From Bacteroidota bacterium (GTDB lineage: Bacteria; Bacteroidota; Rhodothermia; Balneolales; Balneolaceae), in contig JAQCBZ010000002.1 of assembly GCA_027621355.1 (NCBI GenBank), positions 59,938-123,937 on the forward strand: DNA of 64,000 nucleotides. Direction: 5' to 3'. The notes under the pieces were generated by a model. That model was not told the DNA's origin. It made no database searches and was given only the letters and a program-made list of their open reading frames with translations. Made by a program: the position numbers and the translations under genes. How positions within the stretch are numbered: the first letter of the stretch is position 1; each line of letters begins with the position of its first letter. Shown one piece after another: positions 1 to 64,000 of the stretch.

Positions 1-270
1 TAATGGGATCGATGCTTCCGCTTTTTTGGGTACATCAAAGGGAATCCATGTCTCAATCCATTGTGCTACCTCGGGTAATTGTGCCATTACATCTTCAATC
101 GACTCTTCTGAAAAAGGTGGTAAAGGAGCAAATTCAGCCACCCATGAGCGCTCCTCCAGCGTGGCAGTGAGTAGAAGCAGGTCTCTCGATGAAGTAGAGA
201 TTTTTGCCGTCTTATGCCATTGTTTGTAGGGCAAGCAAAGTCTCCACACTGTAACAGAAGGGGATGTCAT
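1..270 (-). CDS. menC: o-succinylbenzoate synthase MenC, N-terminal fragment (cut by window edge)
   Basis: Ninety residues are visible from an ATG at 270 and the frame runs off the left edge. The segment AEFAPLPPFSEESIEDV matches the GEAAPLPGFS-type signature in the N-terminal capping domain of o-succinylbenzoate synthases of the enolase superfamily, which dehydrate SHCHC to o-succinylbenzoate in menaquinone synthesis. The catalytic barrel lies outside the window. It begins 29 bases after the menA stop on the same strand, so menA-menC form an operon. The call rests on this short motif plus context; another enolase-superfamily member is possible but unlikely beside menA. Confidence 0.72.
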   Translation of the reverse strand, partial: MTSPSVTVWRLCLPYKQWHKTAKISTSSRDLLLLTATLEERSWVAEFAPLPPFSEESIEDVMAQLPEVAQWIETWIPFDVPKKAEASIPL

Positions 271-299
271 TGCACGGGTAGATTCGAATGAAATTGCAG

Positions 300-1205
300 T
301 CACAGTATAGTTGTGGCGAACAGGGAAAGGCTGACAACAAGCCCGTATATCATTAAGACGAGTGCAGATTGTTTAAGCGTTCCATTCAGCAGAGCCTTGT
401 CTTGGTGTGTCCAAATCTGGTGAAGAGGTCTCACCGTGAAAGGGAGTACACCCAGAATCATTAGCGTCCACCATGCTTCAAAGCCACTGGCTACAAAGAG
501 CCATGCATGCACAGCGAGGGCCAAGCCAATCATGAACGTGTATTCAGCTTTTAGAAATCGCTCACCTAGCAACACACCTAAGGTGCGCTTGTGTGCTTTA
601 CGGTCCGTATGAATATCACGTAGGTTATTGGCAACCAATATATTAATGCATAATGCGCCTGTAGAAGATCCCAGCCAAAAGGCGGTCTCTGACCAAATTT
701 GCAGATGAGCATAGGTCGTTCCCATCACAGCAATCACCCCAAAAAAGAGCCATACAAAAAGGTCTCCAAGCCCATTATAGGCTAATGGAAAAGGCCCACC
801 GGTATAAATAATGCCAAAAAACAGTGAGGCGAGACCAATCCATAAAATGGGTGTCCCTGCAATCCAAACCAGGCCAAGACCCGAAGCAAACGCTAGAATC
901 ATGGCGATGACTGTTGCCCATGCCATTTGCGTTGGGGAGATCGCCCCAGAAGTTGTGGGCCGTTCAAAGCCGATGCGGTCGGCATCTGCGCCTGTTTTGG
1001 CATCAAAATAATCGTTGGCAAAATTGGTGCCAATTTGAATGAGACTTGCACTCAAGACAGCCAACCCAAACACAAGCCAAGAAAATCCACCTTCATAGAA
1101 CGCAATGGCACTGCCAATACACACTGGAGTCCATGCAGCGGATAAGGTTTGAGGGCGAGCGGCTTGGACCCAGGACGCTAGGGATGAGGAATCATTTATG
1201 GACAT
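300..1205 (-). CDS. menA: 1,4-dihydroxy-2-naphthoate polyprenyltransferase MenA
   Basis: This integral membrane UbiA-family prenyltransferase joins 1,4-dihydroxy-2-naphthoate to a polyprenyl diphosphate to make demethylmenaquinone. Both metal/diphosphate motifs are present: NDYFD at residues 64-68 (followed by GADADR) and NLRDIHTD at about 194-201 (followed by KRTL). About eight hydrophobic helices are visible. The N-terminal WVQAARPQTL segment is typical of MenA. I start at the ATG at 1205 (MSINDSSS, 301 residues); a TTG at 1232 would add nine residues with no family support. It is followed by menC after 29 bases. Its upstream gap, shared with the divergent glnN, is AT-rich and carries DnaA-box sequences. 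Confidence 0.93.
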   Translation of the reverse strand: MSINDSSSLASWVQAARPQTLSAAWTPVCIGSAIAFYEGGFSWLVFGLAVLSASLIQIGTNFANDYFDAKTGADADRIGFERPTTSGAISPTQMAWATVIAMILAFASGLGLVWIAGTPILWIGLASLFFGIIYTGGPFPLAYNGLGDLFVWLFFGVIAVMGTTYAHLQIWSETAFWLGSSTGALCINILVANNLRDIHTDRKAHKRTLGVLLGERFLKAEYTFMIGLALAVHAWLFVASGFEAWWTLMILGVLPFTVRPLHQIWTHQDKALLNGTLKQSALVLMIYGLVVSLSLFATTIL

Positions 1206-1222
1206 GGTCAAAAATACGGAAG

Positions 1223-1366
1223 TTATCCACAAACGATGATTACGAAGAAAATCAGGTTCTTAATTGATTCGGCATAATCGTTTAGGTCATTCTTTGTCAA
1301 CATTGGCATAAAGCCTAAATAAATAAACTATAAGAATTATAAAACTAAATAATTAACTGTGGATAA
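1223..1366. other. AT-rich gap with two inverted perfect DnaA boxes (possible replication origin element)
   Basis: TTATCCACA lies at 1223-1231 and its reverse complement TGTGGATAA at 1358-1366. Both match the DnaA-box consensus TTATNCACA exactly. Between them is AT-rich DNA; 1316-1356 holds only about four G/C in 41 bases, like a DNA-unwinding element. It fills most of the gap between divergent menA and glnN; the left box lies just upstream of the menA ATG. No dnaA, dnaN, rnpA or gidA gene is in view, and parAB is 33 kb away. It could equally be a promoter region with chance boxes. Confidence 0.35.
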
Positions 1367-1387
1367 CGCTATATGAATTAATAAAAA

Positions 1388-1418
1388 TTGTTGAAAGTCT
1401 CAAAACACTTTACTTTTG
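1388..1418 (+). promoter_or_regulatory. Bacteroidota-type promoter candidate for glnN
   Basis: TTG at 1388-1390, a 20-base spacer and TACTTTTG at 1411-1418 fit the Bacteroidota promoter pattern TTG-N(17-23)-TAnnTTTG. Transcription would begin near 1424, leaving a leader of about 35 bases before the glnN ATG at 1459. No Shine-Dalgarno sequence precedes that ATG, as is usual in this group. Confidence 0.5.
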
Positions 1419-1458
1419 TACCTAATTGTTACCCACTCACTTATAAAACTCTGTTTCC

Positions 1459-3636
1459 ATGGCTCCTGCTGCTCGTCGTTACGATACCCTCGCCGCCGCA
1501 AAATCAACTGTTCCAAGTCAAGGGATGGTCGACCAAGCAATGTCAATCACCGATATTTTTGGTCAAAATACCCTTACGCTTGACACACTGAAGGCTCGCA
1601 TGCCAAAAAGCACATGGAAAAAGCTACAGAAAACTGTTCAGGAGGGTGAAAAGCTAGATGCAGAGGTGGCGGATGCGGCTGCCATTGCCATGAAAGATTG
1701 GGCCACTGAGAAAGGGGCCACTCACTTTACACACTGGTTTCAACCCTTGACTGGGTCCACAGCAGAGAAACATGACTCGTTTATTACGCCGAACCAAGGA
1801 GGAGGCGCGATTTCGGAATTTTCAGGGAAGGATCTCATTCAAGGAGAGCCTGACGCGTCCTCGTTTCCAAGTGGCGGTCTTAGAGCAACTTTTGAGGCAA
1901 GAGGGTATACCGCTTGGGATCCAACGTCACCTGTCTTCATTATTGAGAATCCCAATGGATCCTACTTGTGCATCCCAACGGCATTCGCCTCGTGGAAGGG
2001 GGAAGCGTTGGATCACAAAACACCATTGCTACGCTCTGTCGAAGCCTTGAATAAATCGGCCAAACGTGCACTCAAGTTATTTGGCGTAGAGGCGGTACGT
2101 GTCACATCTACCGTTGGGTGTGAGCAAGAATATTTCTTGATCGACCAGGAGTTTTTCTACCGCCGCCCCGATTTGATGACCTCTGGCAGAACCCTTGTTG
2201 GGGCCAAACCTCCACGAGGGCAGGAGCTAGATGACCATTATTTCGGGTCTATCCCTGACCGAGTCTTGAGCTTCATGTTGGACGCGGAACGTGAGCTCTA
2301 CAAATTGGGGATCCCGGTGAAAACACGTCACAATGAAGTGGCCCCGTCTCAGTACGAGATTGCCCCCATTTTTGAGCAGTGTAATGTGGCAGCTGACCAT
2401 CAACAGCTCATGATGATTACGCTGCGTCGCGTAGCCAAAAAATATGGCCTTGAGTGTGTGCTTCACGAAAAACCGTTTGATGGAATCAACGGTAGTGGAA
2501 AACATACCAACTGGTCCATCTCAACGGAAGGTGGGGTAAATCTGCTGGAGCCTGGGGAGACCCCGCATCAGAACCTACAATTTTTGTTCTTCTTTACAGC
2601 AGTCTTGCATGGTGTGTATCATCATCAAGACTTGTTGCGAGCATCGATAGCCACGGCAGCAAACGATCACCGCTTGGGCGCAAACGAAGCTCCACCGGCG
2701 ATCATCTCAGCCTATATCGGTGAGCAGCTCGAAGATGTGGTGCATCAGTTACTCAATGGGGGACTCAAAGACTCAATGAAGAGCGGCTTGTTAGGATTGG
2801 GTACGCCCGTTCTACCAACGCTACCAAAGCATGCTGGGGACCGTAATCGTACATCGCCTTTCGCGTTTACAGGTAATAAGTTTGAATTCCGAGCAGTAGG
2901 ATCTAGTCAATCAGTGAGCTTCCCGATCGTGGTTCTAAACACAGCAGTTGCTGAAGGGATTGATGTGTTGAGTGAGAGGCTAGAAAAAGAACTCAAAAAA
3001 TCGAAGCTTGAGACAGCTCTCGGAAAGATTCTAAGGAAGACTCTCAAAGAAATCGAGAGCATCATATTTAACGGCGATGGCTATTCAGATGAATGGCAAG
3101 TGGAGGCAGAGAAGCGAGGTCTTCTCAATATGAAGACCACAGCAGATGCACTCCCTGTATTGGCCGACAAGAAGAACTCTAAGTTATTTAGTACCTACAA
3201 GGTATTGAATAAGAGAGAGTTAGATTCCCGCTTGGAGATTCTGGCTGAGCAATACAACACCACCATTACCATTGAAGTCGACACCACAGAATCCATAGCA
3301 AAAACGATGGTCTATCCAGCAGCGACACGGTACCTGCGAAATTTAGCCCAAGCTGCGGAAGAGGTTAAAGAGCATGGATTGGAGCCAACAGGTACATTAG
3401 ATATGCTCAAAACGGTCAATAATGGAGTGAATGCTCTTGGCGAGGCGCTAGATGGACTACGCAAAGCCCAGGAAAAAGTACCTCACAGCAATGTCCTCAA
3501 GACTGCGAAATACATGCAAACCGATGTAATTCCTGCGATGAATGCGGTGCGTGACGCGGTGGATTTTCTCGAGCGGTATGTCAGTGACGAGCTATGGCCA
3601 CTGCCCGTGTATCGTGAGATGTTGTTTGTGAAGTAG
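1459..3636 (+). CDS. glnN: type III glutamine synthetase GlnN
   Basis: This cytoplasmic enzyme makes glutamine from glutamate, ammonium and ATP. At 725 residues it has the GSIII length, well above GSI/GSII. GSIII landmarks are present: [11 protein letters not shown]-like text ([12 protein letters not shown]) near residue 95, [23 protein letters not shown], the [10 protein letters not shown] substrate/metal segment from residue 344, and [15 protein letters not shown] from residue 402. Start: the ATG at 1459; the first 25 residues are not conserved, so a later start is conceivable. It sits alone inside the menaquinone locus, divergent from menA and tail-to-tail with menB (15-base gap). A TAnnTTTG promoter candidate precedes it. 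Confidence 0.97.
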
Positions 3637-3651
3637 GGTACCCACCTCCAC

Positions 3652-4530
3652 CTACAACGGCCTCCAAGGGAAGCGACGGTAATCGGGCTTTCGCTTCTCC
3701 TTAAAGGCATCTCGCCCTTCAACGGCCTCATCCTGAGCATAGGCAAGACGTGTTGCCTCGCCGGAGAATACTTGCTGCCCCACCATTCCATCATCCACGG
3801 CATTAAAGGCAAACTTGAGCATCCTAATCGATGTTGGACTCTTCGAGAGGATTTCGCGAGCCCATTCAATAGCGGTCTGCTCTAGCTCAGCATGAGGTAC
3901 AGATGCATTCACCATGCCCATCTCAACGGCCTCATCGGCTGAGTAGGTACGGCCCAAAAAGAAGATTTCACGAGCACGCTTTTGACCCACTTGGCGAGCA
4001 AGCAACGCCGATCCATAACCGCCATCGAAACTTGCAACATCTGCATCTGTCTGTTTAAAACGGGCATGTTCCTTGCTAGCTAGTGTCAAATCGCATACCA
4101 CATGGAGGCTATGCCCTCCACCGGCTGCCCATCCAGGCACCACAGCGATCACAACTTTGGGCATGAATCGAATATGACGTTGCACGTCCAAAATATTGAG
4201 TCGATACACGCCATCATCGCCCTCATATCCATGCTCTCCACGCACCGTCTGATCTCCACCTGTGCAGAATGACCAGGCCCCTTTGGCGCTAGGTCCTTCT
4301 CCTGTTAGCAACACGACCCCAATGGTGGCATCATCCCGCGCATCTATGAGCGCTTGTTCAAGTTCGTGGACGGTTTTTGGCCGAAATGCGTTTAATACTT
4401 CTGGGCGGTTAAAGGCAATCCTAGCCACACCTTCGGCTTTGGCATAGGTAATTTCTTCAAAGGAACCCTGAGCGACCCAATGAATGGGTTTGCCAGCTTC
4501 AGAAGGTTTCATGCGGTGTTCTGTACTCAT
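3652..4530 (-). CDS. menB: 1,4-dihydroxy-2-naphthoyl-CoA synthase MenB
   Basis: This crotonase-fold enzyme closes the second ring of the naphthoquinone by cyclising o-succinylbenzoyl-CoA. Seen: NRPEVLNAFRP at 41-51, the CoA-binding GGDQTVRGEHGY at 91-102, the oxyanion-hole GWAAGGGHSLH at 133-143, SFDGGYG at 167-173, and the C-terminal KRKPDYRRFPWRP. It reads QTDADV at 160-165, so Asp162 stands where bicarbonate-dependent MenBs have Gly; this is the Asp-containing class known from Mycobacterium. The 292-residue length is normal. The ATG overlaps the menD stop by four bases (ATGA), implying translational coupling in menF-menD-menB. Confidence 0.96.
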   Translation of the reverse strand: MSTEHRMKPSEAGKPIHWVAQGSFEEITYAKAEGVARIAFNRPEVLNAFRPKTVHELEQALIDARDDATIGVVLLTGEGPSAKGAWSFCTGGDQTVRGEHGYEGDDGVYRLNILDVQRHIRFMPKVVIAVVPGWAAGGGHSLHVVCDLTLASKEHARFKQTDADVASFDGGYGSALLARQVGQKRAREIFFLGRTYSADEAVEMGMVNASVPHAELEQTAIEWAREILSKSPTSIRMLKFAFNAVDDGMVGQQVFSGEATRLAYAQDEAVEGRDAFKEKRKPDYRRFPWRPL

Positions 4531-6392
4531 GTGTATCGTGTTCCATCGGTTTGAATGTCAACCACAGTTACTCCCCCCACATTCGCATCACCTTGAGTGG
4601 ATGTCAAAAGACGACTCAAAGTAGCGGGTAGTGATGCTAACTCACTTCTCTCTCGAATGCCAACATACTCTACCGCATCAAACGCGTGAGCGAACGCCTC
4701 AAGACTGACCGATTGTGGTGTGGTAAAATAGGTTTTGAGCACATCAGCATCTTGTTGTGCTATTGGTAAGTTATCAAAAATCTTCCCACCTCCATTGTTG
4801 ATCACCACAATCACGAGGGGATAAGAAGTGATGCGCGCAGAAAGCAGGGCCGTCATGTCATGGAGCATCGTTAAGTCACCAACCAAACAGACAAGGGGAT
4901 TGTGTAATCCCAAACTTAGTCCCATAGCAGTTGAGAGATTACCATCAATTCCAGCGACTCCTCTTTGTGCGATGACCCATGGATGTTTTGACGCGGGTTG
5001 CATAGCAGTAACATCCCGAGGAATCATAGAATTACCCACCATCACGGGAATATCGTGAGGTACGGCCTCTAACACATGGTGAATGGCTTCTGAATCCATA
5101 GGCAATCCAGAAGCATCAGCCTCGAGAGCGTGCGCTTCAAGACGTTGGCTCAGTGCAGAAGTTACGGTGTAATTCTCGGCTTCCCATTGGTGATACCAGT
5201 CCGTGTCGAGGGACTCAAGCCAAGCATGCAACGAGGTGGGTAGGGTCTTTTCCTGCTCCTCTTCGTGGCCAAGTATCCATGAGGTGAGTGTCGCAAATGA
5301 GACTCCCTTGATAGACTCTGCGTCAAAACCAAAAGGCTCGCGAATCTCCCCATTCCACGAACATTGGATCAAGCGAATCCCTTGCACTTGGCACCATTCC
5401 ATCCACGCTAATAGAGCGGGGGAATAAGGAGATCGATCACACCAAAGAATCGAACTTGGGCTCCATCGAGGTGGTTTTGCTGAGCAACCATACATGACGC
5501 TGCTTTGATTTACAGTGCTAGGATTCACACTGCTAGAACTCACAGAAATCACCTGTCGCGCCCCAGTTTCGCAAAGGGTGGGTATTTGACTTGCCAGCGT
5601 ACTCAAAGCTTGGGACAACAGTTCATCTTCATGGAATCCCTGCACAGGACCCAAAACCAGAACAGGACGCACCCCAGCGAAACTCGTAAAAGACTTCGAT
5701 TCATGCACTTGGAATCCTTGAGAGGGCGCGCCAAGACTCAACACATTGATCGGGATAGTTGGCTCAATAGATAGCCCACTTGAGTCCACAAAATCATGAA
5801 CTCTTGAGGTCCAAGAGGTCGGCTCAAACGGTTTATCAAACCCCATATTTACATGTACAGGGCCTTGTTTCTCGACCGATACCCTATGGGCTTCACGCCC
5901 AGCCTCGAAACCCTTATCAAATCCTAGTGGCTGTGTAATATCAAAAGAAGCCACGGAAGCTGAGCCAAACATCCCCACTTGATCAATGGTTTGTGACGCA
6001 CCTTTCCCTCTAAGTCTGGGTGGTCGATCTGCCGTGAGTACGATCATAGGAATCCTGGATTCTATGGCTTCCCACATGGGAGCATAGGCGTGCGCAGTCG
6101 CGGTACCACTCGTGCATAAAAACGCTGCAGGGGTGCCATTTTTGGAGAGTCCAAGCGCCATGAAAGCAGCACTCCGTTCGTCGAGAACCACGGTAGTTTG
6201 AAGCCCGGGAGTTTTTTCCAAGGCAAGAACCATGGGCGTTGAGCGTGATCCAGGACTGACCACCACATGGGTCAAGCCTATACGTACAAGTGATTCAGCA
6301 AAACCACGACACCAATCAAACTGAGCATCAGCCCATCGTTGTGTTTCGGGCACGACGGCTTGCACAGTTGACGTATTAGGCGTGAGCGACAT
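4527..6392 (-). CDS. menD: SEPHCHC synthase MenD
   Basis: This thiamine-diphosphate enzyme adds decarboxylated 2-oxoglutarate to isochorismate to form SEPHCHC. The N-terminal domain carries VVSPGSRSTPM and the catalytic Glu region VVLDERSAAF; FLCTSGTATAHAYAP and LTADRPPRLRGKGASQTIDQ follow. The C-terminal ThDP site is seen in GDLTMLHDM and INNGGGKIFDNLP. I start at the ATG at 6392 (621 residues) rather than a TTG at 6407; with the ATG the gene overlaps the menF stop by 17 bases. The interdomain region carries three 15-bp tandem repeats (5502-5546), absent from the family core. It is coupled to menB downstream. Confidence 0.96.
   Translation of the reverse strand: MSLTPNTSTVQAVVPETQRWADAQFDWCRGFAESLVRIGLTHVVVSPGSRSTPMVLALEKTPGLQTTVVLDERSAAFMALGLSKNGTPAAFLCTSGTATAHAYAPMWEAIESRIPMIVLTADRPPRLRGKGASQTIDQVGMFGSASVASFDITQPLGFDKGFEAGREAHRVSVEKQGPVHVNMGFDKPFEPTSWTSRVHDFVDSSGLSIEPTIPINVLSLGAPSQGFQVHESKSFTSFAGVRPVLVLGPVQGFHEDELLSQALSTLASQIPTLCETGARQVISVSSSSVNPSTVNQSSVMYGCSAKPPRWSPSSILWCDRSPYSPALLAWMEWCQVQGIRLIQCSWNGEIREPFGFDAESIKGVSFATLTSWILGHEEEQEKTLPTSLHAWLESLDTDWYHQWEAENYTVTSALSQRLEAHALEADASGLPMDSEAIHHVLEAVPHDIPVMVGNSMIPRDVTAMQPASKHPWVIAQRGVAGIDGNLSTAMGLSLGLHNPLVCLVGDLTMLHDMTALLSARITSYPLVIVVINNGGGKIFDNLPIAQQDADVLKTYFTTPQSVSLEAFAHAFDAVEYVGIRERSELASLPATLSRLLTSTQGDANVGGVTVVDIQTDGTRYT
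5502..5546 (-). repeat. three 15-bp tandem repeats inside menD
   Basis: Three 15-base units at 5532-5546, 5517-5531 and 5502-5516 (gene order) encode the pentapeptides SVSSS, SVNPS and TVNQS. Each unit keeps the pattern xVxxS, and the next residues (SVMYG) start like a fourth copy. The units lie in a linker between domains, outside the recognised MenD motifs. Confidence 0.75.
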
Positions 6393-7878
6393 CTTGTGCG
6401 GCTTCAATAAAAGGAGCCAGCTTCACGTAGGTCTCTTCCCATTCCTGTTCTGGAATGGACCCTTCAACCAATCCACAACCTGCATAGACTGTAAGCTTAT
6501 CCTTCATATGGGAGGCACTTCTGATAGATACCGCCATGTCTGCATCCCCTTGTTCCGACACCCAGCCTACTATTCCCGCATACCACCCCCTGTTTTGTGG
6601 CTCAATCTGTTCGATTACACCAAGAGCGTCACGTTTTGGATAACCTCCTACAGCTGGGGTAGGATGAAGTTGCTCGATTAATTCAAAGACGGAAGTAGAT
6701 TGCTCTAGTTCCGCCTCAATAGGTGTATGAAGGTGTTGAACATTTGGAAGTGTCTTCAGAAGCGGCGATGCAGGATAGCGAAACTGCTTACTAAACGGAT
6801 TCAACACTTCTAGAATTTGACGTTTCACAATATCATGCTCCATGGCATCTTTCTCAGCATGGAGGAGATCTTGGGCCAATACCTGATCTTCAAGTGTGGT
6901 TTTCCCTCGACTGCGTGACCCAGCGAGTGCATCTATGTGCAAGTTACGACCTTGGAGACGTAATAATCTCTCCGGCGTTGCCCCAAAAAAACCACTATCT
7001 GAAGTGGGCTCAACACAAAAGTGGATACAGTTACGGTACCGTTGATGTAACGATTGTTGCAATTGGGCTCTTTCACCAACTGTGACACCATGCACACTGG
7101 CCTGTCTAGCGAGTACAACTTTTTTTAGCGGGCTCTGTTGAATGGCGTCGATGGCTCGTTGAAAACGTGATATCCAGATCTCTTTGGTTTGAGAAGCAGC
7201 GTTATTGAGACGATGCCCAAGTGTTTCGATATCTGAGATAGGGTAGGATTGAGTATCGACTACATCAGAAGCAGCCCCTTCAGAGTCTATCACGTCATTG
7301 AGTCTATCTTGCAAAAACGATTGGGATGATCGGCTCTCAATTGGATGTAGATGATCTAGCCATGACCTCGCTTCCTGAGAAGGAAGGACGAATCGAATAT
7401 ATCCTTTACCCGTTGAATCTGTTCCCAAGAGTAGATGTGGTAGGATAAATTGGGACGATCCAAAAGCACTCCAGGCAGGATCTATATTAAAGTGATGAAA
7501 GGCAGCGCCGCCTACAATAAAAGGAACCGCTTGTTGGCGATTAGCTCGCAGGTCGATAAAGTGCGTAGAGGTCTGAAGTATTCGTTCGGCATGCGCCAAA
7601 TCCTGAAAGCGACGTTCGCCTGTGGCTTTGAGCGCTTGCTGTCTGCCAAGGGCGATAAATTCCTCGCCTTGTGATGTCTGGCTGTCGGGAGCTTTCCACG
7701 CAAAACGGGCATTGGTTTGGTCATCAGAGCGAATGTGAAGACGCTGCATAATGGACTCTACATCCCAATCAAGTGTGATCACCGTCCACGTTGAGGAAAC
7801 GGGTATGGCACTCGCTTGATCTGGTTGTGACGACACTTTCATTGTGCTCAAATTACGCGGTCTGGTCGTGTTACGCAT
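6376..7878 (-). CDS. menF: isochorismate synthase MenF
   Basis: This is a chorismate-binding enzyme (500 residues) converting chorismate to isochorismate, the entry step to menaquinone. Seen: LKKVVLARQ, the substrate segment ALAGSRSRG, EKDAMEHDIVKRQI, HLHTPIEAEL, and the C-terminal LHPTPAVGGYPKRDAL with GWYAGIVGW. Lack of a lyase domain and the men context favour isochorismate synthase over anthranilate or salicylate synthase. The start is the ATG at 7878; a second ATG 12 codons later is possible. It is first in the menF-menD-menB operon, with an upstream gap of 102 bases containing a 24-bp perfect palindrome. Confidence 0.95.
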   Translation of the reverse strand: MRNTTRPRNLSTMKVSSQPDQASAIPVSSTWTVITLDWDVESIMQRLHIRSDDQTNARFAWKAPDSQTSQGEEFIALGRQQALKATGERRFQDLAHAERILQTSTHFIDLRANRQQAVPFIVGGAAFHHFNIDPAWSAFGSSQFILPHLLLGTDSTGKGYIRFVLPSQEARSWLDHLHPIESRSSQSFLQDRLNDVIDSEGAASDVVDTQSYPISDIETLGHRLNNAASQTKEIWISRFQRAIDAIQQSPLKKVVLARQASVHGVTVGERAQLQQSLHQRYRNCIHFCVEPTSDSGFFGATPERLLRLQGRNLHIDALAGSRSRGKTTLEDQVLAQDLLHAEKDAMEHDIVKRQILEVLNPFSKQFRYPASPLLKTLPNVQHLHTPIEAELEQSTSVFELIEQLHPTPAVGGYPKRDALGVIEQIEPQNRGWYAGIVGWVSEQGDADMAVSIRSASHMKDKLTVYAGCGLVEGSIPEQEWEETYVKLAPFIEAAQDVAHA

Positions 7879-7956
7879 AGGGCATGTTCTAGTAGACTCA
7901 ACGCCATAATTGACGTGTTATATCTCTATAAACTGTAAAATACGTACAAAAACAGC

Positions 7957-7980
7957 TATTTTCAATTTAAATTGAAAATA
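7957..7980. promoter_or_regulatory. 24-bp perfect AT-rich palindrome upstream of menF
   Basis: Bases 7957-7968 (TATTTTCAATTT) are the exact reverse complement of 7969-7980, with no spacer. On the minus strand the palindrome directly follows the stop codon of the DUF4290 gene and is followed a few bases later by a run of five T, then about 78 bases to the menF start. It may be an operator for the men operon, or a weak A/U-rich terminator for the small gene; the sequence does not decide. Confidence 0.5.
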
Positions 7981-8262
7981 CTAGGAGGGTTTTGATACTG
8001 GTTTTGGAGTCGATTGTTCAGGCTTTTGAATGCCCAAGTCGCCTGGATCAAAGGTCGCGATGGTAAGAAATAGATCCCATGCCAAATCTGACTTCCCTTT
8101 GAACGCGCTCCAGCTAGGGTGACTTTGACGAATCAATCCTAATGCACGATTAGCCATCCGCTGTCTCTCTTCAGCATCTTCTATTCTTGGTAATGCTTGG
8201 ACTAACAGGTCAAGATTTCGACCGCAATCCACATCCTTTGGGGCCTCTTGTGGTAAAAACAT
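7981..8262 (-). CDS. small DUF4290-like protein
   Basis: This protein has 93 residues. CGRNLDLLVQALPRIEDAEERQRMA followed by WDLFLTIATFD resembles the DUF4290 pattern (YGRN, 'IEDREER', then LWDHL...) found across Bacteroidota, function unknown. Characteristic changes are seen: CGRN for YGRN, and no His in the WDHL position (WDLFL). Known members are usually about twice as long; this copy stops after the conserved core with a Pro/Lys/Ser-rich tail. It is probably cytoplasmic; no signal or membrane segment. It is divergent from the DUF3467 gene and ends against the menF-upstream palindrome. The start is the ATG at 8262. Confidence 0.7.
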   Translation of the reverse strand: MFLPQEAPKDVDCGRNLDLLVQALPRIEDAEERQRMANRALGLIRQSHPSWSAFKGKSDLAWDLFLTIATFDPGDLGIQKPEQSTPKPVSKPS

Positions 8263-8288
8263 ACACGTATTGTAGTAGGGTGTTGTCA

Positions 8289-8302
8289 GAACACGAGTGT
8301 TC
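8289..8302. promoter_or_regulatory. inverted repeat between divergent DUF4290 and DUF3467 genes
   Basis: GAACAC (8289-8294), two bases, GTGTTC (8297-8302) form a 6-2-6 inverted repeat in the 110-base gap between the two small divergent genes. It resembles an operator for a dimeric regulator. It is not a LexA box of the GAAC-N4-GTTC type because the spacer between GAAC and GTTC is six bases. Confidence 0.35.
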
Positions 8303-8372
8303 GTTTAAGTAGGATACACAGAAATCCTTACTTTGACCACACAAGATTCATTGAAACCATAATTCGACATCT

Positions 8373-8699
8373 ATGGCAGAAGAGCCCAAAAACCCTACAC
8401 CAGGAAAAAAGAATATTGACATTGAACTCTCAGAGCAAGAGGCGCAAGGAACCTACTCCAACTTGGTAATGATCACCCATTCGTCCTCAGAGTTTGTCCT
8501 CGATTTTTTGAGTTTGTTGCCAGGTGTACCCAAAGCCAAAGTCGTTAAACGGATGATCTTGACCCCAGACCATGCAAAACGGTTAGCGTATGCGTTGCAG
8601 GAGAATGTCCATCGTTTTGAGTCGGAACATGGCGAAATTCAGGCCAAAGAGAAGGTCGAGGCTCCGCTGCATTACCGGGGTCCGCTTCCAGAGGCATGA
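8373..8699 (+). CDS. DUF3467 family protein
   Basis: The 108-residue protein matches the DUF3467 family closely: ELSEQEAQGTYSNLVMITHSSSEFVLDF, LLPGVPKAKVVKRMILTPDHAKRL and ALQENVHRFE in the expected order. The family is widespread and of unknown biochemical function; members are small cytoplasmic proteins. No signal peptide or membrane segment is seen. It starts at the ATG at 8373, and its stop codon abuts the stop of the convergent lptG gene with no gap, so no intergenic terminator can exist between them. It is divergent from the DUF4290 gene. Confidence 0.88.
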   Translation: MAEEPKNPTPGKKNIDIELSEQEAQGTYSNLVMITHSSSEFVLDFLSLLPGVPKAKVVKRMILTPDHAKRLAYALQENVHRFESEHGEIQAKEKVEAPLHYRGPLPEA

Positions 8700-9809
8700 T
8701 TAGCGGGGTACTGAGCGGACCAACCCTAGTGCGCCAATAAGAAACACGAGATGAGGTAAAGCCGCAGCTAGCCAGGGCGTCAAAAGCCCCGCCGCACCAA
8801 AAGGTTCCGCTAATTTCATAATGGTGAGATAGGAGAAACTTATCAGTAGCCCGAGCGCGATGAGCAAGCCACGTCCAAGACCTCGCCTTCCCGCGGCCAA
8901 TCCAAACCCAAGCAGTGTCACAATAAGCATGGAAACAGGATAGAATAACCGCCCAAAGTATTGGACAACAGGGAGTTTGATATGCCCTATGCCTAATCGG
9001 TCAAGCGACTCGACATACGACCAGCCTTCGCGATAGGATAGGCGGTAAATGTCACTGGTTTGTCTTGATAAATCCTCAGGTGTTACAAAAAAGGTGGTAT
9101 CCACTTGATCTTGAACGGTTCGGCGAAAAGCACCCTCTGTCAAATCGACTTGTTCAAAAGAGGAGAACCGCCATTGCTGAGTGGAATCGATCCATGAGAT
9201 TTTGTTGGCCTGACTCAATGACTGAATCGAGGACGAATCCATCGATACAATCTGTGCCTGATACCCATAGTTCCCGTGAATGTCGTAGTACTGGATGGAC
9301 AAAATATCCTGATTGGGTAGCTGGCGAAAGACACTTCCCCTCTCAAGGCGTTCAGAGCGCCCGCTGAGGAACTCTTGCTCAAATTCATGACGTAGTTGAT
9401 TGGCTTGAGGGAGTTGCTCCGAATCTAACCAACTAATGCCAAGAGCGACAAGGAGACCAAACCCAAAAAAGGGTGCAAAGATAGGCCACATCTTTGCCCC
9501 ACTGGCTTTTAGAACCGCAAACTCAAGACGTTCAGTCATGCGTCCAACATGGAAAAGCACGGTAATGAACAGCGCAACAGGGGAGATGAGTCGCACCATT
9601 TCTGGAACAAAAGGTGCATAATAGTGCCAAATCACTTCTTCACGTGAAGCGCCTCGATCGGCAAAATTATCGCTGTTCTCTGAGAAATCAACCAGTACAA
9701 AAATGAAGACCAAAGCAAGGGTTACCCCGATCATAAAGGTGGACAATCTCCAGAAAACCGTCCGCCACCATATCCAAGTTGAGGGTCTATTCATCCTTCG
9801 TTTACGCAT
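8700..9809 (-). CDS. lptG: LptF/LptG-family LPS export permease (LptG-like)
   Basis: This is an inner-membrane permease (369 residues) of the YjgP/YjgQ family, which with LptF and LptB extracts lipopolysaccharide toward LptC/A/D. Architecture: one hydrophobic helix near residues 14-36, two more around 70-125, a periplasmic beta-rich domain, then three C-terminal helices. SWLDSEQLPQANQLRHEFE is the characteristic family stretch after helix 3. It overlaps the end of lptF by eight bases. The start is the ATG at 9809; an ATG five codons later also fits. The F/G assignment rests on order and length and is less sure than the family. Confidence 0.88.
   Translation of the reverse strand: MRKRRMNRPSTWIWWRTVFWRLSTFMIGVTLALVFIFVLVDFSENSDNFADRGASREEVIWHYYAPFVPEMVRLISPVALFITVLFHVGRMTERLEFAVLKASGAKMWPIFAPFFGFGLLVALGISWLDSEQLPQANQLRHEFEQEFLSGRSERLERGSVFRQLPNQDILSIQYYDIHGNYGYQAQIVSMDSSSIQSLSQANKISWIDSTQQWRFSSFEQVDLTEGAFRRTVQDQVDTTFFVTPEDLSRQTSDIYRLSYREGWSYVESLDRLGIGHIKLPVVQYFGRLFYPVSMLIVTLLGFGLAAGRRGLGRGLLIALGLLISFSYLTIMKLAEPFGAAGLLTPWLAAALPHLVFLIGALGLVRSVPR
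9638..9649. other. 12-bp CACGTG-centred palindrome, weak parS-like site
   Basis: CTTCACGTGAAG is a perfect 12-bp palindrome holding the TTCACGTGAA core of the ParB site parS (TGTTTCACGTGAAACA). Over 16 bases it matches 12. It lies within lptG coding sequence. It may be chance. Confidence 0.2.
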
Positions 9810-11256
9810 CCTCCTGAGACAGATTTGTGTGCGTCTGGTGTCGTTTCCAAGGCCACTGAGGTCGAATGTCAGTTCGTATCACAAGGGTTAAGGCAAGCCA
9901 TGCTAGCACCCCATACAAGACGTTTGGTGCCCACATGCCCCAAAAGGGTGACAAGACTAATCGATCTGCAAATTTTTCTCCTTGGATGACCATGACGAAG
10001 TAAAAGGTTAAGGCTAATGCGCTTAAGACCCCAGCAATCCCAATATTCCCCCGTCGAACCAAAACCCCAAGAGGAGCGCCTAGGAGAGCAAACACAACAC
10101 AGGCAAAGGGAATGGAAGTTTTCTTGAAGATTTCTACGGTGTAGGAAGCCATATCTGCCTGGGTTGCTCTCTGATTGGAGGCTAAGGCCATGGCGTGATT
10201 ACGGTATTCATCCAAATTTGATTTCACCATGTTGAGCGCCCTGTTTTGAGACTCAGGAGAATCAAATCGATCCAGTGCAACAAATTGAGTTTTAACAGGT
10301 CCAAGAGTATCAATTAGAGCCCTTTCTCTGGACCAATTGGACCAAACATTCAGTGCCGTCGCACGAAACACAGCATTTGACTGAGCTTGAAATTTTTCCC
10401 AGTCCCGCGCTGTCGCCTGTTGTAGCGTGTCTATTTCGGCTTGCATTTGGCTTGCAGACATGGTTCGATCGTTGAGCGCGCGAGCATCTGGCTGTGATCG
10501 TGAAAATGCTAGGGATGATAGGTCGAAATGAACGGTGTATTGCTCGAAGGAGGACGATTCTAAGCGTGAGTCTGATCGAGTCATGGTAGGAAGCTGCCGA
10601 ATCACAGCACCTTCACGCAGCGACAGGGTTATCACCGCCCCACCTGAGGTGGACAAATACCCACGTTCAGCACGTATTGTGGCTCGTTGACGCCCTTGGC
10701 CTTCCCGTTGAATCAATGTGATATCGTATAGGGAGTCTGTGGACGCATCGATGCGATTCACTAAGAACGTGTATCCCTCAATTCCTTCATAAAATGCACC
10801 CTCTTGGAGCTCAAAGCCAGGTTTCTTGCTACGAATATCAATAAATAGAGCACGCGCCTTTTGATTCGCTTGAGGGAGGACCGCGTGGGAGAACCAAGTC
10901 ACAGAGACCGCAAGGCCTAGACTCACCAAGATCATGGGCGCCATGACCCGCAGTGGATGAACACCTGCAGCCTGTAGGGCAGTCCACTCATTACGCTCGC
11001 TTAGCCCCCCAAAAGCCATCACAGTGGCGACCAACACAGCCATTGGTACCGCCATAACGACCATGTAGGCCAGATTTGTCACGATGAGTTCCAAAATCAC
11101 TATTGCAGGAATTCCCTTTCCGATAAGCTTGTCAGCATGCAGAATGAGGAACTGCATCAGCAGAATGAACATGATGGATGAAAAGCAGATCAAAAACGGC
11201 CCCGCGTGGCGATTCAGAAGGGATTTGAAAAATGGGTATCTTTGACCGGTCCACAT
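9802..11256 (-). CDS. lptF: LptF/LptG-family LPS export permease (LptF-like)
   Basis: This partner permease (484 residues) has the same fold: helix 1 at about 20-40, helices near 57-85 and 100-125 followed by FSHAVLPQANQKARALFIDIRSKKPGF (hallmark stretch), a periplasmic domain, and three C-terminal helices from about residue 375. A helical insert of about 100 residues (approximately 270-370) makes it longer than E. coli LptF, as is common in Bacteroidota. The start is the ATG at 11256. It is first in an lptF-lptG operon; the upstream gap is shared with divergent sprA and contains an inverted repeat. Confidence 0.88.
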   Translation of the reverse strand: MWTGQRYPFFKSLLNRHAGPFLICFSSIMFILLMQFLILHADKLIGKGIPAIVILELIVTNLAYMVVMAVPMAVLVATVMAFGGLSERNEWTALQAAGVHPLRVMAPMILVSLGLAVSVTWFSHAVLPQANQKARALFIDIRSKKPGFELQEGAFYEGIEGYTFLVNRIDASTDSLYDITLIQREGQGRQRATIRAERGYLSTSGGAVITLSLREGAVIRQLPTMTRSDSRLESSSFEQYTVHFDLSSLAFSRSQPDARALNDRTMSASQMQAEIDTLQQATARDWEKFQAQSNAVFRATALNVWSNWSRERALIDTLGPVKTQFVALDRFDSPESQNRALNMVKSNLDEYRNHAMALASNQRATQADMASYTVEIFKKTSIPFACVVFALLGAPLGVLVRRGNIGIAGVLSALALTFYFVMVIQGEKFADRLVLSPFWGMWAPNVLYGVLAWLALTLVIRTDIRPQWPWKRHQTHTNLSQEDA

Positions 11257-11275
11257 AATGCCGTATTATTCTATT

Positions 11276-11293
11276 TGGCCAATTTTATGGCCA
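11276..11293. promoter_or_regulatory. 18-bp inverted repeat in the lptF/sprA divergent promoter gap
   Basis: TGGCCA (11276-11281), ATTTTA, TGGCCA (11288-11293). Each half is self-complementary, so the element is both an inverted and a direct repeat. It sits 20 bases before the lptF start and about 95 bases upstream of the sprA start, a suitable place for shared control of two outer-envelope systems. Function is inferred from position only. Confidence 0.35.
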
Positions 11294-11387
11294 TTTCGCC
11301 GTTTGTAAATATACACAATCTGAACCAAGACAAAGGAGATCAGCCTATAGCCCCAACGCTACCCACTCTCAAGTAATCACTTTTTAT

Positions 11388-14300
11388 TTGCGGTATCGTT
11401 TGAATGGTCTTGTGCCCATCCATGGCGTTCAAGCTAACGTTTGGCTTGTCGTGGGGTTGTTTTGTCTAGGGGTATGCTCTCCAGGAAGGGTGTTGGCCCA
11501 GGTGGCAGACTCTGCTGAAGTGCGTTCATCTAGCGAGCTGGATTCAGTCAGCATTCCGCCCTTTGCTCCCGATTCTCTTCGGCCTGACAGCCTTCTAGCC
11601 GACTCAATAGTCCCTTTTGTGTTGGACACCACATTGATTGAATGGTTTCCTTCCTCCCCCGCACCTTCTCGTGTCTGGAGCCCACAACAGCGTCGATATC
11701 CGCTTTGGATGCAACCCAGCGCGTCGCTGCTCGCTCCTCGGGTGACTTACCTCAAAGAAAAACGGTACCGAATTGATCGACCGTTTGGCCCCCAAAGCTA
11801 TGGTGTGCCGTCTGTCTTGGATCTTGAGTCGTTCCGCAAGGTTAAACTGGATGAAGATCGTCAGGCGTATTGGTACCGTCTCCTTGAGGAATCCAAAACA
11901 CAAGCTGTCCGAAATTCTGGGCTACTTAATTTCACAGTGACCATACCAGGCGGAACCAAATCGGCCTTTTCCCGCATCTTTGGCTCGGATGAAGTAAGCC
12001 TTCGCGTAAATGGGGCTGCCTACATGAATATTGGTGCCTCCATTCAAACCACAGCGGATCCGCAACTCCCTCCAGATCAACAACGTCGCGTCGATCCGAC
12101 GTTTGACCAAAACCTTTCCATCAATATTACCGGAAAGATTGGCGAGAATGTCCAGTTAACCGCCGACTGGGATACCGAAAGACCCTTCGATTTCCAGAAC
12201 TTTTTGAATTTCTCTTATAAGCCACCGTTTGCGATCCCAACAGACGCCAATGATGTGGCCGGTGGCCTTGTCGATGGAAATGAAGACGACGTATTACGAT
12301 CCATTGAGATGGGGAATGTGACGATGCAGACAGGTAATCCACTCATTCGTGGGGGAAGTGCTCTTTTTGGAGTCAAATCAACGCTTGTCTTCGGCCCTCT
12401 TTCGGTAACCTCAGTCATTTCACAACAAAAAGGTGCGACCAGCACGGAGAAAATCACAGGTGGGTCTCAGGAGAGTGTAACATCGATTCGTCCATCCGAT
12501 TATGAAATGGACCGACACTTCTTCCTCGATTATTATACACGTCAAGGGTATGAACAGAGCTTATCCAATCCACAACAGCTTACCCAGACACTCTCTCTAG
12601 CTGAAGTAGACGTTTGGATTCTACGTGAAAACATTCAAACAGAGGAGGGGGCCCGTCGAGCGGTGGCTCTTGCCGATCTTGGAGTCCAGGAGCAATCTGG
12701 TGGTACCTTTGGTCCACCCAGTAATCTTGGCGACGCCTTCCCTGAATCCGTGCTCGATCAATACCGAGACCCCAATACGCCTGTGACAGCCGAAAATCTT
12801 GGCGTCTCCAATCCTGCCAACTTTGAGACGGGCTTCTTTTCCAAGCTAGAAGAGAACTTTGATTACACCGTCAATCGGATCACTGGAACCATCTCCTTGC
12901 AACGTAGTCTTGGGGCTCGAGAGGTGCTTGCAGTGACCTATTCCTACATCAGCTCTACAGGGCAGCTTGTAAAAGTGGGGGACATCAATCGAAGTGGATC
13001 AGACCGTATCTATCTCAAAATGTTACGTCCCAAAAATGTGAACACAAGCAATCGCATTTTTGACCTCACTATGAAAAATGTCTACTCCATTGGAGTTACA
13101 GGACTCTCCTCGCAAGAGAACCTTAGTCTAGCCATTAAATTCAATGAGGGGAACGTAGCTACTGAGCAGCTACCAGGTCGCGGAACCACCTTGTTGCAAG
13201 ATCTTGGGCTCGACCGTGTGGATCAACAGGGGGGACGGTCGCCCGATAATATCGTCGATTTTGGGACAGGAACCATCGACTTGGCCGCAGGTCGTATCAT
13301 ATTCCCCTATCTAGAGCCTTTTGGGGATCGCATCCGTACGTTACTCGAGCAGTCCAATGCAGACCAAGAGACCATTGAACGACTCACATTTGATGAGCTG
13401 TACCAAGAGCGAACCAGCCTCGCTTCTCAGAATGCCCGCAACAACTACTATATCGTGGAATCCACAAGCAAAGGTGGGGTTCAGGATAATTACACCCTCG
13501 GGTTTGCGCTCGTTGAGGGATCCGTCCGAGTGACCGCCAATGGGGTAGAGCTTGTGGAAGGTCAAGATTACCAAGTCGATTACACATTTGGCAATATTTC
13601 GATCCTTAATCCACAATACACCTCACCTGGGCAGGAAATCGAAATATCGTATGAAAATCAAGCCTTTACCTCGATTGAGCAGAAATCGTTTACTGGTGTT
13701 CGTCTAGATTATGATTTGAACAGGACAACCAAGCTTGGGGCCACGATTTTCCGGTATAATGAGCGTCCGCTCGATGACAAGATTCGAATTGGGGATGAGC
13801 CTATTCGTAATACCATCATTGGGTTAGATGGAAAAACTCAAATTGATCTCCCGTTTCTAACTCGAGCTGTGGACGCGCTGCCGTTGGTCCAAACGCGTGC
13901 GGAATCCAAGCTATCATTCAGTGGTGAGTTTGCACAACTCCTCCCAGGGGTAGCCCAAACGCAAGCCACCAGAAGGGCCATTGATCGAGGAGATTTTTTC
14001 CCAGATGAAGAACGAGGTCTTTCATTCATTGATGATTTTGAGGGGACCAACATCAAATTAACCCTTACCAATGCGACCCGATGGGTGGTTGCCTCCGCCC
14101 CTGCTGCGATTCCCGGATATGAACCTGACCAGGTGTGGTTCAACAAAAATGCGCCACTGCAGGCATTTCCTTCGGGGAATCTTGAATCGATGTCGGGCCG
14201 AGCCGACCTCCGGGGCGATTTTAGCCATTACTCTATTCCACGAAATATTTCTTCTATCCTTGGAAGTGTGACCTACACACCTGAGTCTCAACCAGTACGA

Positions 14301-17300
14301 ATAACGGATGTTTTCCCCGGCAAGGAGACTCAAAATCCTGAAGATGAGTTTATTACGACACTGGATATCCATTATGCACCCAATCGCCGAGGGATTTATG
14401 CCTACCCTGATGATTACCCCGAGGTTTATGAAAACGAGCCCGAACGCACGTGGGGTGGAATGATGACAGTACTGCCATCTGGGCAAGAAGATTTCACCCA
14501 AAACAACATTGAATTCCTCGAATTTTGGGTTCAAGCGGTGTTGCCCAACGGTCAAGATGCGCCACCCTCAGAATTGAATGCCTATGATGGGAAACTCTAT
14601 GTGGATCTTGGCATAATCTCAGAGGATGTGGTTCCCAACGCAAAACTCAATACAGAGGACGGCCTTGCAACAGCCAAGGATAATCTCCAACCCGATAATT
14701 TCACCAACCCTCGATCGGCGGTTCCTGCCATTCCTCCGGCACCACTAGGTCAATTTAGCAACGAAGATCGGGATATCGAGGATGTGGGGCTGGATGGATT
14801 ACCCAATACGGGCGGAGTGAATGATCTTAATGAGACCGTAATTTTTGCCGATTTCATTGCGATCGCGCAGCAACGTCTCGCGGCCAACTCTCCGGAACTA
14901 GCTAAACTTCTCGAGGATCCCTCCAACGATGACTACATGTATTATGGCTCCTCTGCAGCCGACGGCCTTCCTCTGCACGAGCGGTTCCATCGAATGCTGG
15001 GTCGCCCCGATGGCAATACTCCACTGAGTAATTCTGACTCGCGAGCCGTCACGAATCGTCCAGATACAGAAGGACTTATTAATCCGTCCATCGTCGAGCA
15101 AAACAATGCCTATGTCCAGTATGAGATTCCGCTGAATCCAGCCGATCCTCGAGGACAAAAAACCCAACCTAATCCGTATGTTGTAGATGGTCTAGATGGG
15201 CCGTCACAAACCGATCGATGGGTACAGGTGAGACTTCCTTTGACCGATATCCGCAGGCAGTTTGGGGATTTCAATAGCTTCCAAAATATTAGCTATGTCC
15301 GTGTCTGGATGAGTGGCTACGAAAAGCCCTTCACGCTTCGTTTTGCCACATTTGAATTTGTGGGATCTCAATGGCGTAAAACCTTGCTTCTCAATGAGCG
15401 ATCTGCTCCTAGTGCCGACTTTCAGGTAGCCTCGATCAATATTGAAGAAAACTCGAACCGCGAACCCATTCCATACCGTCAACCCACCGGAGCCATTCGG
15501 GCTGTAAACCGTGGATCCCAGCTTCAGTCCCTTGCCAATGAGCAATCGATTGTGCTTGGCGTAGAAAATCTTGGTCCACAGGGGGAGCAACTCATCAAGA
15601 AGACCTATCCTGGTGGACTCAACTTGGTGAATTACAGCAATATGAGGATGTTTGTCCATGGCGAAGGGTTTGACCAAAGAGGGGACATAGAGTTGATCAT
15701 TCGGATGGGCTCCGATCTAGAGAACAACTATTATGAATACCGCCAACCTGTGACTCCAACTGATCCTGCGACACCTTTTGGTCCTTTTGATACAAATGAA
15801 TCAGCCAGGCTCGAAGAAGAAGCCGCAGCGATCTGGCTCTATGATGAGAATAGTGTGAACATTAACCTCTCGGCGTTCAATGCCTTGAAACAACTTCGAG
15901 ATCAAGTGGGCACCCAGTTAGATCCCAATGAACGTTTCGAAAGTGGGGATTTGATCCAGGATGGAGCCCCTGGGGCAGTTGTGGCCATGAAAGGAAATCC
16001 ATCCCTTACTCGGATTAATGAAATTGCCCTTGGTGTACGTAATCCCTACGACCCACAAGACCCCTCCTCGGTGGGTACTCCCGTTGTTGCTGGGGAGCTT
16101 TGGCTCAACGAACTGCGTGTCTCAGGCTTTGACAACACCAATGGATGGGCAGCCAACATGCGTGGATCGACCAACTTTGCCGATTTGGCCTCGGTGAGTG
16201 GCTCGGTAAGTCATCAAACCTATGGTTTTGGCGCGTTGGAATCTCAGCTAGGCCAACGAAATACCTCTCAAACGACTTCCTACAACCTGAGTGGGACGTT
16301 TAATGTAAACAAACTCTTCCCCGAAGATTTTGGACTCAATCTCCCAATCTCTGTGGCCACATCGTCCTCTGTTTCGACGCCTGAGTTTCTACCGACACAA
16401 GGGGATATCCGATTTAGTGAATTTGAACGTGCAGTTCAGGCTCGGGAAGACCTCAACGATTCCGAAAAAGATGCCTTGATTCAAGACCGCCTCGAAAGCA
16501 CCCAAACAGTGAGCGAAACCTTTTCGATTAATCTGCCCAATATCTCCAAGAAAAATTCGACGTCACCGCTCATGCAGTACACCGTCGACAACATCACCTT
16601 GAGCTACAATTATAATACCGCCAAAGGTAGCTCCCCAGACATTACCAAACGTGAGAATTGGGCCACCAATGCCTCCATCGCATACGGACTGAGCTTCCGT
16701 AATGTTAAGCTTGTCAGGCCATTTCGATTCATGGAAGGGGTGCCGGTGGCAGGAGCTCTGAGCGAGATTCGATTGGGTGTGATGCCGTCGAGTGTGAACA
16801 TGAGTCTGAGTGGAAGTCGTAGCTATGGCGAGACAAGAAGACGACAGCTCTCCAGTGCAGCCGATGCAATTCAGTTCGCGCTACAACAAACCCACACGTT
16901 TAATTATAACACAAGCTTTGGCCTCAATTACAACCTCACCCCTGGGATCCCACTGAGTTATTCTTCCAACAGCGCGTATGACATTGGCCAACAAGCACTA
17001 CGAAGCGCCAATCTTACAGGAGCAGATTCTCTTGCGTACGAACCCATCCCCACCTTTGATGTGATCAAGGATATGGTCAGCGATACACTCTCTCCACGCA
17101 GAAACTCATTCAGTGAGTCCTACTCCGCAGCATGGTCGCCCCCGATCAATCGCATTCCAGGACTCGATTGGGTGACCTACTCTATTCGGTACGGAGGTGG
17201 ATACCAATGGGCAAATTCAGCGGAGGGATCGGGATTGGGAGCTCAAATTGGAAACTCCTTCAAACTTGATCACTCTTTCGGATTAAACCTTGAAACCTTG

Positions 17301-18785
17301 TATGACAAAGCAGGATTTGTAGACTGGATGCAACGACAGAGAAAAGCACAAATCGATCGCCGAGACACCACGATTACCCCCGATTCTTTGCGCCGCATTA
17401 ACCTTATCGATCGAGTAAAACTTGCCGGGCTCAACGCTGCCTTAATTCCATTTGGCATCAAAGACATCAGCCTGAGTTATTCTCAAGGTCAATCGGGAGC
17501 TCAAGCGGGGTATTTAGGGGAACCCGATCTCCTCTCGGCCATTGGAGGGGAGGAGACTCCTAGTTTCCTGTATCGAACGGGGGTGTTAACTCGCCTGGAA
17601 GGTGGAGCGTTTATTCAAGCACCTCCTGGTGGCGGAAATCTTCAGCTGCCCATACAAGAGACGGAGTCCCATAGCGTGTCTGCCTCCACAGCGTTTCAGC
17701 CATTCCAGAACCTTTCTATTAATCTAAACTGGACCGCTTCATGGGATGAACGGCTAGCCGAAACCATCACCCTCACGCAAGATTCATCGTTGTCTGTTCG
17801 TACCTCCAGCGGTACCGTTCAGGCGACCGTATGGAATATTGAAGGCAATTATGAAGACCTATTTTTGAAACAACTCGAGCGCGCCTATGCTGATCTCCCA
17901 TCCGAAGGGACCGTGATTTCTGATGAACTGGGTAATGCGGATGGTCGGGTCGTTCTTGGGCCTAATTCGTTGCTCGAAGATTTTCAGTCAACCTATTTGG
18001 TGGCAGGATCACCCACCTCGTTTGGAAAGGGCTATCTGCCATTCCCTATGCCAAACTGGAAAGTGAGTTACTCCGGAGTAGAAAAGATTATCCCCTTTAT
18101 CGGTCGATGGATGCAACGAGCCACCTTATCTCACGCCTATCAAGCAACCTTCCGATCTGGATGGACCCTCAATAATGATGTTGGCGACGCCATTACCCAA
18201 TCGATTGGCCCGTACCAACTCGATTTTATCCGACCTGAATTTTCCCCTAATTCGGTCACCGTTCAACAACGCTATTCACCGTTGGTTCAGCTAGGAATCA
18301 CATGGAAAGGGGGATTAACAACCAACTTCTCCATGGAAACGTCACGCATTACTTCGTTGGCCCTTTCCAATTCACAAGTCGCTCAACGGGTGTCAAGAGG
18401 AGCCAAAATGACGCTAAACTATGCGATTCGAGGCTTCAAATTGCCCTTTTTAACGCGATTTAATAACAACATTAACCTGAGTGCCAACGCCTCTTACACC
18501 GAAGACGTGGATCGTCGCTTTGAACTGGGTAATGACATTGCTCAATCCCTTTCTGAGAGTGGAGGAGTCTTTGATCCACAACAGGCCCTCACACAAATTA
18601 TCAAGATCCCAGAAACAGGTCAGGCCCGTATTACGGGAGCGGCATCGTTGGGGTATTCTTTTTCCAGTCGACTCACGGCGAGTGCAGAGTACGCCTACAC
18701 CAAAATCATTCCCCGCTCCACCAACACCTTTGAACGGACCAATCATGATATTCGGGTGAATATTCGCGTCAGTATCTTGAATTAG
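11388..18785 (+). CDS. sprA: SprA, giant outer-membrane translocon of the type IX secretion system
   Basis: The 2465-residue product matches SprA in length and composition. SprA forms a very large beta-barrel through which type IX cargo and gliding adhesins cross the outer membrane. A signal peptide is visible (hydrophobic 18-30, predicted cut after VLA at 37). Then come a DSL-rich segment with pentapeptide repeats (about 61-75), SprA_N-like text such as NLSINITGKIGENVQLTADW and FNFSYK, GFALVEGSVRVTANGV, and long stretches of alternating polar and hydrophobic strands to the C terminus. The frame has no ATG near the start; TTG at 11388 is used here, with TTG 11400 or GTG 11412 as alternatives. 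Divergent from lptF; tail-to-tail with lnt. Confidence 0.95.
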   Translation: MRYRLNGLVPIHGVQANVWLVVGLFCLGVCSPGRVLAQVADSAEVRSSSELDSVSIPPFAPDSLRPDSLLADSIVPFVLDTTLIEWFPSSPAPSRVWSPQQRRYPLWMQPSASLLAPRVTYLKEKRYRIDRPFGPQSYGVPSVLDLESFRKVKLDEDRQAYWYRLLEESKTQAVRNSGLLNFTVTIPGGTKSAFSRIFGSDEVSLRVNGAAYMNIGASIQTTADPQLPPDQQRRVDPTFDQNLSINITGKIGENVQLTADWDTERPFDFQNFLNFSYKPPFAIPTDANDVAGGLVDGNEDDVLRSIEMGNVTMQTGNPLIRGGSALFGVKSTLVFGPLSVTSVISQQKGATSTEKITGGSQESVTSIRPSDYEMDRHFFLDYYTRQGYEQSLSNPQQLTQTLSLAEVDVWILRENIQTEEGARRAVALADLGVQEQSGGTFGPPSNLGDAFPESVLDQYRDPNTPVTAENLGVSNPANFETGFFSKLEENFDYTVNRITGTISLQRSLGAREVLAVTYSYISSTGQLVKVGDINRSGSDRIYLKMLRPKNVNTSNRIFDLTMKNVYSIGVTGLSSQENLSLAIKFNEGNVATEQLPGRGTTLLQDLGLDRVDQQGGRSPDNIVDFGTGTIDLAAGRIIFPYLEPFGDRIRTLLEQSNADQETIERLTFDELYQERTSLASQNARNNYYIVESTSKGGVQDNYTLGFALVEGSVRVTANGVELVEGQDYQVDYTFGNISILNPQYTSPGQEIEISYENQAFTSIEQKSFTGVRLDYDLNRTTKLGATIFRYNERPLDDKIRIGDEPIRNTIIGLDGKTQIDLPFLTRAVDALPLVQTRAESKLSFSGEFAQLLPGVAQTQATRRAIDRGDFFPDEERGLSFIDDFEGTNIKLTLTNATRWVVASAPAAIPGYEPDQVWFNKNAPLQAFPSGNLESMSGRADLRGDFSHYSIPRNISSILGSVTYTPESQPVRITDVFPGKETQNPEDEFITTLDIHYAPNRRGIYAYPDDYPEVYENEPERTWGGMMTVLPSGQEDFTQNNIEFLEFWVQAVLPNGQDAPPSELNAYDGKLYVDLGIISEDVVPNAKLNTEDGLATAKDNLQPDNFTNPRSAVPAIPPAPLGQFSNEDRDIEDVGLDGLPNTGGVNDLNETVIFADFIAIAQQRLAANSPELAKLLEDPSNDDYMYYGSSAADGLPLHERFHRMLGRPDGNTPLSNSDSRAVTNRPDTEGLINPSIVEQNNAYVQYEIPLNPADPRGQKTQPNPYVVDGLDGPSQTDRWVQVRLPLTDIRRQFGDFNSFQNISYVRVWMSGYEKPFTLRFATFEFVGSQWRKTLLLNERSAPSADFQVASINIEENSNREPIPYRQPTGAIRAVNRGSQLQSLANEQSIVLGVENLGPQGEQLIKKTYPGGLNLVNYSNMRMFVHGEGFDQRGDIELIIRMGSDLENNYYEYRQPVTPTDPATPFGPFDTNESARLEEEAAAIWLYDENSVNINLSAFNALKQLRDQVGTQLDPNERFESGDLIQDGAPGAVVAMKGNPSLTRINEIALGVRNPYDPQDPSSVGTPVVAGELWLNELRVSGFDNTNGWAANMRGSTNFADLASVSGSVSHQTYGFGALESQLGQRNTSQTTSYNLSGTFNVNKLFPEDFGLNLPISVATSSSVSTPEFLPTQGDIRFSEFERAVQAREDLNDSEKDALIQDRLESTQTVSETFSINLPNISKKNSTSPLMQYTVDNITLSYNYNTAKGSSPDITKRENWATNASIAYGLSFRNVKLVRPFRFMEGVPVAGALSEIRLGVMPSSVNMSLSGSRSYGETRRRQLSSAADAIQFALQQTHTFNYNTSFGLNYNLTPGIPLSYSSNSAYDIGQQALRSANLTGADSLAYEPIPTFDVIKDMVSDTLSPRRNSFSESYSAAWSPPINRIPGLDWVTYSIRYGGGYQWANSAEGSGLGAQIGNSFKLDHSFGLNLETLYDKAGFVDWMQRQRKAQIDRRDTTITPDSLRRINLIDRVKLAGLNAALIPFGIKDISLSYSQGQSGAQAGYLGEPDLLSAIGGEETPSFLYRTGVLTRLEGGAFIQAPPGGGNLQLPIQETESHSVSASTAFQPFQNLSINLNWTASWDERLAETITLTQDSSLSVRTSSGTVQATVWNIEGNYEDLFLKQLERAYADLPSEGTVISDELGNADGRVVLGPNSLLEDFQSTYLVAGSPTSFGKGYLPFPMPNWKVSYSGVEKIIPFIGRWMQRATLSHAYQATFRSGWTLNNDVGDAITQSIGPYQLDFIRPEFSPNSVTVQQRYSPLVQLGITWKGGLTTNFSMETSRITSLALSNSQVAQRVSRGAKMTLNYAIRGFKLPFLTRFNNNINLSANASYTEDVDRRFELGNDIAQSLSESGGVFDPQQALTQIIKIPETGQARITGAASLGYSFSSRLTASAEYAYTKIIPRSTNTFERTNHDIRVNIRVSILN
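11568..11612 (+). repeat. three diverged 15-bp units in the sprA N-terminal segment
   Basis: Codons from 11568 encode PDSLR, PDSLL and ADSIV. The amino-acid period of five is clear (xDS[L/I]x) but the DNA units have drifted apart. The segment follows the signal peptide and precedes the conserved SprA region. DSL-rich linkers are known in exported Bacteroidota proteins. Confidence 0.5.
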
Positions 18786-18810
18786 ATCCGCTGGGTAGCG
18801 ACTCAATCTC

Positions 18811-20571
18811 CTACACTTGACGACGTCGGTGCGCGCTCAGTATGTGGATAAAAAACCCAACGGTTAACCATAGCCCACTAAGCACACTCACAAACAGCCC
18901 AAGTAGATTACCTCTCTCGACAAAGAAGGTATTATCCATCGTTTGAGTAGGGATTTTTACCCAATGTGAAGAGACAACTCCATAGTCAGACATCAGCTGT
19001 CGATCGCCCAAAGGGTCAATCCATCCACTTGTACCGGAGTTGGCTGCTCGAACAATTGGGCGACGTGTTTCAATGGCACGCAGTCTTGCAAAATCATAAT
19101 GTTGTGTATGTCCACTTGTTCGGCCCCACCATCCATCGTTGGTCAGAACCGCAATCCATTGTGCTCCTCCCGCAACGTATTCCCGCATCCAATCAGAAAA
19201 CACGGAATCGTAGCAAATCACAGGGGCGACTTTTTGAGACTCCATTAGCTCGAAAACCGTCGCCTGATTCCCTCGGCCAAAGCCCAGAAAGGATGTCCAA
19301 GGTAGGCGATCAACAAAGGGAAGACGCACGAGCTCGTCAGCAAAAGGAAATCGCTCAACTGCAGGGACTAAATTGGCCTTTTTGTAGGTAGTGATGGAGT
19401 CTTCTCGATTGGGTCGGATGTGCCAAGCGGCATTATACACGTCATAGGTGCGATTTGAGGGAGCTCGCCGAAGCAGTGCGGGATGGCGCTGGTCTTCAAG
19501 CGCTTCATCATACTCAATCCATCCAACGCCTGTGAGTACATGAGCTTGCCATTGCATGGCGTAGGAGCGCATTCGTAGTGCTTCGTATGAGTTTAAGGTC
19601 AAGGCGCCGTCAAGCGTATTTTCAGGCCACAATATCACAGGATCACTGGGGCCTTCAGAGTCACTGGCCCTTTCCATCACCGCCTGCGAGGTGAATGCCG
19701 CCGTTGAATCTATGAGCTCGCCAACAGAATCATAGCCTCCAAAAGATTCATAGGAATCACGATTGGGTTGGATAATGAGCACATCTTGGGTGGGGCCCTT
19801 GGCCAGGGCTTCCCACTCAACGCTACGATTCATGTCGATCCAAAGAGAAAGCCCTAAGGGTACTCCCACCAGAGCAACTCCAGGTAGAATACGTGATGTC
19901 CATTCCCAAGTGCCTTGCACCCGATTATATTCTTTGCCATGGTACTGGGCGTCCAACGCAGGTCGCACCCACACCTCATAGCCCCATGCTGCAACAATCA
20001 AAAACCACGCAGAGGCTCCCACATACCCCGTATACTCCACCCATTGGATGGCCCAGGGCCATGTGGACCATGCATTGGCAAGTGTTAACCACGGCCATGC
20101 CAAATCCCATTGATGATGCCCAAACTCAAATCCAAGCCACAGGGGAATCCAAATCACAGGGCGAATCCAGCATCCAACTCTCTGCCATCCTTGCTCAGAA
20201 GTACTCCGTTCAGCGACCTTGACCACGGCTCGAGCCACAAACAAAGCCAAGGTCATTAGCCCTGCATTTGCAACAATGGCAGCCAATCCACCACCCAATG
20301 TTGCCATCATCAACCAATAGGTGGTCAACAGATTCCACAGCAAGATGGCCGAGAAGATGAGTAACCGTCGTTTTTGTGCAATTCTGTGGTCTGAACTAAA
20401 TAGCAGCACCTGAAGGTCCAACCATCCCAATAAAAGCATGAATGGCAGGTCAACGGGTGGAAAAGAGATGGCCAGGAAGACTCCCGCTCGCACTGCAATC
20501 CACCACGGCGATGCAGACCACCATTCGTGAATGAACGCTTGTAGAGGGTATGTCACTCTGTGAGAAGTCAT
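18811..20571 (-). CDS. lnt: apolipoprotein N-acyltransferase Lnt
   Basis: This inner-membrane enzyme adds the third acyl chain to the N-terminal Cys of lipoproteins. About six hydrophobic helices fill the first 250 residues, followed by a periplasmic nitrilase-like domain and a C-terminal helix near 555-575. The Glu-Lys-Cys triad is visible: Glu in LWPENTLDG, Lys in YKKANLVPAVERFPF, Cys in PVICYDSVFSDW; the family's LTNDGWWGRTSG and AIETRRPIVRAANSGTSGWIDPLG follow. At 586 residues it is slightly long. The ATG overlaps the rsmI stop by four bases, so the two are co-translated. Confidence 0.95.
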   Translation of the reverse strand: MTSHRVTYPLQAFIHEWWSASPWWIAVRAGVFLAISFPPVDLPFMLLLGWLDLQVLLFSSDHRIAQKRRLLIFSAILLWNLLTTYWLMMATLGGGLAAIVANAGLMTLALFVARAVVKVAERSTSEQGWQRVGCWIRPVIWIPLWLGFEFGHHQWDLAWPWLTLANAWSTWPWAIQWVEYTGYVGASAWFLIVAAWGYEVWVRPALDAQYHGKEYNRVQGTWEWTSRILPGVALVGVPLGLSLWIDMNRSVEWEALAKGPTQDVLIIQPNRDSYESFGGYDSVGELIDSTAAFTSQAVMERASDSEGPSDPVILWPENTLDGALTLNSYEALRMRSYAMQWQAHVLTGVGWIEYDEALEDQRHPALLRRAPSNRTYDVYNAAWHIRPNREDSITTYKKANLVPAVERFPFADELVRLPFVDRLPWTSFLGFGRGNQATVFELMESQKVAPVICYDSVFSDWMREYVAGGAQWIAVLTNDGWWGRTSGHTQHYDFARLRAIETRRPIVRAANSGTSGWIDPLGDRQLMSDYGVVSSHWVKIPTQTMDNTFFVERGNLLGLFVSVLSGLWLTVGFFIHILSAHRRRQV

Positions 20572-21299
20572 TCGTCGACGCCCCCCTTTGCATCCTCGCT
20601 ATACCCCTTTGGAGCTACGACTACCACAAATTCCCCTTTGATTTTGGTCTGATGTAACATCTCTTGCACATCTTCTGTGCGGCCTCGAAGATGCTCCTCA
20701 AATTGTTTGGTCAATTCTCTTACCACACAAATCCACCGTGAAGGTCCAGCAACCTCGAGTAATTCCTTGACTAATCGCTCAATACGATGGGGGCTTTCGT
20801 ATAAAACCGTAGTAACGTCCCGATCGGCAATGTGTGCAAGCCTAGTGGATCGCCCTTTTTTGTGTGGCAGAAACCCTTCAAAGTGAAATTGCTCGCTCGG
20901 TAACCCACTACTCACTAGTGCGGTGGTCAAGGCGTCGGCGCCAGGAATCACACGCACACGTAGCAAGTCACCCGTCGACCGTCGCTGATGCACAGCTCGC
21001 GCCAACAAAAACCCAGGATCAGAGATCCCAGGCGTCCCAGCATCGGTAATCACAGCAATCGACTCCCCACGCAACAGTCGTTCAATGATTCCCTCCACGC
21101 GACGATGCTCATTATGCTGATGCATCGAAAACAATGGGGTAGAGATTTCATAAGCCTCCATTAAGCGCTTACTTGTGCGAGTATCTTCGCATCCAATGGC
21201 TGCAACGCTGCGCAATACCTCGACTGCCCGAGTAGAGAAATCCCCTAAATTACCAATAGGAGTTGCGACAAGATAAAGCGTGGCTGGTTCGACCGTCAT
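20568..21299 (-). CDS. rsmI: 16S rRNA (cytidine-1402-2'-O)-methyltransferase RsmI
   Basis: This SAM-dependent tetrapyrrole-methylase-fold enzyme modifies C1402 of 16S rRNA. Seen: LVATPIGNLGDFSTRAVEVL at residues 9-28, IGCEDTRTSKRLM at 35-47, SMHQHNE, and the SAM-binding VITDAGTPGISDPGF, then PGADALTTALVSSGLPSEQFHFEGFLPHKKG and YESPHRI. The length of 243 residues fits the catalytic domain; the short C-terminal RsmI tail found in some species is absent. The start is the ATG at 21299. It is first in an rsmI-lnt operon and divergent from the VOC gene across 59 bases. Confidence 0.95.
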   Translation of the reverse strand: MTVEPATLYLVATPIGNLGDFSTRAVEVLRSVAAIGCEDTRTSKRLMEAYEISTPLFSMHQHNEHRRVEGIIERLLRGESIAVITDAGTPGISDPGFLLARAVHQRRSTGDLLRVRVIPGADALTTALVSSGLPSEQFHFEGFLPHKKGRSTRLAHIADRDVTTVLYESPHRIERLVKELLEVAGPSRWICVVRELTKQFEEHLRGRTEDVQEMLHQTKIKGEFVVVVAPKGYSEDAKGGVDE

Positions 21300-21358
21300 A
21301 AACGGAGTGACTAAAAAGTGGTAGTTTTAAGACAATATAACGTTAACCATTTGCATGC

Positions 21359-21763
21359 ATGAACTCTTTCCGCCCTTCAGGTCTACACCACCTTACCTTA
21401 CGTGTCAATCGAATCAAAGAAGCCGATGATTTTTATCAACGGGTTTTGGGCTTTGAGTTAGTGAGAAAAATGGGTCAAAGCATGAGTGTATTTCGTATTG
21501 GCGAGCAGGATACACTGGTCTTGGTAGAAGCGGAAACATCCTATGATGCTCAGTCAAGGGACTTTAGGATGGATCATTTTGGATTCTATCTTGACACGCC
21601 AGAGCAAGTCGATGATCTAGCCGAAAAACTCCAGGAAGAGGGTATTCGCTTGATAAGTGGCCCTGCCAACCGAAAACATGGCCGGTTTTTCTTTATCACC
21701 GATCCAGATGGGAATATGATTGAGTTTTTTAGTGAAAAAGAGTACGCTACACGGCCAAAATAG
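21359..21763 (+). CDS. VOC-superfamily (glyoxalase-like) protein
   Basis: This single-domain protein has 134 residues and the vicinal-oxygen-chelate fold. It opens with LHHLTLRVNRIKEADDFYQRVLGFELV and ends FFITDPDGNMIEFF. Potential metal ligands are the His of LHHLTL, the His of MDHFGFYLD and the Glu of MIEFF. Members include glyoxalases, dioxygenases and fosfomycin-resistance-like enzymes; nothing here fixes the substrate. It appears monocistronic, divergent from rsmI. The start is the ATG at 21359. Confidence 0.85.
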   Translation: MNSFRPSGLHHLTLRVNRIKEADDFYQRVLGFELVRKMGQSMSVFRIGEQDTLVLVEAETSYDAQSRDFRMDHFGFYLDTPEQVDDLAEKLQEEGIRLISGPANRKHGRFFFITDPDGNMIEFFSEKEYATRPK

Positions 21764-21849
21764 AGCTTATATAGTGAACCATGCCATAGTTCGAGAGCCG
21801 AAACCCTTGTAGACTGCATCTTTGTCATAATCTTAATAGGCTTCTTCTT

Positions 21850-21868
21850 GTGGCATGTTTTTTGCCAC
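21850..21868. promoter_or_regulatory. inverted repeat upstream of grpE
   Basis: GTGGCA (21850-21855), seven bases mostly T, TGCCAC (21863-21868), about 36 bases before the grpE start. It is not a CIRCE element (TTAGCACTC-N9-GAGTGCTAA) and no HrcA gene is in view. It could be an operator or a small hairpin in the leader. Confidence 0.3.
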
Positions 21869-21904
21869 TAGCCAAGCGAGGACAAGAACTTTTAATACGA
21901 ATCA

Positions 21905-22498
21905 ATGAGTGAAGAGTTGAGACCCGAAGAAACCCAATCTGAGCACACGCAGGACCACGAGGATGTGAATACACATGAGGCTACTGCTGAGCCTGCAGAC
22001 GCACAAGAGCCTGGGCAAGATTCAGACACGGAATCAAGCTCAGAACCAACAGTAGAGCAGACACCGGAGGAACAAATCGCATCCCTGAAAGATCAGTTAC
22101 TACGCAAAGCCGCAGAAATGGACAACATGCGCAAGCGTCAACAAAAAGAGCGCATTATGGTGTTTGAGCAAGCGCAAGCCGCCGCTATTGAGGCCTTTTT
22201 ACCGGTGAATGACGATCTACTACGCACGCTTCAAGCCATTGAGCCATCCGAAGAGACCAAGGCTATCCAGGAAGGAATTGAGCTTGTGGCCGACAAGTTT
22301 CAAGGGGTGCTAGAAAAATATGGGGTTGAGGCGATTACCCAGAAGGGAGTTCCCTTTGATGTGAATCTTCATGAAGCATTAATGAGACAACCTGCACAAG
22401 AGGGCGTTCCCTCAAATCAGGTGCTGGATGTACTCGAAAATGGATATAAACTAGGTGAGCGAGTCATTCGCCACGCAAAAGTGATTGTGAGTGAGTAA
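21905..22498 (+). CDS. grpE: nucleotide exchange factor GrpE
   Basis: This co-chaperone exchanges ADP for ATP on DnaK. The first 60 residues are acidic and low in complexity, followed by a coiled coil (about 62-95, with the [17 protein letters not shown] segment) and the C-terminal beta domain around [14 protein letters not shown] and [22 protein letters not shown], the family signature. The length is 197 residues, typical. The start is the ATG at 21905. It overlaps the dnaJ start by eight bases. dnaK is not in the window. Confidence 0.96.
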
Positions 22499-23663
22499 AC
22501 GAGACTATTACGAAGTATTGGGAGTTGCCAAAGGGGCGTCGGAGGCGGAGCTAAAAAAAGCATACCGTAAGCTCGCCATGAAGTACCACCCTGACCGCAA
22601 CAAAGGGGATGATGAAGCTGCCAAGAAATTCAAGGAGGCCTCAGAGGCCTATGAGGTGCTTCGTGATCCTGCCAAACGTCAACAATACGATCAGTTTGGA
22701 CACGCTGCAGCGGGAGCAGGTGGTTTTGGCGGCGGTGCAGGATTTGATGACGTCCCATTTGAAGACATTTTTAGCCGATTTAGCGACATTTTCGGCAGTG
22801 ATATGTTTGGTGGAGACGCCTTTGGTGGCGCGCGCACGGGGGGTAGTCGTCGAAGTCGATCGGCTGGACAACCAGGCTCCGATCTCAAAATCAATGTGGC
22901 CCTAACCCTCGAAGAGATCGCTTTTGGCACAGAAAAAACACTCAAAATTCGCAAACAAACACAGTGTTCTAGCTGTAAAGGGACCGGCGCCAAGACCGAT
23001 TCGGATTTCCAAACCTGTTCCACATGTGATGGAATTGGGGAAGTGCGTCAGGTTTCACGCACCATGTTTGGTCAGTTTGTCAACGTCCAGCCATGCCCCA
23101 CATGCCAAGGTGAAGGACGCATTATCAAGAATAAATGTGCCGAATGTCACGGTGAAGGACGTGTAAAAGGGGAGGAGACGATCAAGGTGACCATCCCTGC
23201 AGGTGTGAGTAATGGCAATTATATCACCTTGAGAGGGAACGGGAATGCAGGGGCTCGAGGCGGATCTCCTGGAGATCTCATTGTATTAATCCAAGAAAAA
23301 GAGCATGAGTACTTCGAGCGGGATGGCAATAACGTTATTTATGACCTCGATTTATCCATCCCGGATGCGGTCCTAGGGACTGATATTCAAGTGCCCACGC
23401 TCAAAGGGAAAGCCAAAGTAAAAATTGATGCAGGGACACAGCCTGGAAAATTACTCCGAATGAAGGAGAAGGGGATTCAAGGGCTGAACCAATCGGGGAC
23501 AGGAGATCAAATCATCCGCGTGAATGTGTTTATTCCAGACAGCTTGACGGCAGATGAGAAAGCATGGTTTTCAAATCATGCCGATTCGGACTCCTTTGAT
23601 CCAAAGCACAAGGAGCAAGATGGCAAGGGATTTTTCTCTCGAGTAAAAGACGTTTTTCAGTAG
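22491..23663 (+). CDS. dnaJ: chaperone protein DnaJ
   Basis: This Hsp40 co-chaperone stimulates DnaK ATPase and delivers substrates. Full type-I layout in 390 residues: J domain with the HPD tripeptide ([10 protein letters not shown], about 30-39), Gly/Phe-rich linker to about 125, four zinc-binding CxxCxGxG repeats ([32 protein letters not shown]), and a C-terminal substrate domain. The start is GTG at 22491 ([11 protein letters not shown]), inside the grpE tail; no ATG is available upstream in frame and the J domain begins immediately, so the GTG is well supported. Confidence 0.97.
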
Positions 23664-23717
23664 GGGCGTTTAGGCGGCTGAATCATCCAACACAACCTGC
23701 CAGGGCAATGTACCGTC

Positions 23718-24272
23718 CTACTCCATCCTAAGATTCTGAGTTTTGGCACGACTCTCATCGGCCATATCAGCGTGGTATTGCGTCAAGAGATCGGTCAAAT
23801 CTGATCGATGAGAAGTCAACATCCGAATTGCAAGAAGCCCAGCATTTTTGGCCTTTCCAATGCCAACCGTCGCAACAGGAATGCCATTAGGCATTTGTAC
23901 AATCGAATACAAACTATCCTCACCCCCCAAATCTTTGGTCGGCACAGGGACACCAATGACTGGCAACGTTGTATATGAAGCAAGCATTCCGGGCAGGTGC
24001 GCAGCCCCACCAGCTCCAGCGATAATGGTGACGAGACCTCGTCCACCCGCTTTTTTGGCATAATCCGCCATGTCATCCGGCGTGCGATGAGCACTGACAA
24101 CCTTGGTCTCAAAAGGCACCCCAAACTGCTTCAGAATATCAGCAGCCTCTTTCATAATGGGCCAATCAGAATCACTGCCCATCACAATCCCAACCAACGG
24201 GTAGGAAGCCTCCGTTTTGGCAGAGCCTTCCTTCTTGGCAGATGCTGGTGGTTGTGTCGGTGTGGAGTTCAT
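23718..24272 (-). CDS. purE: N5-carboxyaminoimidazole ribonucleotide mutase PurE
   Basis: Class I PurE converts N5-CAIR to CAIR in purine synthesis. Seen: [50 protein letters not shown] and [18 protein letters not shown] start at the ATG at 24272 (184 residues); a GTG at 24335 would extend the frame into purK. The first 26 residues are a non-conserved tail containing an 18-bp tandem duplication (24207-24242). It lies 38 bases after the purK stop, so purK-purE are one operon. Confidence 0.95.
24207..24242 (-). repeat. 18-bp tandem duplication in the purE N-terminal tail
   Basis: Units at 24225-24242 and 24207-24224 encode SAKKEG and SAKTEA. They agree at about 13 of 18 bases and begin identically (TCTGCCAA). 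They lie before the first conserved PurE residue. Confidence 0.6.
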
Positions 24273-24310
24273 ACAGTCAAAATAAGGTTTTTTTACCCAA
24301 ACCCTTTGCT

Positions 24311-25480
24311 CTACAGTCGTAATCCATCTACCCACGAGCGCCCTTGTCTGTATAGCGCATCCACATCCTCACCCAAAAGGGTAAGGTGTCCCATTTTTCG
24401 ACCGGGCTTGCTCTGAGCCTTACCGTAGAGATGAAGCTTTGCGTTGTGCTCGAGTAACTCTACCGCACCATCTAGCTTCGCAGGGCGCTCTTCAGTCCCC
24501 AAAATATTGATCATGACTGCAGCGGGGACCTTCATGGCTGTGGATCCAAGGGGGGTTGAGGTGATGGCACGCACATGATTATCAAACTGCGAACTCTCGC
24601 AAGCCTCAATCGTATAATGCCCCGAATTGTGGGGTCGTGGAGCAGATTCATTGAGTAATAGATCGCCGGAGTCCGTCAAAAAGAACTCAAACGCAAACAG
24701 CCCCACACCATCAATGGCTTCCATAGCGGCCATGGCCAACTCTTGCGCCGTAGACTGAATCGATGCCTCCACCGGCGCCGGCGCAAGAACGGCTGTACAA
24801 ATCTGCCCCGTTTGAATGGTTTCGCAACAGGGGTAGACCACCATTCCCAACTCATTTCGAGCCACCTGGACAGCCAACTCCTTCACGAATGGGACCATCG
24901 CCTCAGCGATGATTTCATGACCATCATCTCCTGCGTCCCCACCCAAAGACCGGAATCCCTCCTGAGCTTCCTCCAACGACGACACCACACGATTGCCATA
25001 TCCGTCATAGCCTCCTTTGGAGGATTTTAGGACAAAAGGCCATCCATGAGTCTCCCCAAAAGTGACAAAGTCTTGCGAGCTCGACACAATCTCAAACGGT
25101 GCGACGGGAATACCGGCTGCTTGAAAGGTCGATTTTTCCTTCCATTTAGACTCCACAGCTTCAAAACTCGCTGGACTTGGATAGATAGGCACGCCTGTGC
25201 GTTCAACAACCTGATGTAGCACCTCTGAGGACAAAAATTCATTCTCTAGGGTAATGACATCGCAGATTTCGGCAAATGCAACCAACGCATCCACATCCTC
25301 AAACGAACCAGTGTGGCTTAATGGGGTCATCCACTGCAAGGGCTCAGCTGCGAACCGGTCACTATAACTGGCTACCCGCCAACCATATCGGAACGCTTCT
25401 TGTGCAGACATTTTTGCCAACTGACCCGCCCCAAGAAACCCAATCACATAATCGGCTCGAAGGTTTAATGTTTTGCCCAT
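24311..25480 (-). CDS. purK: N5-carboxyaminoimidazole ribonucleotide synthase PurK
   Basis: This ATP-grasp enzyme carboxylates AIR with bicarbonate and ATP to N5-CAIR, the substrate of PurE. Seen: an N-terminal nucleotide-fold segment [16 protein letters not shown]-grasp residues [34 protein letters not shown], and metal-binding [32 protein letters not shown], followed by [22 protein letters not shown]. The length of 389 residues is normal. The start is the ATG at 25480; it is divergent from prfA. Confidence 0.96.
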
Positions 25481-25521
25481 GGTATGGAATCTCTTAAAGT
25501 TTGATATTATCCCAGCAACAA

Positions 25522-26601
25522 ATGCCTATGGATTACCAACAGAAGTTACAACAGACAAAGCAAAGATTTGAAGAGCTAAACCAGCAACTCTCAGACCCAT
25601 CGGTCTTTGATGACCCCAAAGCGTATGCCGATTTAACGAGAGAGCATACCCAACTCAAAAGCTTGGTAGAAGACTTTGATCGTTGGTCTGTCGTGCACAA
25701 AGCAATTACGGAGCATGAAGAGCTCATTGAAGCCAATGAAGATCCTGAGCTCACAGACCTTGCCTATGAGGAGCTTAAGGAGCTAAAACCGGAGCTAGAA
25801 TCCTTGGAAGAATCTCTTCAGGAACAACTCATTCCAAAAGATCCGGAAGACTCTAAAAACTGCATTGTGGAGATACGTGCTGGTACAGGAGGCGATGAAG
25901 CGGCTATTTTTGCGGGAGATTTATACGACATGTATCGACGGTATGCCGACGACATGGGATGGTCTCAATCCATCTTGTCGTTGAGTCATTCCGAGAAGGG
26001 AGGATTCAAAGAGATCGTCTTTTCGCTGCAGGGTGTGGATGCCTTTGGGCAAATGAAGTTTGAAAGCGGGGTTCATCGTGTGCAACGTGTCCCTGAAACC
26101 GAATCGCAGGGTCGAGTCCATACCTCAGCTGCAACGGTTGCGGTTCTCCCAGAGGCAGACGAAGTGGACGTCCAAATTGACCCTAAAGACCTTCGTATTG
26201 ATACGTTTCGCTCGAGTGGGGCTGGGGGGCAGCACGTCAACAAAACCGACTCGGCCATCCGGATAACCCACGTCCCAACAGGTATGGTAGCCGAATGTCA
26301 AGAGGAGCGCTCTCAACACCAAAACAAGGAAAAAGCACTCATTATGCTTCGTAGTCGCATGTTTGAGCAAGAGCTAGAGAAACAACGCACCCAGCGTGAA
26401 GCCCATCGACGCTCCCAAGTCTCCACGGGGGATCGATCTGCTAAAATCCGCACCTATAATTTCCCGCAAGGTCGAATGACCGACCATCGAATTTCGTTAA
26501 CCCTCTACAATTTAGACGATATCATGAAGGGAGACCTGCGCAACATTATCAAGTCCCTTCGAATGCACGATCACCTCGCAAAAATGCAACAAATCTCATG
26601 A
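25522..26601 (+). CDS. prfA: peptide chain release factor 1
   Basis: This class I release factor reads UAA/UAG and triggers peptidyl-tRNA hydrolysis. The GGQ motif is in SSGAGGQHVNKTDSAIR; the stop-codon recognition loop reads PET (HRVQRVPETES), the PxT form of RF1, not the SPF of RF2. The N-terminal helical domain and the KEKALIMLRSR tail are complete. I use the ATG at 25522 (359 residues); a TTG at 25501 adds seven residues, and ATG 25528 is also possible. The stop overlaps nfo by four bases. Confidence 0.95.
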   Translation: MPMDYQQKLQQTKQRFEELNQQLSDPSVFDDPKAYADLTREHTQLKSLVEDFDRWSVVHKAITEHEELIEANEDPELTDLAYEELKELKPELESLEESLQEQLIPKDPEDSKNCIVEIRAGTGGDEAAIFAGDLYDMYRRYADDMGWSQSILSLSHSEKGGFKEIVFSLQGVDAFGQMKFESGVHRVQRVPETESQGRVHTSAATVAVLPEADEVDVQIDPKDLRIDTFRSSGAGGQHVNKTDSAIRITHVPTGMVAECQEERSQHQNKEKALIMLRSRMFEQELEKQRTQREAHRRSQVSTGDRSAKIRTYNFPQGRMTDHRISLTLYNLDDIMKGDLRNIIKSLRMHDHLAKMQQIS

Positions 26602-27446
26602 TTAAACCCCTTGGAGCCCATGTTAGCGCCTCTGGAGGCGTAGGAAATGCACCCATGAATGCTCACGAAATTGGCGCAGACGCCTTTGCGTTTTTCACCA
26701 AAAACCAAAAACAATGGAAAGCACCTCCACTCAAAGAGGAGGATATCGAAAGCTTTGGCGCCGAGCTGGCCAATGCTCAAATTGACCCGAACCATGTGTT
26801 GCCACATGATAGCTATCTCATTAATCTTGGTCACCCAGAGGCCCAAAAGCTCGCGATATCACGCAAAGCCTTTTTGGTGGAAATGGAGCGTGTGGAGCAG
26901 TTGGGTCTAACCTTGCTGAATTTTCATCCGGGGAGTCATCTCAAACAAATTACCGAAGAGGAGTGTCTAGAGCGGATTGGTGAGTCGGTGAATCGTACGC
27001 TAGATGCGACAACCACAGCGGTAGCTGTGCTCGAGTGCACGGCAGGGCAGGGGAGTAATCTTGGATACAAGCTTGAGCATTTGGCCGCTATTATGGGCAT
27101 GGTGGAGCAGAAGGATCGTGTGGGAGTATGCATCGATACCGCCCATGCCTTTGCGGCTGGGTATGCCATTCATGAAAAAACCGGTTTTGACGAGTTTTGG
27201 GCTGAATTTGAGGAACTTATTGGTTTTGAGGCCTTGAAAGGCCTTCATCTCAATGATTCCAAGAAAGAGCTCGCCTCGCGTGTAGACCGTCATGCACCCC
27301 TTGGGGATGGATTTATTGGCTGGGGGACGTTTGAGTGGATCATGCAGCACGAGAAAATCCAAGACGTTCCGATGATTCTCGAAACGCCAGAGCCTGATCG
27401 CTGGGCCGAGGAGATTACTCAGCTTCGGTCGTTTGTACCGAGCTAG
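26598..27446 (+). CDS. nfo: endonuclease IV (AP endonuclease Nfo)
   Basis: This zinc-dependent endonuclease cuts DNA 5' of abasic sites in base-excision repair. The TIM-barrel signature runs through LGAHVSASGGVGNAPMNAHEIGADAFAFFTKNQ, the zinc-ligand segments LNFHPGSHL, VCIDTAHAFAAGY, LHLNDSKKELASRVDRHAPLGDGFIGWG and ILETPEPDRWAEEI. The length of 282 residues fits. The ATG overlaps the prfA stop (ATGA). Its 3' end overlaps the convergent usp gene by 32 bases. Confidence 0.95.
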   Translation: MIKPLGAHVSASGGVGNAPMNAHEIGADAFAFFTKNQKQWKAPPLKEEDIESFGAELANAQIDPNHVLPHDSYLINLGHPEAQKLAISRKAFLVEMERVEQLGLTLLNFHPGSHLKQITEEECLERIGESVNRTLDATTTAVAVLECTAGQGSNLGYKLEHLAAIMGMVEQKDRVGVCIDTAHAFAAGYAIHEKTGFDEFWAEFEELIGFEALKGLHLNDSKKELASRVDRHAPLGDGFIGWGTFEWIMQHEKIQDVPMILETPEPDRWAEEITQLRSFVPS

Positions 27447-28299
27447 GAATCATCATTAACGGGATTTTTTGGACCCGTGCAAATTCTGCGGCAACGGGCT
27501 TGGCGAGAAGCCACTCAAAAAATGAGAGTCGATTTCTGCTCAAAATGAGCAATGTGTTGGGCTTGCCAACCAAGTACCCCTCTACTCCATCTAGAAAGTC
27601 TTTAGAGCTAATTAATTGAACACTGATTTCATAATTGAGCTCACTCTCCAACGTCATGCGTGATTTATGCAGCTCATGGATATCGTCCTTTGGGACTTTG
27701 ATGTGAATACACTCAAAATCCGCTCCCAACGCATTAGCAAAAGTTTTTGCCCTTTTTAGCAGCACGCGATCTTGTTCTCGAAAATCGGTGGCATAAACGA
27801 CATGATCCCATGATGTCGAGGTTTCGTTGGACGAAATCGCAATCACAGGGACAGGGCTTTCCACAATCAGCTGATTGGTAATATTTCCAAACAACCCTCT
27901 AGGGCCAGGTTCATCCACATCAAATCCTAGGACGAGTAGAGAGGTTGGATCTGATTTTACCAAGGATAATACGGTGGCAACGGTTGCGCCCTCTTCCAAA
28001 TGAAGCTCGATTGGAATGTGTTGATACGGTTCACGAGCTGCATAATCTTCTCTAATGACCGATAACGTGTGCAATGCACCCTCTTTTCCTGCCTCTAATT
28101 GGGACTCTTTACGACCAGAGAATTCATACGGGGGTTTGACAATATGGGTGAGTTTGACCGATGCACCCATTGCGCGTGCCAACCGAAATCCCATATCAAG
28201 GGCGGGCTCTGTTGTGTCAGAGAAGTCGACTACGATCCAGACAGTCGATGCAAATTGAAAAATAGATTCTGTCTCAACGACAGGTTTTGCTTTGATCAT
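27415..28299 (-). CDS. tandem-domain universal stress protein
   Basis: Two UspA domains are joined in 294 residues. Domain 1 (about 17-150) begins TVWIVVDFSDTTEPALDMGFRLA and ends LLVLGFDVDEPGPRGLFGNITNQLIVESPVPVIAI, a recognisable but imperfect G-x2-G-x9-G(S/T) nucleotide motif. Domain 2 (about 158-290) begins HVVYATDFREQDRVLLKRAKTFANALGADF and ends LLILSRNRLSFFEWLLAKPVAAEFARVQKIPLMMI, where the motif is degenerate. Such pairs are common in Bacteroidota and respond to starvation or oxygen stress, but the ligand is unknown. It is divergent from rmuC, with two palindromes in between. Confidence 0.88.
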   Translation of the reverse strand: MIKAKPVVETESIFQFASTVWIVVDFSDTTEPALDMGFRLARAMGASVKLTHIVKPPYEFSGRKESQLEAGKEGALHTLSVIREDYAAREPYQHIPIELHLEEGATVATVLSLVKSDPTSLLVLGFDVDEPGPRGLFGNITNQLIVESPVPVIAISSNETSTSWDHVVYATDFREQDRVLLKRAKTFANALGADFECIHIKVPKDDIHELHKSRMTLESELNYEISVQLISSKDFLDGVEGYLVGKPNTLLILSRNRLSFFEWLLAKPVAAEFARVQKIPLMMIPSSVQTTEAE

Positions 28300-28360
28300 G
28301 TTCCCTTACTGTCACAGGTTGGCTCTCGCGTCTTGCACGGGTGGGTAGTCTAGAGCGCTC

Positions 28361-28373
28361 TGTGATTATCACA
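28361..28373. promoter_or_regulatory. 13-bp perfect palindrome upstream of usp
   Basis: TGTGATTATCACA reads TGTGAT-T-ATCACA. The halves look like a CRP/FNR half-site, but the spacer between TGTGA and TCACA is three bases rather than six, so a CRP site is not supported. It lies 62 bases upstream of the usp start codon. Confidence 0.4.
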
Positions 28374-28413
28374 CTTTTGAATCAATTTACTTTTTTTCCA
28401 CAACTTCACAAGG

Positions 28414-28430
28414 GTGACATGATCTGTCAC
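28414..28430. promoter_or_regulatory. 17-bp palindrome between usp and rmuC
   Basis: GTGACA (28414-28419), TGATC, TGTCAC (28425-28430) is a perfect 6-5-6 inverted repeat, 57 bases upstream of the rmuC start and about 40 bases from the 28361 palindrome. Together they suggest regulated divergent promoters. The regulator cannot be identified. Confidence 0.4.
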
Positions 28431-28487
28431 TCATGGTTTGTATTTTGAAGGAAATGAAGCCCAACATGTTTTGAAACTCAGCGATTT

Positions 28488-29834
28488 ATGGACGATATGA
28501 CCTTGCTTTTGACACTCCTATTGGGTGTTGTCATTCTATTGATACTGGCTCTTTTTTGGGCTCTTCGGCGTAGCGGCGGTGATACTGACACGCACCGTAA
28601 AGTAGCGGAGCTAACCCAGCAACATTATCAAGACCGGGAAGCGCTTCAACAAAAGCTTGCTGAGGCGGAAACCCAAATTGCGCTCAAAGATCAAACCATT
28701 GCTTCGCTGCAAGACGATTTGCATCAAGAGTCGAAGCGTTTGACAGAGCTTCACGAGCAGAATATCCTACAATTTGAGCAGCTCGCCTCCAAGATTCTTG
28801 AAGAGAAGTCTGAAAAATTTAGCAAGCAGAACAAAACGCAGATTGAGCAAGTGCTCACACCGCTCAACGAACGCATCAAGGAGTTCAAAGAGAAAGTTGA
28901 ACGTGTTCACCAAGACGATGCCAAACAATATGTAAAACTTGAGCAACAACTCGAATCGATTGGTAAACTCAATGAAACCATGGTTCAAGAGGCTAAAAAC
29001 CTCACCAATGCTCTCAAAGGGGACGTCCAAAAGCAAGGGGCATGGGGCGAGATGATTCTCCAAACGATTTTGGAGCGATCGGGCCTTCGAGAGGGCAAGG
29101 AGTACGAGACACAATCGTCCTTTACCACGGAAAATGACCAACGCTTACGCCCCGATGTCGTTGTCAGATTGCCACAGGATCGTTTTATCGTGATTGATTC
29201 CAAGGTGTCGCTCAATGCGTACGAAGCGTATGCCTCTGCCGATGATCCTGCTGAGCAGGACCGCTATCTCAAAGCTCATATCCATTCACTCAAAACCCAT
29301 ATTTCTGGCCTTAGCAAAAAGGAGTATGACAAAATTCATGATCAACACAGCCCAGACTATGTCTTAATGTTTGTTCCTATTGAAGCCGCCTATATGGTAG
29401 CATTATCCAGAGATGAGGCACTTTACACCGATAGTTTTGATAAACGGATTATCATTGTAAGCCCTACAACGTTAATGGCCACCCTAGCAACGGTCGATAC
29501 GATGTGGCGTCAACAACGTCAGACAGAGAATGCGCTCAAAATAGCCGATCGAGGGGGGAAACTTCTTGACAAGATCTACAACTACCTTGAGAGTTTTAAA
29601 TCAATTGGTCAGCGCCTTGATCAAGCCAAATCGAGCTACGACGAGGCCCTAGGGCGCCTCTCTTACGGGAATGGAAATCTCATTTGGCAAGCGGAACAGC
29701 TCAAACAACTGGGTGTGCCAGCGTCCAAAGAGATGCCAGAAGGCTTTAATCAGGGAGATGCTCCAATGATAGAGTCGACCACGGATGACGGTTCGGCATC
29801 ATCGCCTGAAATACAAGACGATGCCCCTGCGTAG
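28488..29834 (+). CDS. rmuC: DNA recombination protein RmuC
   Basis: RmuC-family protein (448 residues): an N-terminal membrane helix (about 4-26), a long coiled coil (about 35-165, rich in Gln/Glu/Lys heptads), the RmuC nuclease-like domain (about 180-385: GAWGEMILQTILERSGL, RPDVVVRLPQDRFIVIDSKVSLNAYEAY, DYVLMFVPIEAAY, IIIVSPTTLMATL), and a disordered acidic tail. E. coli RmuC limits inversions at short repeats. The PDVV...DSK arrangement is that of the restriction-endonuclease-like fold. The start is the ATG at 28488. The last 29 codons overlap the convergent pseudouridine synthase gene. Confidence 0.93.
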   Translation: MDDMTLLLTLLLGVVILLILALFWALRRSGGDTDTHRKVAELTQQHYQDREALQQKLAEAETQIALKDQTIASLQDDLHQESKRLTELHEQNILQFEQLASKILEEKSEKFSKQNKTQIEQVLTPLNERIKEFKEKVERVHQDDAKQYVKLEQQLESIGKLNETMVQEAKNLTNALKGDVQKQGAWGEMILQTILERSGLREGKEYETQSSFTTENDQRLRPDVVVRLPQDRFIVIDSKVSLNAYEAYASADDPAEQDRYLKAHIHSLKTHISGLSKKEYDKIHDQHSPDYVLMFVPIEAAYMVALSRDEALYTDSFDKRIIIVSPTTLMATLATVDTMWRQQRQTENALKIADRGGKLLDKIYNYLESFKSIGQRLDQAKSSYDEALGRLSYGNGNLIWQAEQLKQLGVPASKEMPEGFNQGDAPMIESTTDDGSASSPEIQDDAPA

Positions 29835-30516
29835 GATGATCACACTCAAAACGCCATGCCAGTAACGCGAGTGATCCATGTGCCGGTTTTCGTGAAGCAC
29901 GTTGAGTGCTCGACCGCGGGGCACCATATTTCGTATCCCCAACCAAGGGGTGTCCTGACTCAGCAAATTGGACTCTAATTTGGTGACTTCTTCCAGTGAC
30001 AAGCTCGATGGAGACAAGGCTTTTATCTTGGTCGACGAAAAGGCGCTTGTAATGTAAACGTGCTAGTTTTGCCTTCTCACCACCGCCATCCTTTCCCGAG
30101 GATCGGTTGGTCTTGATATCTTTCTCAATCAATCCTTCAAGTGTGCCTTGGGGCAAGGGTGTTCCGTGCACCCAGGCCAAATACTCTTTTTTAACAGTTC
30201 GCGTCCGAATTTGCTCTGACAACCGAGAGGCAGCCTTCGAGGTCTTCGCCAACACCATCACCCCCTCCACATTACGATCCAAGCGGTGAATTAACCCCAC
30301 AAACGCATTGCCTGATTTTTGCTCTTTGTCAATCCGCCATGCCTTACACACTCGGATGAGGTCTTGGTCACCCGATGCATCTTCTTGTGAGAGTAATCCG
30401 ACAGGTTTTTGCACCACAAGTAAGTGATTATCTTGGTAAAGTATCCAAATAGGTCGTTCAGACCACGGTGCGTGAATGGTCTCAAGAAGCGTTGTGTGGC
30501 GTTGAGGAGTTTGCAT
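29746..30516 (-). CDS. RluA-family pseudouridine synthase
   Basis: This enzyme isomerises uridine to pseudouridine in rRNA or tRNA. The catalytic Asp is in GLIHRLDRNVEGVMVLAKTSKAASRLSEQI; YLAWVHG and the SLVSIELVTGRSHQIRVQFAESGHPLVGDTKYG segment complete the family pattern. The motif reads HRLDRNVEG rather than HRLDxxTSG, a small departure. The 256-residue form lacks an S4 domain. Substrate cannot be fixed; RluC/RluD/TruC-like are all possible. The start is the ATG at 30516, and it overlaps the end of rmuC by 89 bases. Confidence 0.9.
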   Translation of the reverse strand: MQTPQRHTTLLETIHAPWSERPIWILYQDNHLLVVQKPVGLLSQEDASGDQDLIRVCKAWRIDKEQKSGNAFVGLIHRLDRNVEGVMVLAKTSKAASRLSEQIRTRTVKKEYLAWVHGTPLPQGTLEGLIEKDIKTNRSSGKDGGGEKAKLARLHYKRLFVDQDKSLVSIELVTGRSHQIRVQFAESGHPLVGDTKYGAPRSSTQRASRKPAHGSLALLAWRFECDHPTQGHRLVFQAMMPNRHPWSTLSLEHLPD

Positions 30517-30609
30517 AGGTTTAGGGCTATCCTGCTGAGCTATGGGTGACTCAACCGAGTTGTGGTATCTTATGAAGATGAATATCAGGGTCGACGAGTC
30601 TCGTAGCGC

Positions 30610-32439
30610 ATGACAGTTCAGGAAAAAATAGCATCCTTACCATTAAAACCGGGCGTTTATCAGTTTTTTGATGAAAAAAAAGACCTGCTCTATGTAGGGA
30701 AGGCAAAAAAACTGCGTCTCCGCGTACGCTCTTATTTCCAGGAAAGCAAGAATCATGATCGACGAATTCAGGTCATGATCTCCAAAATCAGGCACCTCGA
30801 AGTCATTGTGACCGATACGGAAGCCGAAGCGTTGATGCTCGAACATACGATGATCAAAACGCATCAGCCTCGCTATAACATCATGTATAGGGATGATAAA
30901 TCGTACCCTTACATCTGCATTACCAACGAAGATCGCCCACGAATTTACCCCACTCGAACACCTATTCAAGATGGGAGTCGATACCTTGGGCCATACGATC
31001 ACGTGGGGCATATGAAAAAGACCCTGGATACGTTGAGGCAAATGTTTCATTTGTGCACGTGTGCTGTCTCGGTGAAAACTGTTGATAAAGCTCGTGGGGC
31101 TCCAAAGTGGCGCCGATGTCTAGATGGGTATCTTGGACAATGTTCCGTGGATCTCCCTCAGGATGAATACAGCGATGCAATACGTCTCATCGAAAAAGTA
31201 CTCTCAGGGAAGACAGAACAAATTCGTCGTGAGCTCGTAGAGTCGATGGAAACCGCCTCAGAGGCACTCCATTTTGAGTCGGCTGCCAAAATTAGAGACT
31301 CTGTTCAATCGTTGGATGTGTTTTCTCAAAAAATGAAGCTGGTCGAAGAGATCACCGTAAATCGCGATCTGTTCGCTCTTGCGCTCTCTCAAGAGATCGA
31401 CGAAGCGTGTGGTGTGTTGTTTCGTGTCCGAGAAGGAAAACTTATTGGGAAATTTCACCGGTTCATGAAAAACCTCGGGGAGCGTACCTCCGCAGAGATT
31501 ATGCAGTCGTTTGTGGAGGACTATTACACAGGCCAACACGCCGAAATTATTCCGAACGAAGTCATGATGAGCGAGCCTATTGAGGACCCAGAGCCCATCT
31601 TGGAATACTTATCGAATGAATTAGGCAAAAAAGTAAAATGGCTTTACCCCAAAATTGGGGAGAAAAAGCAGCTTGTGAATATGGCCATCTCCAATGCAGA
31701 GTTTCAACTCAAGCAACGGGAATTGGAAAAACTTGAAGCCGATCGCGATCGAACGCCCAAATCCTTGGAGGATCTCAAGACCTATCTCCATCTGAGTCGG
31801 CTTCCTCGACGCATGGAATGTTTTGACAACTCCAATATGCAGGGATCAGACCCTGTGGCCTCGATGGTCTGCTTTGTGGATGGAAAACCACGAAAATCGA
31901 TGTATAAAAAGTATGCGATCAAAACAGTGGTAGGCCCAGATGATTTTGCATCGATGCGAGAAATCCTTCGGCGACGCTATGGAAGACTCAAGAAGGAGGG
32001 AGCCCACCTGCCAGACTTGATTGTCGTGGATGGTGGTAAGGGGCAACTTAGTGCAGCTGTAGAGGTTCTCGAAGAGCTTGATCTCATGGGAGCAGTGGAT
32101 GTGATAGGGCTGGCCAAACGCCTCGAAGAGGTCTTTTTACCCTACAAAAAGGATTCGATCTTAATCCCTAAGACCTCACCATCGCTACGTATTCTGCAAC
32201 AACTCCGAGACGAAGCTCACCGTTTCGCCATCACCTTTCACCGTGATAAGCGCTCTAAACGGACCTTAAAATCGGATTTAACCACCATTCCGGGTATTGG
32301 TGAAACGACCTCAAAGGAGCTTTTGCGCACATTTGGGTCGGTTCAATCGGTTCGTCATGCCTCCCTTGCGGAGCTACAAGAAGCTATTGGAAAAAAAATG
32401 GGTGCTCGTGTATACGAAGTGATGCAACAAAAGCGTTAA
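30610..32439 (+). CDS. uvrC: excinuclease ABC subunit C
   Basis: UvrC makes both incisions in nucleotide-excision repair. In 609 residues: GIY-YIG nuclease (about 12-90: KPGVYQFF...LLYVGKAKKLRLRVRSYF), the cysteine-bearing stretch around CTCAV and CLDGYLGQC, UVR motif near 205-240, the RNase-H-like nuclease (MECFDNSNMQGSDPVASMVCFVDGKP with the DGGKGQLSAA site), and a C-terminal helix-hairpin-helix pair (LTTIPGIGETTSKELLRTFGS). The start is the ATG at 30610, divergent from the pseudouridine synthase. The sigma-factor gene follows after 18 bases. Confidence 0.97.
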   Translation: MTVQEKIASLPLKPGVYQFFDEKKDLLYVGKAKKLRLRVRSYFQESKNHDRRIQVMISKIRHLEVIVTDTEAEALMLEHTMIKTHQPRYNIMYRDDKSYPYICITNEDRPRIYPTRTPIQDGSRYLGPYDHVGHMKKTLDTLRQMFHLCTCAVSVKTVDKARGAPKWRRCLDGYLGQCSVDLPQDEYSDAIRLIEKVLSGKTEQIRRELVESMETASEALHFESAAKIRDSVQSLDVFSQKMKLVEEITVNRDLFALALSQEIDEACGVLFRVREGKLIGKFHRFMKNLGERTSAEIMQSFVEDYYTGQHAEIIPNEVMMSEPIEDPEPILEYLSNELGKKVKWLYPKIGEKKQLVNMAISNAEFQLKQRELEKLEADRDRTPKSLEDLKTYLHLSRLPRRMECFDNSNMQGSDPVASMVCFVDGKPRKSMYKKYAIKTVVGPDDFASMREILRRRYGRLKKEGAHLPDLIVVDGGKGQLSAAVEVLEELDLMGAVDVIGLAKRLEEVFLPYKKDSILIPKTSPSLRILQQLRDEAHRFAITFHRDKRSKRTLKSDLTTIPGIGETTSKELLRTFGSVQSVRHASLAELQEAIGKKMGARVYEVMQQKR

Positions 32440-32457
32440 GGGTTCGTAATTTGAATT

Positions 32458-33120
32458 ATGGCACTACACTCACTTCATCAATCCTCGGGAACTTCTCGCT
32501 CATCGCTTAGCGACAACGAGCTTGTTGCGCTTTATCGCAAAAAGCATGATCACTTAGCGTTTAATGAGTTGTTTCGACGACACCAGTCCAAGATTTATTC
32601 CTACATCTACAGCATGGTTCAAGACGAGGATCAGGCCAATGATCTCTTCCAAGAGACCTTCTCCAAAGTCGTTCAAAAGATGGGCGATTCCTACAACGAG
32701 CAAGGCAAATGGATTGCTTGGGTGATGCGCATTGCGCACAATGCTACTATTGATTTTATCCGAAGACACAAACGGTTTGTGGATGTTGCAGGTTCGGGTG
32801 ATGAAGAGTCATCCAGCGACTATTTTGACCGCCTGACTGATCCTGATCAAGAGGCTGCCGATGACAGGATGGCCAAACGCGAGGATATTGATGAGCTCTT
32901 TGACCACCTCGCGACGCTCCCGCAGGAGCAACGGATGGTGGTGGTGTTACGCCATTTTTATGACCTATCGTTCAAAGATATTGCCGAAATGACCGATGTG
33001 AGTATCAATACAGCCCTCGGGCGTATGCGTTATGCACTGATTAATCTGCGAAAGTCTTTTGAGGCTTCGCAAGAGTCAAACCCTTATCAATCTACCCATT
33101 CTACCGACCAAGAGGCTTAA
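32458..33120 (+). CDS. ECF-type RNA polymerase sigma factor
   Basis: This sigma-70 family member of the extracytoplasmic-function group (220 residues) has only regions 2 and 4. Region 2 is at about 28-98 (FNELFRRHQSKIYSYIYSMVQDEDQANDLFQETFSKVV, then WIAWVMRIAHNATIDFIRRHKR), and region 4 is at about 140-200 (LPQEQRMVVVLRHFYDLSFKDIAEMTDVSINTALGRMRYALINLRKS). The Ser/Gln-rich N and C tails are not conserved. A membrane protein with the look of an anti-sigma factor follows after three bases. The start is the ATG at 32458. Confidence 0.93.
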   Translation: MALHSLHQSSGTSRSSLSDNELVALYRKKHDHLAFNELFRRHQSKIYSYIYSMVQDEDQANDLFQETFSKVVQKMGDSYNEQGKWIAWVMRIAHNATIDFIRRHKRFVDVAGSGDEESSSDYFDRLTDPDQEAADDRMAKREDIDELFDHLATLPQEQRMVVVLRHFYDLSFKDIAEMTDVSINTALGRMRYALINLRKSFEASQESNPYQSTHSTDQEA

Positions 33121-33123
33121 CCT

Positions 33124-33819
33124 ATGACGCCAGATCAAATGTCTTGTATTCGATATCTCATGGATGAGATGGATCCCTCGGAAAAAATGGCTTTCGAGCG
33201 AGAAGTTGCGCAATCTTCCGATTTGCAGATTGAGCTAGAATCCATGAAAGCAACCTACGCGCGGTTATCCAAGGCCAAAACGATAGACGCTCCACAACAT
33301 GTGCAATCCCATATTGAGCACCTCGCCTTCCTACAGACTCAGAAACAACGCAGAACCAAAGGTCAAGCCCTATGGATGCGTGCAGCTGCGATTCTAGCCA
33401 TGGCTGTGCTTCCGGCATCCTACCTTGCATGGCAATGGGATGGGACAACCAACTCGAGCTCGGACTTACCGATAGCTGGCGAGACACGAAGCGCGGATCA
33501 AGCCGATCGAGTCAATGCAACCGATCGAGCCAATGAAGCTGAAGCATACGCATCCCAACAGGGATGGCTCAACGAGTCCAATACCATTCAAATGGTGAAT
33601 CAATCTCAATCGCCAAACCGTGTGATTCCTTGGCAATCAACATGGAGTCTGGCGCCTGCAGCGGCATCCTTTGCCACTCCAGATGTTCACCCATCAGGCT
33701 CTCCACTTTTTGATTCTCTTTACCAAGAGAGTTACAAAAAACTTCGACGTGTACAATCCACGTCTTTGACACCAAGCATGAACAACTCCATTCAGCTCGT
33801 TGGAGCACAAAGGCCCTGA
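33124..33819 (+). CDS. probable membrane anti-sigma factor
   Basis: A 231-residue protein is encoded three bases after the ECF sigma gene. The N-terminal 50 residues (CIRYLMDEMDPSEKMAFEREVAQSSDLQIELESM) resemble the short anti-sigma domain of Bacteroidota: a helix with a D/E-M-x-x-x-E core, without the zinc-binding HxxxCxxC. One membrane helix lies at about 83-104 (ALWMRAAAILAMAVLP...). The remainder is a Ser/Asn/Gln-rich, presumably periplasmic tail with an 18-bp tandem repeat (33493-33546). Function is inferred from gene order and topology; no catalytic motif is seen. Confidence 0.72.
   Translation: MTPDQMSCIRYLMDEMDPSEKMAFEREVAQSSDLQIELESMKATYARLSKAKTIDAPQHVQSHIEHLAFLQTQKQRRTKGQALWMRAAAILAMAVLPASYLAWQWDGTTNSSSDLPIAGETRSADQADRVNATDRANEAEAYASQQGWLNESNTIQMVNQSQSPNRVIPWQSTWSLAPAAASFATPDVHPSGSPLFDSLYQESYKKLRRVQSTSLTPSMNNSIQLVGAQRP
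33493..33546 (+). repeat. 18-bp tandem repeats in the anti-sigma-like gene
   Basis: Three units encode ADQADR, VNATDR and ANEAEA. Bases 33503-33517 and 33521-33535 share CCGATCGAG-(T/C)-CAATG, 14 of 15 identical, so the duplication looks recent. They lie in the region after the membrane helix. Confidence 0.75.
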
Positions 33820-33846
33820 GGCTCTTTGCAGGCCTATGTAAGGAGG

Positions 33847-33855
33847 TTATTCACA
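33847..33855 (+). other. DnaA-box match upstream of parA
   Basis: TTATTCACA fits TTATNCACA exactly, 99 bases before parA. A single box is close to chance expectation in 64 kb, but the position beside parAB makes it worth recording. Confidence 0.25.
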
Positions 33856-33886
33856 TTTTCTAACATGGAATGTGGAAAGGTTCTTC

Positions 33887-33917
33887 TTTGACCTAGCATG
33901 ACCCGGCAGTATATTTC
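33887..33917 (+). promoter_or_regulatory. Bacteroidota-type promoter candidate for parA
   Basis: TTTG at 33887-33890, 19 bases, TATATTTC at 33910-33917. This is the TTTG-N19-TAnnTTTG arrangement with one mismatch in the last base. Transcription would begin near 33923, about 30 bases before the parA ATG. Confidence 0.5.
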
Positions 33918-33953
33918 AGCCAAATCATGTAACACGAAGTACAACCAAACTCT

Positions 33954-34766
33954 ATGGCCAAAATTATTGCACTTGCAAACCAAAAAGGGGGTGTCGGAAA
34001 GACCACCTCAAGCATTAATTTAGCGGCCTCTTTAGCTGCCATTGAGTACTCTACACTTCTCATTGATTTTGACCCACAAAGCAACTCTACAAGTGGCATA
34101 GGAATTGAGCCTCGAACGGTAGATCATTCTATTTATGAAGTCCTGGTTGGAGGGATTGAAGCATCGACGGCGATTCGTGAAACAGAGATTCCATTTCTAG
34201 ATGTCATTCCCGCCAACATCAATCTGGTGGGAGCCGAAATCGAAATGGTCGATCGATCCGATCGTGAACATATTCTCTCCAAGGCCGTGGCCTCGGTTCA
34301 GCACCAGTACGATTTCATCATCATTGATTGCCCACCTTCCTTGGGGCTTTTGACGATTAATGCGCTCACATGCGCAGACTCCGTGATGATTCCTGTTCAG
34401 TGTGAATATTTTGCGTTAGAGGGTCTTGGGCAGTTACTCAATACCATCAAAATTGTGCGTCAGCACCTCAATGAGAGACTCGAAATTGAAGGTGTGGTCT
34501 TGACGATGTTTGACAACCGAACCCGTCTCTCCTCACAGGTGGCGGAAGAGGTGAAAAAGTATTTTGATGATCGAGTGTTTGATGCCATTATCGTACGTAA
34601 CGTACGCCTTGCCGAAGCGCCAAGTTTTGGGAAACCAGCGTTGCTCTATGATGCCACCTCAACGGGTGCTCAAGCGTATCTTGCGCTCGCAAATGAATTA
34701 ATAGACCGCAACAAAAAGTGGTTCAAGAAGCATAAAAAGACTCAACGAGTCGCAACAGAAGCGTAA
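33954..34766 (+). CDS. parA: chromosome-partitioning ATPase ParA (Soj)
   Basis: This MinD/ParA-type ATPase (270 residues) moves ParB-bound origins apart over the nucleoid. The deviant Walker A is [17 protein letters not shown] (about 10-26), followed by [16 protein letters not shown], the switch segment [19 protein letters not shown], and [13 protein letters not shown]. No N-terminal DNA-binding domain is present, so it is the chromosomal Soj class. The stop overlaps the parB start by one base (TAATG). The start is the ATG at 33954 with a good TTTG/TATATTTC promoter candidate. Confidence 0.96.
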
Positions 34767-35758
34767 TGGCGAAGAAAGCATTAGGACGAGGATTAGGGGC
34801 CTTCTTCCCAGATTATGAGGATGAAAAGAAGGGGTCAAAGAGCAAAAAGGCTGAGAAGCTGACCTCAGATCAGCATAGCTCCAAAACAGCTGACGCCAAA
34901 ACAGCCAAGTCCACAAGTTCACTCAAAACCAAAACAGCGATTCCTATTGAGCCTGTTGATCGAGTGCATAGTGTATTGCATGTCCCCCTAGGGTCTATTC
35001 GAGCCAATCCGGATCAACCTCGAAAGGAGTTTCCAGAGGATTCGTTAGCAGACTTAGCGGCTAGTATTACGCTGCATGGATTAATCCAGCCCATAACCGT
35101 GCGGGCCTTGGGAGAGCAAAAATATGAATTGATCAGTGGGGAACGACGACTTCGAGCCAGCAAATTGGCTGGGTTGGCAGAAATCCCAGCCTACATTCGA
35201 GAAATTAACGACCAGCAGCGAATGGCCATGGCGTTGGTCGAAAATATCCAACGTGAGCAACTCAACCCGATTGATGAGGCCTTGGGTTACGAGCGTCTCA
35301 TGCAAGAGTGTGGCTTCACTCAAGAGCAGGTTTCCATCCAAGTTGGAAAATCACGATCGGCAGTGGCCAATATGCTTCGTTTATTGTCGTTGCCGCCTGT
35401 TGTGCAGACCGCACTTAAGGAAGGGAAGGTGTCAATGGGTCATGCCAGAGCGTTAATTTTGCTCAAAAATGAAGAGGTGATGGCGTCGGTCATCGAGAAG
35501 ATATTTGAAGAGGGATGGTCCGTAAGAGAGGTGGAGGCCTGGGCTAAGACCCAAGAGAAGAAACGTCAGCTTCAACCCACTGTCAAACAATCCAAACTAA
35601 CGCCCTTTGCGCAAGCGTTCGAAAAACAATTCTCAACGGCGTTTGGCACACGTGTAAAACTCCGTCCCAAAAAACAGGGGGGTGTCGTGCGTATTGAATA
35701 CTACAGCGACGAGGATCTAGAACGTATGCTGGAGGCGCTTCGAATCGAATCGTCTTGA
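34766..35758 (+). CDS. parB: chromosome-partitioning protein ParB (Spo0J)
   Basis: The CTP-dependent parS-binding clamp is 330 residues long. An N-terminal basic linker (to about 70) begins KKALGRGLGAFF, a Bacteroidota hallmark, and contains a 15-bp duplication at 34880-34909. The CTP-binding/ParB-N domain has LGSIRANPDQPRKEF, LIQPITVR and the GERRLRASKLAGL box; MALVENIQREQLNPIDEALGYERLM and the helix-turn-helix EQVSIQVGKSRSAVANMLRLLSLP follow. The C-terminal dimer domain is present. parS candidates are weak; the best in the window is in lon. The stop overlaps the next gene by one base. Confidence 0.96.
   Translation: MAKKALGRGLGAFFPDYEDEKKGSKSKKAEKLTSDQHSSKTADAKTAKSTSSLKTKTAIPIEPVDRVHSVLHVPLGSIRANPDQPRKEFPEDSLADLAASITLHGLIQPITVRALGEQKYELISGERRLRASKLAGLAEIPAYIREINDQQRMAMALVENIQREQLNPIDEALGYERLMQECGFTQEQVSIQVGKSRSAVANMLRLLSLPPVVQTALKEGKVSMGHARALILLKNEEVMASVIEKIFEEGWSVREVEAWAKTQEKKRQLQPTVKQSKLTPFAQAFEKQFSTAFGTRVKLRPKKQGGVVRIEYYSDEDLERMLEALRIESS
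34880..34909 (+). repeat. two 15-bp units in the parB linker
   Basis: Units at 34880-34894 and 34895-34909 encode SKTAD and AKTAK, agreeing at 11 of 15 bases. They sit in the basic linker before the ParB-N domain. Confidence 0.5.
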
Positions 35759-36459
35759 TGGGTATGGATCGGCGTATTACGGCACTCCATCACAATAGCC
35801 TAGGTCGTATTGCGATTTGTTTTCTTGCGATTTATTTCATCTCCACCTGCTCGGCCTTTGCCCACCAATCCACGACAACACCCACAGTGCCATCCACAGA
35901 CACCACACGTTTTTTTCAGGCCCTTGAAGCCGAACCCTCCGGTCTAACCCCAAAACAGGTGATGCGTCGCTCCATGATTTTGCCAGGATGGGGTCAAGTG
36001 ACCAACGCACAAGGCTGGAAAGTCCCATTATTTGCAGGGTTGTTTACCGGAACAGCACTTTTGACATCTCAATTAACCAAGGATTATCACGATTACCGCG
36101 CAGCTGCCTATAATATTGCCTATGGAGCGGACTCTGACTTCAAATTTGGCCCGACGCCGAGCTCTATTCCAGAGTCTGCGAACCTAGGTCAAGTGCAGCA
36201 GCTGCGGGATCAAACCCGCAATCGAAGAGATCTAGCCATACTGTCCATCGTGTTGGTTTGGGGCCTTAATGTGGTTGATTCATATGTTTATGCACACATG
36301 GCGACATTTGATGTGAGTGATAATCTGCAAGCGTCCATAACCCCATCGCTCACGCCAAGTACCTACACTCGAGCGATCCCCTCACAACCAATGCCCGCCG
36401 AAGCGGCTAGTTTCTCACAATACACGCCCTCACTCACCTTTACGCTCCACTTCAAATAA
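35758..36459 (+). CDS. exported DUF5683 family protein
   Basis: The product has 233 residues. A signal peptide is likely (hydrophobic 16-32, cut after AFA at 35). The DUF5683 core is evident: MRRSMILPGWGQVTNAQGWKVPLFAGLFTGTALL, a helix pair, and RRDLAILSIVLVWGLNVVDSYVYAHMATFDVSDN. Members in Bacteroidota are membrane-associated, often encoded with ParB, and of unknown function. It starts at ATG 35758, sharing one base with the parB stop (TGATG), so it is part of parA-parB-DUF5683. A TTG at 35755 is not needed. Conserved linkage to ParB suggests a role tied to chromosome segregation, but that is inference. Confidence 0.82.
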   Translation: MGMDRRITALHHNSLGRIAICFLAIYFISTCSAFAHQSTTTPTVPSTDTTRFFQALEAEPSGLTPKQVMRRSMILPGWGQVTNAQGWKVPLFAGLFTGTALLTSQLTKDYHDYRAAAYNIAYGADSDFKFGPTPSSIPESANLGQVQQLRDQTRNRRDLAILSIVLVWGLNVVDSYVYAHMATFDVSDNLQASITPSLTPSTYTRAIPSQPMPAEAASFSQYTPSLTFTLHFK

Positions 36460-36473
36460 TCCCATTCCCCCAT

Positions 36474-37184
36474 ATGGTGTCAAATTCATTACATCCCAAG
36501 CACACGCATCCTGAAAAGTTTCGTTTTGATGACAATCCGACAGACGATTTATGGAGTGTATTCAAAATCATGGGCGAGCTGGTTGAGGGTTACAACAAAA
36601 TGTCCAAAATTGGCCCATGTGTATCACTATTTGGCTCATCTAGGCTTACTAAGGAGCATCCAAATGTCGATTTGGCAAGGGAGATGGCGCAGAGAATTGC
36701 TGAAAGTGGATTTGGTGTGATCACCGGAGGTGGGCCTGGTGTGATGGAAGCTGGGAATATGGGTGCGCAAGCTGGAGGTGGTGCCTCAGTGGGATTATCG
36801 ATTGAGCTCCCACTTGAACAGGGCACCAATCCATTTGTACACAAAGACTACGAAATCGTCTTTGATTACTTCTTTATCCGCAAGCTTATGTTCATCAAAT
36901 ACGCCAAAGCATTTGTTGTGTTTCCAGGAGGATTTGGCACGTTGGATGAGCTATTTGAATGCTTGACGCTCATTTCCACACGCAAAATCCCACACCTACC
37001 CATTGTGTTGATGGGAACGGAGTATTGGCAGGGCTTAGTTAAATGGATGAAGGATAAAACATTGGCACTTGGCATGATAAGTCCAAATGACATGGATTTA
37101 TTCCTTCTGACCGATTCAGTTGATGATGCAATGGATCATATCCTATCGTATTACAAGGAGGAGGAAGTACATACGAATTTATAG
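36474..37184 (+). CDS. LOG-family protein (lysine decarboxylase-like / cytokinin riboside 5'-monophosphate phosphoribohydrolase fold)
   Basis: The 236-residue protein of the TIGR00730 family carries the LOG motifs ITGGGPGVMEAGNMGAQ (about 82-98) and FPGGFGTLDELFE (about 149-161). Related enzymes cleave nucleoside monophosphates at the glycosidic bond; the old label lysine decarboxylase is not supported by sequence. No signal peptide. The bacterial substrate is unknown. The start is the ATG at 36474, 14 bases after the DUF5683 gene, so it may belong to the same transcript. Confidence 0.9.
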   Translation: MVSNSLHPKHTHPEKFRFDDNPTDDLWSVFKIMGELVEGYNKMSKIGPCVSLFGSSRLTKEHPNVDLAREMAQRIAESGFGVITGGGPGVMEAGNMGAQAGGGASVGLSIELPLEQGTNPFVHKDYEIVFDYFFIRKLMFIKYAKAFVVFPGGFGTLDELFECLTLISTRKIPHLPIVLMGTEYWQGLVKWMKDKTLALGMISPNDMDLFLLTDSVDDAMDHILSYYKEEEVHTNL

Positions 37185-37280
37185 GATGTGTTAATTTTTT
37201 CCGGGTTCCATTTAGGATAAAACATCATGATTGAATAGTTTACAAGCTTTGCAAAACATGAATTAAAATTTACACACCCT

Positions 37281-38294
37281 ATGAAACGAACCCTCCAAGG
37301 TCTTTCATCCTTACTTGTTCTACTGTTTATCGTTGGCTCTGTGTCCTTTGCACAAGACGCCAGAACAGCGATTACGAATGCCTATAATGCGGCCCAAGAA
37401 AAGGCAACGGCAGGCTCTTACGAAGAAGCCATCAAAGAGTTTGAGGACGTCTACGAAGATGCGGAAGAAGCTGGCTTAGCCGATATTCAAGAGCTTGTTG
37501 TCGGACAACTGCCACGAATCTATTCAGCAAAAGCGAGTGAAGCCTACAAAGTATTCCAAGCAAATCAGTCGCTTGAAACCATAGATGCAGCGATTGAAGC
37601 ATTCCAGGATGCTCAAAAGGCCGCTACGGAATATGGTGAGTCATCCATTGCTGCTCAGATGGCTAACAATATACCCCAACTTTATTATGTGAAGTCACTC
37701 GTTCAGTTTAGACAAGAGGACTTGGAAGGGGCATCGGCCACCCTTGACCTAGCGATTGCAGCCAATTCAAATTATGCGCAAGCCTACTTTCAGAAAGCGA
37801 TCGTCATGAGAAATCAAGGCAAAGCGACGACGGATGTTGTGGCCATGTTTGATCAATCCATTACCCTTGCTGATATGTACGGACAAGGACAGGTGGCGAC
37901 ACGTGCGACGAATCAAGCGGTTCAGACGTTACTGTCTGCCGGAGCTCAAGCTGTTCAAGATAATCAACTCACCCGGGGAATTGATTTGTTGACTAGAGCA
38001 GCTGGTTACGAAACAGACGAAGCGGATGTGTTTTTCCGTTTGGCTGAGGCGTACAACAAGCGCAGTCTCTACAATGATGCCGTTACCAATGCACAAAAGG
38101 CGCTTGAGCTAGAATCAGGAGGCGTGGCGGACAAGGCAAAGATCTATTTCGAGCTTGGTTTTGCGTATCAAATGCAAAATAACAAAGACGCAGCATGCTC
38201 TGCGATGAAGAATGCGAGCTATGGCCAGTTTCGAGATCCAGCCAACCACAAAATGGAGTTTGAGTTGAAATGTCCGGGCACTTCGGGCTCCTAA
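37281..38294 (+). CDS. exported tetratricopeptide-repeat protein
   Basis: The 337-residue protein has a clear signal peptide (hydrophobic 9-22, cut after SFA at 24). Helical TPR-like repeats follow, e.g. ARTAITNAYNAAQEKATAGSYEEAIKEFEDVYEDA, YAQAYFQKAIVMRNQGKATTDVVAMFDQSI and EADVFFRLAEAYNKRSLYNDAVTNAQKALEL. A Cys pair (residues about 304 and 331) may form a disulphide. It is predicted periplasmic; TPR proteins act in protein-protein contacts, so no enzymatic role is claimed. It is followed by a strong terminator. Confidence 0.85.
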   Translation: MKRTLQGLSSLLVLLFIVGSVSFAQDARTAITNAYNAAQEKATAGSYEEAIKEFEDVYEDAEEAGLADIQELVVGQLPRIYSAKASEAYKVFQANQSLETIDAAIEAFQDAQKAATEYGESSIAAQMANNIPQLYYVKSLVQFRQEDLEGASATLDLAIAANSNYAQAYFQKAIVMRNQGKATTDVVAMFDQSITLADMYGQGQVATRATNQAVQTLLSAGAQAVQDNQLTRGIDLLTRAAGYETDEADVFFRLAEAYNKRSLYNDAVTNAQKALELESGGVADKAKIYFELGFAYQMQNNKDAACSAMKNASYGQFRDPANHKMEFELKCPGTSGS

Positions 38295-38315
38295 CTCACC
38301 CACGGTTTTTGTACT

Positions 38316-38354
38316 TTAACGACGGGCTTGAATTTCAGGTCCGTCGTTTTTTTT
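38316..38354 (+). terminator. rho-independent terminator after the TPR gene
   Basis: AACGACGG at 38318-38325 pairs perfectly with CCGTCGTT at 38341-38348, and the inner bases continue the stem with two G-U pairs to a three-base loop. Six more T follow at 38349-38354. It separates the TPR gene from tkt. This is the cleanest intrinsic terminator I found in the window. Confidence 0.9.
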
Positions 38355-38399
38355 GATGCACGCAATACTTTGCACACTGCTCTCACTTACCTTTGATCT

Positions 38400-40451
38400 A
38401 TGACCTCTTCTGTTGACGACCTATGCGTAAACACCATCCGTGCACTCAGCATGGATGCCGTCCAACAGGCGAATTCAGGCCACCCCGGCATGCCAATGGG
38501 AATGGCTGATGCAGCTTTTGTTTTATGGACTCAGCACCTCTCTCATCACCCCCATCAACCTCAATGGTTTAATCGTGATCGCTTTGTCCTCTCCGCAGGT
38601 CATGGCTCGATGCTCTTGTATAGTTTGTTGCACCTCACGGGATACGATGTGTCGTTAGAAGATCTCAAGGCATTTCGTCAGTGGGATAGTATTACCCCAG
38701 GTCATCCAGAAGTAGGACTCACTGCAGGGGTAGAAACCACCACAGGTCCACTAGGTCAAGGGTTTGCAACAGGAGTGGGCATGGCGATGGCAGAGGCTCA
38801 TCTGGCTGCTCGATTCAATCGTGAAGGACATCATGTGATCGATCATTATACCTATGCTATCGTGAGCGACGGGGATCTCATGGAGGGGGTGTCGCATGAA
38901 GCTGCATCGATGGCAGGCCACATGAAATTGGGTAAGCTCATCTATTTGTATGATGCCAATCGCATCTCCATTGATGGCTCCACAGAGTTGTCATTCACCG
39001 AAGATGTCACTAAGCGTTTTGAAGCCTACGGTTGGCATGTGCTTGAATGTGATGGGCACGATCGCGCAGCCGTGGATCAAGCCCTCCGGCAGGCGAAATC
39101 CACCCAGGATCAACCCTCCATCATCGTGTGTCGTACTCACATTGGTTTTGGTAGTCCAAACAAGCAAGATTCTGAATCCTCTCATGGGGCGCCGTTGGGT
39201 GAAGAGGAAGTGGCAGCCACCAAAAAAGCTTTGGGCTTAGATCCGTCAAAAACGTTTGATGTCCCTGTGGGGGTCGCTGATGCTATGGGGCTAGCCATAG
39301 AGCATGGAACCGAAGCTCATGAATCGTGGCTGGATGGCCTGGATGCCTATCGTGAGGCTTTTCCTGAGCTTGCGCAAGAGCTTGAGCGACGCATGGCAGG
39401 GGACTTACCGACGGATGAGAGTCTAGATGGCGCTGTCAAACCATTTGCAGCAGATGCCAAAGGGATGGCATCGCGTAAGTCGTCTGGAGCTGTCTTGCAG
39501 CAACTCAAAGATGCCGTGCCTGAATTGGTAGGTGGTTCGGCTGACTTGACAGGCAGCAATAACACATTTATGGATGATGCGGGGATCTTTTCCCCTGCCG
39601 ATTACGGGGGTCGTAACATCCATTATGGTGTACGGGAGCACGCCATGGGAGCAGCGATGAACGGAATGGCTCTTCATGGCGGTGTTCGTCCGTTTGGGGG
39701 GACCTTTATGGTGTTTTCTGACTACTGTCGACCCGCGATTCGGCTGGCAGCCTTGTCCCATATCCCAGCGATTTATGTCTTCACTCATGATAGTATTGGT
39801 CTTGGCGAGGATGGCCCTACACACCAACCTATTGAGCATTTAGCAAGCCTTCGGGCGATGCCGAATGTGTGTGTATTGCGCCCAGGGGATGCCAATGAGG
39901 TGGCTGAAGCATGGAAGATTGCCTTGAAGCGACAGGATGGACCCACCTTGTTAATGTTGACTCGACAAAATATCCCAACCCTCGATCGAGAGGAGCTTGC
40001 CCAAGCAAAACACACCGCCAAAGGGGCTTATGTTCTCAAACCAGGTTCTTTGGAGAGAGAGACGCAAGGCGTTGAGGTTCCTGATGTGACGGTTTGTGCG
40101 ACTGGATCTGAGCTTTCCCTGGCTTTAGATGTGGCTACAAAGCTCGAAGCGGTAAATGTATCAACTCGCGTCGTAAGCATGCCAAGTTGGGAGATTTTTG
40201 ATGCGCAATCCGAAACGTACCAACACTCTGTCATCCCTCGTGCGGAAGGCCATCTTGTGGTGTCCATTGAGGCGGGGTCGACGTTTGGATGGAAAAACTG
40301 GGTTGGTGAAGATGGACTCTCTTTTGGACTCGATCATTTTGGGGCCTCTGCTCCGGCCGAGGTGCTTTATGAAAAGTTTGGCCTGACACCTGAGGCGATT
40401 AGCAAGGCCATTATAGCGCACCGCTCCACACAGCAATCCAAGAGCGTATGA
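38400..40451 (+). CDS. tkt: transketolase
   Basis: This thiamine-diphosphate enzyme of the pentose-phosphate and Calvin pathways moves two-carbon units between sugar phosphates. Seen: [20 protein letters not shown], the ThDP/metal segment [24 protein letters not shown] with [33 protein letters not shown] (catalytic His region), and [11 protein letters not shown] near the C terminus. The length of 683 residues is normal. The start is the ATG at 38400. A TAnnTTTG box (38388-38395) sits so close to the ATG that it would imply a leaderless mRNA; its spacing to an upstream TTG is only 15, so I do not call it. It overlaps polA by four bases. Confidence 0.97.
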
Positions 40452-43243
40452 GTCGAGCCGTTGTGTATTTACTCGACGGAATGGCGCTTGCGTACCGAGC
40501 CCATTTTGCGTTTATCAACGCAAATCTTCGCAATAGTGAGGGGATTCCCACAGGGCCTATCATGGGATTTGCCAACACTGTCGAGCGACTCATGAAAGAA
40601 CATAACCCTAGTCACCTAGCTGTGGCTTGGGATACACATGCCCCGACCTTTCGACACGAAATGGACGCTGAATACAAAGCCAATCGACCCCCTCAGCCAG
40701 AGGAATTGCGCGTAGGAATCCCATTAATCAAAGAGATGATGGCGGCTTGGGGTGTCCATAATCTGGAATTGGACGGCTACGAAGCCGATGATATTCTGGG
40801 TACGCTTGCTTCGAAGGCAGAGGCAGCCGATGCGGATGTGTATTTGGTAACCCCCGACAAGGATTACATGCAACTCGTTCGTGATCATATCTGGATGATC
40901 AAACCCGATAATGCGAATGGAGGGTTTGTCACGATTGATCGACAGGGAGTGCACGATTATTTCGGGGTGGAGCCAGAGAAAGTGATTGATGTGTTGGCGT
41001 TGATTGGCGATACCAGCGATAATATCCCAGGGGTGCCAGGTATTGGAAAGAAGGGAGCCCCAGCACTCATTAATGAGTATGGATCGCTGGATGCGCTCTT
41101 GGAGCAGGCGGAACATGTGAAGGCCAAACGCGCACGGGAGGGATTGCTTGCAAATGCAGAACAAGCCAAACTCGCGCAAGAGATGGTGACCATTCATCTC
41201 GATGTCCCAGGAATCCCATCATGGAAAGAGCTTTCGTACAAAGGGGTGGCGGATCAGGATAACTTGGCGCGATTTTTTGAGCGAATGAATTTCAGGACGC
41301 TTTCTGCGAAGTATGGGGCAGGGAATGGGGCTGGGAATGGAGCAGAGAATGGATCTCCATCTACAACGACGGCCAAGGCAGCGCCGGTTGCTAACAAGAC
41401 AACCTCCATACCCCCAGAAGCCGGCACCCAATCCAACCTATTTGATGCGACACCTCGCACCTATACGTTGATTGACTCGTTGGAGGGGCTTGACAAGCTC
41501 GTTGGCAAACTTGATAGTGCCAGTGAGCTATGCTACGACACCGAAACCAGCAGCGCCGATCCGTTACTAGCTACTCTTGTAGGGATCTCAATGTCAGCGA
41601 CTCCAGGAGAAGCCTATTACATTCCTGTAAATGTGCCTGAAGGTCTCCAATGGGAGGAGGTTCGAATAAGGATTCAACCCCTCTTTGAGGATCCCGACAA
41701 ACTGTGGATTGCGCAAAATGCAAAATTTGACGACACCGTGTTGCGCCGAGCAGGTATCGAGCGAAAAGGGCGTATTTTTGATACCATGGTTGCAGCTTAC
41801 GTCCTCAATTCGAGTCAAAAACTCTCGATGGACGCTCTTGCTCAAACCTATTTAGGGGTGAGTACAATCTCCATTGAGTCGTTAATAGGCTCAGGGAAGT
41901 CCCAAAAATCAATGGCTGATCTTGCACCAAGTGAGATTACAGACTATGCCTGTGAGGATGCTGACATTACCCTGCAGCTTTTTCACCATTTATCTAAAGA
42001 GCTCGAAGCGGAAGGGCTCACAAAAGTTGTCGAAGAGCTAGACTTTCCTCTGATTCATGTTCTGGGGGTTATGGAAGGGCATGGAGTACAAGTGGATATG
42101 GGGATGTTGTCAACATTTTCCAAAGAACTCGAGACCGATTTGAATCGATTGGAAAAGGACATTTATGCCCTTGCAGGACGCGAGTTTTCGATCCAGTCCC
42201 CCAAGCAGCTTGGAGAGGTTTTGTTCACCGATTTAGGTCTTCCAACAGGTAAAAAAACCAAAACGGGCAAAGTGTCTACCTCAGAAGAGGTCTTGGTAGG
42301 TCTTGCAAGCGTACACGATCTCCCCGCAAAGGTGCTTGAGTATCGAGCGACGGCTAAGCTTAAATCGACCTATGTCGATGCACTTCCAGAGCTTCAACAT
42401 CCCGAAACAGGACGCATCCATACCAGTTACAATCAGGTTGTAGCGGCCACAGGACGACTCTCCTCATCAAACCCGAATCTTCAAAATATTCCCATACGAA
42501 CCGAGAGAGGTCGCGAGATTCGAAAGGCCTTCATTGCAGCGCCAGGTTTTCAACTCTTAGCGGCAGATTATTCCCAGGTGGAGCTACGTGTAATTGCCTC
42601 CATTGCCCAAGATGAGGCGATGATTGAAGCCTTCCAAAAAGGTGAAGATATCCATGCTCGCACAGCGCGAGAGTTATTTGATCTTGGTCCAGAGGATGAG
42701 GTCACTGCAGATCAGCGTCGAAAGGCCAAGGAGGTGAATTTTGGAATCCCATATGGAGTAAGTGCTTATGGACTGGCCTCTCGACTGGGGATTTCCAATG
42801 GAGAAGGTAAGGAGATGATCGACACCTATTTTGAGCGTTTCCCAGGCATCAAGACGTATATGGAAGAGACGATTGCCAAAGCAAAAGAGCATCGATTTGT
42901 GACAACACTCTCTGGGCGCAAACGGTGGATTCCAGAGATTGATTCCAGCAATTTTGCACGACGTGGATTTGCTGAGCGTACGGCGATCAATATGCCGATC
43001 CAGGGAACGGCCGCAGACATTATCAAACGTGCCATGATAAAGATTCAAGCCATGGCTGAGCGTGAGCAGTGGACCTCAAGGATGTTGTTGCAGGTTCATG
43101 ATGAGCTTGTCTTTGAGATCCACGAGTCTGAGCTGGCGACCGTGCCTCCTAAGATTCAAGAAGCGATGGAGTCTGCGATGGAACTCTCCGTGCCGTTGGC
43201 TGTCGAAATGGGCATCGCCGATACCTGGCTAGAGGCACATTAA
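40448..43243 (+). CDS. polA: DNA polymerase I
   Basis: Repair/Okazaki polymerase, 931 residues. N-terminal 5'-3' exonuclease (about 1-280: [59 protein letters not shown]). Linker with 12-bp tandem repeats (residues 290-301) and a Pro/Thr-rich part. Central 3'-5' exonuclease with intact acidic residues: YDTETSS (Asp364, Glu366), NAKFDD and YACEDADIT, so proofreading is probably retained. C-terminal polymerase: [14 protein letters not shown], the O-helix [16 protein letters not shown], and [10 protein letters not shown]. The ATG overlaps the tkt stop. Confidence 0.97.
41315..41350 (+). repeat. three 12-bp tandem repeats in the polA linker
   Basis: Units at 41315-41326, 41327-41338 and 41339-41350 encode GAGN, GAGN and GAEN. 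The first two differ by one base (GCA/GCT); the third has two further changes. They lie between the 5' nuclease and the 3'-5' exonuclease domains. Confidence 0.8.
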
Positions 43244-43289
43244 TTGGGCTCCAGCCCATCCAAGCGCGGGCCCTTGAATACTCTGCCTA

Positions 43290-44315
43290 TTAATACTCTT
43301 CGGGCACTTTGAGCGTATCGTAAATCGCCCGATAACTGTCGTAGCGCTCCTGCGTAATCTTACCACGTTTCACTGCCTCTTGGACGCCACAACCAGGTTC
43401 ATGCAAATGGCTGCAATCGCTGTACTTGCATCGAGAGCGAGGCTCCGTCATTTCGGGGAAATAATGCGATAATTCCTCCACAGGAATCCCCACCAGACCC
43501 AATTCCCGGATTCCAGGGGTATCAGCAATCATCGTCCCTTCCGGAAACCCTTTGGGTTCGACCATCAAAGCATACGTCGTGGTGTGAGTCCCTTTGCCGG
43601 TTGAGGAGGAGATAGGAGCGGTATTAAGCTCTAATTCTGGGTCCAGCGCGTTTAGCAGACTCGACTTTCCGACGCCTGAGGGACCAAAAAAGGCTGAAAC
43701 CTTACCCCCCATTTGTTCTTTAATAGGCTCCAGACCATCTTCTTGAAGCACGGAGCAGGTGTAGGTGGGTACTCCGATTTCGGCATAAATATCGATGACA
43801 CGCTGCAAATGCTCCTTATCGGTTCGCCGTGCTAAATCCAATTTATTAATAATGATACCTACGGGAATGTCGTACGCCTCACACGCTACAAGGCATCGGT
43901 CGATAAAGCGTGTATTCACCCTGGGTTGACGCGCAGACTGCACAAGCCACAAAAAATCGAGATTTGCCAATAGTAACTGGGATTGACGTCTCGTGTGAGT
44001 GGATTGACGAGGGAGGCCATTCTTGCGAGGATAAATGTACTGAATCATCCCACTGCCATCCTCCTCAAGACGAATATTGACCCAATCACCCACCGCAATA
44101 GGATGGGCATAATCTGAATCTTCGAGGCGTTGTCGACCTGGTAAACGACTTGAAACAACGGAATCGTCATCCACAAGCTTCACTTGCGTCCAAATCCCTG
44201 TGGACTCCACGACAAGCCCTTTATGCAAACCCTCTTCGAGTGGCTCGTTATCCATTCCAGGATTGGGTCTAGGTGTGATCCCCTCAGGATCTACCTGCTT
44301 ATGAAGCTCTTCCAT
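43290..44315 (-). CDS. rsgA: ribosome small-subunit GTPase RsgA
   Basis: Circularly permuted GTPase (341 residues) that assists 30S maturation. Order G4-G1-G3: NKLD, then GPSGVGKSSLLNAL, then DTPGIRELGL; an OB-fold precedes them (about 30-110: GLVVESTGIWTQV, GDWVNIRL). The zinc knuckle follows: CKYSDCSHLHEPGCGV. An N-terminal tail of about 30 residues is extra. The start is the ATG at 44315; it ends convergently with polA after 46 bases. It is last in the minus-strand series rsmB-valS-pcrA-lon-rsgA, 67 bases after lon. Confidence 0.96.
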   Translation of the reverse strand: MEELHKQVDPEGITPRPNPGMDNEPLEEGLHKGLVVESTGIWTQVKLVDDDSVVSSRLPGRQRLEDSDYAHPIAVGDWVNIRLEEDGSGMIQYIYPRKNGLPRQSTHTRRQSQLLLANLDFLWLVQSARQPRVNTRFIDRCLVACEAYDIPVGIIINKLDLARRTDKEHLQRVIDIYAEIGVPTYTCSVLQEDGLEPIKEQMGGKVSAFFGPSGVGKSSLLNALDPELELNTAPISSSTGKGTHTTTYALMVEPKGFPEGTMIADTPGIRELGLVGIPVEELSHYFPEMTEPRSRCKYSDCSHLHEPGCGVQEAVKRGKITQERYDSYRAIYDTLKVPEEY

Positions 44316-44382
44316 GTATATGCGTCATGACTACTTGATTATTCCCTGCGTTCACTCCCAGTGTTCATTCCCTGCGATTGAT

Positions 44383-46893
44383 TCATGGACGCGACTTGCT
44401 TTTTGGGGCATTGTCTTTGGGTGTGTCTTCCACGTGGAAAAAAGCCTTGGGATCTTGTACAACCTTCTGCTCCAATACAAGATCCAGCAATGGGTCCATA
44501 CGCTCAAGATAGTCAATGTTGAGGTCGCCAATCACCTCAGATTCGATTTCAGAGACATCTTTCTCATTTTTCTTGGGAAGGTAGACATGTTTGATCCCTG
44601 CACGCTTGGCCGCTAACACCTTCTCCTTAATCCCTCCCACAGGAAGGACGAGACCGCGTAGAGTAATCTCACCGGTCATCGCAATGGTCCCCTTGACCTT
44701 ACGCTGGGTAAAGATTGAGGCAATCGCACTCATAAGTGCTACGCCTGCCGAGGGTCCATCTTTGGGGATGGCACCTGCTGGGACGTGTATATGTAGGTCC
44801 CATTTGGTAAAGGCGTGCTCAGGGATATTGAATTTTTTGGCATGCGCCTTGAGATAGGAGAGGGCAAGCATGGCCGACTCCTTCATGACATCACCCAGTT
44901 GGCCCGTAATGTTGAGTTTCCCACTGCCTCGACTCACACTTGCTTCGATAAAGAGGATATCCCCACCAAACGGTGTCCATGCAAGCCCCGTAGACACCCC
45001 AGGAACTCGTGTACGTTCGGCGATATCAGAGAAGTATTTTTGTTTCCCAAGAATCTCTTCCACCTCCTTAATACCGATCGTCATCTTTTGAATCTCCTCG
45101 CTGGCAATCTTGGCGGCCACATGGCGGCATAACGACCCCATCTCACGCTCCAAGTTTCGAACTCCAGACTCACGTGTGTATTGATCAATCACACGTCCCA
45201 CTGCAGCTGGGGTAATCTTGATCTGAGATTTGGTGAGGCCATTCTCTTTGATTTGCTTTGGAATAAGGTATTTACATGCGATTTCTAGTTTTTCTTCCAG
45301 TGTATACCCACTCAGCTGGATGATCTCCATTCGGTCCCTGAGAGGGGCTGGAATGGTATCCAACGAATTAGCTGTGGCAATAAACATCACCTTGCTCAAG
45401 TCGTAATCCAACTCGAGATAGTTATCACTAAACGTATTGTTTTGTTCCGGATCCAAGACCTCCAATAGCGCAGAGGTTGGATCCCCCCGGAAATCAGCTC
45501 CAACCTTATCAATCTCATCCAGCATTAAGACTGGATTGCCTTTGCCCGCCTTTTTCATCGCGCGCAAGATTCTCCCAGGCATCGCTCCAATGTACGTCTT
45601 ACGATGGCCTCGGATTTCGGCTTCATCATGGATCCCGCCCAGCGAGAATCGCTCAAACTCGCGATTTAGTGAGCGTGCTATCGATTTTCCAAGGGACGTT
45701 TTCCCCACCCCTGGAGGGCCATAAAAGCACAAAATAGGCGCTTTCATGTCTTGCTTGAGTTTGAGCACTGCTAAATACTCGATAATGCGCTTTTTGACCT
45801 TCTCGAGTCCATAATGGTCCTCATCCAACGCCTTTTGAGCTTGCTTCAAATCGATGGAGTCTTTGGAATATTCCTCCCATGGAAGGTCCAAAATCCATTC
45901 AATGTAATTATGAGTGACGCCATAATTTGGTGACGCACTTGGTGTCATCTCCAGGCGTTGGAGTTCCTTTTCTGCCACTTCACGTGCCGAATCGGGTAGC
46001 CCTTTCTTTTCTTTGAGACGCTCACGAAGCTTCACCACTTCCTGCTGCTCAGAGTCCTCGCCGAGTGCCTCTTGAATCGCTTTTAGTTGCTGTCGTAAAT
46101 AAAAATCACGCTGCTGGTCATCGATTTCAGTTTTGACCTTACTGCGGATTTCTTCGCTCAGACTCAATACTTGAAGCTCTTTGTTGAGATGCTCCATCAC
46201 TTTTTCCATCCGTTTGGAAAACGATGGTAGATCCAACAACGATTGTTTTTCATCGAGTCCCACTTGGAGATTCGACGAAATAAAGTTGAGCAAAAACGAG
46301 GGGCTGGAAATATTATTGATTGCAATGGCCGCTTCAGAGGGAATATTCGGCGATAAATTCACAATCTTGGTCGCAGCCTCTTTTACCGATCGAATGGCTG
46401 CATCGAGCTCAACCCCTTTGAGATCCATCTCTTGAGCAACACTTGATACATCTGCGCGGTAATAGGGATCCTTTTGTGTAAAGGCATCCAATTGAATTAT
46501 ACTAGTGCCCTGGATTACAATGCTCTTGCTGCCATCTGGCATTTTGATGAGCTTCATGATTTGCGCCGCCGTCCCGGTGCGGTAAAGATCATCTTCGGAA
46601 GGATCTTCCTTATTTTCATCCTTTTGGGAGACCACACCAATCATTTTGTCACTTTCATAGGCTTCCTTCACAAGCGCCAACGATTTATCTCGCCCCACGG
46701 TAATGGGAACCACCACGCCAGGGAATAGCACCGTGTTTTTCAGCGGAAGAATCGGCAGATTCTCCGGCACCTTGGATTCAGAGAGGACACGCTCTTCTTC
46801 CTCACTTAACAGCGGAATTGCCTGCTCAAAGTCGTTAAAGTCATCTTCAGATCCATCCAATTGGACAGTCCAGGGGGATTTAATATCTATCAT
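44383..46893 (-). CDS. lon: ATP-dependent protease Lon
   Basis: Cytoplasmic AAA+ serine protease degrading damaged and regulatory proteins. LON substrate domain (LPILPLKNTVLFPGVVVPI), coiled coil, AAA module with Walker A GPPGVGKTSLGKSIA, Walker B PVLMLDEIDKVG and GRILRAMKKAGKGN pore region, and protease domain with the Ser of KDGPSAGVALMSAI and the Lys in LVLPVGGIKEKVLAAKRAGIKHV. I start at ATG 46893 (836 residues); an in-frame ATG at 46971 would add 26 non-conserved residues and overlap pcrA. A parS-like palindrome lies in its last codons. Confidence 0.96.
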   Translation of the reverse strand: MIDIKSPWTVQLDGSEDDFNDFEQAIPLLSEEEERVLSESKVPENLPILPLKNTVLFPGVVVPITVGRDKSLALVKEAYESDKMIGVVSQKDENKEDPSEDDLYRTGTAAQIMKLIKMPDGSKSIVIQGTSIIQLDAFTQKDPYYRADVSSVAQEMDLKGVELDAAIRSVKEAATKIVNLSPNIPSEAAIAINNISSPSFLLNFISSNLQVGLDEKQSLLDLPSFSKRMEKVMEHLNKELQVLSLSEEIRSKVKTEIDDQQRDFYLRQQLKAIQEALGEDSEQQEVVKLRERLKEKKGLPDSAREVAEKELQRLEMTPSASPNYGVTHNYIEWILDLPWEEYSKDSIDLKQAQKALDEDHYGLEKVKKRIIEYLAVLKLKQDMKAPILCFYGPPGVGKTSLGKSIARSLNREFERFSLGGIHDEAEIRGHRKTYIGAMPGRILRAMKKAGKGNPVLMLDEIDKVGADFRGDPTSALLEVLDPEQNNTFSDNYLELDYDLSKVMFIATANSLDTIPAPLRDRMEIIQLSGYTLEEKLEIACKYLIPKQIKENGLTKSQIKITPAAVGRVIDQYTRESGVRNLEREMGSLCRHVAAKIASEEIQKMTIGIKEVEEILGKQKYFSDIAERTRVPGVSTGLAWTPFGGDILFIEASVSRGSGKLNITGQLGDVMKESAMLALSYLKAHAKKFNIPEHAFTKWDLHIHVPAGAIPKDGPSAGVALMSAIASIFTQRKVKGTIAMTGEITLRGLVLPVGGIKEKVLAAKRAGIKHVYLPKKNEKDVSEIESEVIGDLNIDYLERMDPLLDLVLEQKVVQDPKAFFHVEDTPKDNAPKSKSRP
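44428..44439. other. parS-like palindrome at the 3' end of lon
   Basis: TTCCACGTGGAA is a perfect 12-bp palindrome centred on CACGTG. Across 44426-44441 it agrees with the parS form TGTTNCACGTGNAACA at all fixed positions but two (C for G at position 2, A for C at 15). parAB is about 10 kb away. It lies inside coding sequence, as parS sites can. Confidence 0.35.
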
Positions 46894-46954
46894 AGTCTTT
46901 TTGTTGTCCCTAGGTGTATGCAAACGGTACGCCAAAGCACCGCAAAGCATGACA

Positions 46955-49423
46955 CTATGACATATCGTCATCTACCAAGGTCAATTTGGCTGCCCGAAGA
47001 AGCAGCGTTTTTTGACCTCTGTGCTGAAAAAAGACAACGACGCGCGCTTCTGCACCCGTTCCGGAACGAGAAACGATTTTTCCAACCCCAAAGGCTGCGT
47101 GCTTCACCACAGCCCCTGCATAAAAGGGATCGCCCCCGCCAGATGATCCACCGCCATATGATCCTGATGCGCTTGTACGGCTAGCACCCCCGCCTGCCAT
47201 TCCACTCCCACCTGCTGGATCATCGTACTCGATGTGAAGGCCTTGTTTTCGTGCTGATTTAGGTTTAGCACCCGATATTCGCAAGTCGGGAGGCAAGTCT
47301 GCCAGAGATGGGCGTTTTTGGCCCGATCCTACACCCGACCCAGCCCCAAAGCCAGCCCCATCACCCGACTCAGCCCCATCATGCTCAACGGTCAAATCAA
47401 AACGATCCCTCTTCTGTTTAATCGTCGCTCCTGACTCAGTCTGTACCACGCCTGGATTCACCTCATCCAAAAATCGTGATCTCAACTGCACGGTTTCATC
47501 TCCAAAACGGTACCTCATTCGACAGGTGCTAAAAAACAACCTCGACTCTGCTCGTGTGATCGCCACATAGAACAACCGACGCTCCTCCTCAAGGTTTTGC
47601 TCCTCACCCTCACGAGCCCCCATCGGGAACAATTCCTCCTCCAGCCCCACAATGAACACCACCGGAAACTCCAATCCCTTGGACGCATGCACGGTCATCA
47701 GCGTAATCGCAGGTTTGTTCTCGTCATACTTGTCGGTATCGGTGATCAACGAAATCTCCTGCAAGAACGACGCCAAGGAGCCATTCGGATTCTGTTCTTG
47801 ATAATAGGCCATCGCATTTTGAAGCTCGATAATATTATCGCGCCGAGTCAGCGATTCGTGGGATCCTTCTTCAATAAGTGCCTTGATGTAGCCACTCTTC
47901 TCCAAGACTTTGCGCGCGACATCCAACAAATGAACGCCATCCTCCAGCTCCTGCTGCAACTCCTCAATCATGGCCCGAAAAGCCTGAATCCGTGGAATGG
48001 CTGGCTTTGGAAGGGTGAGTTTTGGACCCTGAGCCCCCGACTCAGACCCTACCTGCGCAAGGACATCCCACACGGCTACACCCGTGGCTCTACTTTGGTT
48101 GAGTAATTCTTGCAACGTCTTGGCGCCAATGCCTCGGCTTGGTTCATTAATAATGCGCAACAACGACTGTTCATCACGCGGGTTGACCAGAAGCGTCAAA
48201 TACGCCACCACATCCTTAATCTCCTTGCGCTGATAGAACGACAACCCACCCACCAATTGATAGGGGAGCCCTTGGCGCCGCAGCGACTCCTCAAAAACTC
48301 GTGACTGGGCATTGGTTCTATACAAAATGGCAAACTCATTATAGGAGAATCCAAACCGAGCATGGAGTTCCTCAATCTTCTGAGCCACTCGCATGGCTTC
48401 CTCGCGCTCGTTCATGTGCTCCATCAACACGACCGCCTCTCCCTCCTGATTTGCTGTCCATAGGGTCTTGGAGAGTTGCTTCTTGTTATGCTTGATGATG
48501 GAATCGGCACACGACAAAATGTGCTTTGTCGATCGGTAATTTTGCTCTAGCGGAATCTCAAATGCGTCGGCATAATCGTTCTTGAAATCGAGAATATTGC
48601 GAATATCCGCCCCTCGAAACGCATAAATACTTTGTGCATCATCGCCCACAACACAGATATTCGCCTTCCGCCCAGCCAACATCTTGGTCACCGTGTACTG
48701 CGCATGATTGGTATCCTGATATTCATCAATCAAAATGTACTTAAACAACATTTTGTACTTCTCTAGGATATCTCCACGCTCCTGGAACAGTTTAATAGGC
48801 TTGACCAACAGATCATCAAAGTCCATCGCATTCCCCGCCAACAACCGTTGCTCGTAGTGTGCATACACTTGCTGGGTAATCTCATCCAAGGTGCTACGAG
48901 CGTGCTTTTGTTGGTATACCTCAGGGGTGATGAGTTGGTTCTTAGCATCCGAAATCCGTCGTTGAATCGCTCGCGGTCGAACCAATTTAGGATCGTGCTT
49001 GAGCTCAACAAGGATTCGTTTGATCACAGCCTCCGAATCGGACGTGTCATAAATGGAAAACTGCTTGGTGTACCCAATGGCTTCGCCCTCAAAACGCATG
49101 ATTTTGGCAAAAATGCTATGGAATGTACCCATCCAGAGTCGATTGGCCCTTTGGGGGACTAATGACGAGATCCTTGTGAGCATCTCGCGTGCCGCCTTGT
49201 TGGTAAAAGTGAGGGCTAGAATTTGCTCTGGTGCAGCTAGCTCTTGCTCCAAAATGTAGGCAATACGATAGGTTAGGACACGAGTTTTTCCACTGCCTGC
49301 CCCTGCGATAATAAGTAATGGACCCTCGGTGTGTGTGACGGCTTGGCGTTGCGGCTCATTGAGTTCGGCAAGAAAATCAGGGCCAGCGGAAGGGGTTGTC
49401 ATAGCACGGAGCTCCGTTGACAT
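46955..49423 (-). CDS. pcrA: ATP-dependent DNA helicase PcrA/UvrD
   Basis: Superfamily 1A 3'-5' helicase (822 residues) acting in repair and replication restart. Motif I is AGAGSGKTRVLTYR near residue 45, Ia LTFTNKAAREM, II YILIDEYQDTN, III GDDAQSIYAFRGA, IV-VI in YRTNAQSRVFEE, LMTVHASKGLEFPVVF and RRLFYVAITRAE. The tail after about 660 is Gly/Ser-rich with imperfect GGGGCTG-based repeats, ending in the PcrA-type tudor-like domain (VKHAAFGVGKIVSRSG). The start is the ATG at 49423, three bases after the valS stop; an ATG 21 bases on is equally possible. Confidence 0.95.
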   Translation of the reverse strand: MSTELRAMTTPSAGPDFLAELNEPQRQAVTHTEGPLLIIAGAGSGKTRVLTYRIAYILEQELAAPEQILALTFTNKAAREMLTRISSLVPQRANRLWMGTFHSIFAKIMRFEGEAIGYTKQFSIYDTSDSEAVIKRILVELKHDPKLVRPRAIQRRISDAKNQLITPEVYQQKHARSTLDEITQQVYAHYEQRLLAGNAMDFDDLLVKPIKLFQERGDILEKYKMLFKYILIDEYQDTNHAQYTVTKMLAGRKANICVVGDDAQSIYAFRGADIRNILDFKNDYADAFEIPLEQNYRSTKHILSCADSIIKHNKKQLSKTLWTANQEGEAVVLMEHMNEREEAMRVAQKIEELHARFGFSYNEFAILYRTNAQSRVFEESLRRQGLPYQLVGGLSFYQRKEIKDVVAYLTLLVNPRDEQSLLRIINEPSRGIGAKTLQELLNQSRATGVAVWDVLAQVGSESGAQGPKLTLPKPAIPRIQAFRAMIEELQQELEDGVHLLDVARKVLEKSGYIKALIEEGSHESLTRRDNIIELQNAMAYYQEQNPNGSLASFLQEISLITDTDKYDENKPAITLMTVHASKGLEFPVVFIVGLEEELFPMGAREGEEQNLEEERRLFYVAITRAESRLFFSTCRMRYRFGDETVQLRSRFLDEVNPGVVQTESGATIKQKRDRFDLTVEHDGAESGDGAGFGAGSGVGSGQKRPSLADLPPDLRISGAKPKSARKQGLHIEYDDPAGGSGMAGGGASRTSASGSYGGGSSGGGDPFYAGAVVKHAAFGVGKIVSRSGTGAEARVVVFFQHRGQKTLLLRAAKLTLVDDDMS

Positions 49424-49426
49424 GGA

Positions 49427-52192
49427 TCAAGCACGAAGCTCGTCCAACATGGTTCGATAGGCATCCAACGATTGGGAGGAATCTTCCAACTTTTTGCGCT
49501 CTTTGGCCACAACCTCGTCAGGGGCAGAACCTACAAAATTGGGATTCTCTAGCTTCTTTTGGATCCCTTTTTGGAACCCTTCTAGGCGCTGAATTTCCTT
49601 TTGAAGGCGATCCACTTCCGCGTCTACATCAATGAGTCCTTCCAAAGGGATAAAGCAACGCTCTTCTCCAATTAATGTGCTCCGGCTAGCGTCCGGTTTG
49701 GGTGCATCCGTAGCCGCTGTAAGCGTGCACTCATGACCAAGTTTTTCGATGAGGGGCCGCTGACGATCCCAAAACGCTTCTGATTCTGCGTCGGTTGTTT
49801 GTAGCGTAATATGTAGAGGGTGCTTAGGTGACAGACCAAGACTTGCGCGGGTATTGCGAATAAATGTGATGAGCTCTTGGACTCGGCCAAAGTCTGCAAT
49901 CACACGTGATGAGGACGAATCGCCCACCTCTTGTTGCGTCGGATAGGGTTGGACGGTCAGGCTTTCTCCCTCGTTGCGCTGTTGCATCGTATGCCATAAT
50001 TCCTCCGTGATGAATGGCATGTAGGGGTGCAACAAACGAATCATCGCCTCAAATGTGCCCATGGCTCGAGACCATTGCTCGGGCTCAATTGGAGACTCAA
50101 AATCGGCAGGTTTTAGCACCTCGATATACCAGTCACAATAATCGTCCCATAGCAGGGTGTAGATTTCGTGTAACGCGTCATTGAGTCGTGCGTCTTGGAA
50201 GGCTTGATGGACCTGTTTTACCGTTTGGCGTAGCCGCTCGAGCATGTATTGATCCACCAAATTATCTGGCTCAAGATCCAGCTCTATGGTAGGTGATTCG
50301 GCGCCCATAGGATCAGCGCCTGTAGATCCGGCCCCTGAAGATTCTGCCGCTAGTGGGCGCTTTAGCATCAAAAACCGAAACGCATTCCACAGTTTGTTGG
50401 CAAAATTACGCCCTTGCTCACACAAGGCCTCATCAAACAAGATGTCATTGCCCGAAGGAGTGGAGAAAATCATCCCAAAGCGTGTCCCATCTGCACCAAA
50501 TTGGGCGATGAGCTCCAATGGGTCGGGCGAATTACCCAGTGATTTACTCATTTTCTGCCTCTTTTTATCGCGGACAATTCCATGAAGTACCACATCCTTG
50601 AATGGAGCTTCGCCCTTGAGGTAATACCCAGCCATAATCATTCGAGCAACCCAAAAGAAAAGGATTTCCGGAGCGGTCACCAGATGTTGGGTAGGGTAGT
50701 AATAGGTGATGTCCTCATTATCGGGTTCGGTTACCCCATCAAAAACGGAAAGTGGCCATAACCAAGAGCTGAACCACGTATCGAGCACATCCTCATCCTG
50801 ATGCAGATCCTCCAATGTTAGCGACCCACCCTTAGGATGCGCTGCTTGGGCTTTAGCAAGGGCTTCTTCTGCGGAATGAGCTACAAACATCGATTCAGTA
50901 TCGCCTTTCACGTTCCATGCGGGAATGCGATGTCCCCACCAAAGTTGCCTTGAAATACACCAGTCACGAATATTTTCCATCCAATGGAAGTAGGTGTTCT
51001 CAAATTTGGCCGGGTGGAATCGAATCTCACCCTCTTTCACTGCCTTGATCGCGGGCTGAGCCAATTCCTCCATTCGGCAGAACCATTGCAAAGAGAGTCG
51101 AGGCTCGATCACTGCACCGGTTCTTTCTGAAGTACCTACTTGATTGACCAAGTCCTCGGTTTTTTCGAGGATTCCTTCGCCATCAAGGGCTGCTGCCACC
51201 GCTTTTCGGGCCTCAAATCGCTCCAATCCGTCAAACGGAGAGCCTTCCAAGACAATATGACCCGTTGCTGATAGGATGTCCAGAATGGGAAGGTCGTGAC
51301 GTTGGCCAATCTCATAGTCATTAGGATCATGCGCGGGGGTAATCTTCAGGCATCCTGTCCCAAACTCTGGATCGACATACTCATCGGCAATCACAGGTAT
51401 CGTGCGATCCGTAAGGGGTACATGCACCTGCTTTCCCACCCACGTGGCCGCTCTAGGATCCTCAGGATGAATGGCAATCGCCACATCAGCCATAATGGTC
51501 TCTGGACGTGTGGTAGCGATGGTAAGCGTCGACGTTGGGTCATCGGCAAAGGCATACTTCACATGATAGAGGTGTCCTTGTTGCTCTTTGTAGATCACCT
51601 CCTCATCAGACAAGGCAGTTTGAGCCACAGGATCCCAATGGACCATTCGCTTGCCTCGATAGATATATCCATCTTCGTATAGCTTTACGAAGGTCGCACG
51701 AACCGCCTCACTCAACTCCTCATCCAGGGTAAAGCGTGTTCGCTCCCAGTCGCAGGAGGCTCCCAGCGTTTTGAGCTGTTTCAAGATCACTCCGCCATGT
51801 TCGTGGGTCCATTCCCACGCCTTCTCCAAAAACGCTTCCCGAGAGAGATCGCTTTTCTTTATCCCTTCGGCACGCAGTTTTTGGACAACTTTGGCCTCGG
51901 TAGCAATGCTTGCATGGTCTGTCCCAGGGACCCAGCACGTGTTATAGCCTTCCATTCGCGCCTTGCGAACCAGCACATCTTGCAATGAATTATTGAGCAT
52001 ATGCCCCATGTGGAGCACTCCCGTCACATTCGGAGGGGGAATCACAACCGTGTAGGGTTCTCGATCGTCGGGTGTAGATCGGAAGAATTGGTGCGAGTCC
52101 CAGTAGGCGGTCCATCTAGATTCGGACGCGCCTGGATCAAAATGTTTGGCGATAGATTCTGGGTCGATACCCTTGGGTGACGCCTGACTCAT
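49427..52192 (-). CDS. valS: valyl-tRNA synthetase
   Basis: Class I synthetase, 921 residues, charging tRNA-Val. HIGH reads HMGH in PPPNVTGVLHMGHMLN (about 52-67); KMSKS is in KRQKMSKSLGNSPDP; an editing domain lies between (EEVIYKEQQGHLYHVKYAF, TTRPETIMADVAIAIHPED, TPAHDPNDYEIG). A C-terminal coiled coil (last 60 residues, DVDAEVDRLQKEIQRLEGF) contacts tRNA. An insert with 15-bp tandem repeats (50297-50341) sits between the catalytic core and the anticodon domain. The start is the ATG at 52192, nine bases after rsmB. Confidence 0.97.
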   Translation of the reverse strand: MSQASPKGIDPESIAKHFDPGASESRWTAYWDSHQFFRSTPDDREPYTVVIPPPNVTGVLHMGHMLNNSLQDVLVRKARMEGYNTCWVPGTDHASIATEAKVVQKLRAEGIKKSDLSREAFLEKAWEWTHEHGGVILKQLKTLGASCDWERTRFTLDEELSEAVRATFVKLYEDGYIYRGKRMVHWDPVAQTALSDEEVIYKEQQGHLYHVKYAFADDPTSTLTIATTRPETIMADVAIAIHPEDPRAATWVGKQVHVPLTDRTIPVIADEYVDPEFGTGCLKITPAHDPNDYEIGQRHDLPILDILSATGHIVLEGSPFDGLERFEARKAVAAALDGEGILEKTEDLVNQVGTSERTGAVIEPRLSLQWFCRMEELAQPAIKAVKEGEIRFHPAKFENTYFHWMENIRDWCISRQLWWGHRIPAWNVKGDTESMFVAHSAEEALAKAQAAHPKGGSLTLEDLHQDEDVLDTWFSSWLWPLSVFDGVTEPDNEDITYYYPTQHLVTAPEILFFWVARMIMAGYYLKGEAPFKDVVLHGIVRDKKRQKMSKSLGNSPDPLELIAQFGADGTRFGMIFSTPSGNDILFDEALCEQGRNFANKLWNAFRFLMLKRPLAAESSGAGSTGADPMGAESPTIELDLEPDNLVDQYMLERLRQTVKQVHQAFQDARLNDALHEIYTLLWDDYCDWYIEVLKPADFESPIEPEQWSRAMGTFEAMIRLLHPYMPFITEELWHTMQQRNEGESLTVQPYPTQQEVGDSSSSRVIADFGRVQELITFIRNTRASLGLSPKHPLHITLQTTDAESEAFWDRQRPLIEKLGHECTLTAATDAPKPDASRSTLIGEERCFIPLEGLIDVDAEVDRLQKEIQRLEGFQKGIQKKLENPNFVGSAPDEVVAKERKKLEDSSQSLDAYRTMLDELRA
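50297..50341 (-). repeat. three 15-bp tandem repeats inside valS
   Basis: In gene order, 50327-50341, 50312-50326 and 50297-50311 encode SSGAG, STGAD and PMGAE, pattern xxGA(G/D/E). They form a low-complexity insert after the Rossmann core. Confidence 0.75.
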
Positions 52193-52201
52193 AGCACCCC
52201 G

Positions 52202-53521
52202 TTAGCTTTTGCGGGTGAGTCTCACTCCAAAATGACCGTCACACCCATGCTTGTGGGGGAAGGTTTGGTACGCTTTGCCATCCTCAATAAGGACCTCTTC
52301 GGGGAGGTAGTCAGATAAATTATCCAGTTCAAACCCTTTATGCTTGGCTAAAAATGCCTGCACCTGCTCCCAATTCTCTTCTGGTTCCAAAGAGCATGTG
52401 CTGTACACAAGACGTCCACCTTTTTTGACCATCGTTGCAGCTTGGGCAAGTAGTTTGGACTGTAGTTGCACGATAGCCGCCAATTCCTCAGGCGTACGTC
52501 TCCATCGAAGATCCGCTCGTTTGCCAATCACACCCGTACCCGTACAAGGTGCATCAAGTAGCACACCATCCACCGGAGGCAATTCTAATTCCGTAACATC
52601 CCCGCGACGAATTCGAATATTCTCTGCATGATAATTCAGTGCACTTTCGGCCAATTTTTCGAGTCGTCTGGAATCTTGATCTACGGCAAGGATAGATCCC
52701 TCTCCATTCATCATATCCGAAAGCATAATTGACTTGGTCCCTGGCGCTGCGCATAGGTCATAGATCTGCTCACCAGGCTGTGCATCCAAAATGGTAGGCG
52801 CCATACCCGCTGCCACATCTTGCACCTGGCAAAGCCCTTTTTCCAAGAGCCCTTTTTGAAGAATAGGCTGCAGTGAGGAGACTTTATAATAATTGGGAAG
52901 CCAGTCAGACGCTTCAAAATCCACCTCTGCTTTTTGCAGACGTAGCTTGAAGTTTTCTGGGGAGGTGCGTTGAGCATTTACACGCACGGTATACTCTGGT
53001 CGTTGATTGTTGGCCTGCATCAACGCAAAGGCATCGCGCTCACCATAGCGTGCCACCCATCGCTCTACCAACCACTCGGGATGGGAATAGGTCACAGCGA
53101 TAAGTTTTTTACGATCTGCAAACGCTGGCTTTGGAAGCGTCGCCATATCACGCTGAAGGTGTCGAAGCATGGCATTGACCAAATCGCCCGTTTTTGAACC
53201 AAGCGTCGCTTTGGCAATCTCGACAGCCTCGTTAATGGTCGCATAGTCTGGGATATGCTCCATGTAGAGCATCTCATAGAAGGAGAGGCGCAAGATATTC
53301 TTTAGTGGAGCGGTCATGTCCTCCATGGAGATACTCGAGAACTCGCCCACCAAGAAATCAAGGTAACTACGGCGTCGCAACACACTCTGGACATACTCTC
53401 GTACTTGCGATCTCTCCCTAGAGGGAAGCTCATCCGCAGCCGTGAAATCAAGTTGTTGTTCCGTATCGAATGCAATAAGCATGTCGACACTTACTGAGCG
53501 TGCTGTTGGGTCTAAAGTCAC
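52202..53521 (-). CDS. rsmB: 16S rRNA (cytosine-967-C5)-methyltransferase RsmB
   Basis: NusB-like RNA-binding domain (first 140 residues: REYVQSVLRRRSYLDFLV, LRLSFYEMLYMEHIPDYATINEAVEIAK) and a Rossmann methyltransferase with IYDLCAAPGTKSIMLSDMM (SAM), DGVLLDAPCTGTGVIGKRADLRWR and VYSTCSLEPEENWEQVQAFL, the two catalytic Cys being in APCTGTG and STCSLEPEEN. The start is uncertain: GTG at 53521 gives 439 residues and keeps the NusB-domain Arg; TTG 53608 would add 29 unconserved residues and ATG 53482 would remove part of the domain. It is first of the minus-strand series. Confidence 0.92.
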   Translation of the reverse strand: MTLDPTARSVSVDMLIAFDTEQQLDFTAADELPSRERSQVREYVQSVLRRRSYLDFLVGEFSSISMEDMTAPLKNILRLSFYEMLYMEHIPDYATINEAVEIAKATLGSKTGDLVNAMLRHLQRDMATLPKPAFADRKKLIAVTYSHPEWLVERWVARYGERDAFALMQANNQRPEYTVRVNAQRTSPENFKLRLQKAEVDFEASDWLPNYYKVSSLQPILQKGLLEKGLCQVQDVAAGMAPTILDAQPGEQIYDLCAAPGTKSIMLSDMMNGEGSILAVDQDSRRLEKLAESALNYHAENIRIRRGDVTELELPPVDGVLLDAPCTGTGVIGKRADLRWRRTPEELAAIVQLQSKLLAQAATMVKKGGRLVYSTCSLEPEENWEQVQAFLAKHKGFELDNLSDYLPEEVLIEDGKAYQTFPHKHGCDGHFGVRLTRKS

Positions 53522-53679
53522 GAGAATCTTGTCTAAAATCGTTTTAAATGTCAGCAATCCAAGCGAAGACAACACAGAACACGTGGTTTTCCCCGCAGAA
53601 TGCCTCAATAAGCTAAACTTTTAATATACGCAACCCTACATCCTCATGCTACCTTCTGCCATCTATTTCGAAACTTTGA

Positions 53680-53710
53680 TTGATTTTTGAGAGGGCTCAT
53701 GCTACCTTTG
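53680..53710 (+). promoter_or_regulatory. Bacteroidota-type promoter candidate for atpDC
   Basis: TTG at 53680-53682, 20 bases, TACCTTTG at 53703-53710: an exact TAnnTTTG. Transcription would start near 53716 and leave a leader of about 100 bases with a hairpin. A 13-bp direct repeat (CTCATGCTACCTT at 53643-53655 and 53696-53708) overlaps the box. Confidence 0.55.
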
Positions 53711-53742
53711 GATGCTGTACAATATGCTGAACACTGGCTTAA

Positions 53743-53779
53743 GGTGCTGTTTACTTTTACAAACGTAAGGGTAAGCACC
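53743..53779 (+). promoter_or_regulatory. hairpin in the atpD leader
   Basis: GGTGCT (53743-53748) can pair with AGCACC (53774-53779), extended by TAC/GTA across a three-base bulge, leaving a 16-base loop. It lies 35 bases before the atpD start and is preceded by the promoter candidate. A role in RNA stability or translation is possible; it is not a terminator (no T run). Confidence 0.3.
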
Positions 53780-53790
53780 GCGTCTGTTAA

Positions 53791-55305
<1,515 letters not shown>

Positions 55306-55323
55306 CGTCAAACCTAAGTTCTC

Positions 55324-55629
55324 ATGGCAAACGAAACCTTTTCTGCAAAAATTATGACGCCTGTGGGTAAGGCGTTTGAGGGTGACGTACAAAGTGTGTC
55401 ACTCCCTGGAGAGAAAGGACGTTTCCAAGTGCTTTATGGTCACGCCCCGATATTGTCAACGCTCGTTCACGGGGATGTGCATGTGGTGGACGCAGCAGGT
55501 ACGCGCTCCTCGTTTAATGTGCAGGTTGGCTTCGTCGAAATGGTCAATAATTCCCTCACGCTTCTTGCGGAAAGTGTCACGGATGGCGCCTCTGCTTCAA
55601 GTGGAGCTGGCAGCGAAGCCAATTCATGA
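55324..55629 (+). CDS. atpC: ATP synthase F1 subunit epsilon (short form)
   Basis: 101 residues matching the N-terminal beta-sandwich of epsilon (FSAKIMTPVGKAFEGDVQSVSLPGEKGRFQVLYGHAPILSTLVHGDV, then GFVEMVNNSLTLLAESV). The C-terminal two-helix domain that inhibits ATP hydrolysis in E. coli is absent; instead the protein ends in a short Ser/Ala/Gly tail. This shortened form is common in Bacteroidota. The start is the ATG at 55324, 18 bases after atpD. It ends convergently six bases from plsC. Confidence 0.93.
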   Translation: MANETFSAKIMTPVGKAFEGDVQSVSLPGEKGRFQVLYGHAPILSTLVHGDVHVVDAAGTRSSFNVQVGFVEMVNNSLTLLAESVTDGASASSGAGSEANS

Positions 55630-55635
55630 TGTTAG

Positions 55636-56307
55636 TCATTGGCTAGCAGTCCCTGATCTGGCATCGATATCAGCGAGTAGTTGCCGCTTCAACACCTGTT
55701 CAAACTCTTTTGTAGTCAACGTTTCGGGTGCTTCTAGTGCGGGCCCCACATGGATGACGCATTCTGGGCGCTGAGAATCCATGGTATGCATATGAATCGT
55801 CATGGGAACGACATCAAAGAGGATTCCCTCTTGATGAGCTTGACGTATGAGCCACTCCATCCCAGGCTTGAACGGGTGAATCCGGGGCTCAGAGAGGGGA
55901 TGGTTAAGTTCTCCTTCCGGATAGAGGAATAATGAGGCTTGAGGTCTATGAAAGGACTCCAAGGCATAGCGAAGACTACGAATCGAGCCCCTTGGATGAG
56001 ACAAATCGACAGAAAACACCCCAATCCTGGGAAAAAATGGGTGCTTTTGGACTTGTGCAAGGTCCATCATGGCTCGCGCTTGTTGTTTGAAGCGAGTCTG
56101 GTTCAACAATAGGGGGATAAGTGCGTCCCACCATGAGGTATGATTGCCATAATAAAGGGTCACACGATCGCGCGGAGGATGATACGCTTGATGGATAACC
56201 ACTCTGTGGAATCGAAGATGAAACATCCATCGCACCCATGCCCCAAAAACCTTCAAAAAAAGGGTATTTTCCTTGGCAGGAATAAACGTTTTTGTCGCTT
56301 TGGGCAT
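55636..56307 (-). CDS. 1-acyl-sn-glycerol-3-phosphate acyltransferase (PlsC family)
   Basis: PlsC/LPLAT acyltransferase, 223 residues from ATG 56307. HX4D catalytic motif: NHTSWWD (His56, Asp61). The second motif is FLYPEGEL. A membrane-proximal hydrophobic start is weak, which is unusual. Homologues acylate lysophosphatidic acid or other lipids, so the acceptor is uncertain. An ATG at 56421 would extend the frame 38 codons, but overlaps the divergent methyltransferase start and adds non-conserved sequence. It is tail-to-tail with atpC. Confidence 0.85.
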   Translation of the reverse strand: MPKATKTFIPAKENTLFLKVFGAWVRWMFHLRFHRVVIHQAYHPPRDRVTLYYGNHTSWWDALIPLLLNQTRFKQQARAMMDLAQVQKHPFFPRIGVFSVDLSHPRGSIRSLRYALESFHRPQASLFLYPEGELNHPLSEPRIHPFKPGMEWLIRQAHQEGILFDVVPMTIHMHTMDSQRPECVIHVGPALEAPETLTTKEFEQVLKRQLLADIDARSGTASQ

Positions 56308-56351
56308 AATAATAAGGGCGGAACCCGATAGATGAAGTCTCCCAAAAGGTA

Positions 56352-57173
56352 ATGGAAAGAACCAAAAACAACACCTTACCCCTGGATCGGATGCAGGAAC
56401 TTGAGACCTACGCCATGGCATGGTCCTCGCCGGTGTCTGAGGCGATACGCGTCCAGATAGATAAAGCTACGGCATCCTTGGCTTATGTGGACATGGCTTC
56501 AGGCCCGATGATGCGAGGTCTGCTTGGTTTTTTGGTTCGTGCCATGAGGGCGCAACGTGTCCTAGAAATTGGGACGTTTATAGGCACATCGGCGATGGTG
56601 ATGGCCGAAGCGATGGACAGTGTGCGTGATAGGCAAGCCCCCCACGCCCCACAGCTTCTTACGATTGACAAGAACAAACGATACATCGATTTGGTGAAGG
56701 GTGCATTTTCCCAAGAGCCTTACGCCTCGATTATTGAATCGGTGGAGGGAGATGCCCTTGCGATGCTTCGAGCGAGCGATCCAAGAATCGTTACAGACCA
56801 ACCATGGGATCTGATCTTTTTGGATGGGGACAAGGCGCATTATCCAGAGTATATTGAGTATGTCGTGGATTTGTTGCGCGTGGGCGGCATCTTGGTGATT
56901 GATAATGTGCTTTGGTATGGGCATGTGTTAGATGCTGAAACGTTAGCGGCCGATACACGTGCCTCCGATACACGTGGCTCCGATACACCTCCCTCCGACA
57001 CACTTGCCGGGAATGCTGACGCTCAAAAGCCCAACGCGACCCGTGACGAAAAGCACAAACAAAAAGCAGTGGCCATTGATCACATGAATCAACGACTCGC
57101 TCAAGACCCACGCCTTACCACCCAGATCCTCCCCTTTGGCGATGGACTCACCCTAGCAACCCGAATCCAATGA
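56352..57173 (+). CDS. class I SAM-dependent O-methyltransferase (caffeoyl-CoA type family)
   Basis: 273 residues with the O-methyltransferase family-3 layout: an N-terminal helix, motif I VLEIGTFIGTSAMVMAEAM (Glu72), LLTIDKNKRYIDLVKGAF, GDALAML, and DLIFLDGDKAHYPEYIEYVVDLLRVGGILVIDNVLWYGHV, which holds the Asp pair for metal. A region of four 15-bp repeats (56949-57008) is inserted just after this, before the C-terminal AVAIDHMNQRLAQDPRLTTQILPFGDGL. Acceptor unknown. It overlaps the DUF971 gene by four bases. Confidence 0.88.
   Translation: MERTKNNTLPLDRMQELETYAMAWSSPVSEAIRVQIDKATASLAYVDMASGPMMRGLLGFLVRAMRAQRVLEIGTFIGTSAMVMAEAMDSVRDRQAPHAPQLLTIDKNKRYIDLVKGAFSQEPYASIIESVEGDALAMLRASDPRIVTDQPWDLIFLDGDKAHYPEYIEYVVDLLRVGGILVIDNVLWYGHVLDAETLAADTRASDTRGSDTPPSDTLAGNADAQKPNATRDEKHKQKAVAIDHMNQRLAQDPRLTTQILPFGDGLTLATRIQ
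56949..57008 (+). repeat. four 15-bp tandem repeats in the O-methyltransferase gene
   Basis: Units at 56949, 56964, 56979 and 56994 encode ADTRA, SDTRG, SDTPP and SDTLA. The core (T)CCGATACAC is shared. They lie in a surface loop after the metal site, in an insert that is absent from shorter family members. Confidence 0.85.
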
Positions 57174-57508
57174 GCATGCAACCCACCAAGCTGGACGTCT
57201 TTCAATCCAAGCAAGAGCTTCACATCAAGTGGCCAGATGGCAAAACCCATGAGCTGCCATTTTTTGGCCTTCGTAAAAACTGTCCATGTGTGGTCTGTCG
57301 TGGTGGACATGAGAAGATGGGGCAATTCGAGCTGGAACTTTTCTTTGTGCAACCCACAGGGCTCATGGCAGAGCTTCGGATGAAAAGCCTAAAAGCAGTA
57401 GGACGACATGCGATCCGGATCACCTGGAGTGATGGCCACAATGACGGCATGTACCGTCATGAGGATTTATACGAGTGGGGCGAGTATGTTGCAGCCAAGC
57501 AGGGGTGA
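57170..57508 (+). CDS. DUF971 family protein
   Basis: 112 residues with the family pattern: LHIKWPDGKTHELPFFGLRKNCPCVVCRGGHE and a C-terminal HAIRITWSDGHNDGMYRHEDLYEW. Three Cys (38, 40, 43) in CPCVVC suggest a metal or Fe-S site. DUF971 is fused to or encoded beside iron-sulphur assembly or hydroxylase genes elsewhere; here it follows an O-methyltransferase. The function is not established. The start is ATG 57170 overlapping the previous stop (ATGA); ATG 57176 is an alternative. A 10-bp tandem repeat covers its stop. Confidence 0.85.
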   Translation: MSMQPTKLDVFQSKQELHIKWPDGKTHELPFFGLRKNCPCVVCRGGHEKMGQFELELFFVQPTGLMAELRMKSLKAVGRHAIRITWSDGHNDGMYRHEDLYEWGEYVAAKQG

Positions 57509-57528
57509 GCAGGAGTGAGCAGGTTGAC
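57499..57528 (+). repeat. 10-bp tandem repeats over the DUF971 stop codon
   Basis: GCAGGGGTGA (57499-57508) is followed by GCAGGAGTGA (57509-57518), 9 of 10 identical, and a partial third unit beginning GCAGG-TTGA. The gene's stop TGA is the end of unit 1. The period of 10 is not a multiple of three, in contrast with those inside reading frames. Confidence 0.75.
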
Positions 57529-57541
57529 AAACCGCCCTTAT

Positions 57542-58570
57542 TCACCCAATCGTCTTTGAAATACGATTAGTTAGCGAAAGACCGAGAGGGGTTGTCGCCT
57601 CAAATCCCTCAATAAAAATGGTGTCGGTGTTGCGCTGATCTGCTTCCCGAAACCATTCATAGAGGTGCTTGGCTAGCATATCCAGCGATCCGGCATGTTG
57701 ATGCAGCATGGATGGGTGTTTTTGAGTGAGAGTCTGGATTTGGCTACGGCGATCCTCTGTATGAGTGACCACAAAGAGGCGGGGTTGTACTGGGGCGATA
57801 GAAGCTGCTTCAATCTGATTCAGGTCAAGCCACATCACCCTAGCCATAGGTGTGTAATGGCGATATTTGGTGCCCGGACTGAGCGGTGTTTGGTCGGCCT
57901 CGGCTGGTTGGGCTGGTACGTGGTGCGATGGGGTAGGGTTGACCATGATATTCGCTTCATGCCCAATCTCGTCTGCGCCAATCACACCGGGGCGTAAGAT
58001 GCGCCATGGGCTATCCACTGCCCACACCACGGTTGATTCAAGCCCAATCGCGGCCTGATCTCCATCCACCACAGCCACAGCATTGCCAAAATCATCCAAT
58101 ACATGTGACGCCTTTGTTGCGCTGGGTGAGCCCGAAAGGTTGGCACTTGGTGCTGCAAGCGGTCCGATATGCTCCAAAATCTCCAAAGCCATAGGATGAT
58201 TTGGGATTCGAATGGCTACCGTATCCAATCCTGCGGTTACAATGGAGGGTACTTGCTCTGAGGCTCGCAAAATTAAGGTCAAAGGGCCTGGCCAAAAGGC
58301 ATCTGCACACGCTTGATGCGCTTCGCTCCAACCCTCAACGAAAGGGAGGAGCTGGTCGACGGAGGCTCCATGTAGGATCATGGGATTGTCTTTGGGGCGC
58401 CCTTTGAGCGTGTAAATCGAGGCTAACGCGTCTGGATGCTGTACCGACGCAGCAAGCCCGTAGACGGTTTCGGTGGGAATAGCAATGACCTCCCCGTCTC
58501 CTAGTCGCCGTATTGCCTCTTGCACACTGATCCCCCGATTCATGCCATACACACTGATCCCCAGATTCAT
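57542..58570 (-). CDS. threonylcarbamoyl-AMP synthase (Sua5 type)
   Basis: Makes the threonylcarbamoyl-adenylate used for t6A37 in tRNA. YrdC-like domain (about 20-210: IPTETVYGLAASVQHPDALASIYTLKGRPKDNPMILH, LTLILRAS, VAIRIPNHPMALEILEHIGPLAAPSANLSG) and a linker ending SPGTKYRHYTP, then the small Sua5 domain, so the long Sua5 form (342 residues) rather than TsaC. The start is doubled: two ATGs 27 bases apart lie in a tandem duplication (58523-58574), the first overlapping the mfd stop (ATGA). I give the first; 58543 may be ancestral. Confidence 0.92.
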   Translation of the reverse strand: MNLGISVYGMNRGISVQEAIRRLGDGEVIAIPTETVYGLAASVQHPDALASIYTLKGRPKDNPMILHGASVDQLLPFVEGWSEAHQACADAFWPGPLTLILRASEQVPSIVTAGLDTVAIRIPNHPMALEILEHIGPLAAPSANLSGSPSATKASHVLDDFGNAVAVVDGDQAAIGLESTVVWAVDSPWRILRPGVIGADEIGHEANIMVNPTPSHHVPAQPAEADQTPLSPGTKYRHYTPMARVMWLDLNQIEAASIAPVQPRLFVVTHTEDRRSQIQTLTQKHPSMLHQHAGSLDMLAKHLYEWFREADQRNTDTIFIEGFEATTPLGLSLTNRISKTIG

Positions 58571-58574
58571 GCCA
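58523..58574 (-). repeat. 27-bp tandem duplication covering the mfd stop and sua5 start
   Basis: Bases 58523-58547 and 58550-58574 are 24 of 25 identical, offset by 27. Each copy contains the sequence GGCATGAATC on the minus strand, so each holds an ATG in the sua5 frame. The protein begins with a nearly repeated NLGISVYGM / NRGISVQE. Confidence 0.92.
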
Positions 58575-61500
58575 AGACCTCCTCAAGCTCGGCATCAAAC
58601 ATCGCGCCCACGTTCACATTCATTTGACTGACGGTACCCAGCAAATAATCACACGCCTCTTCCACAGAACCAATCCCCTGGATAATCAACCGAATCTCAT
58701 CCTTTTTTTGCGCCATAGTGTAGGGCTGTGACCCCTCAGCTTGTTTGCACTGCTCCATCAGTGCTGCAAAGCGCCCCTGTTCGTAGAACGCATCTGCGGT
58801 TCGAGCAGTAGGTTTAGGGCACAATAGCCACATCTTGTCCGAACGAATGGTGCATTTGGTCAGGAGCCACTGACGACAAATCCATTTAAGCACAGCGGCA
58901 TACACCACATGGCGAGCTTCACTTGGTAGGACTCCAAAGCGGTCCTTGACCGAGCCTACCCATTGAGCCATCTCAGCAAGGTTCGACGATGAAGCCAGAC
59001 TTCGGTACAAATTAATCCGCTCCACACTATCTTGGATATACTCTTGATCCAGTAGGGCAGATGGGTCAAATTCAATGGTGGGGTCAAGTGTGTCTAGTAA
59101 GCGTTGGACAGAGGGGAGGGCCTTGAGAACCGGGCTACCAGCTCCCCAAGGATTTTGCGTGGTCTCGGTTGTAGAGTCATTTGACCCAGCAGGTTCTTGA
59201 TCCAATGCTACACCTACCTCAGCACCACCCACATCAGCATTACCCTGTTTCACCCCAAATAGCTCAGAAAATTCATTCTCCTTGAGCTCTTCAACCGTTT
59301 CGTTGAGGATTTTGGTGTAGAGTTCAAAGCCAATGTCCTGGATAAAGCCACTTTGCTCAGCGCCCAACAAATCTCCCGCGCCCCGAATGTCCAAATCGCG
59401 CATCGCAATATGAAATCCAGAGCCAAGATCCGAAAACTCTTCTAGCGCCATCAAACGCCTACGTGCCTCGCTAGGCAAATCGTTTAGTGGTGGCGTGAGA
59501 AGCAAACAAAACGCTTTGCGATCAGATCGCCCCACACGTCCGCGCAACTGATGCAATTCACTCAGGCCAAACGTATGGGCTTGATGAATGATCATCGTAT
59601 TGGCGTTGGAGATATCGATCCCATTCTCCACGATATTCGTCGAAACTAGCACATCACATTTGTGCTGCGTAAAGGATCGGATTACCGATTCCAGCTCCGA
59701 TCCGCCCATTTGCCCATGCGCCATCTTCACACGCACGTTTGGGCAAAGTCCACGAATCATGTCTGCAAACTCTTCGAGATGCTTCACACGGTTATGAATC
59801 ACAAAAACCTGCCCTCCGCGATCCACCTCCTGCATAATCGCCTCCTGAATGAGCGCCTCGCTAAAGGCATGAATCTCCGTTTCGACAGGTTGACGGTTTG
59901 CCGGTGGCGTTTGTATCACGCTAAGATCGCGCGCACCCATCAATGAAAAATGGAGCGTGCGTGGGATTGGAGTGGCTGTGAGCGTGAGTACATCTACCGT
60001 GGCGCGAAATGCCTTTAATTTATCCTTGGCCGCTACCCCAAAGCGTTGCTCTTCATCCACAATCAAGAGACCAAGATCCTTGAATTGCACATCCTTGGAT
60101 AGAATCCTGTGGGTTCCAATCAAGATATCTAAGCGGCCATCGGCGAGTTGAGCCAGCCGTTCTTTTTGCTCGGTAGGGGGTACAAACCTTGAAATCACCC
60201 CAATTTTGACCGGAAAATCGGCCATCCGTCTTTCAAAAGTCCGATAATGCTGTTCCGCTAGAATCGTCGTGGGGACCAAAACGGCCACCTGCTTCTGATC
60301 CATCACCGCCTTGAACGCCGCCCGAATCGCCACCTCGGTCTTTCCAAAGCCCACATCACCACAGACCAACCGATCCATGGGTTTGTCCGATTCCATATCG
60401 TGTTTGACGGCCTCGAGTGTATCCAATTGATCTGGCGTCTCTTCGTATTCAAATCGCGCCTCCATTTCACGCTGCCACGTATTATCCGGGCTAAATTGAT
60501 ACGCATTCATCGCTTTGCGTTTGGCGTAGAGCTGGATGAGTTCCCGAGCGATATCGCGCACCCGATTGCGGGTTTTTTCCTTTTTGCGTGCCCATTCTCC
60601 CGAACCTAGACGGGTCATTTGAGGCTCCACACCCTCTTTTCCTGAGTATTTCTGAAGTTTGTGCAGACTGGTCACATTCACATACAACAGTGAATCACCT
60701 TGGTAGCGAACAACCGCCGATTCTTGCACCGTATCTCTCACTTGGATCTTCTGAAAGCCCTCAAATCGGCCAATCCCATGGTCGACATGGACCACAAAAT
60801 CTCCCACGTGCAGGTCACGCAACTCCTTCAACGAAATCCCACCACGAGTACGTTTTTTGCGCAATTTGGCGCGGTGATAACGCCCAAAAAGCTGATGGTC
60901 GGTCAATGTGATCCAGGTTCCCTGATCTGTGGATAGGATAAACCCTTCGTGCAGGGAGGCCACCTGAAATTTTAACTCGACTCCTTCTTCATCTAAGAGC
61001 TCCTCGAAAAGCTCTTCAAGGCGCCGTTTCTGCGAGCTATGGTCACAAAGAATAGTAATCTGGGCTTGGTTTTGAGCGACTTGTGCCCGAATCCAGTCCT
61101 TAACCTGATCCATCCGTCCCTGAAACTCGGGTAGGCGCTCGGTGCCTAGGTCCCATGTTTGCACAGTGCGATCGTTACGAGCCAGCATAGCCTCAAATGT
61201 CTTGCTAAAAGCCCCTTGAAACACCAAAGGATGCGCCAATAGAGCATCTTGCCATGGGTCTGGCTTCATGATCCATTGATCAGGGATAGGAATATCTTCT
61301 TCATGCCCTTTTTCGACAAGCGTGGCGTGTGCTTCTGTGGCTTTTTCCCAAGCGGAGGCGACCGCGTCATTCAACACATCGGGTTGATCTACGGCCAACC
61401 ATGTGCCCTCTGGCAGCCAATCCAGTAACGATCCTTTGGCTACCTCGCCTGAAGCTTCAGAGCTGTTGGGTCGAAGTTTCACTTCATCAATAAAGGCCAC

Positions 61501-62199
61501 CGAGCGTTGGGAATCAGGGTCAAATTCACGAAGGCTTTCGATTTCATCTCCAAAGAATTCCAGTCGAATCGGATAGCTTCCAGAGATCGACCAAATATCT
61601 AGGATCCCTCCACGTCGAGAGTAATCTCCTGTGGCATCCACAAAGGGGGTTTTTTGATAGCCCAGATCTTGGAGTTGCTTCTCTAGAGCCTCGGGGTCGA
61701 GGGTCTCACCACGGCGTAATAGCAAACTACCAGAAGAAAACGATGCAGGAAGGACCACCTGTTCAGTAAAGCCTGCAACACTTGTGCATAACAGCAAGGG
61801 TTCTTTACTGTCCCACTCTTGGAGCCGTTCAAGCACTTCCGTTCGCTGTGCCATGGGCCGTGTGTCTTTGATCGCGTCTAGATCGTAAGGATCAAACCCT
61901 GAAGCGGGAAAATGGAGTACCCAGTCAAGTCCTGACTCCACCAAATCTGACGCGTCTAGAGCAGCCTGCTCTTCGGTTTCTCGAATGAGTATCAGCGGCG
62001 CTTGGGTTAGCTCACGTTGCAACAAAGCCCCTGCCAGTACAGCGGATGAACCATAGGCGTTGGTCAGTTTGAGAGTAGGAAGATGTGTTGAAGGCTTGCT
62101 GCCCGTCCCAGGCCCGACAGCATCCGCCACTGCATCACGCAAGGCAGCATCCCCGCCAAGTACCTTCGCCAGATGAGATAGAATCGCTAAATCAGCCAT
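58567..62199 (-). CDS. mfd: transcription-repair coupling factor Mfd
   Basis: 1210 residues. UvrB-homology modules (first 350: DTRPMAQRTEVLERL, YSRRGGILDIWSISGSYPIRLEFFGDEIESLREFD), RNA-polymerase-interaction domain (about 490-560: HVGDFVVHVDHGIGRFEG and SLLYVNVTSLHKLQKYSG), and the RecG-like translocase with GDVGFGKTEVAIRAAFKA, IVDEEQRFGV, LTLTATPIPRTLHFSL and VIHNRVKH. The C-terminal TRCF domain follows a variable stretch with 15-bp repeats at 59200-59244. Mfd removes stalled RNA polymerase and recruits UvrA. The start is the ATG at 62199. Confidence 0.97.
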   Translation of the reverse strand: MADLAILSHLAKVLGGDAALRDAVADAVGPGTGSKPSTHLPTLKLTNAYGSSAVLAGALLQRELTQAPLILIRETEEQAALDASDLVESGLDWVLHFPASGFDPYDLDAIKDTRPMAQRTEVLERLQEWDSKEPLLLCTSVAGFTEQVVLPASFSSGSLLLRRGETLDPEALEKQLQDLGYQKTPFVDATGDYSRRGGILDIWSISGSYPIRLEFFGDEIESLREFDPDSQRSVAFIDEVKLRPNSSEASGEVAKGSLLDWLPEGTWLAVDQPDVLNDAVASAWEKATEAHATLVEKGHEEDIPIPDQWIMKPDPWQDALLAHPLVFQGAFSKTFEAMLARNDRTVQTWDLGTERLPEFQGRMDQVKDWIRAQVAQNQAQITILCDHSSQKRRLEELFEELLDEEGVELKFQVASLHEGFILSTDQGTWITLTDHQLFGRYHRAKLRKKRTRGGISLKELRDLHVGDFVVHVDHGIGRFEGFQKIQVRDTVQESAVVRYQGDSLLYVNVTSLHKLQKYSGKEGVEPQMTRLGSGEWARKKEKTRNRVRDIARELIQLYAKRKAMNAYQFSPDNTWQREMEARFEYEETPDQLDTLEAVKHDMESDKPMDRLVCGDVGFGKTEVAIRAAFKAVMDQKQVAVLVPTTILAEQHYRTFERRMADFPVKIGVISRFVPPTEQKERLAQLADGRLDILIGTHRILSKDVQFKDLGLLIVDEEQRFGVAAKDKLKAFRATVDVLTLTATPIPRTLHFSLMGARDLSVIQTPPANRQPVETEIHAFSEALIQEAIMQEVDRGGQVFVIHNRVKHLEEFADMIRGLCPNVRVKMAHGQMGGSELESVIRSFTQHKCDVLVSTNIVENGIDISNANTMIIHQAHTFGLSELHQLRGRVGRSDRKAFCLLLTPPLNDLPSEARRRLMALEEFSDLGSGFHIAMRDLDIRGAGDLLGAEQSGFIQDIGFELYTKILNETVEELKENEFSELFGVKQGNADVGGAEVGVALDQEPAGSNDSTTETTQNPWGAGSPVLKALPSVQRLLDTLDPTIEFDPSALLDQEYIQDSVERINLYRSLASSSNLAEMAQWVGSVKDRFGVLPSEARHVVYAAVLKWICRQWLLTKCTIRSDKMWLLCPKPTARTADAFYEQGRFAALMEQCKQAEGSQPYTMAQKKDEIRLIIQGIGSVEEACDYLLGTVSQMNVNVGAMFDAELEEVLA
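59200..59244 (-). repeat. three 15-bp tandem repeats inside mfd
   Basis: In gene order 59230-59244, 59215-59229 and 59200-59214 encode GNADV, GGAEV and GVALD. The pattern is GxAxV; the first two units share GGT-x-GCTGA. They lie in a non-conserved linker between translocase and C-terminal domain. Confidence 0.7.
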
Positions 62200-62211
62200 T
62201 AACCAATCCCA

Positions 62212-63261
62212 TTATGGCATCAATAGTGGTGAGCGCAACCAAAAACGGTCCGCGATCCAGCCAAAAAGCAACAAAATCAGCCCTGGAATCAAGACCCAAG
62301 GATACCGCTCCTGAATGTCTGTGTAAATAATCTCTTCCACTTCGGTTTTTTCCATCTCATCGATCTGGTCGTAAATCTTGGCCAGTTCTTCAGTGTCTAC
62401 TGCGCGAAAATATTGACCGCCTGTTTTGGTCGCAATCTCCGTGAGCATCTCCTCATCCAAATCGACACTTACGTTTTGATACCGACGCCCAAACAGCGGA
62501 TCATCCACCGGATAGGGGGCTGTGCCACGAGAGCCCACCCCAATCGTGTAGAGTTTGATTTGGTAGGTTTGGGCAAGTTCAGCCGCGGTCACTGGATCGA
62601 TTTCCCCAGCATTATTCATCCCATCGGTCAGCAGAATAATCACACGACTCTTTGCATCACTATCCTTGAGGCGGTTCACTGCGGTGGCCAAGCCCATACC
62701 AATGGCGGTTCCATCTTGAATTTGCCCCATTTTTAGCTCGTTAATCACATTCTTCAGCAAGGTATAATCCAGAGTGGGTGGGCAAGCAGTGTAACTTTGG
62801 CGCGCAAACACCACCATACCAATACGATCACTCAGCCGGCCTTCCACAAAATCGAGAGCCACTTGGCGTGCAGCTTCCAACCGATTCGGCTTTAAGTCTT
62901 CAGCACGCATGGAGGAGGAAATATCCATGGAGATCACGATATCAATCCCCTCGGTCTTTTGCTCTACGGTGACATTTTCTTGCTGAGGGCGCGCAAGGGC
63001 AGCAATCAAGCAAACCGTAGCGAGGGAATACGCCACGGTTGGCAAAAGGTGCAGGCGCTGTCTCCAGGAGCGTGGCATCTCGTCAAAGGCGTTGAGGGAC
63101 GTGTAGGTCAGAGACCCCTGCCTTCCTTGTCGACTCCATAGCCAACGCACACCCCAAACCACTGGCAGAGCTGCCAAGAGCCAAAACGCTTCGGCAAAAT
63201 CCCACTGAAGTTGCCCAAACTGAAACTGTCCAAAAGGGGTGTTAGCAATCCACTCAATCAT
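62212..63261 (-). CDS. batA: BatA-like VWA-domain membrane protein
   Basis: Aerotolerance-operon family (349 residues). Membrane helices at about 26-41, 70-90 and 323-341; a von Willebrand A domain between. The metal-ion site is intact: DISSS (Asp113, Ser115, Ser117), the Thr of QIQDGTAIGMG, and LLTDGMNN. The VWA faces the periplasm or cytoplasm in Bat proteins and binds partners. It overlaps the upstream gene by eight bases and is followed by mfd after 12 bases. BatB could also fit by domain; the order (DUF4381-like, then this) supports BatA. The start is the ATG at 63261. Confidence 0.85.
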   Translation of the reverse strand: MIEWIANTPFGQFQFGQLQWDFAEAFWLLAALPVVWGVRWLWSRQGRQGSLTYTSLNAFDEMPRSWRQRLHLLPTVAYSLATVCLIAALARPQQENVTVEQKTEGIDIVISMDISSSMRAEDLKPNRLEAARQVALDFVEGRLSDRIGMVVFARQSYTACPPTLDYTLLKNVINELKMGQIQDGTAIGMGLATAVNRLKDSDAKSRVIILLTDGMNNAGEIDPVTAAELAQTYQIKLYTIGVGSRGTAPYPVDDPLFGRRYQNVSVDLDEEMLTEIATKTGGQYFRAVDTEELAKIYDQIDEMEKTEVEEIIYTDIQERYPWVLIPGLILLLFGWIADRFWLRSPLLMP

Positions 63262-64000
63262 AACGAGGCTCCTCCACAGCTTTTCTCATCGCTTCTAAGC
63301 GTTGGCGATCATCCAATTCAACCCGTCGTGCAAAGTCTCGAGCATGCTCCAAAACGACCCGAGCATGATCCACCGTGGGTGTAAAACGAGCAAATTTGAT
63401 TTTATCGGCTTCAAGTAAAACGGCACGTGTCGACTTGACTAGCGAGTCTGGATACCCCTCGCTTTGCAGGGCTCGAAGCGTTTCATAGGTGGTCATTTCT
63501 AGGGATCGAATCCCATAGACCGCCTCCACATACGCTCGAATTGCATCACCGAGTTCGTCATAATACCGCTCAAAGGTATCGGGCTCGAGGCGAGCTAGCT
63601 CCGCCCCTTTTTGGTCCAAGCTGTCACGAAGCACGACCAAGGGACTTTCAAAGACGGCTGGTTCCACCACAGGCTCAGTTTCGGCTTCTTCGCGCGAAGA
63701 GACACGTGTCCAGATGAACCAACCGATCAGCGCCATCAAGGCAATGACCGCAAGTGCCCACAGTGCAAACACCCACCAAGGCTGGTTGAAGTCATAAATT
63801 TCTTTGAGGGGACGAAGCTCGGCTTGGGTGGAGTCGTTTGGTAGGGAGGATCCAAAGAACAATGGCACTTGTGCGCTAAAAACGGTGGTATCGCGCCCAT
63901 TGCCAAAAAACTTGAATCCAATGGAAGGCAACAAGGTGTCTTGAATGCCAAAATATTGGAACCTTACCACGATACTATCTTGGCGAGCCTCTTGTCGAAA
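63254..64000 (-). CDS. membrane protein upstream of batA, DUF4381-like (cut by window edge)
   Basis: 248 residues are visible and the frame is open to the right edge; a GTG at 63970 is not a proven start. A beta-like exported part comes first, then IYDFNQPWWVFALWALAVIALMALIGWFIW (one helix), then a cytoplasmic segment (FERYYDELGDAIRAYVEAVYGIRSLEMTTYETLRAL, ADKIKFARFTPTVDHARVVLEHARDFA) matching the DUF4381/Bat-operon protein pattern. It is coupled to the VWA gene by an 8-base overlap; the operon likely continues leftward of transcription with DUF58 and MoxR genes outside the window. Confidence 0.75.
   Translation of the reverse strand, partial: FRQEARQDSIVVRFQYFGIQDTLLPSIGFKFFGNGRDTTVFSAQVPLFFGSSLPNDSTQAELRPLKEIYDFNQPWWVFALWALAVIALMALIGWFIWTRVSSREEAETEPVVEPAVFESPLVVLRDSLDQKGAELARLEPDTFERYYDELGDAIRAYVEAVYGIRSLEMTTYETLRALQSEGYPDSLVKSTRAVLLEADKIKFARFTPTVDHARVVLEHARDFARRVELDDRQRLEAMRKAVEEPRYD

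Follow-up and report, generated by a model that had tools for sequence, protein, structure and literature searches.

DnaA boxes outside the origin in other bacteria

DnaA regulates dnaA and the nrd genes elsewhere (PMC8203912, PMC11317965). In Escherichia coli, the DnaA-regulated promoters (nrdA, dnaA, polA, and purH) carry TTATCCACA, and DnaA prefers in vivo two boxes 2–3 bp apart (PMC11317965). In the case of Bacillus subtilis, a few intergenic box regions away from oriC (sda, ywlC, vpr, trmE-noc, and ywcI-sacT) control transcription (PMC4447404). Loci of the datA/DARS type possess several boxes in a fixed array together with an accessory-protein site, and E. coli DnaA is additionally titrated on the chromosome (PMC12371093).

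The locus described here, the intergenic region between menA and glnN, lies in a 64-kb stretch of DNA (the window) from a 1.51 Mb draft genome of 59 unordered contigs, whose closest relative is the uncultured 'Bacteroidetes bacterium UBA1860' and whose other relatives are Balneolaceae. It shares TTATCCACA with the E. coli promoters, and the box set of the window genome likewise includes dnaA and ribonucleotide reductase (RNR) genes; however, menA and glutamine synthetase are absent from the 16 DnaA-bound regions of E. coli (PMC11317965), and the window boxes are single, with near-doubles in some relatives. Like the B. subtilis regions, the sites are intergenic and away from oriC, but the target genes differ from menA and glnN, and the strongest B. 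subtilis regions hold more boxes. Compared with datA/DARS-type loci and their arrays, the gap contains two boxes. These boxes are interpreted here, with a probability of roughly 0.57 and from sequence comparison, as putative DnaA-binding regulatory sites in the divergent menA/glutamine synthetase promoter region, within a small Balneolaceae DnaA regulon that would include dnaA and RNR.

The menA–glnN boxes and their conservation

Two perfect TTATCCACA boxes in opposite orientation, 135 bp apart, are situated between menA (300..1205, minus strand), a UbiA-family prenyltransferase gene by Pfam whose product is by context a 1,4-dihydroxy-2-naphthoate polyprenyltransferase, and glnN (1459..3636, plus strand), a type III glutamine synthetase gene by Pfam. 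Box 1 (1223..1231, plus strand) is embedded in the 11-mer AGTTATCCACA, some 18 bp ahead of the menA start codon. The far edge of box 2 (1358..1366, minus strand) precedes the glnN start by 101 bp, which is the family-typical position (93–108 bp in most relatives). An AT-rich stretch of 41 bases with four G/C (1317..1357) adjoins box 2, and no other 256-bp segment of the window is as poor in GC as the whole gap, which also includes the window's lowest-GC 100 bp. The original prediction had described this pair, the AT-rich gap and stretch, and the two flanking genes, all of which are borne out; it had also called the pair notable against chance, in agreement with the six TTATNCACA matches in the window versus 1.7 expected, and with the occurrence of any box pair within 150 bp in 0.5% of 400 simulated windows.

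The gap thus places a consensus DnaA box in a promoter region whose elements are candidates read from the sequence. On the glnN side, a candidate −7 element TACTTTTG of the TAnnTTTG type (1411..1418, plus strand) and a candidate −33 TTG (near 1388–1393, plus strand) would position box 2 about 20 bp upstream of the latter. On the menA side, the candidate −7 element TATTTTTG (1209..1216, minus strand) is weak, with no −33 element at normal spacing, and box 1 would fall 7–15 bp upstream of it, inside the promoter. Reading the sequence by eye under the E. coli double-box rule, no partner at 2–3 bp was found beside box 1 or box 2; because the window boxes are single and E. coli DnaA prefers doubles, the binding strength at these boxes is uncertain. 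An Rfam scan of the gap gave no structured RNA or riboswitch, the sole match falling far below its threshold.

The 11-mer AGTTATCCACA has six copies in the 1.51 Mb genome, including box 1: two of the others are upstream of dnaA, two upstream of the RNR small-chain gene, and one after a GNAT acetyltransferase gene. Its presence in both the dnaA and the RNR upstream regions connects box 1 with DnaA more strongly than any other finding, and the boxes upstream of dnaA are conserved across the order. The box cluster upstream of the RNR small-chain gene, which carries an ATP cone, is located at L006 2570 and 2679 (C59:4069-4186), and in the relative G004 a box cluster precedes a class II RNR gene (L231 2518-2714). 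Box clusters also exist close to a GNAT acetyltransferase gene, in intergenic gaps of the window genome (L005 2469-2620, C49:54968-55119) and of G004 (L235 2550-2655), one of the clusters holding the double box ATATCCACA-ag-TTATCCACA; such clusters could possibly represent a titration or switch locus.

The sister species retains both boxes, box 2 taking the form TTATACACA, altered only at the free N position. Differences between the two gaps cluster in 20 bases (window 1295-1314), in which the sister (L023) has the palindrome CACCAATAATGGTG and the window the imperfect GTCAACATTGGC; this palindromic stretch is perhaps an operator.

In nearly all Balneolaceae loci with sequence upstream, menA is divergent from glutamine synthetase. 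A TTWTNCACA box within 65 bp upstream of menA and on the menA strand is present in 21 of 49 distinct Balneolales loci, and a menA box accompanied by a second box-like site 157–161 bp away (one mismatch allowed) in 22 of 49; because the loci descend from common ancestors, they cannot be counted as 49 independent trials. The corresponding controls are far lower: 300 letter-permuted motifs of the CC form averaged 0.1 loci with a maximum of 3, the spaced pair averaged 0.4 loci in 200 simulation runs (maximum 3), and the background is 0.01 TTWTCCACA per 300 bp in related sequence totalling 775 kb. On the menA tree, at least nine changes of state are counted for the menA-side box and at least 11 for the spaced pair. 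Approximately half of the 49 loci, and nearly all loci in other families of the order, are without the sites, which counts against the promoter interpretation. The conservation in relatives that the original prediction had proposed to check is present near menA, in the spaced pair, and in the sister species.

In these relatives, TTATCCACA or TTTTCCACA closely follows, on the downstream side, an identifiable menA promoter (TTTTTTAAGC, approximately 14 bp, TATCTTT), and the second site, which is TTATCCACA, TTTTCCACA or more often TTATNAACA, sits upstream of the synthetase promoter. The arrangement is kept with either GSIII or GSII as the menA neighbour. In the window genus, by comparison, box 1 is inverted and displaced, the spacing is 135 bp instead of 157–161 bp, and only the synthetase-side site occupies the family position; this partial presence of the family architecture is a further point against the promoter interpretation. 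Meanwhile, the synthetase beside menA belongs to class II in L025, L026, L031, L053, L061, and L240 and to class III in the window, L030, and L043. Its class switches at least six times on the menA tree, within one genus too (G022 with GSII; G004 and G031 with GSIII), and the change looks like an in-place replacement. In addition, a LacI-type, palindrome-like AAGCGCTT is found in the menA–glnN gap of Balneolales loci that have no DnaA boxes (L084, L089, L094, L095, L098, and L100).

Alternative explanations and the position of oriC

Another regulator, for instance of nitrogen assimilation or growth rate, might recognise a motif (TTWTNMACA) that merely resembles a DnaA box, an explanation considered unlikely. 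The synthetase-side site would suit it: in most relatives this site is TTATNAACA, lacking the C that a DnaA box has at position 6, and it appears mostly as TTATTAACA with extended conserved AT-rich flanks, unlike the boxes at oriC, while the near-constant glutamine synthetase neighbour of menA suggests nitrogen control. The menA-side site points the other way: its CACA is invariant, has a C before it in all 25 pairs, and fits the DnaA consensus. Adjacent tandem boxes in some relatives, such as TTATCCACA-c-TTATTCACA and TTTTCCACA-taa-TTGTCCACA, and the window 11-mer common to the dnaA and RNR upstream regions also argue for DnaA. A GlnR-type operator was sought by eye in the gap and gave no fit; the site departs from the GlnR/TnrA consensus.

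Passive titration of DnaA without a transcriptional role, which any high-affinity boxes would perform to some extent, is improbable here, given only two boxes versus the 12–13 box-like motifs at dnaA and oriC, and given a position relative to both promoters that is conserved in relatives and that titration does not need. Less probable still, one or both boxes could be random matches in the AT-rich DNA of the window genus. TTWTCCACA is only slightly more frequent in the window genome than its reversed-pattern control (57 versus 49), and box 1 differs from the relatives in place and direction; against this stand the rarity of such a pair in simulated windows, the family-typical distance of box 2 from glnN, and the persistence of both boxes in the sister species, although that species is close.

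The suggestion that the gap is itself the chromosomal origin, drawn from its AT-rich stretch and its inverted pair of perfect boxes, can be practically dismissed: in the window genome the skew minimum lies at purM–dtd and boxes are densest there, and in two single-contig relatives both features are found at purM, with menA far from the origin.

The gap upstream of purM, away from dnaA, is the probable oriC of Balneolales. In the window genome this gap, which adjoins dtd there and in G004 (L003 2429-2815; C2:88928-89314), has 13 box-like motifs in 400 bp, compared with 12 in the dnaA upstream region and three in the menA–glnN gap, where a search for weaker boxes was one of the checks proposed in the original prediction. 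It is the densest cluster found in a scan that covered contigs C2 and C8 and the clusters from the genome-wide box list, and at 88.9–89.3 kb of C2 it lies close to a local GC-skew minimum (approximately 92–96 kb). No skew minimum exists at menA–glnN (C8:61.2 kb), and the four-fold-site skew there shifts in the opposite sense. The two regions are alike in their 9-mers and AT-rich intergenic DNA, the latter including a potential unwinding region at menA–glnN, but 12–13 motifs per 400 bp coincide with a skew minimum at purM–dtd, against three motifs and no skew minimum at menA–glnN.

The same position is obtained in the single-contig genomes. In G033 (3.75 Mb), the skew passes from negative to positive with a flat minimum at about 280–320 kb. 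Within the 800 kb sampled, boxes are densest at 320.1 kb, beside purM (318.6–319.6 kb); the origin would be at 0.32 Mb, while menA (2.93 Mb) and dnaA (3.62 Mb) lie elsewhere. In G043 (4.29 Mb), from another family, the cumulative skew reaches its minimum at 268 kb, and boxes are densest at 269.7 kb, immediately upstream of purM (270.2 kb), which would put the origin at 0.27 Mb, with menA at 451 kb. An origin beside dnaA was considered and rejected: although boxes are dense upstream of dnaA too (12 per 400 bp), dnaA of G033 is flanked by mostly negative skew and is off the minimum, and the G043 record begins near dnaA, where the skew is again negative to either side. Having the probable origin at purM–dtd and not beside dnaA bears on where assemblies should start and on the search for DnaA-controlled genes.

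Possible DnaA control of menA and glutamine synthetase

The menA–glnN boxes are probably regulatory and not an origin. Among the origin, titration, and promoter options that had been put forward for the pair, DnaA-controlled promoters are the best supported, through the recurrence across the family and the shared 11-mer, and the origin option falls. DnaA would bind both boxes. By occupying the menA-side box, which closely follows the −7 element in relatives and falls within the probable promoter in the window, it would repress menA; from the synthetase-side box, some 20 bp ahead of the −33 element, it would modulate synthetase transcription. The direction of control in both cases is judged only from box position. 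Bridging of the two sites, which in relatives are separated by approximately 15 helical turns, is conceivable. A stronger version, in which DnaA of Balneolaceae directly links the synthesis of menaquinone and of glutamine to the replication cycle by way of such bridged sites, and in which this control outlasted repeated replacement of the synthetase class, is doubtful. Among the hits listed in literature searches, none described menA or glutamine synthetase as being under DnaA control. The DnaA-controlled promoter interpretation suggests an unreported DnaA target, through which the control of replication may be tied to respiration and to nitrogen assimilation in a phylum that has received little study.
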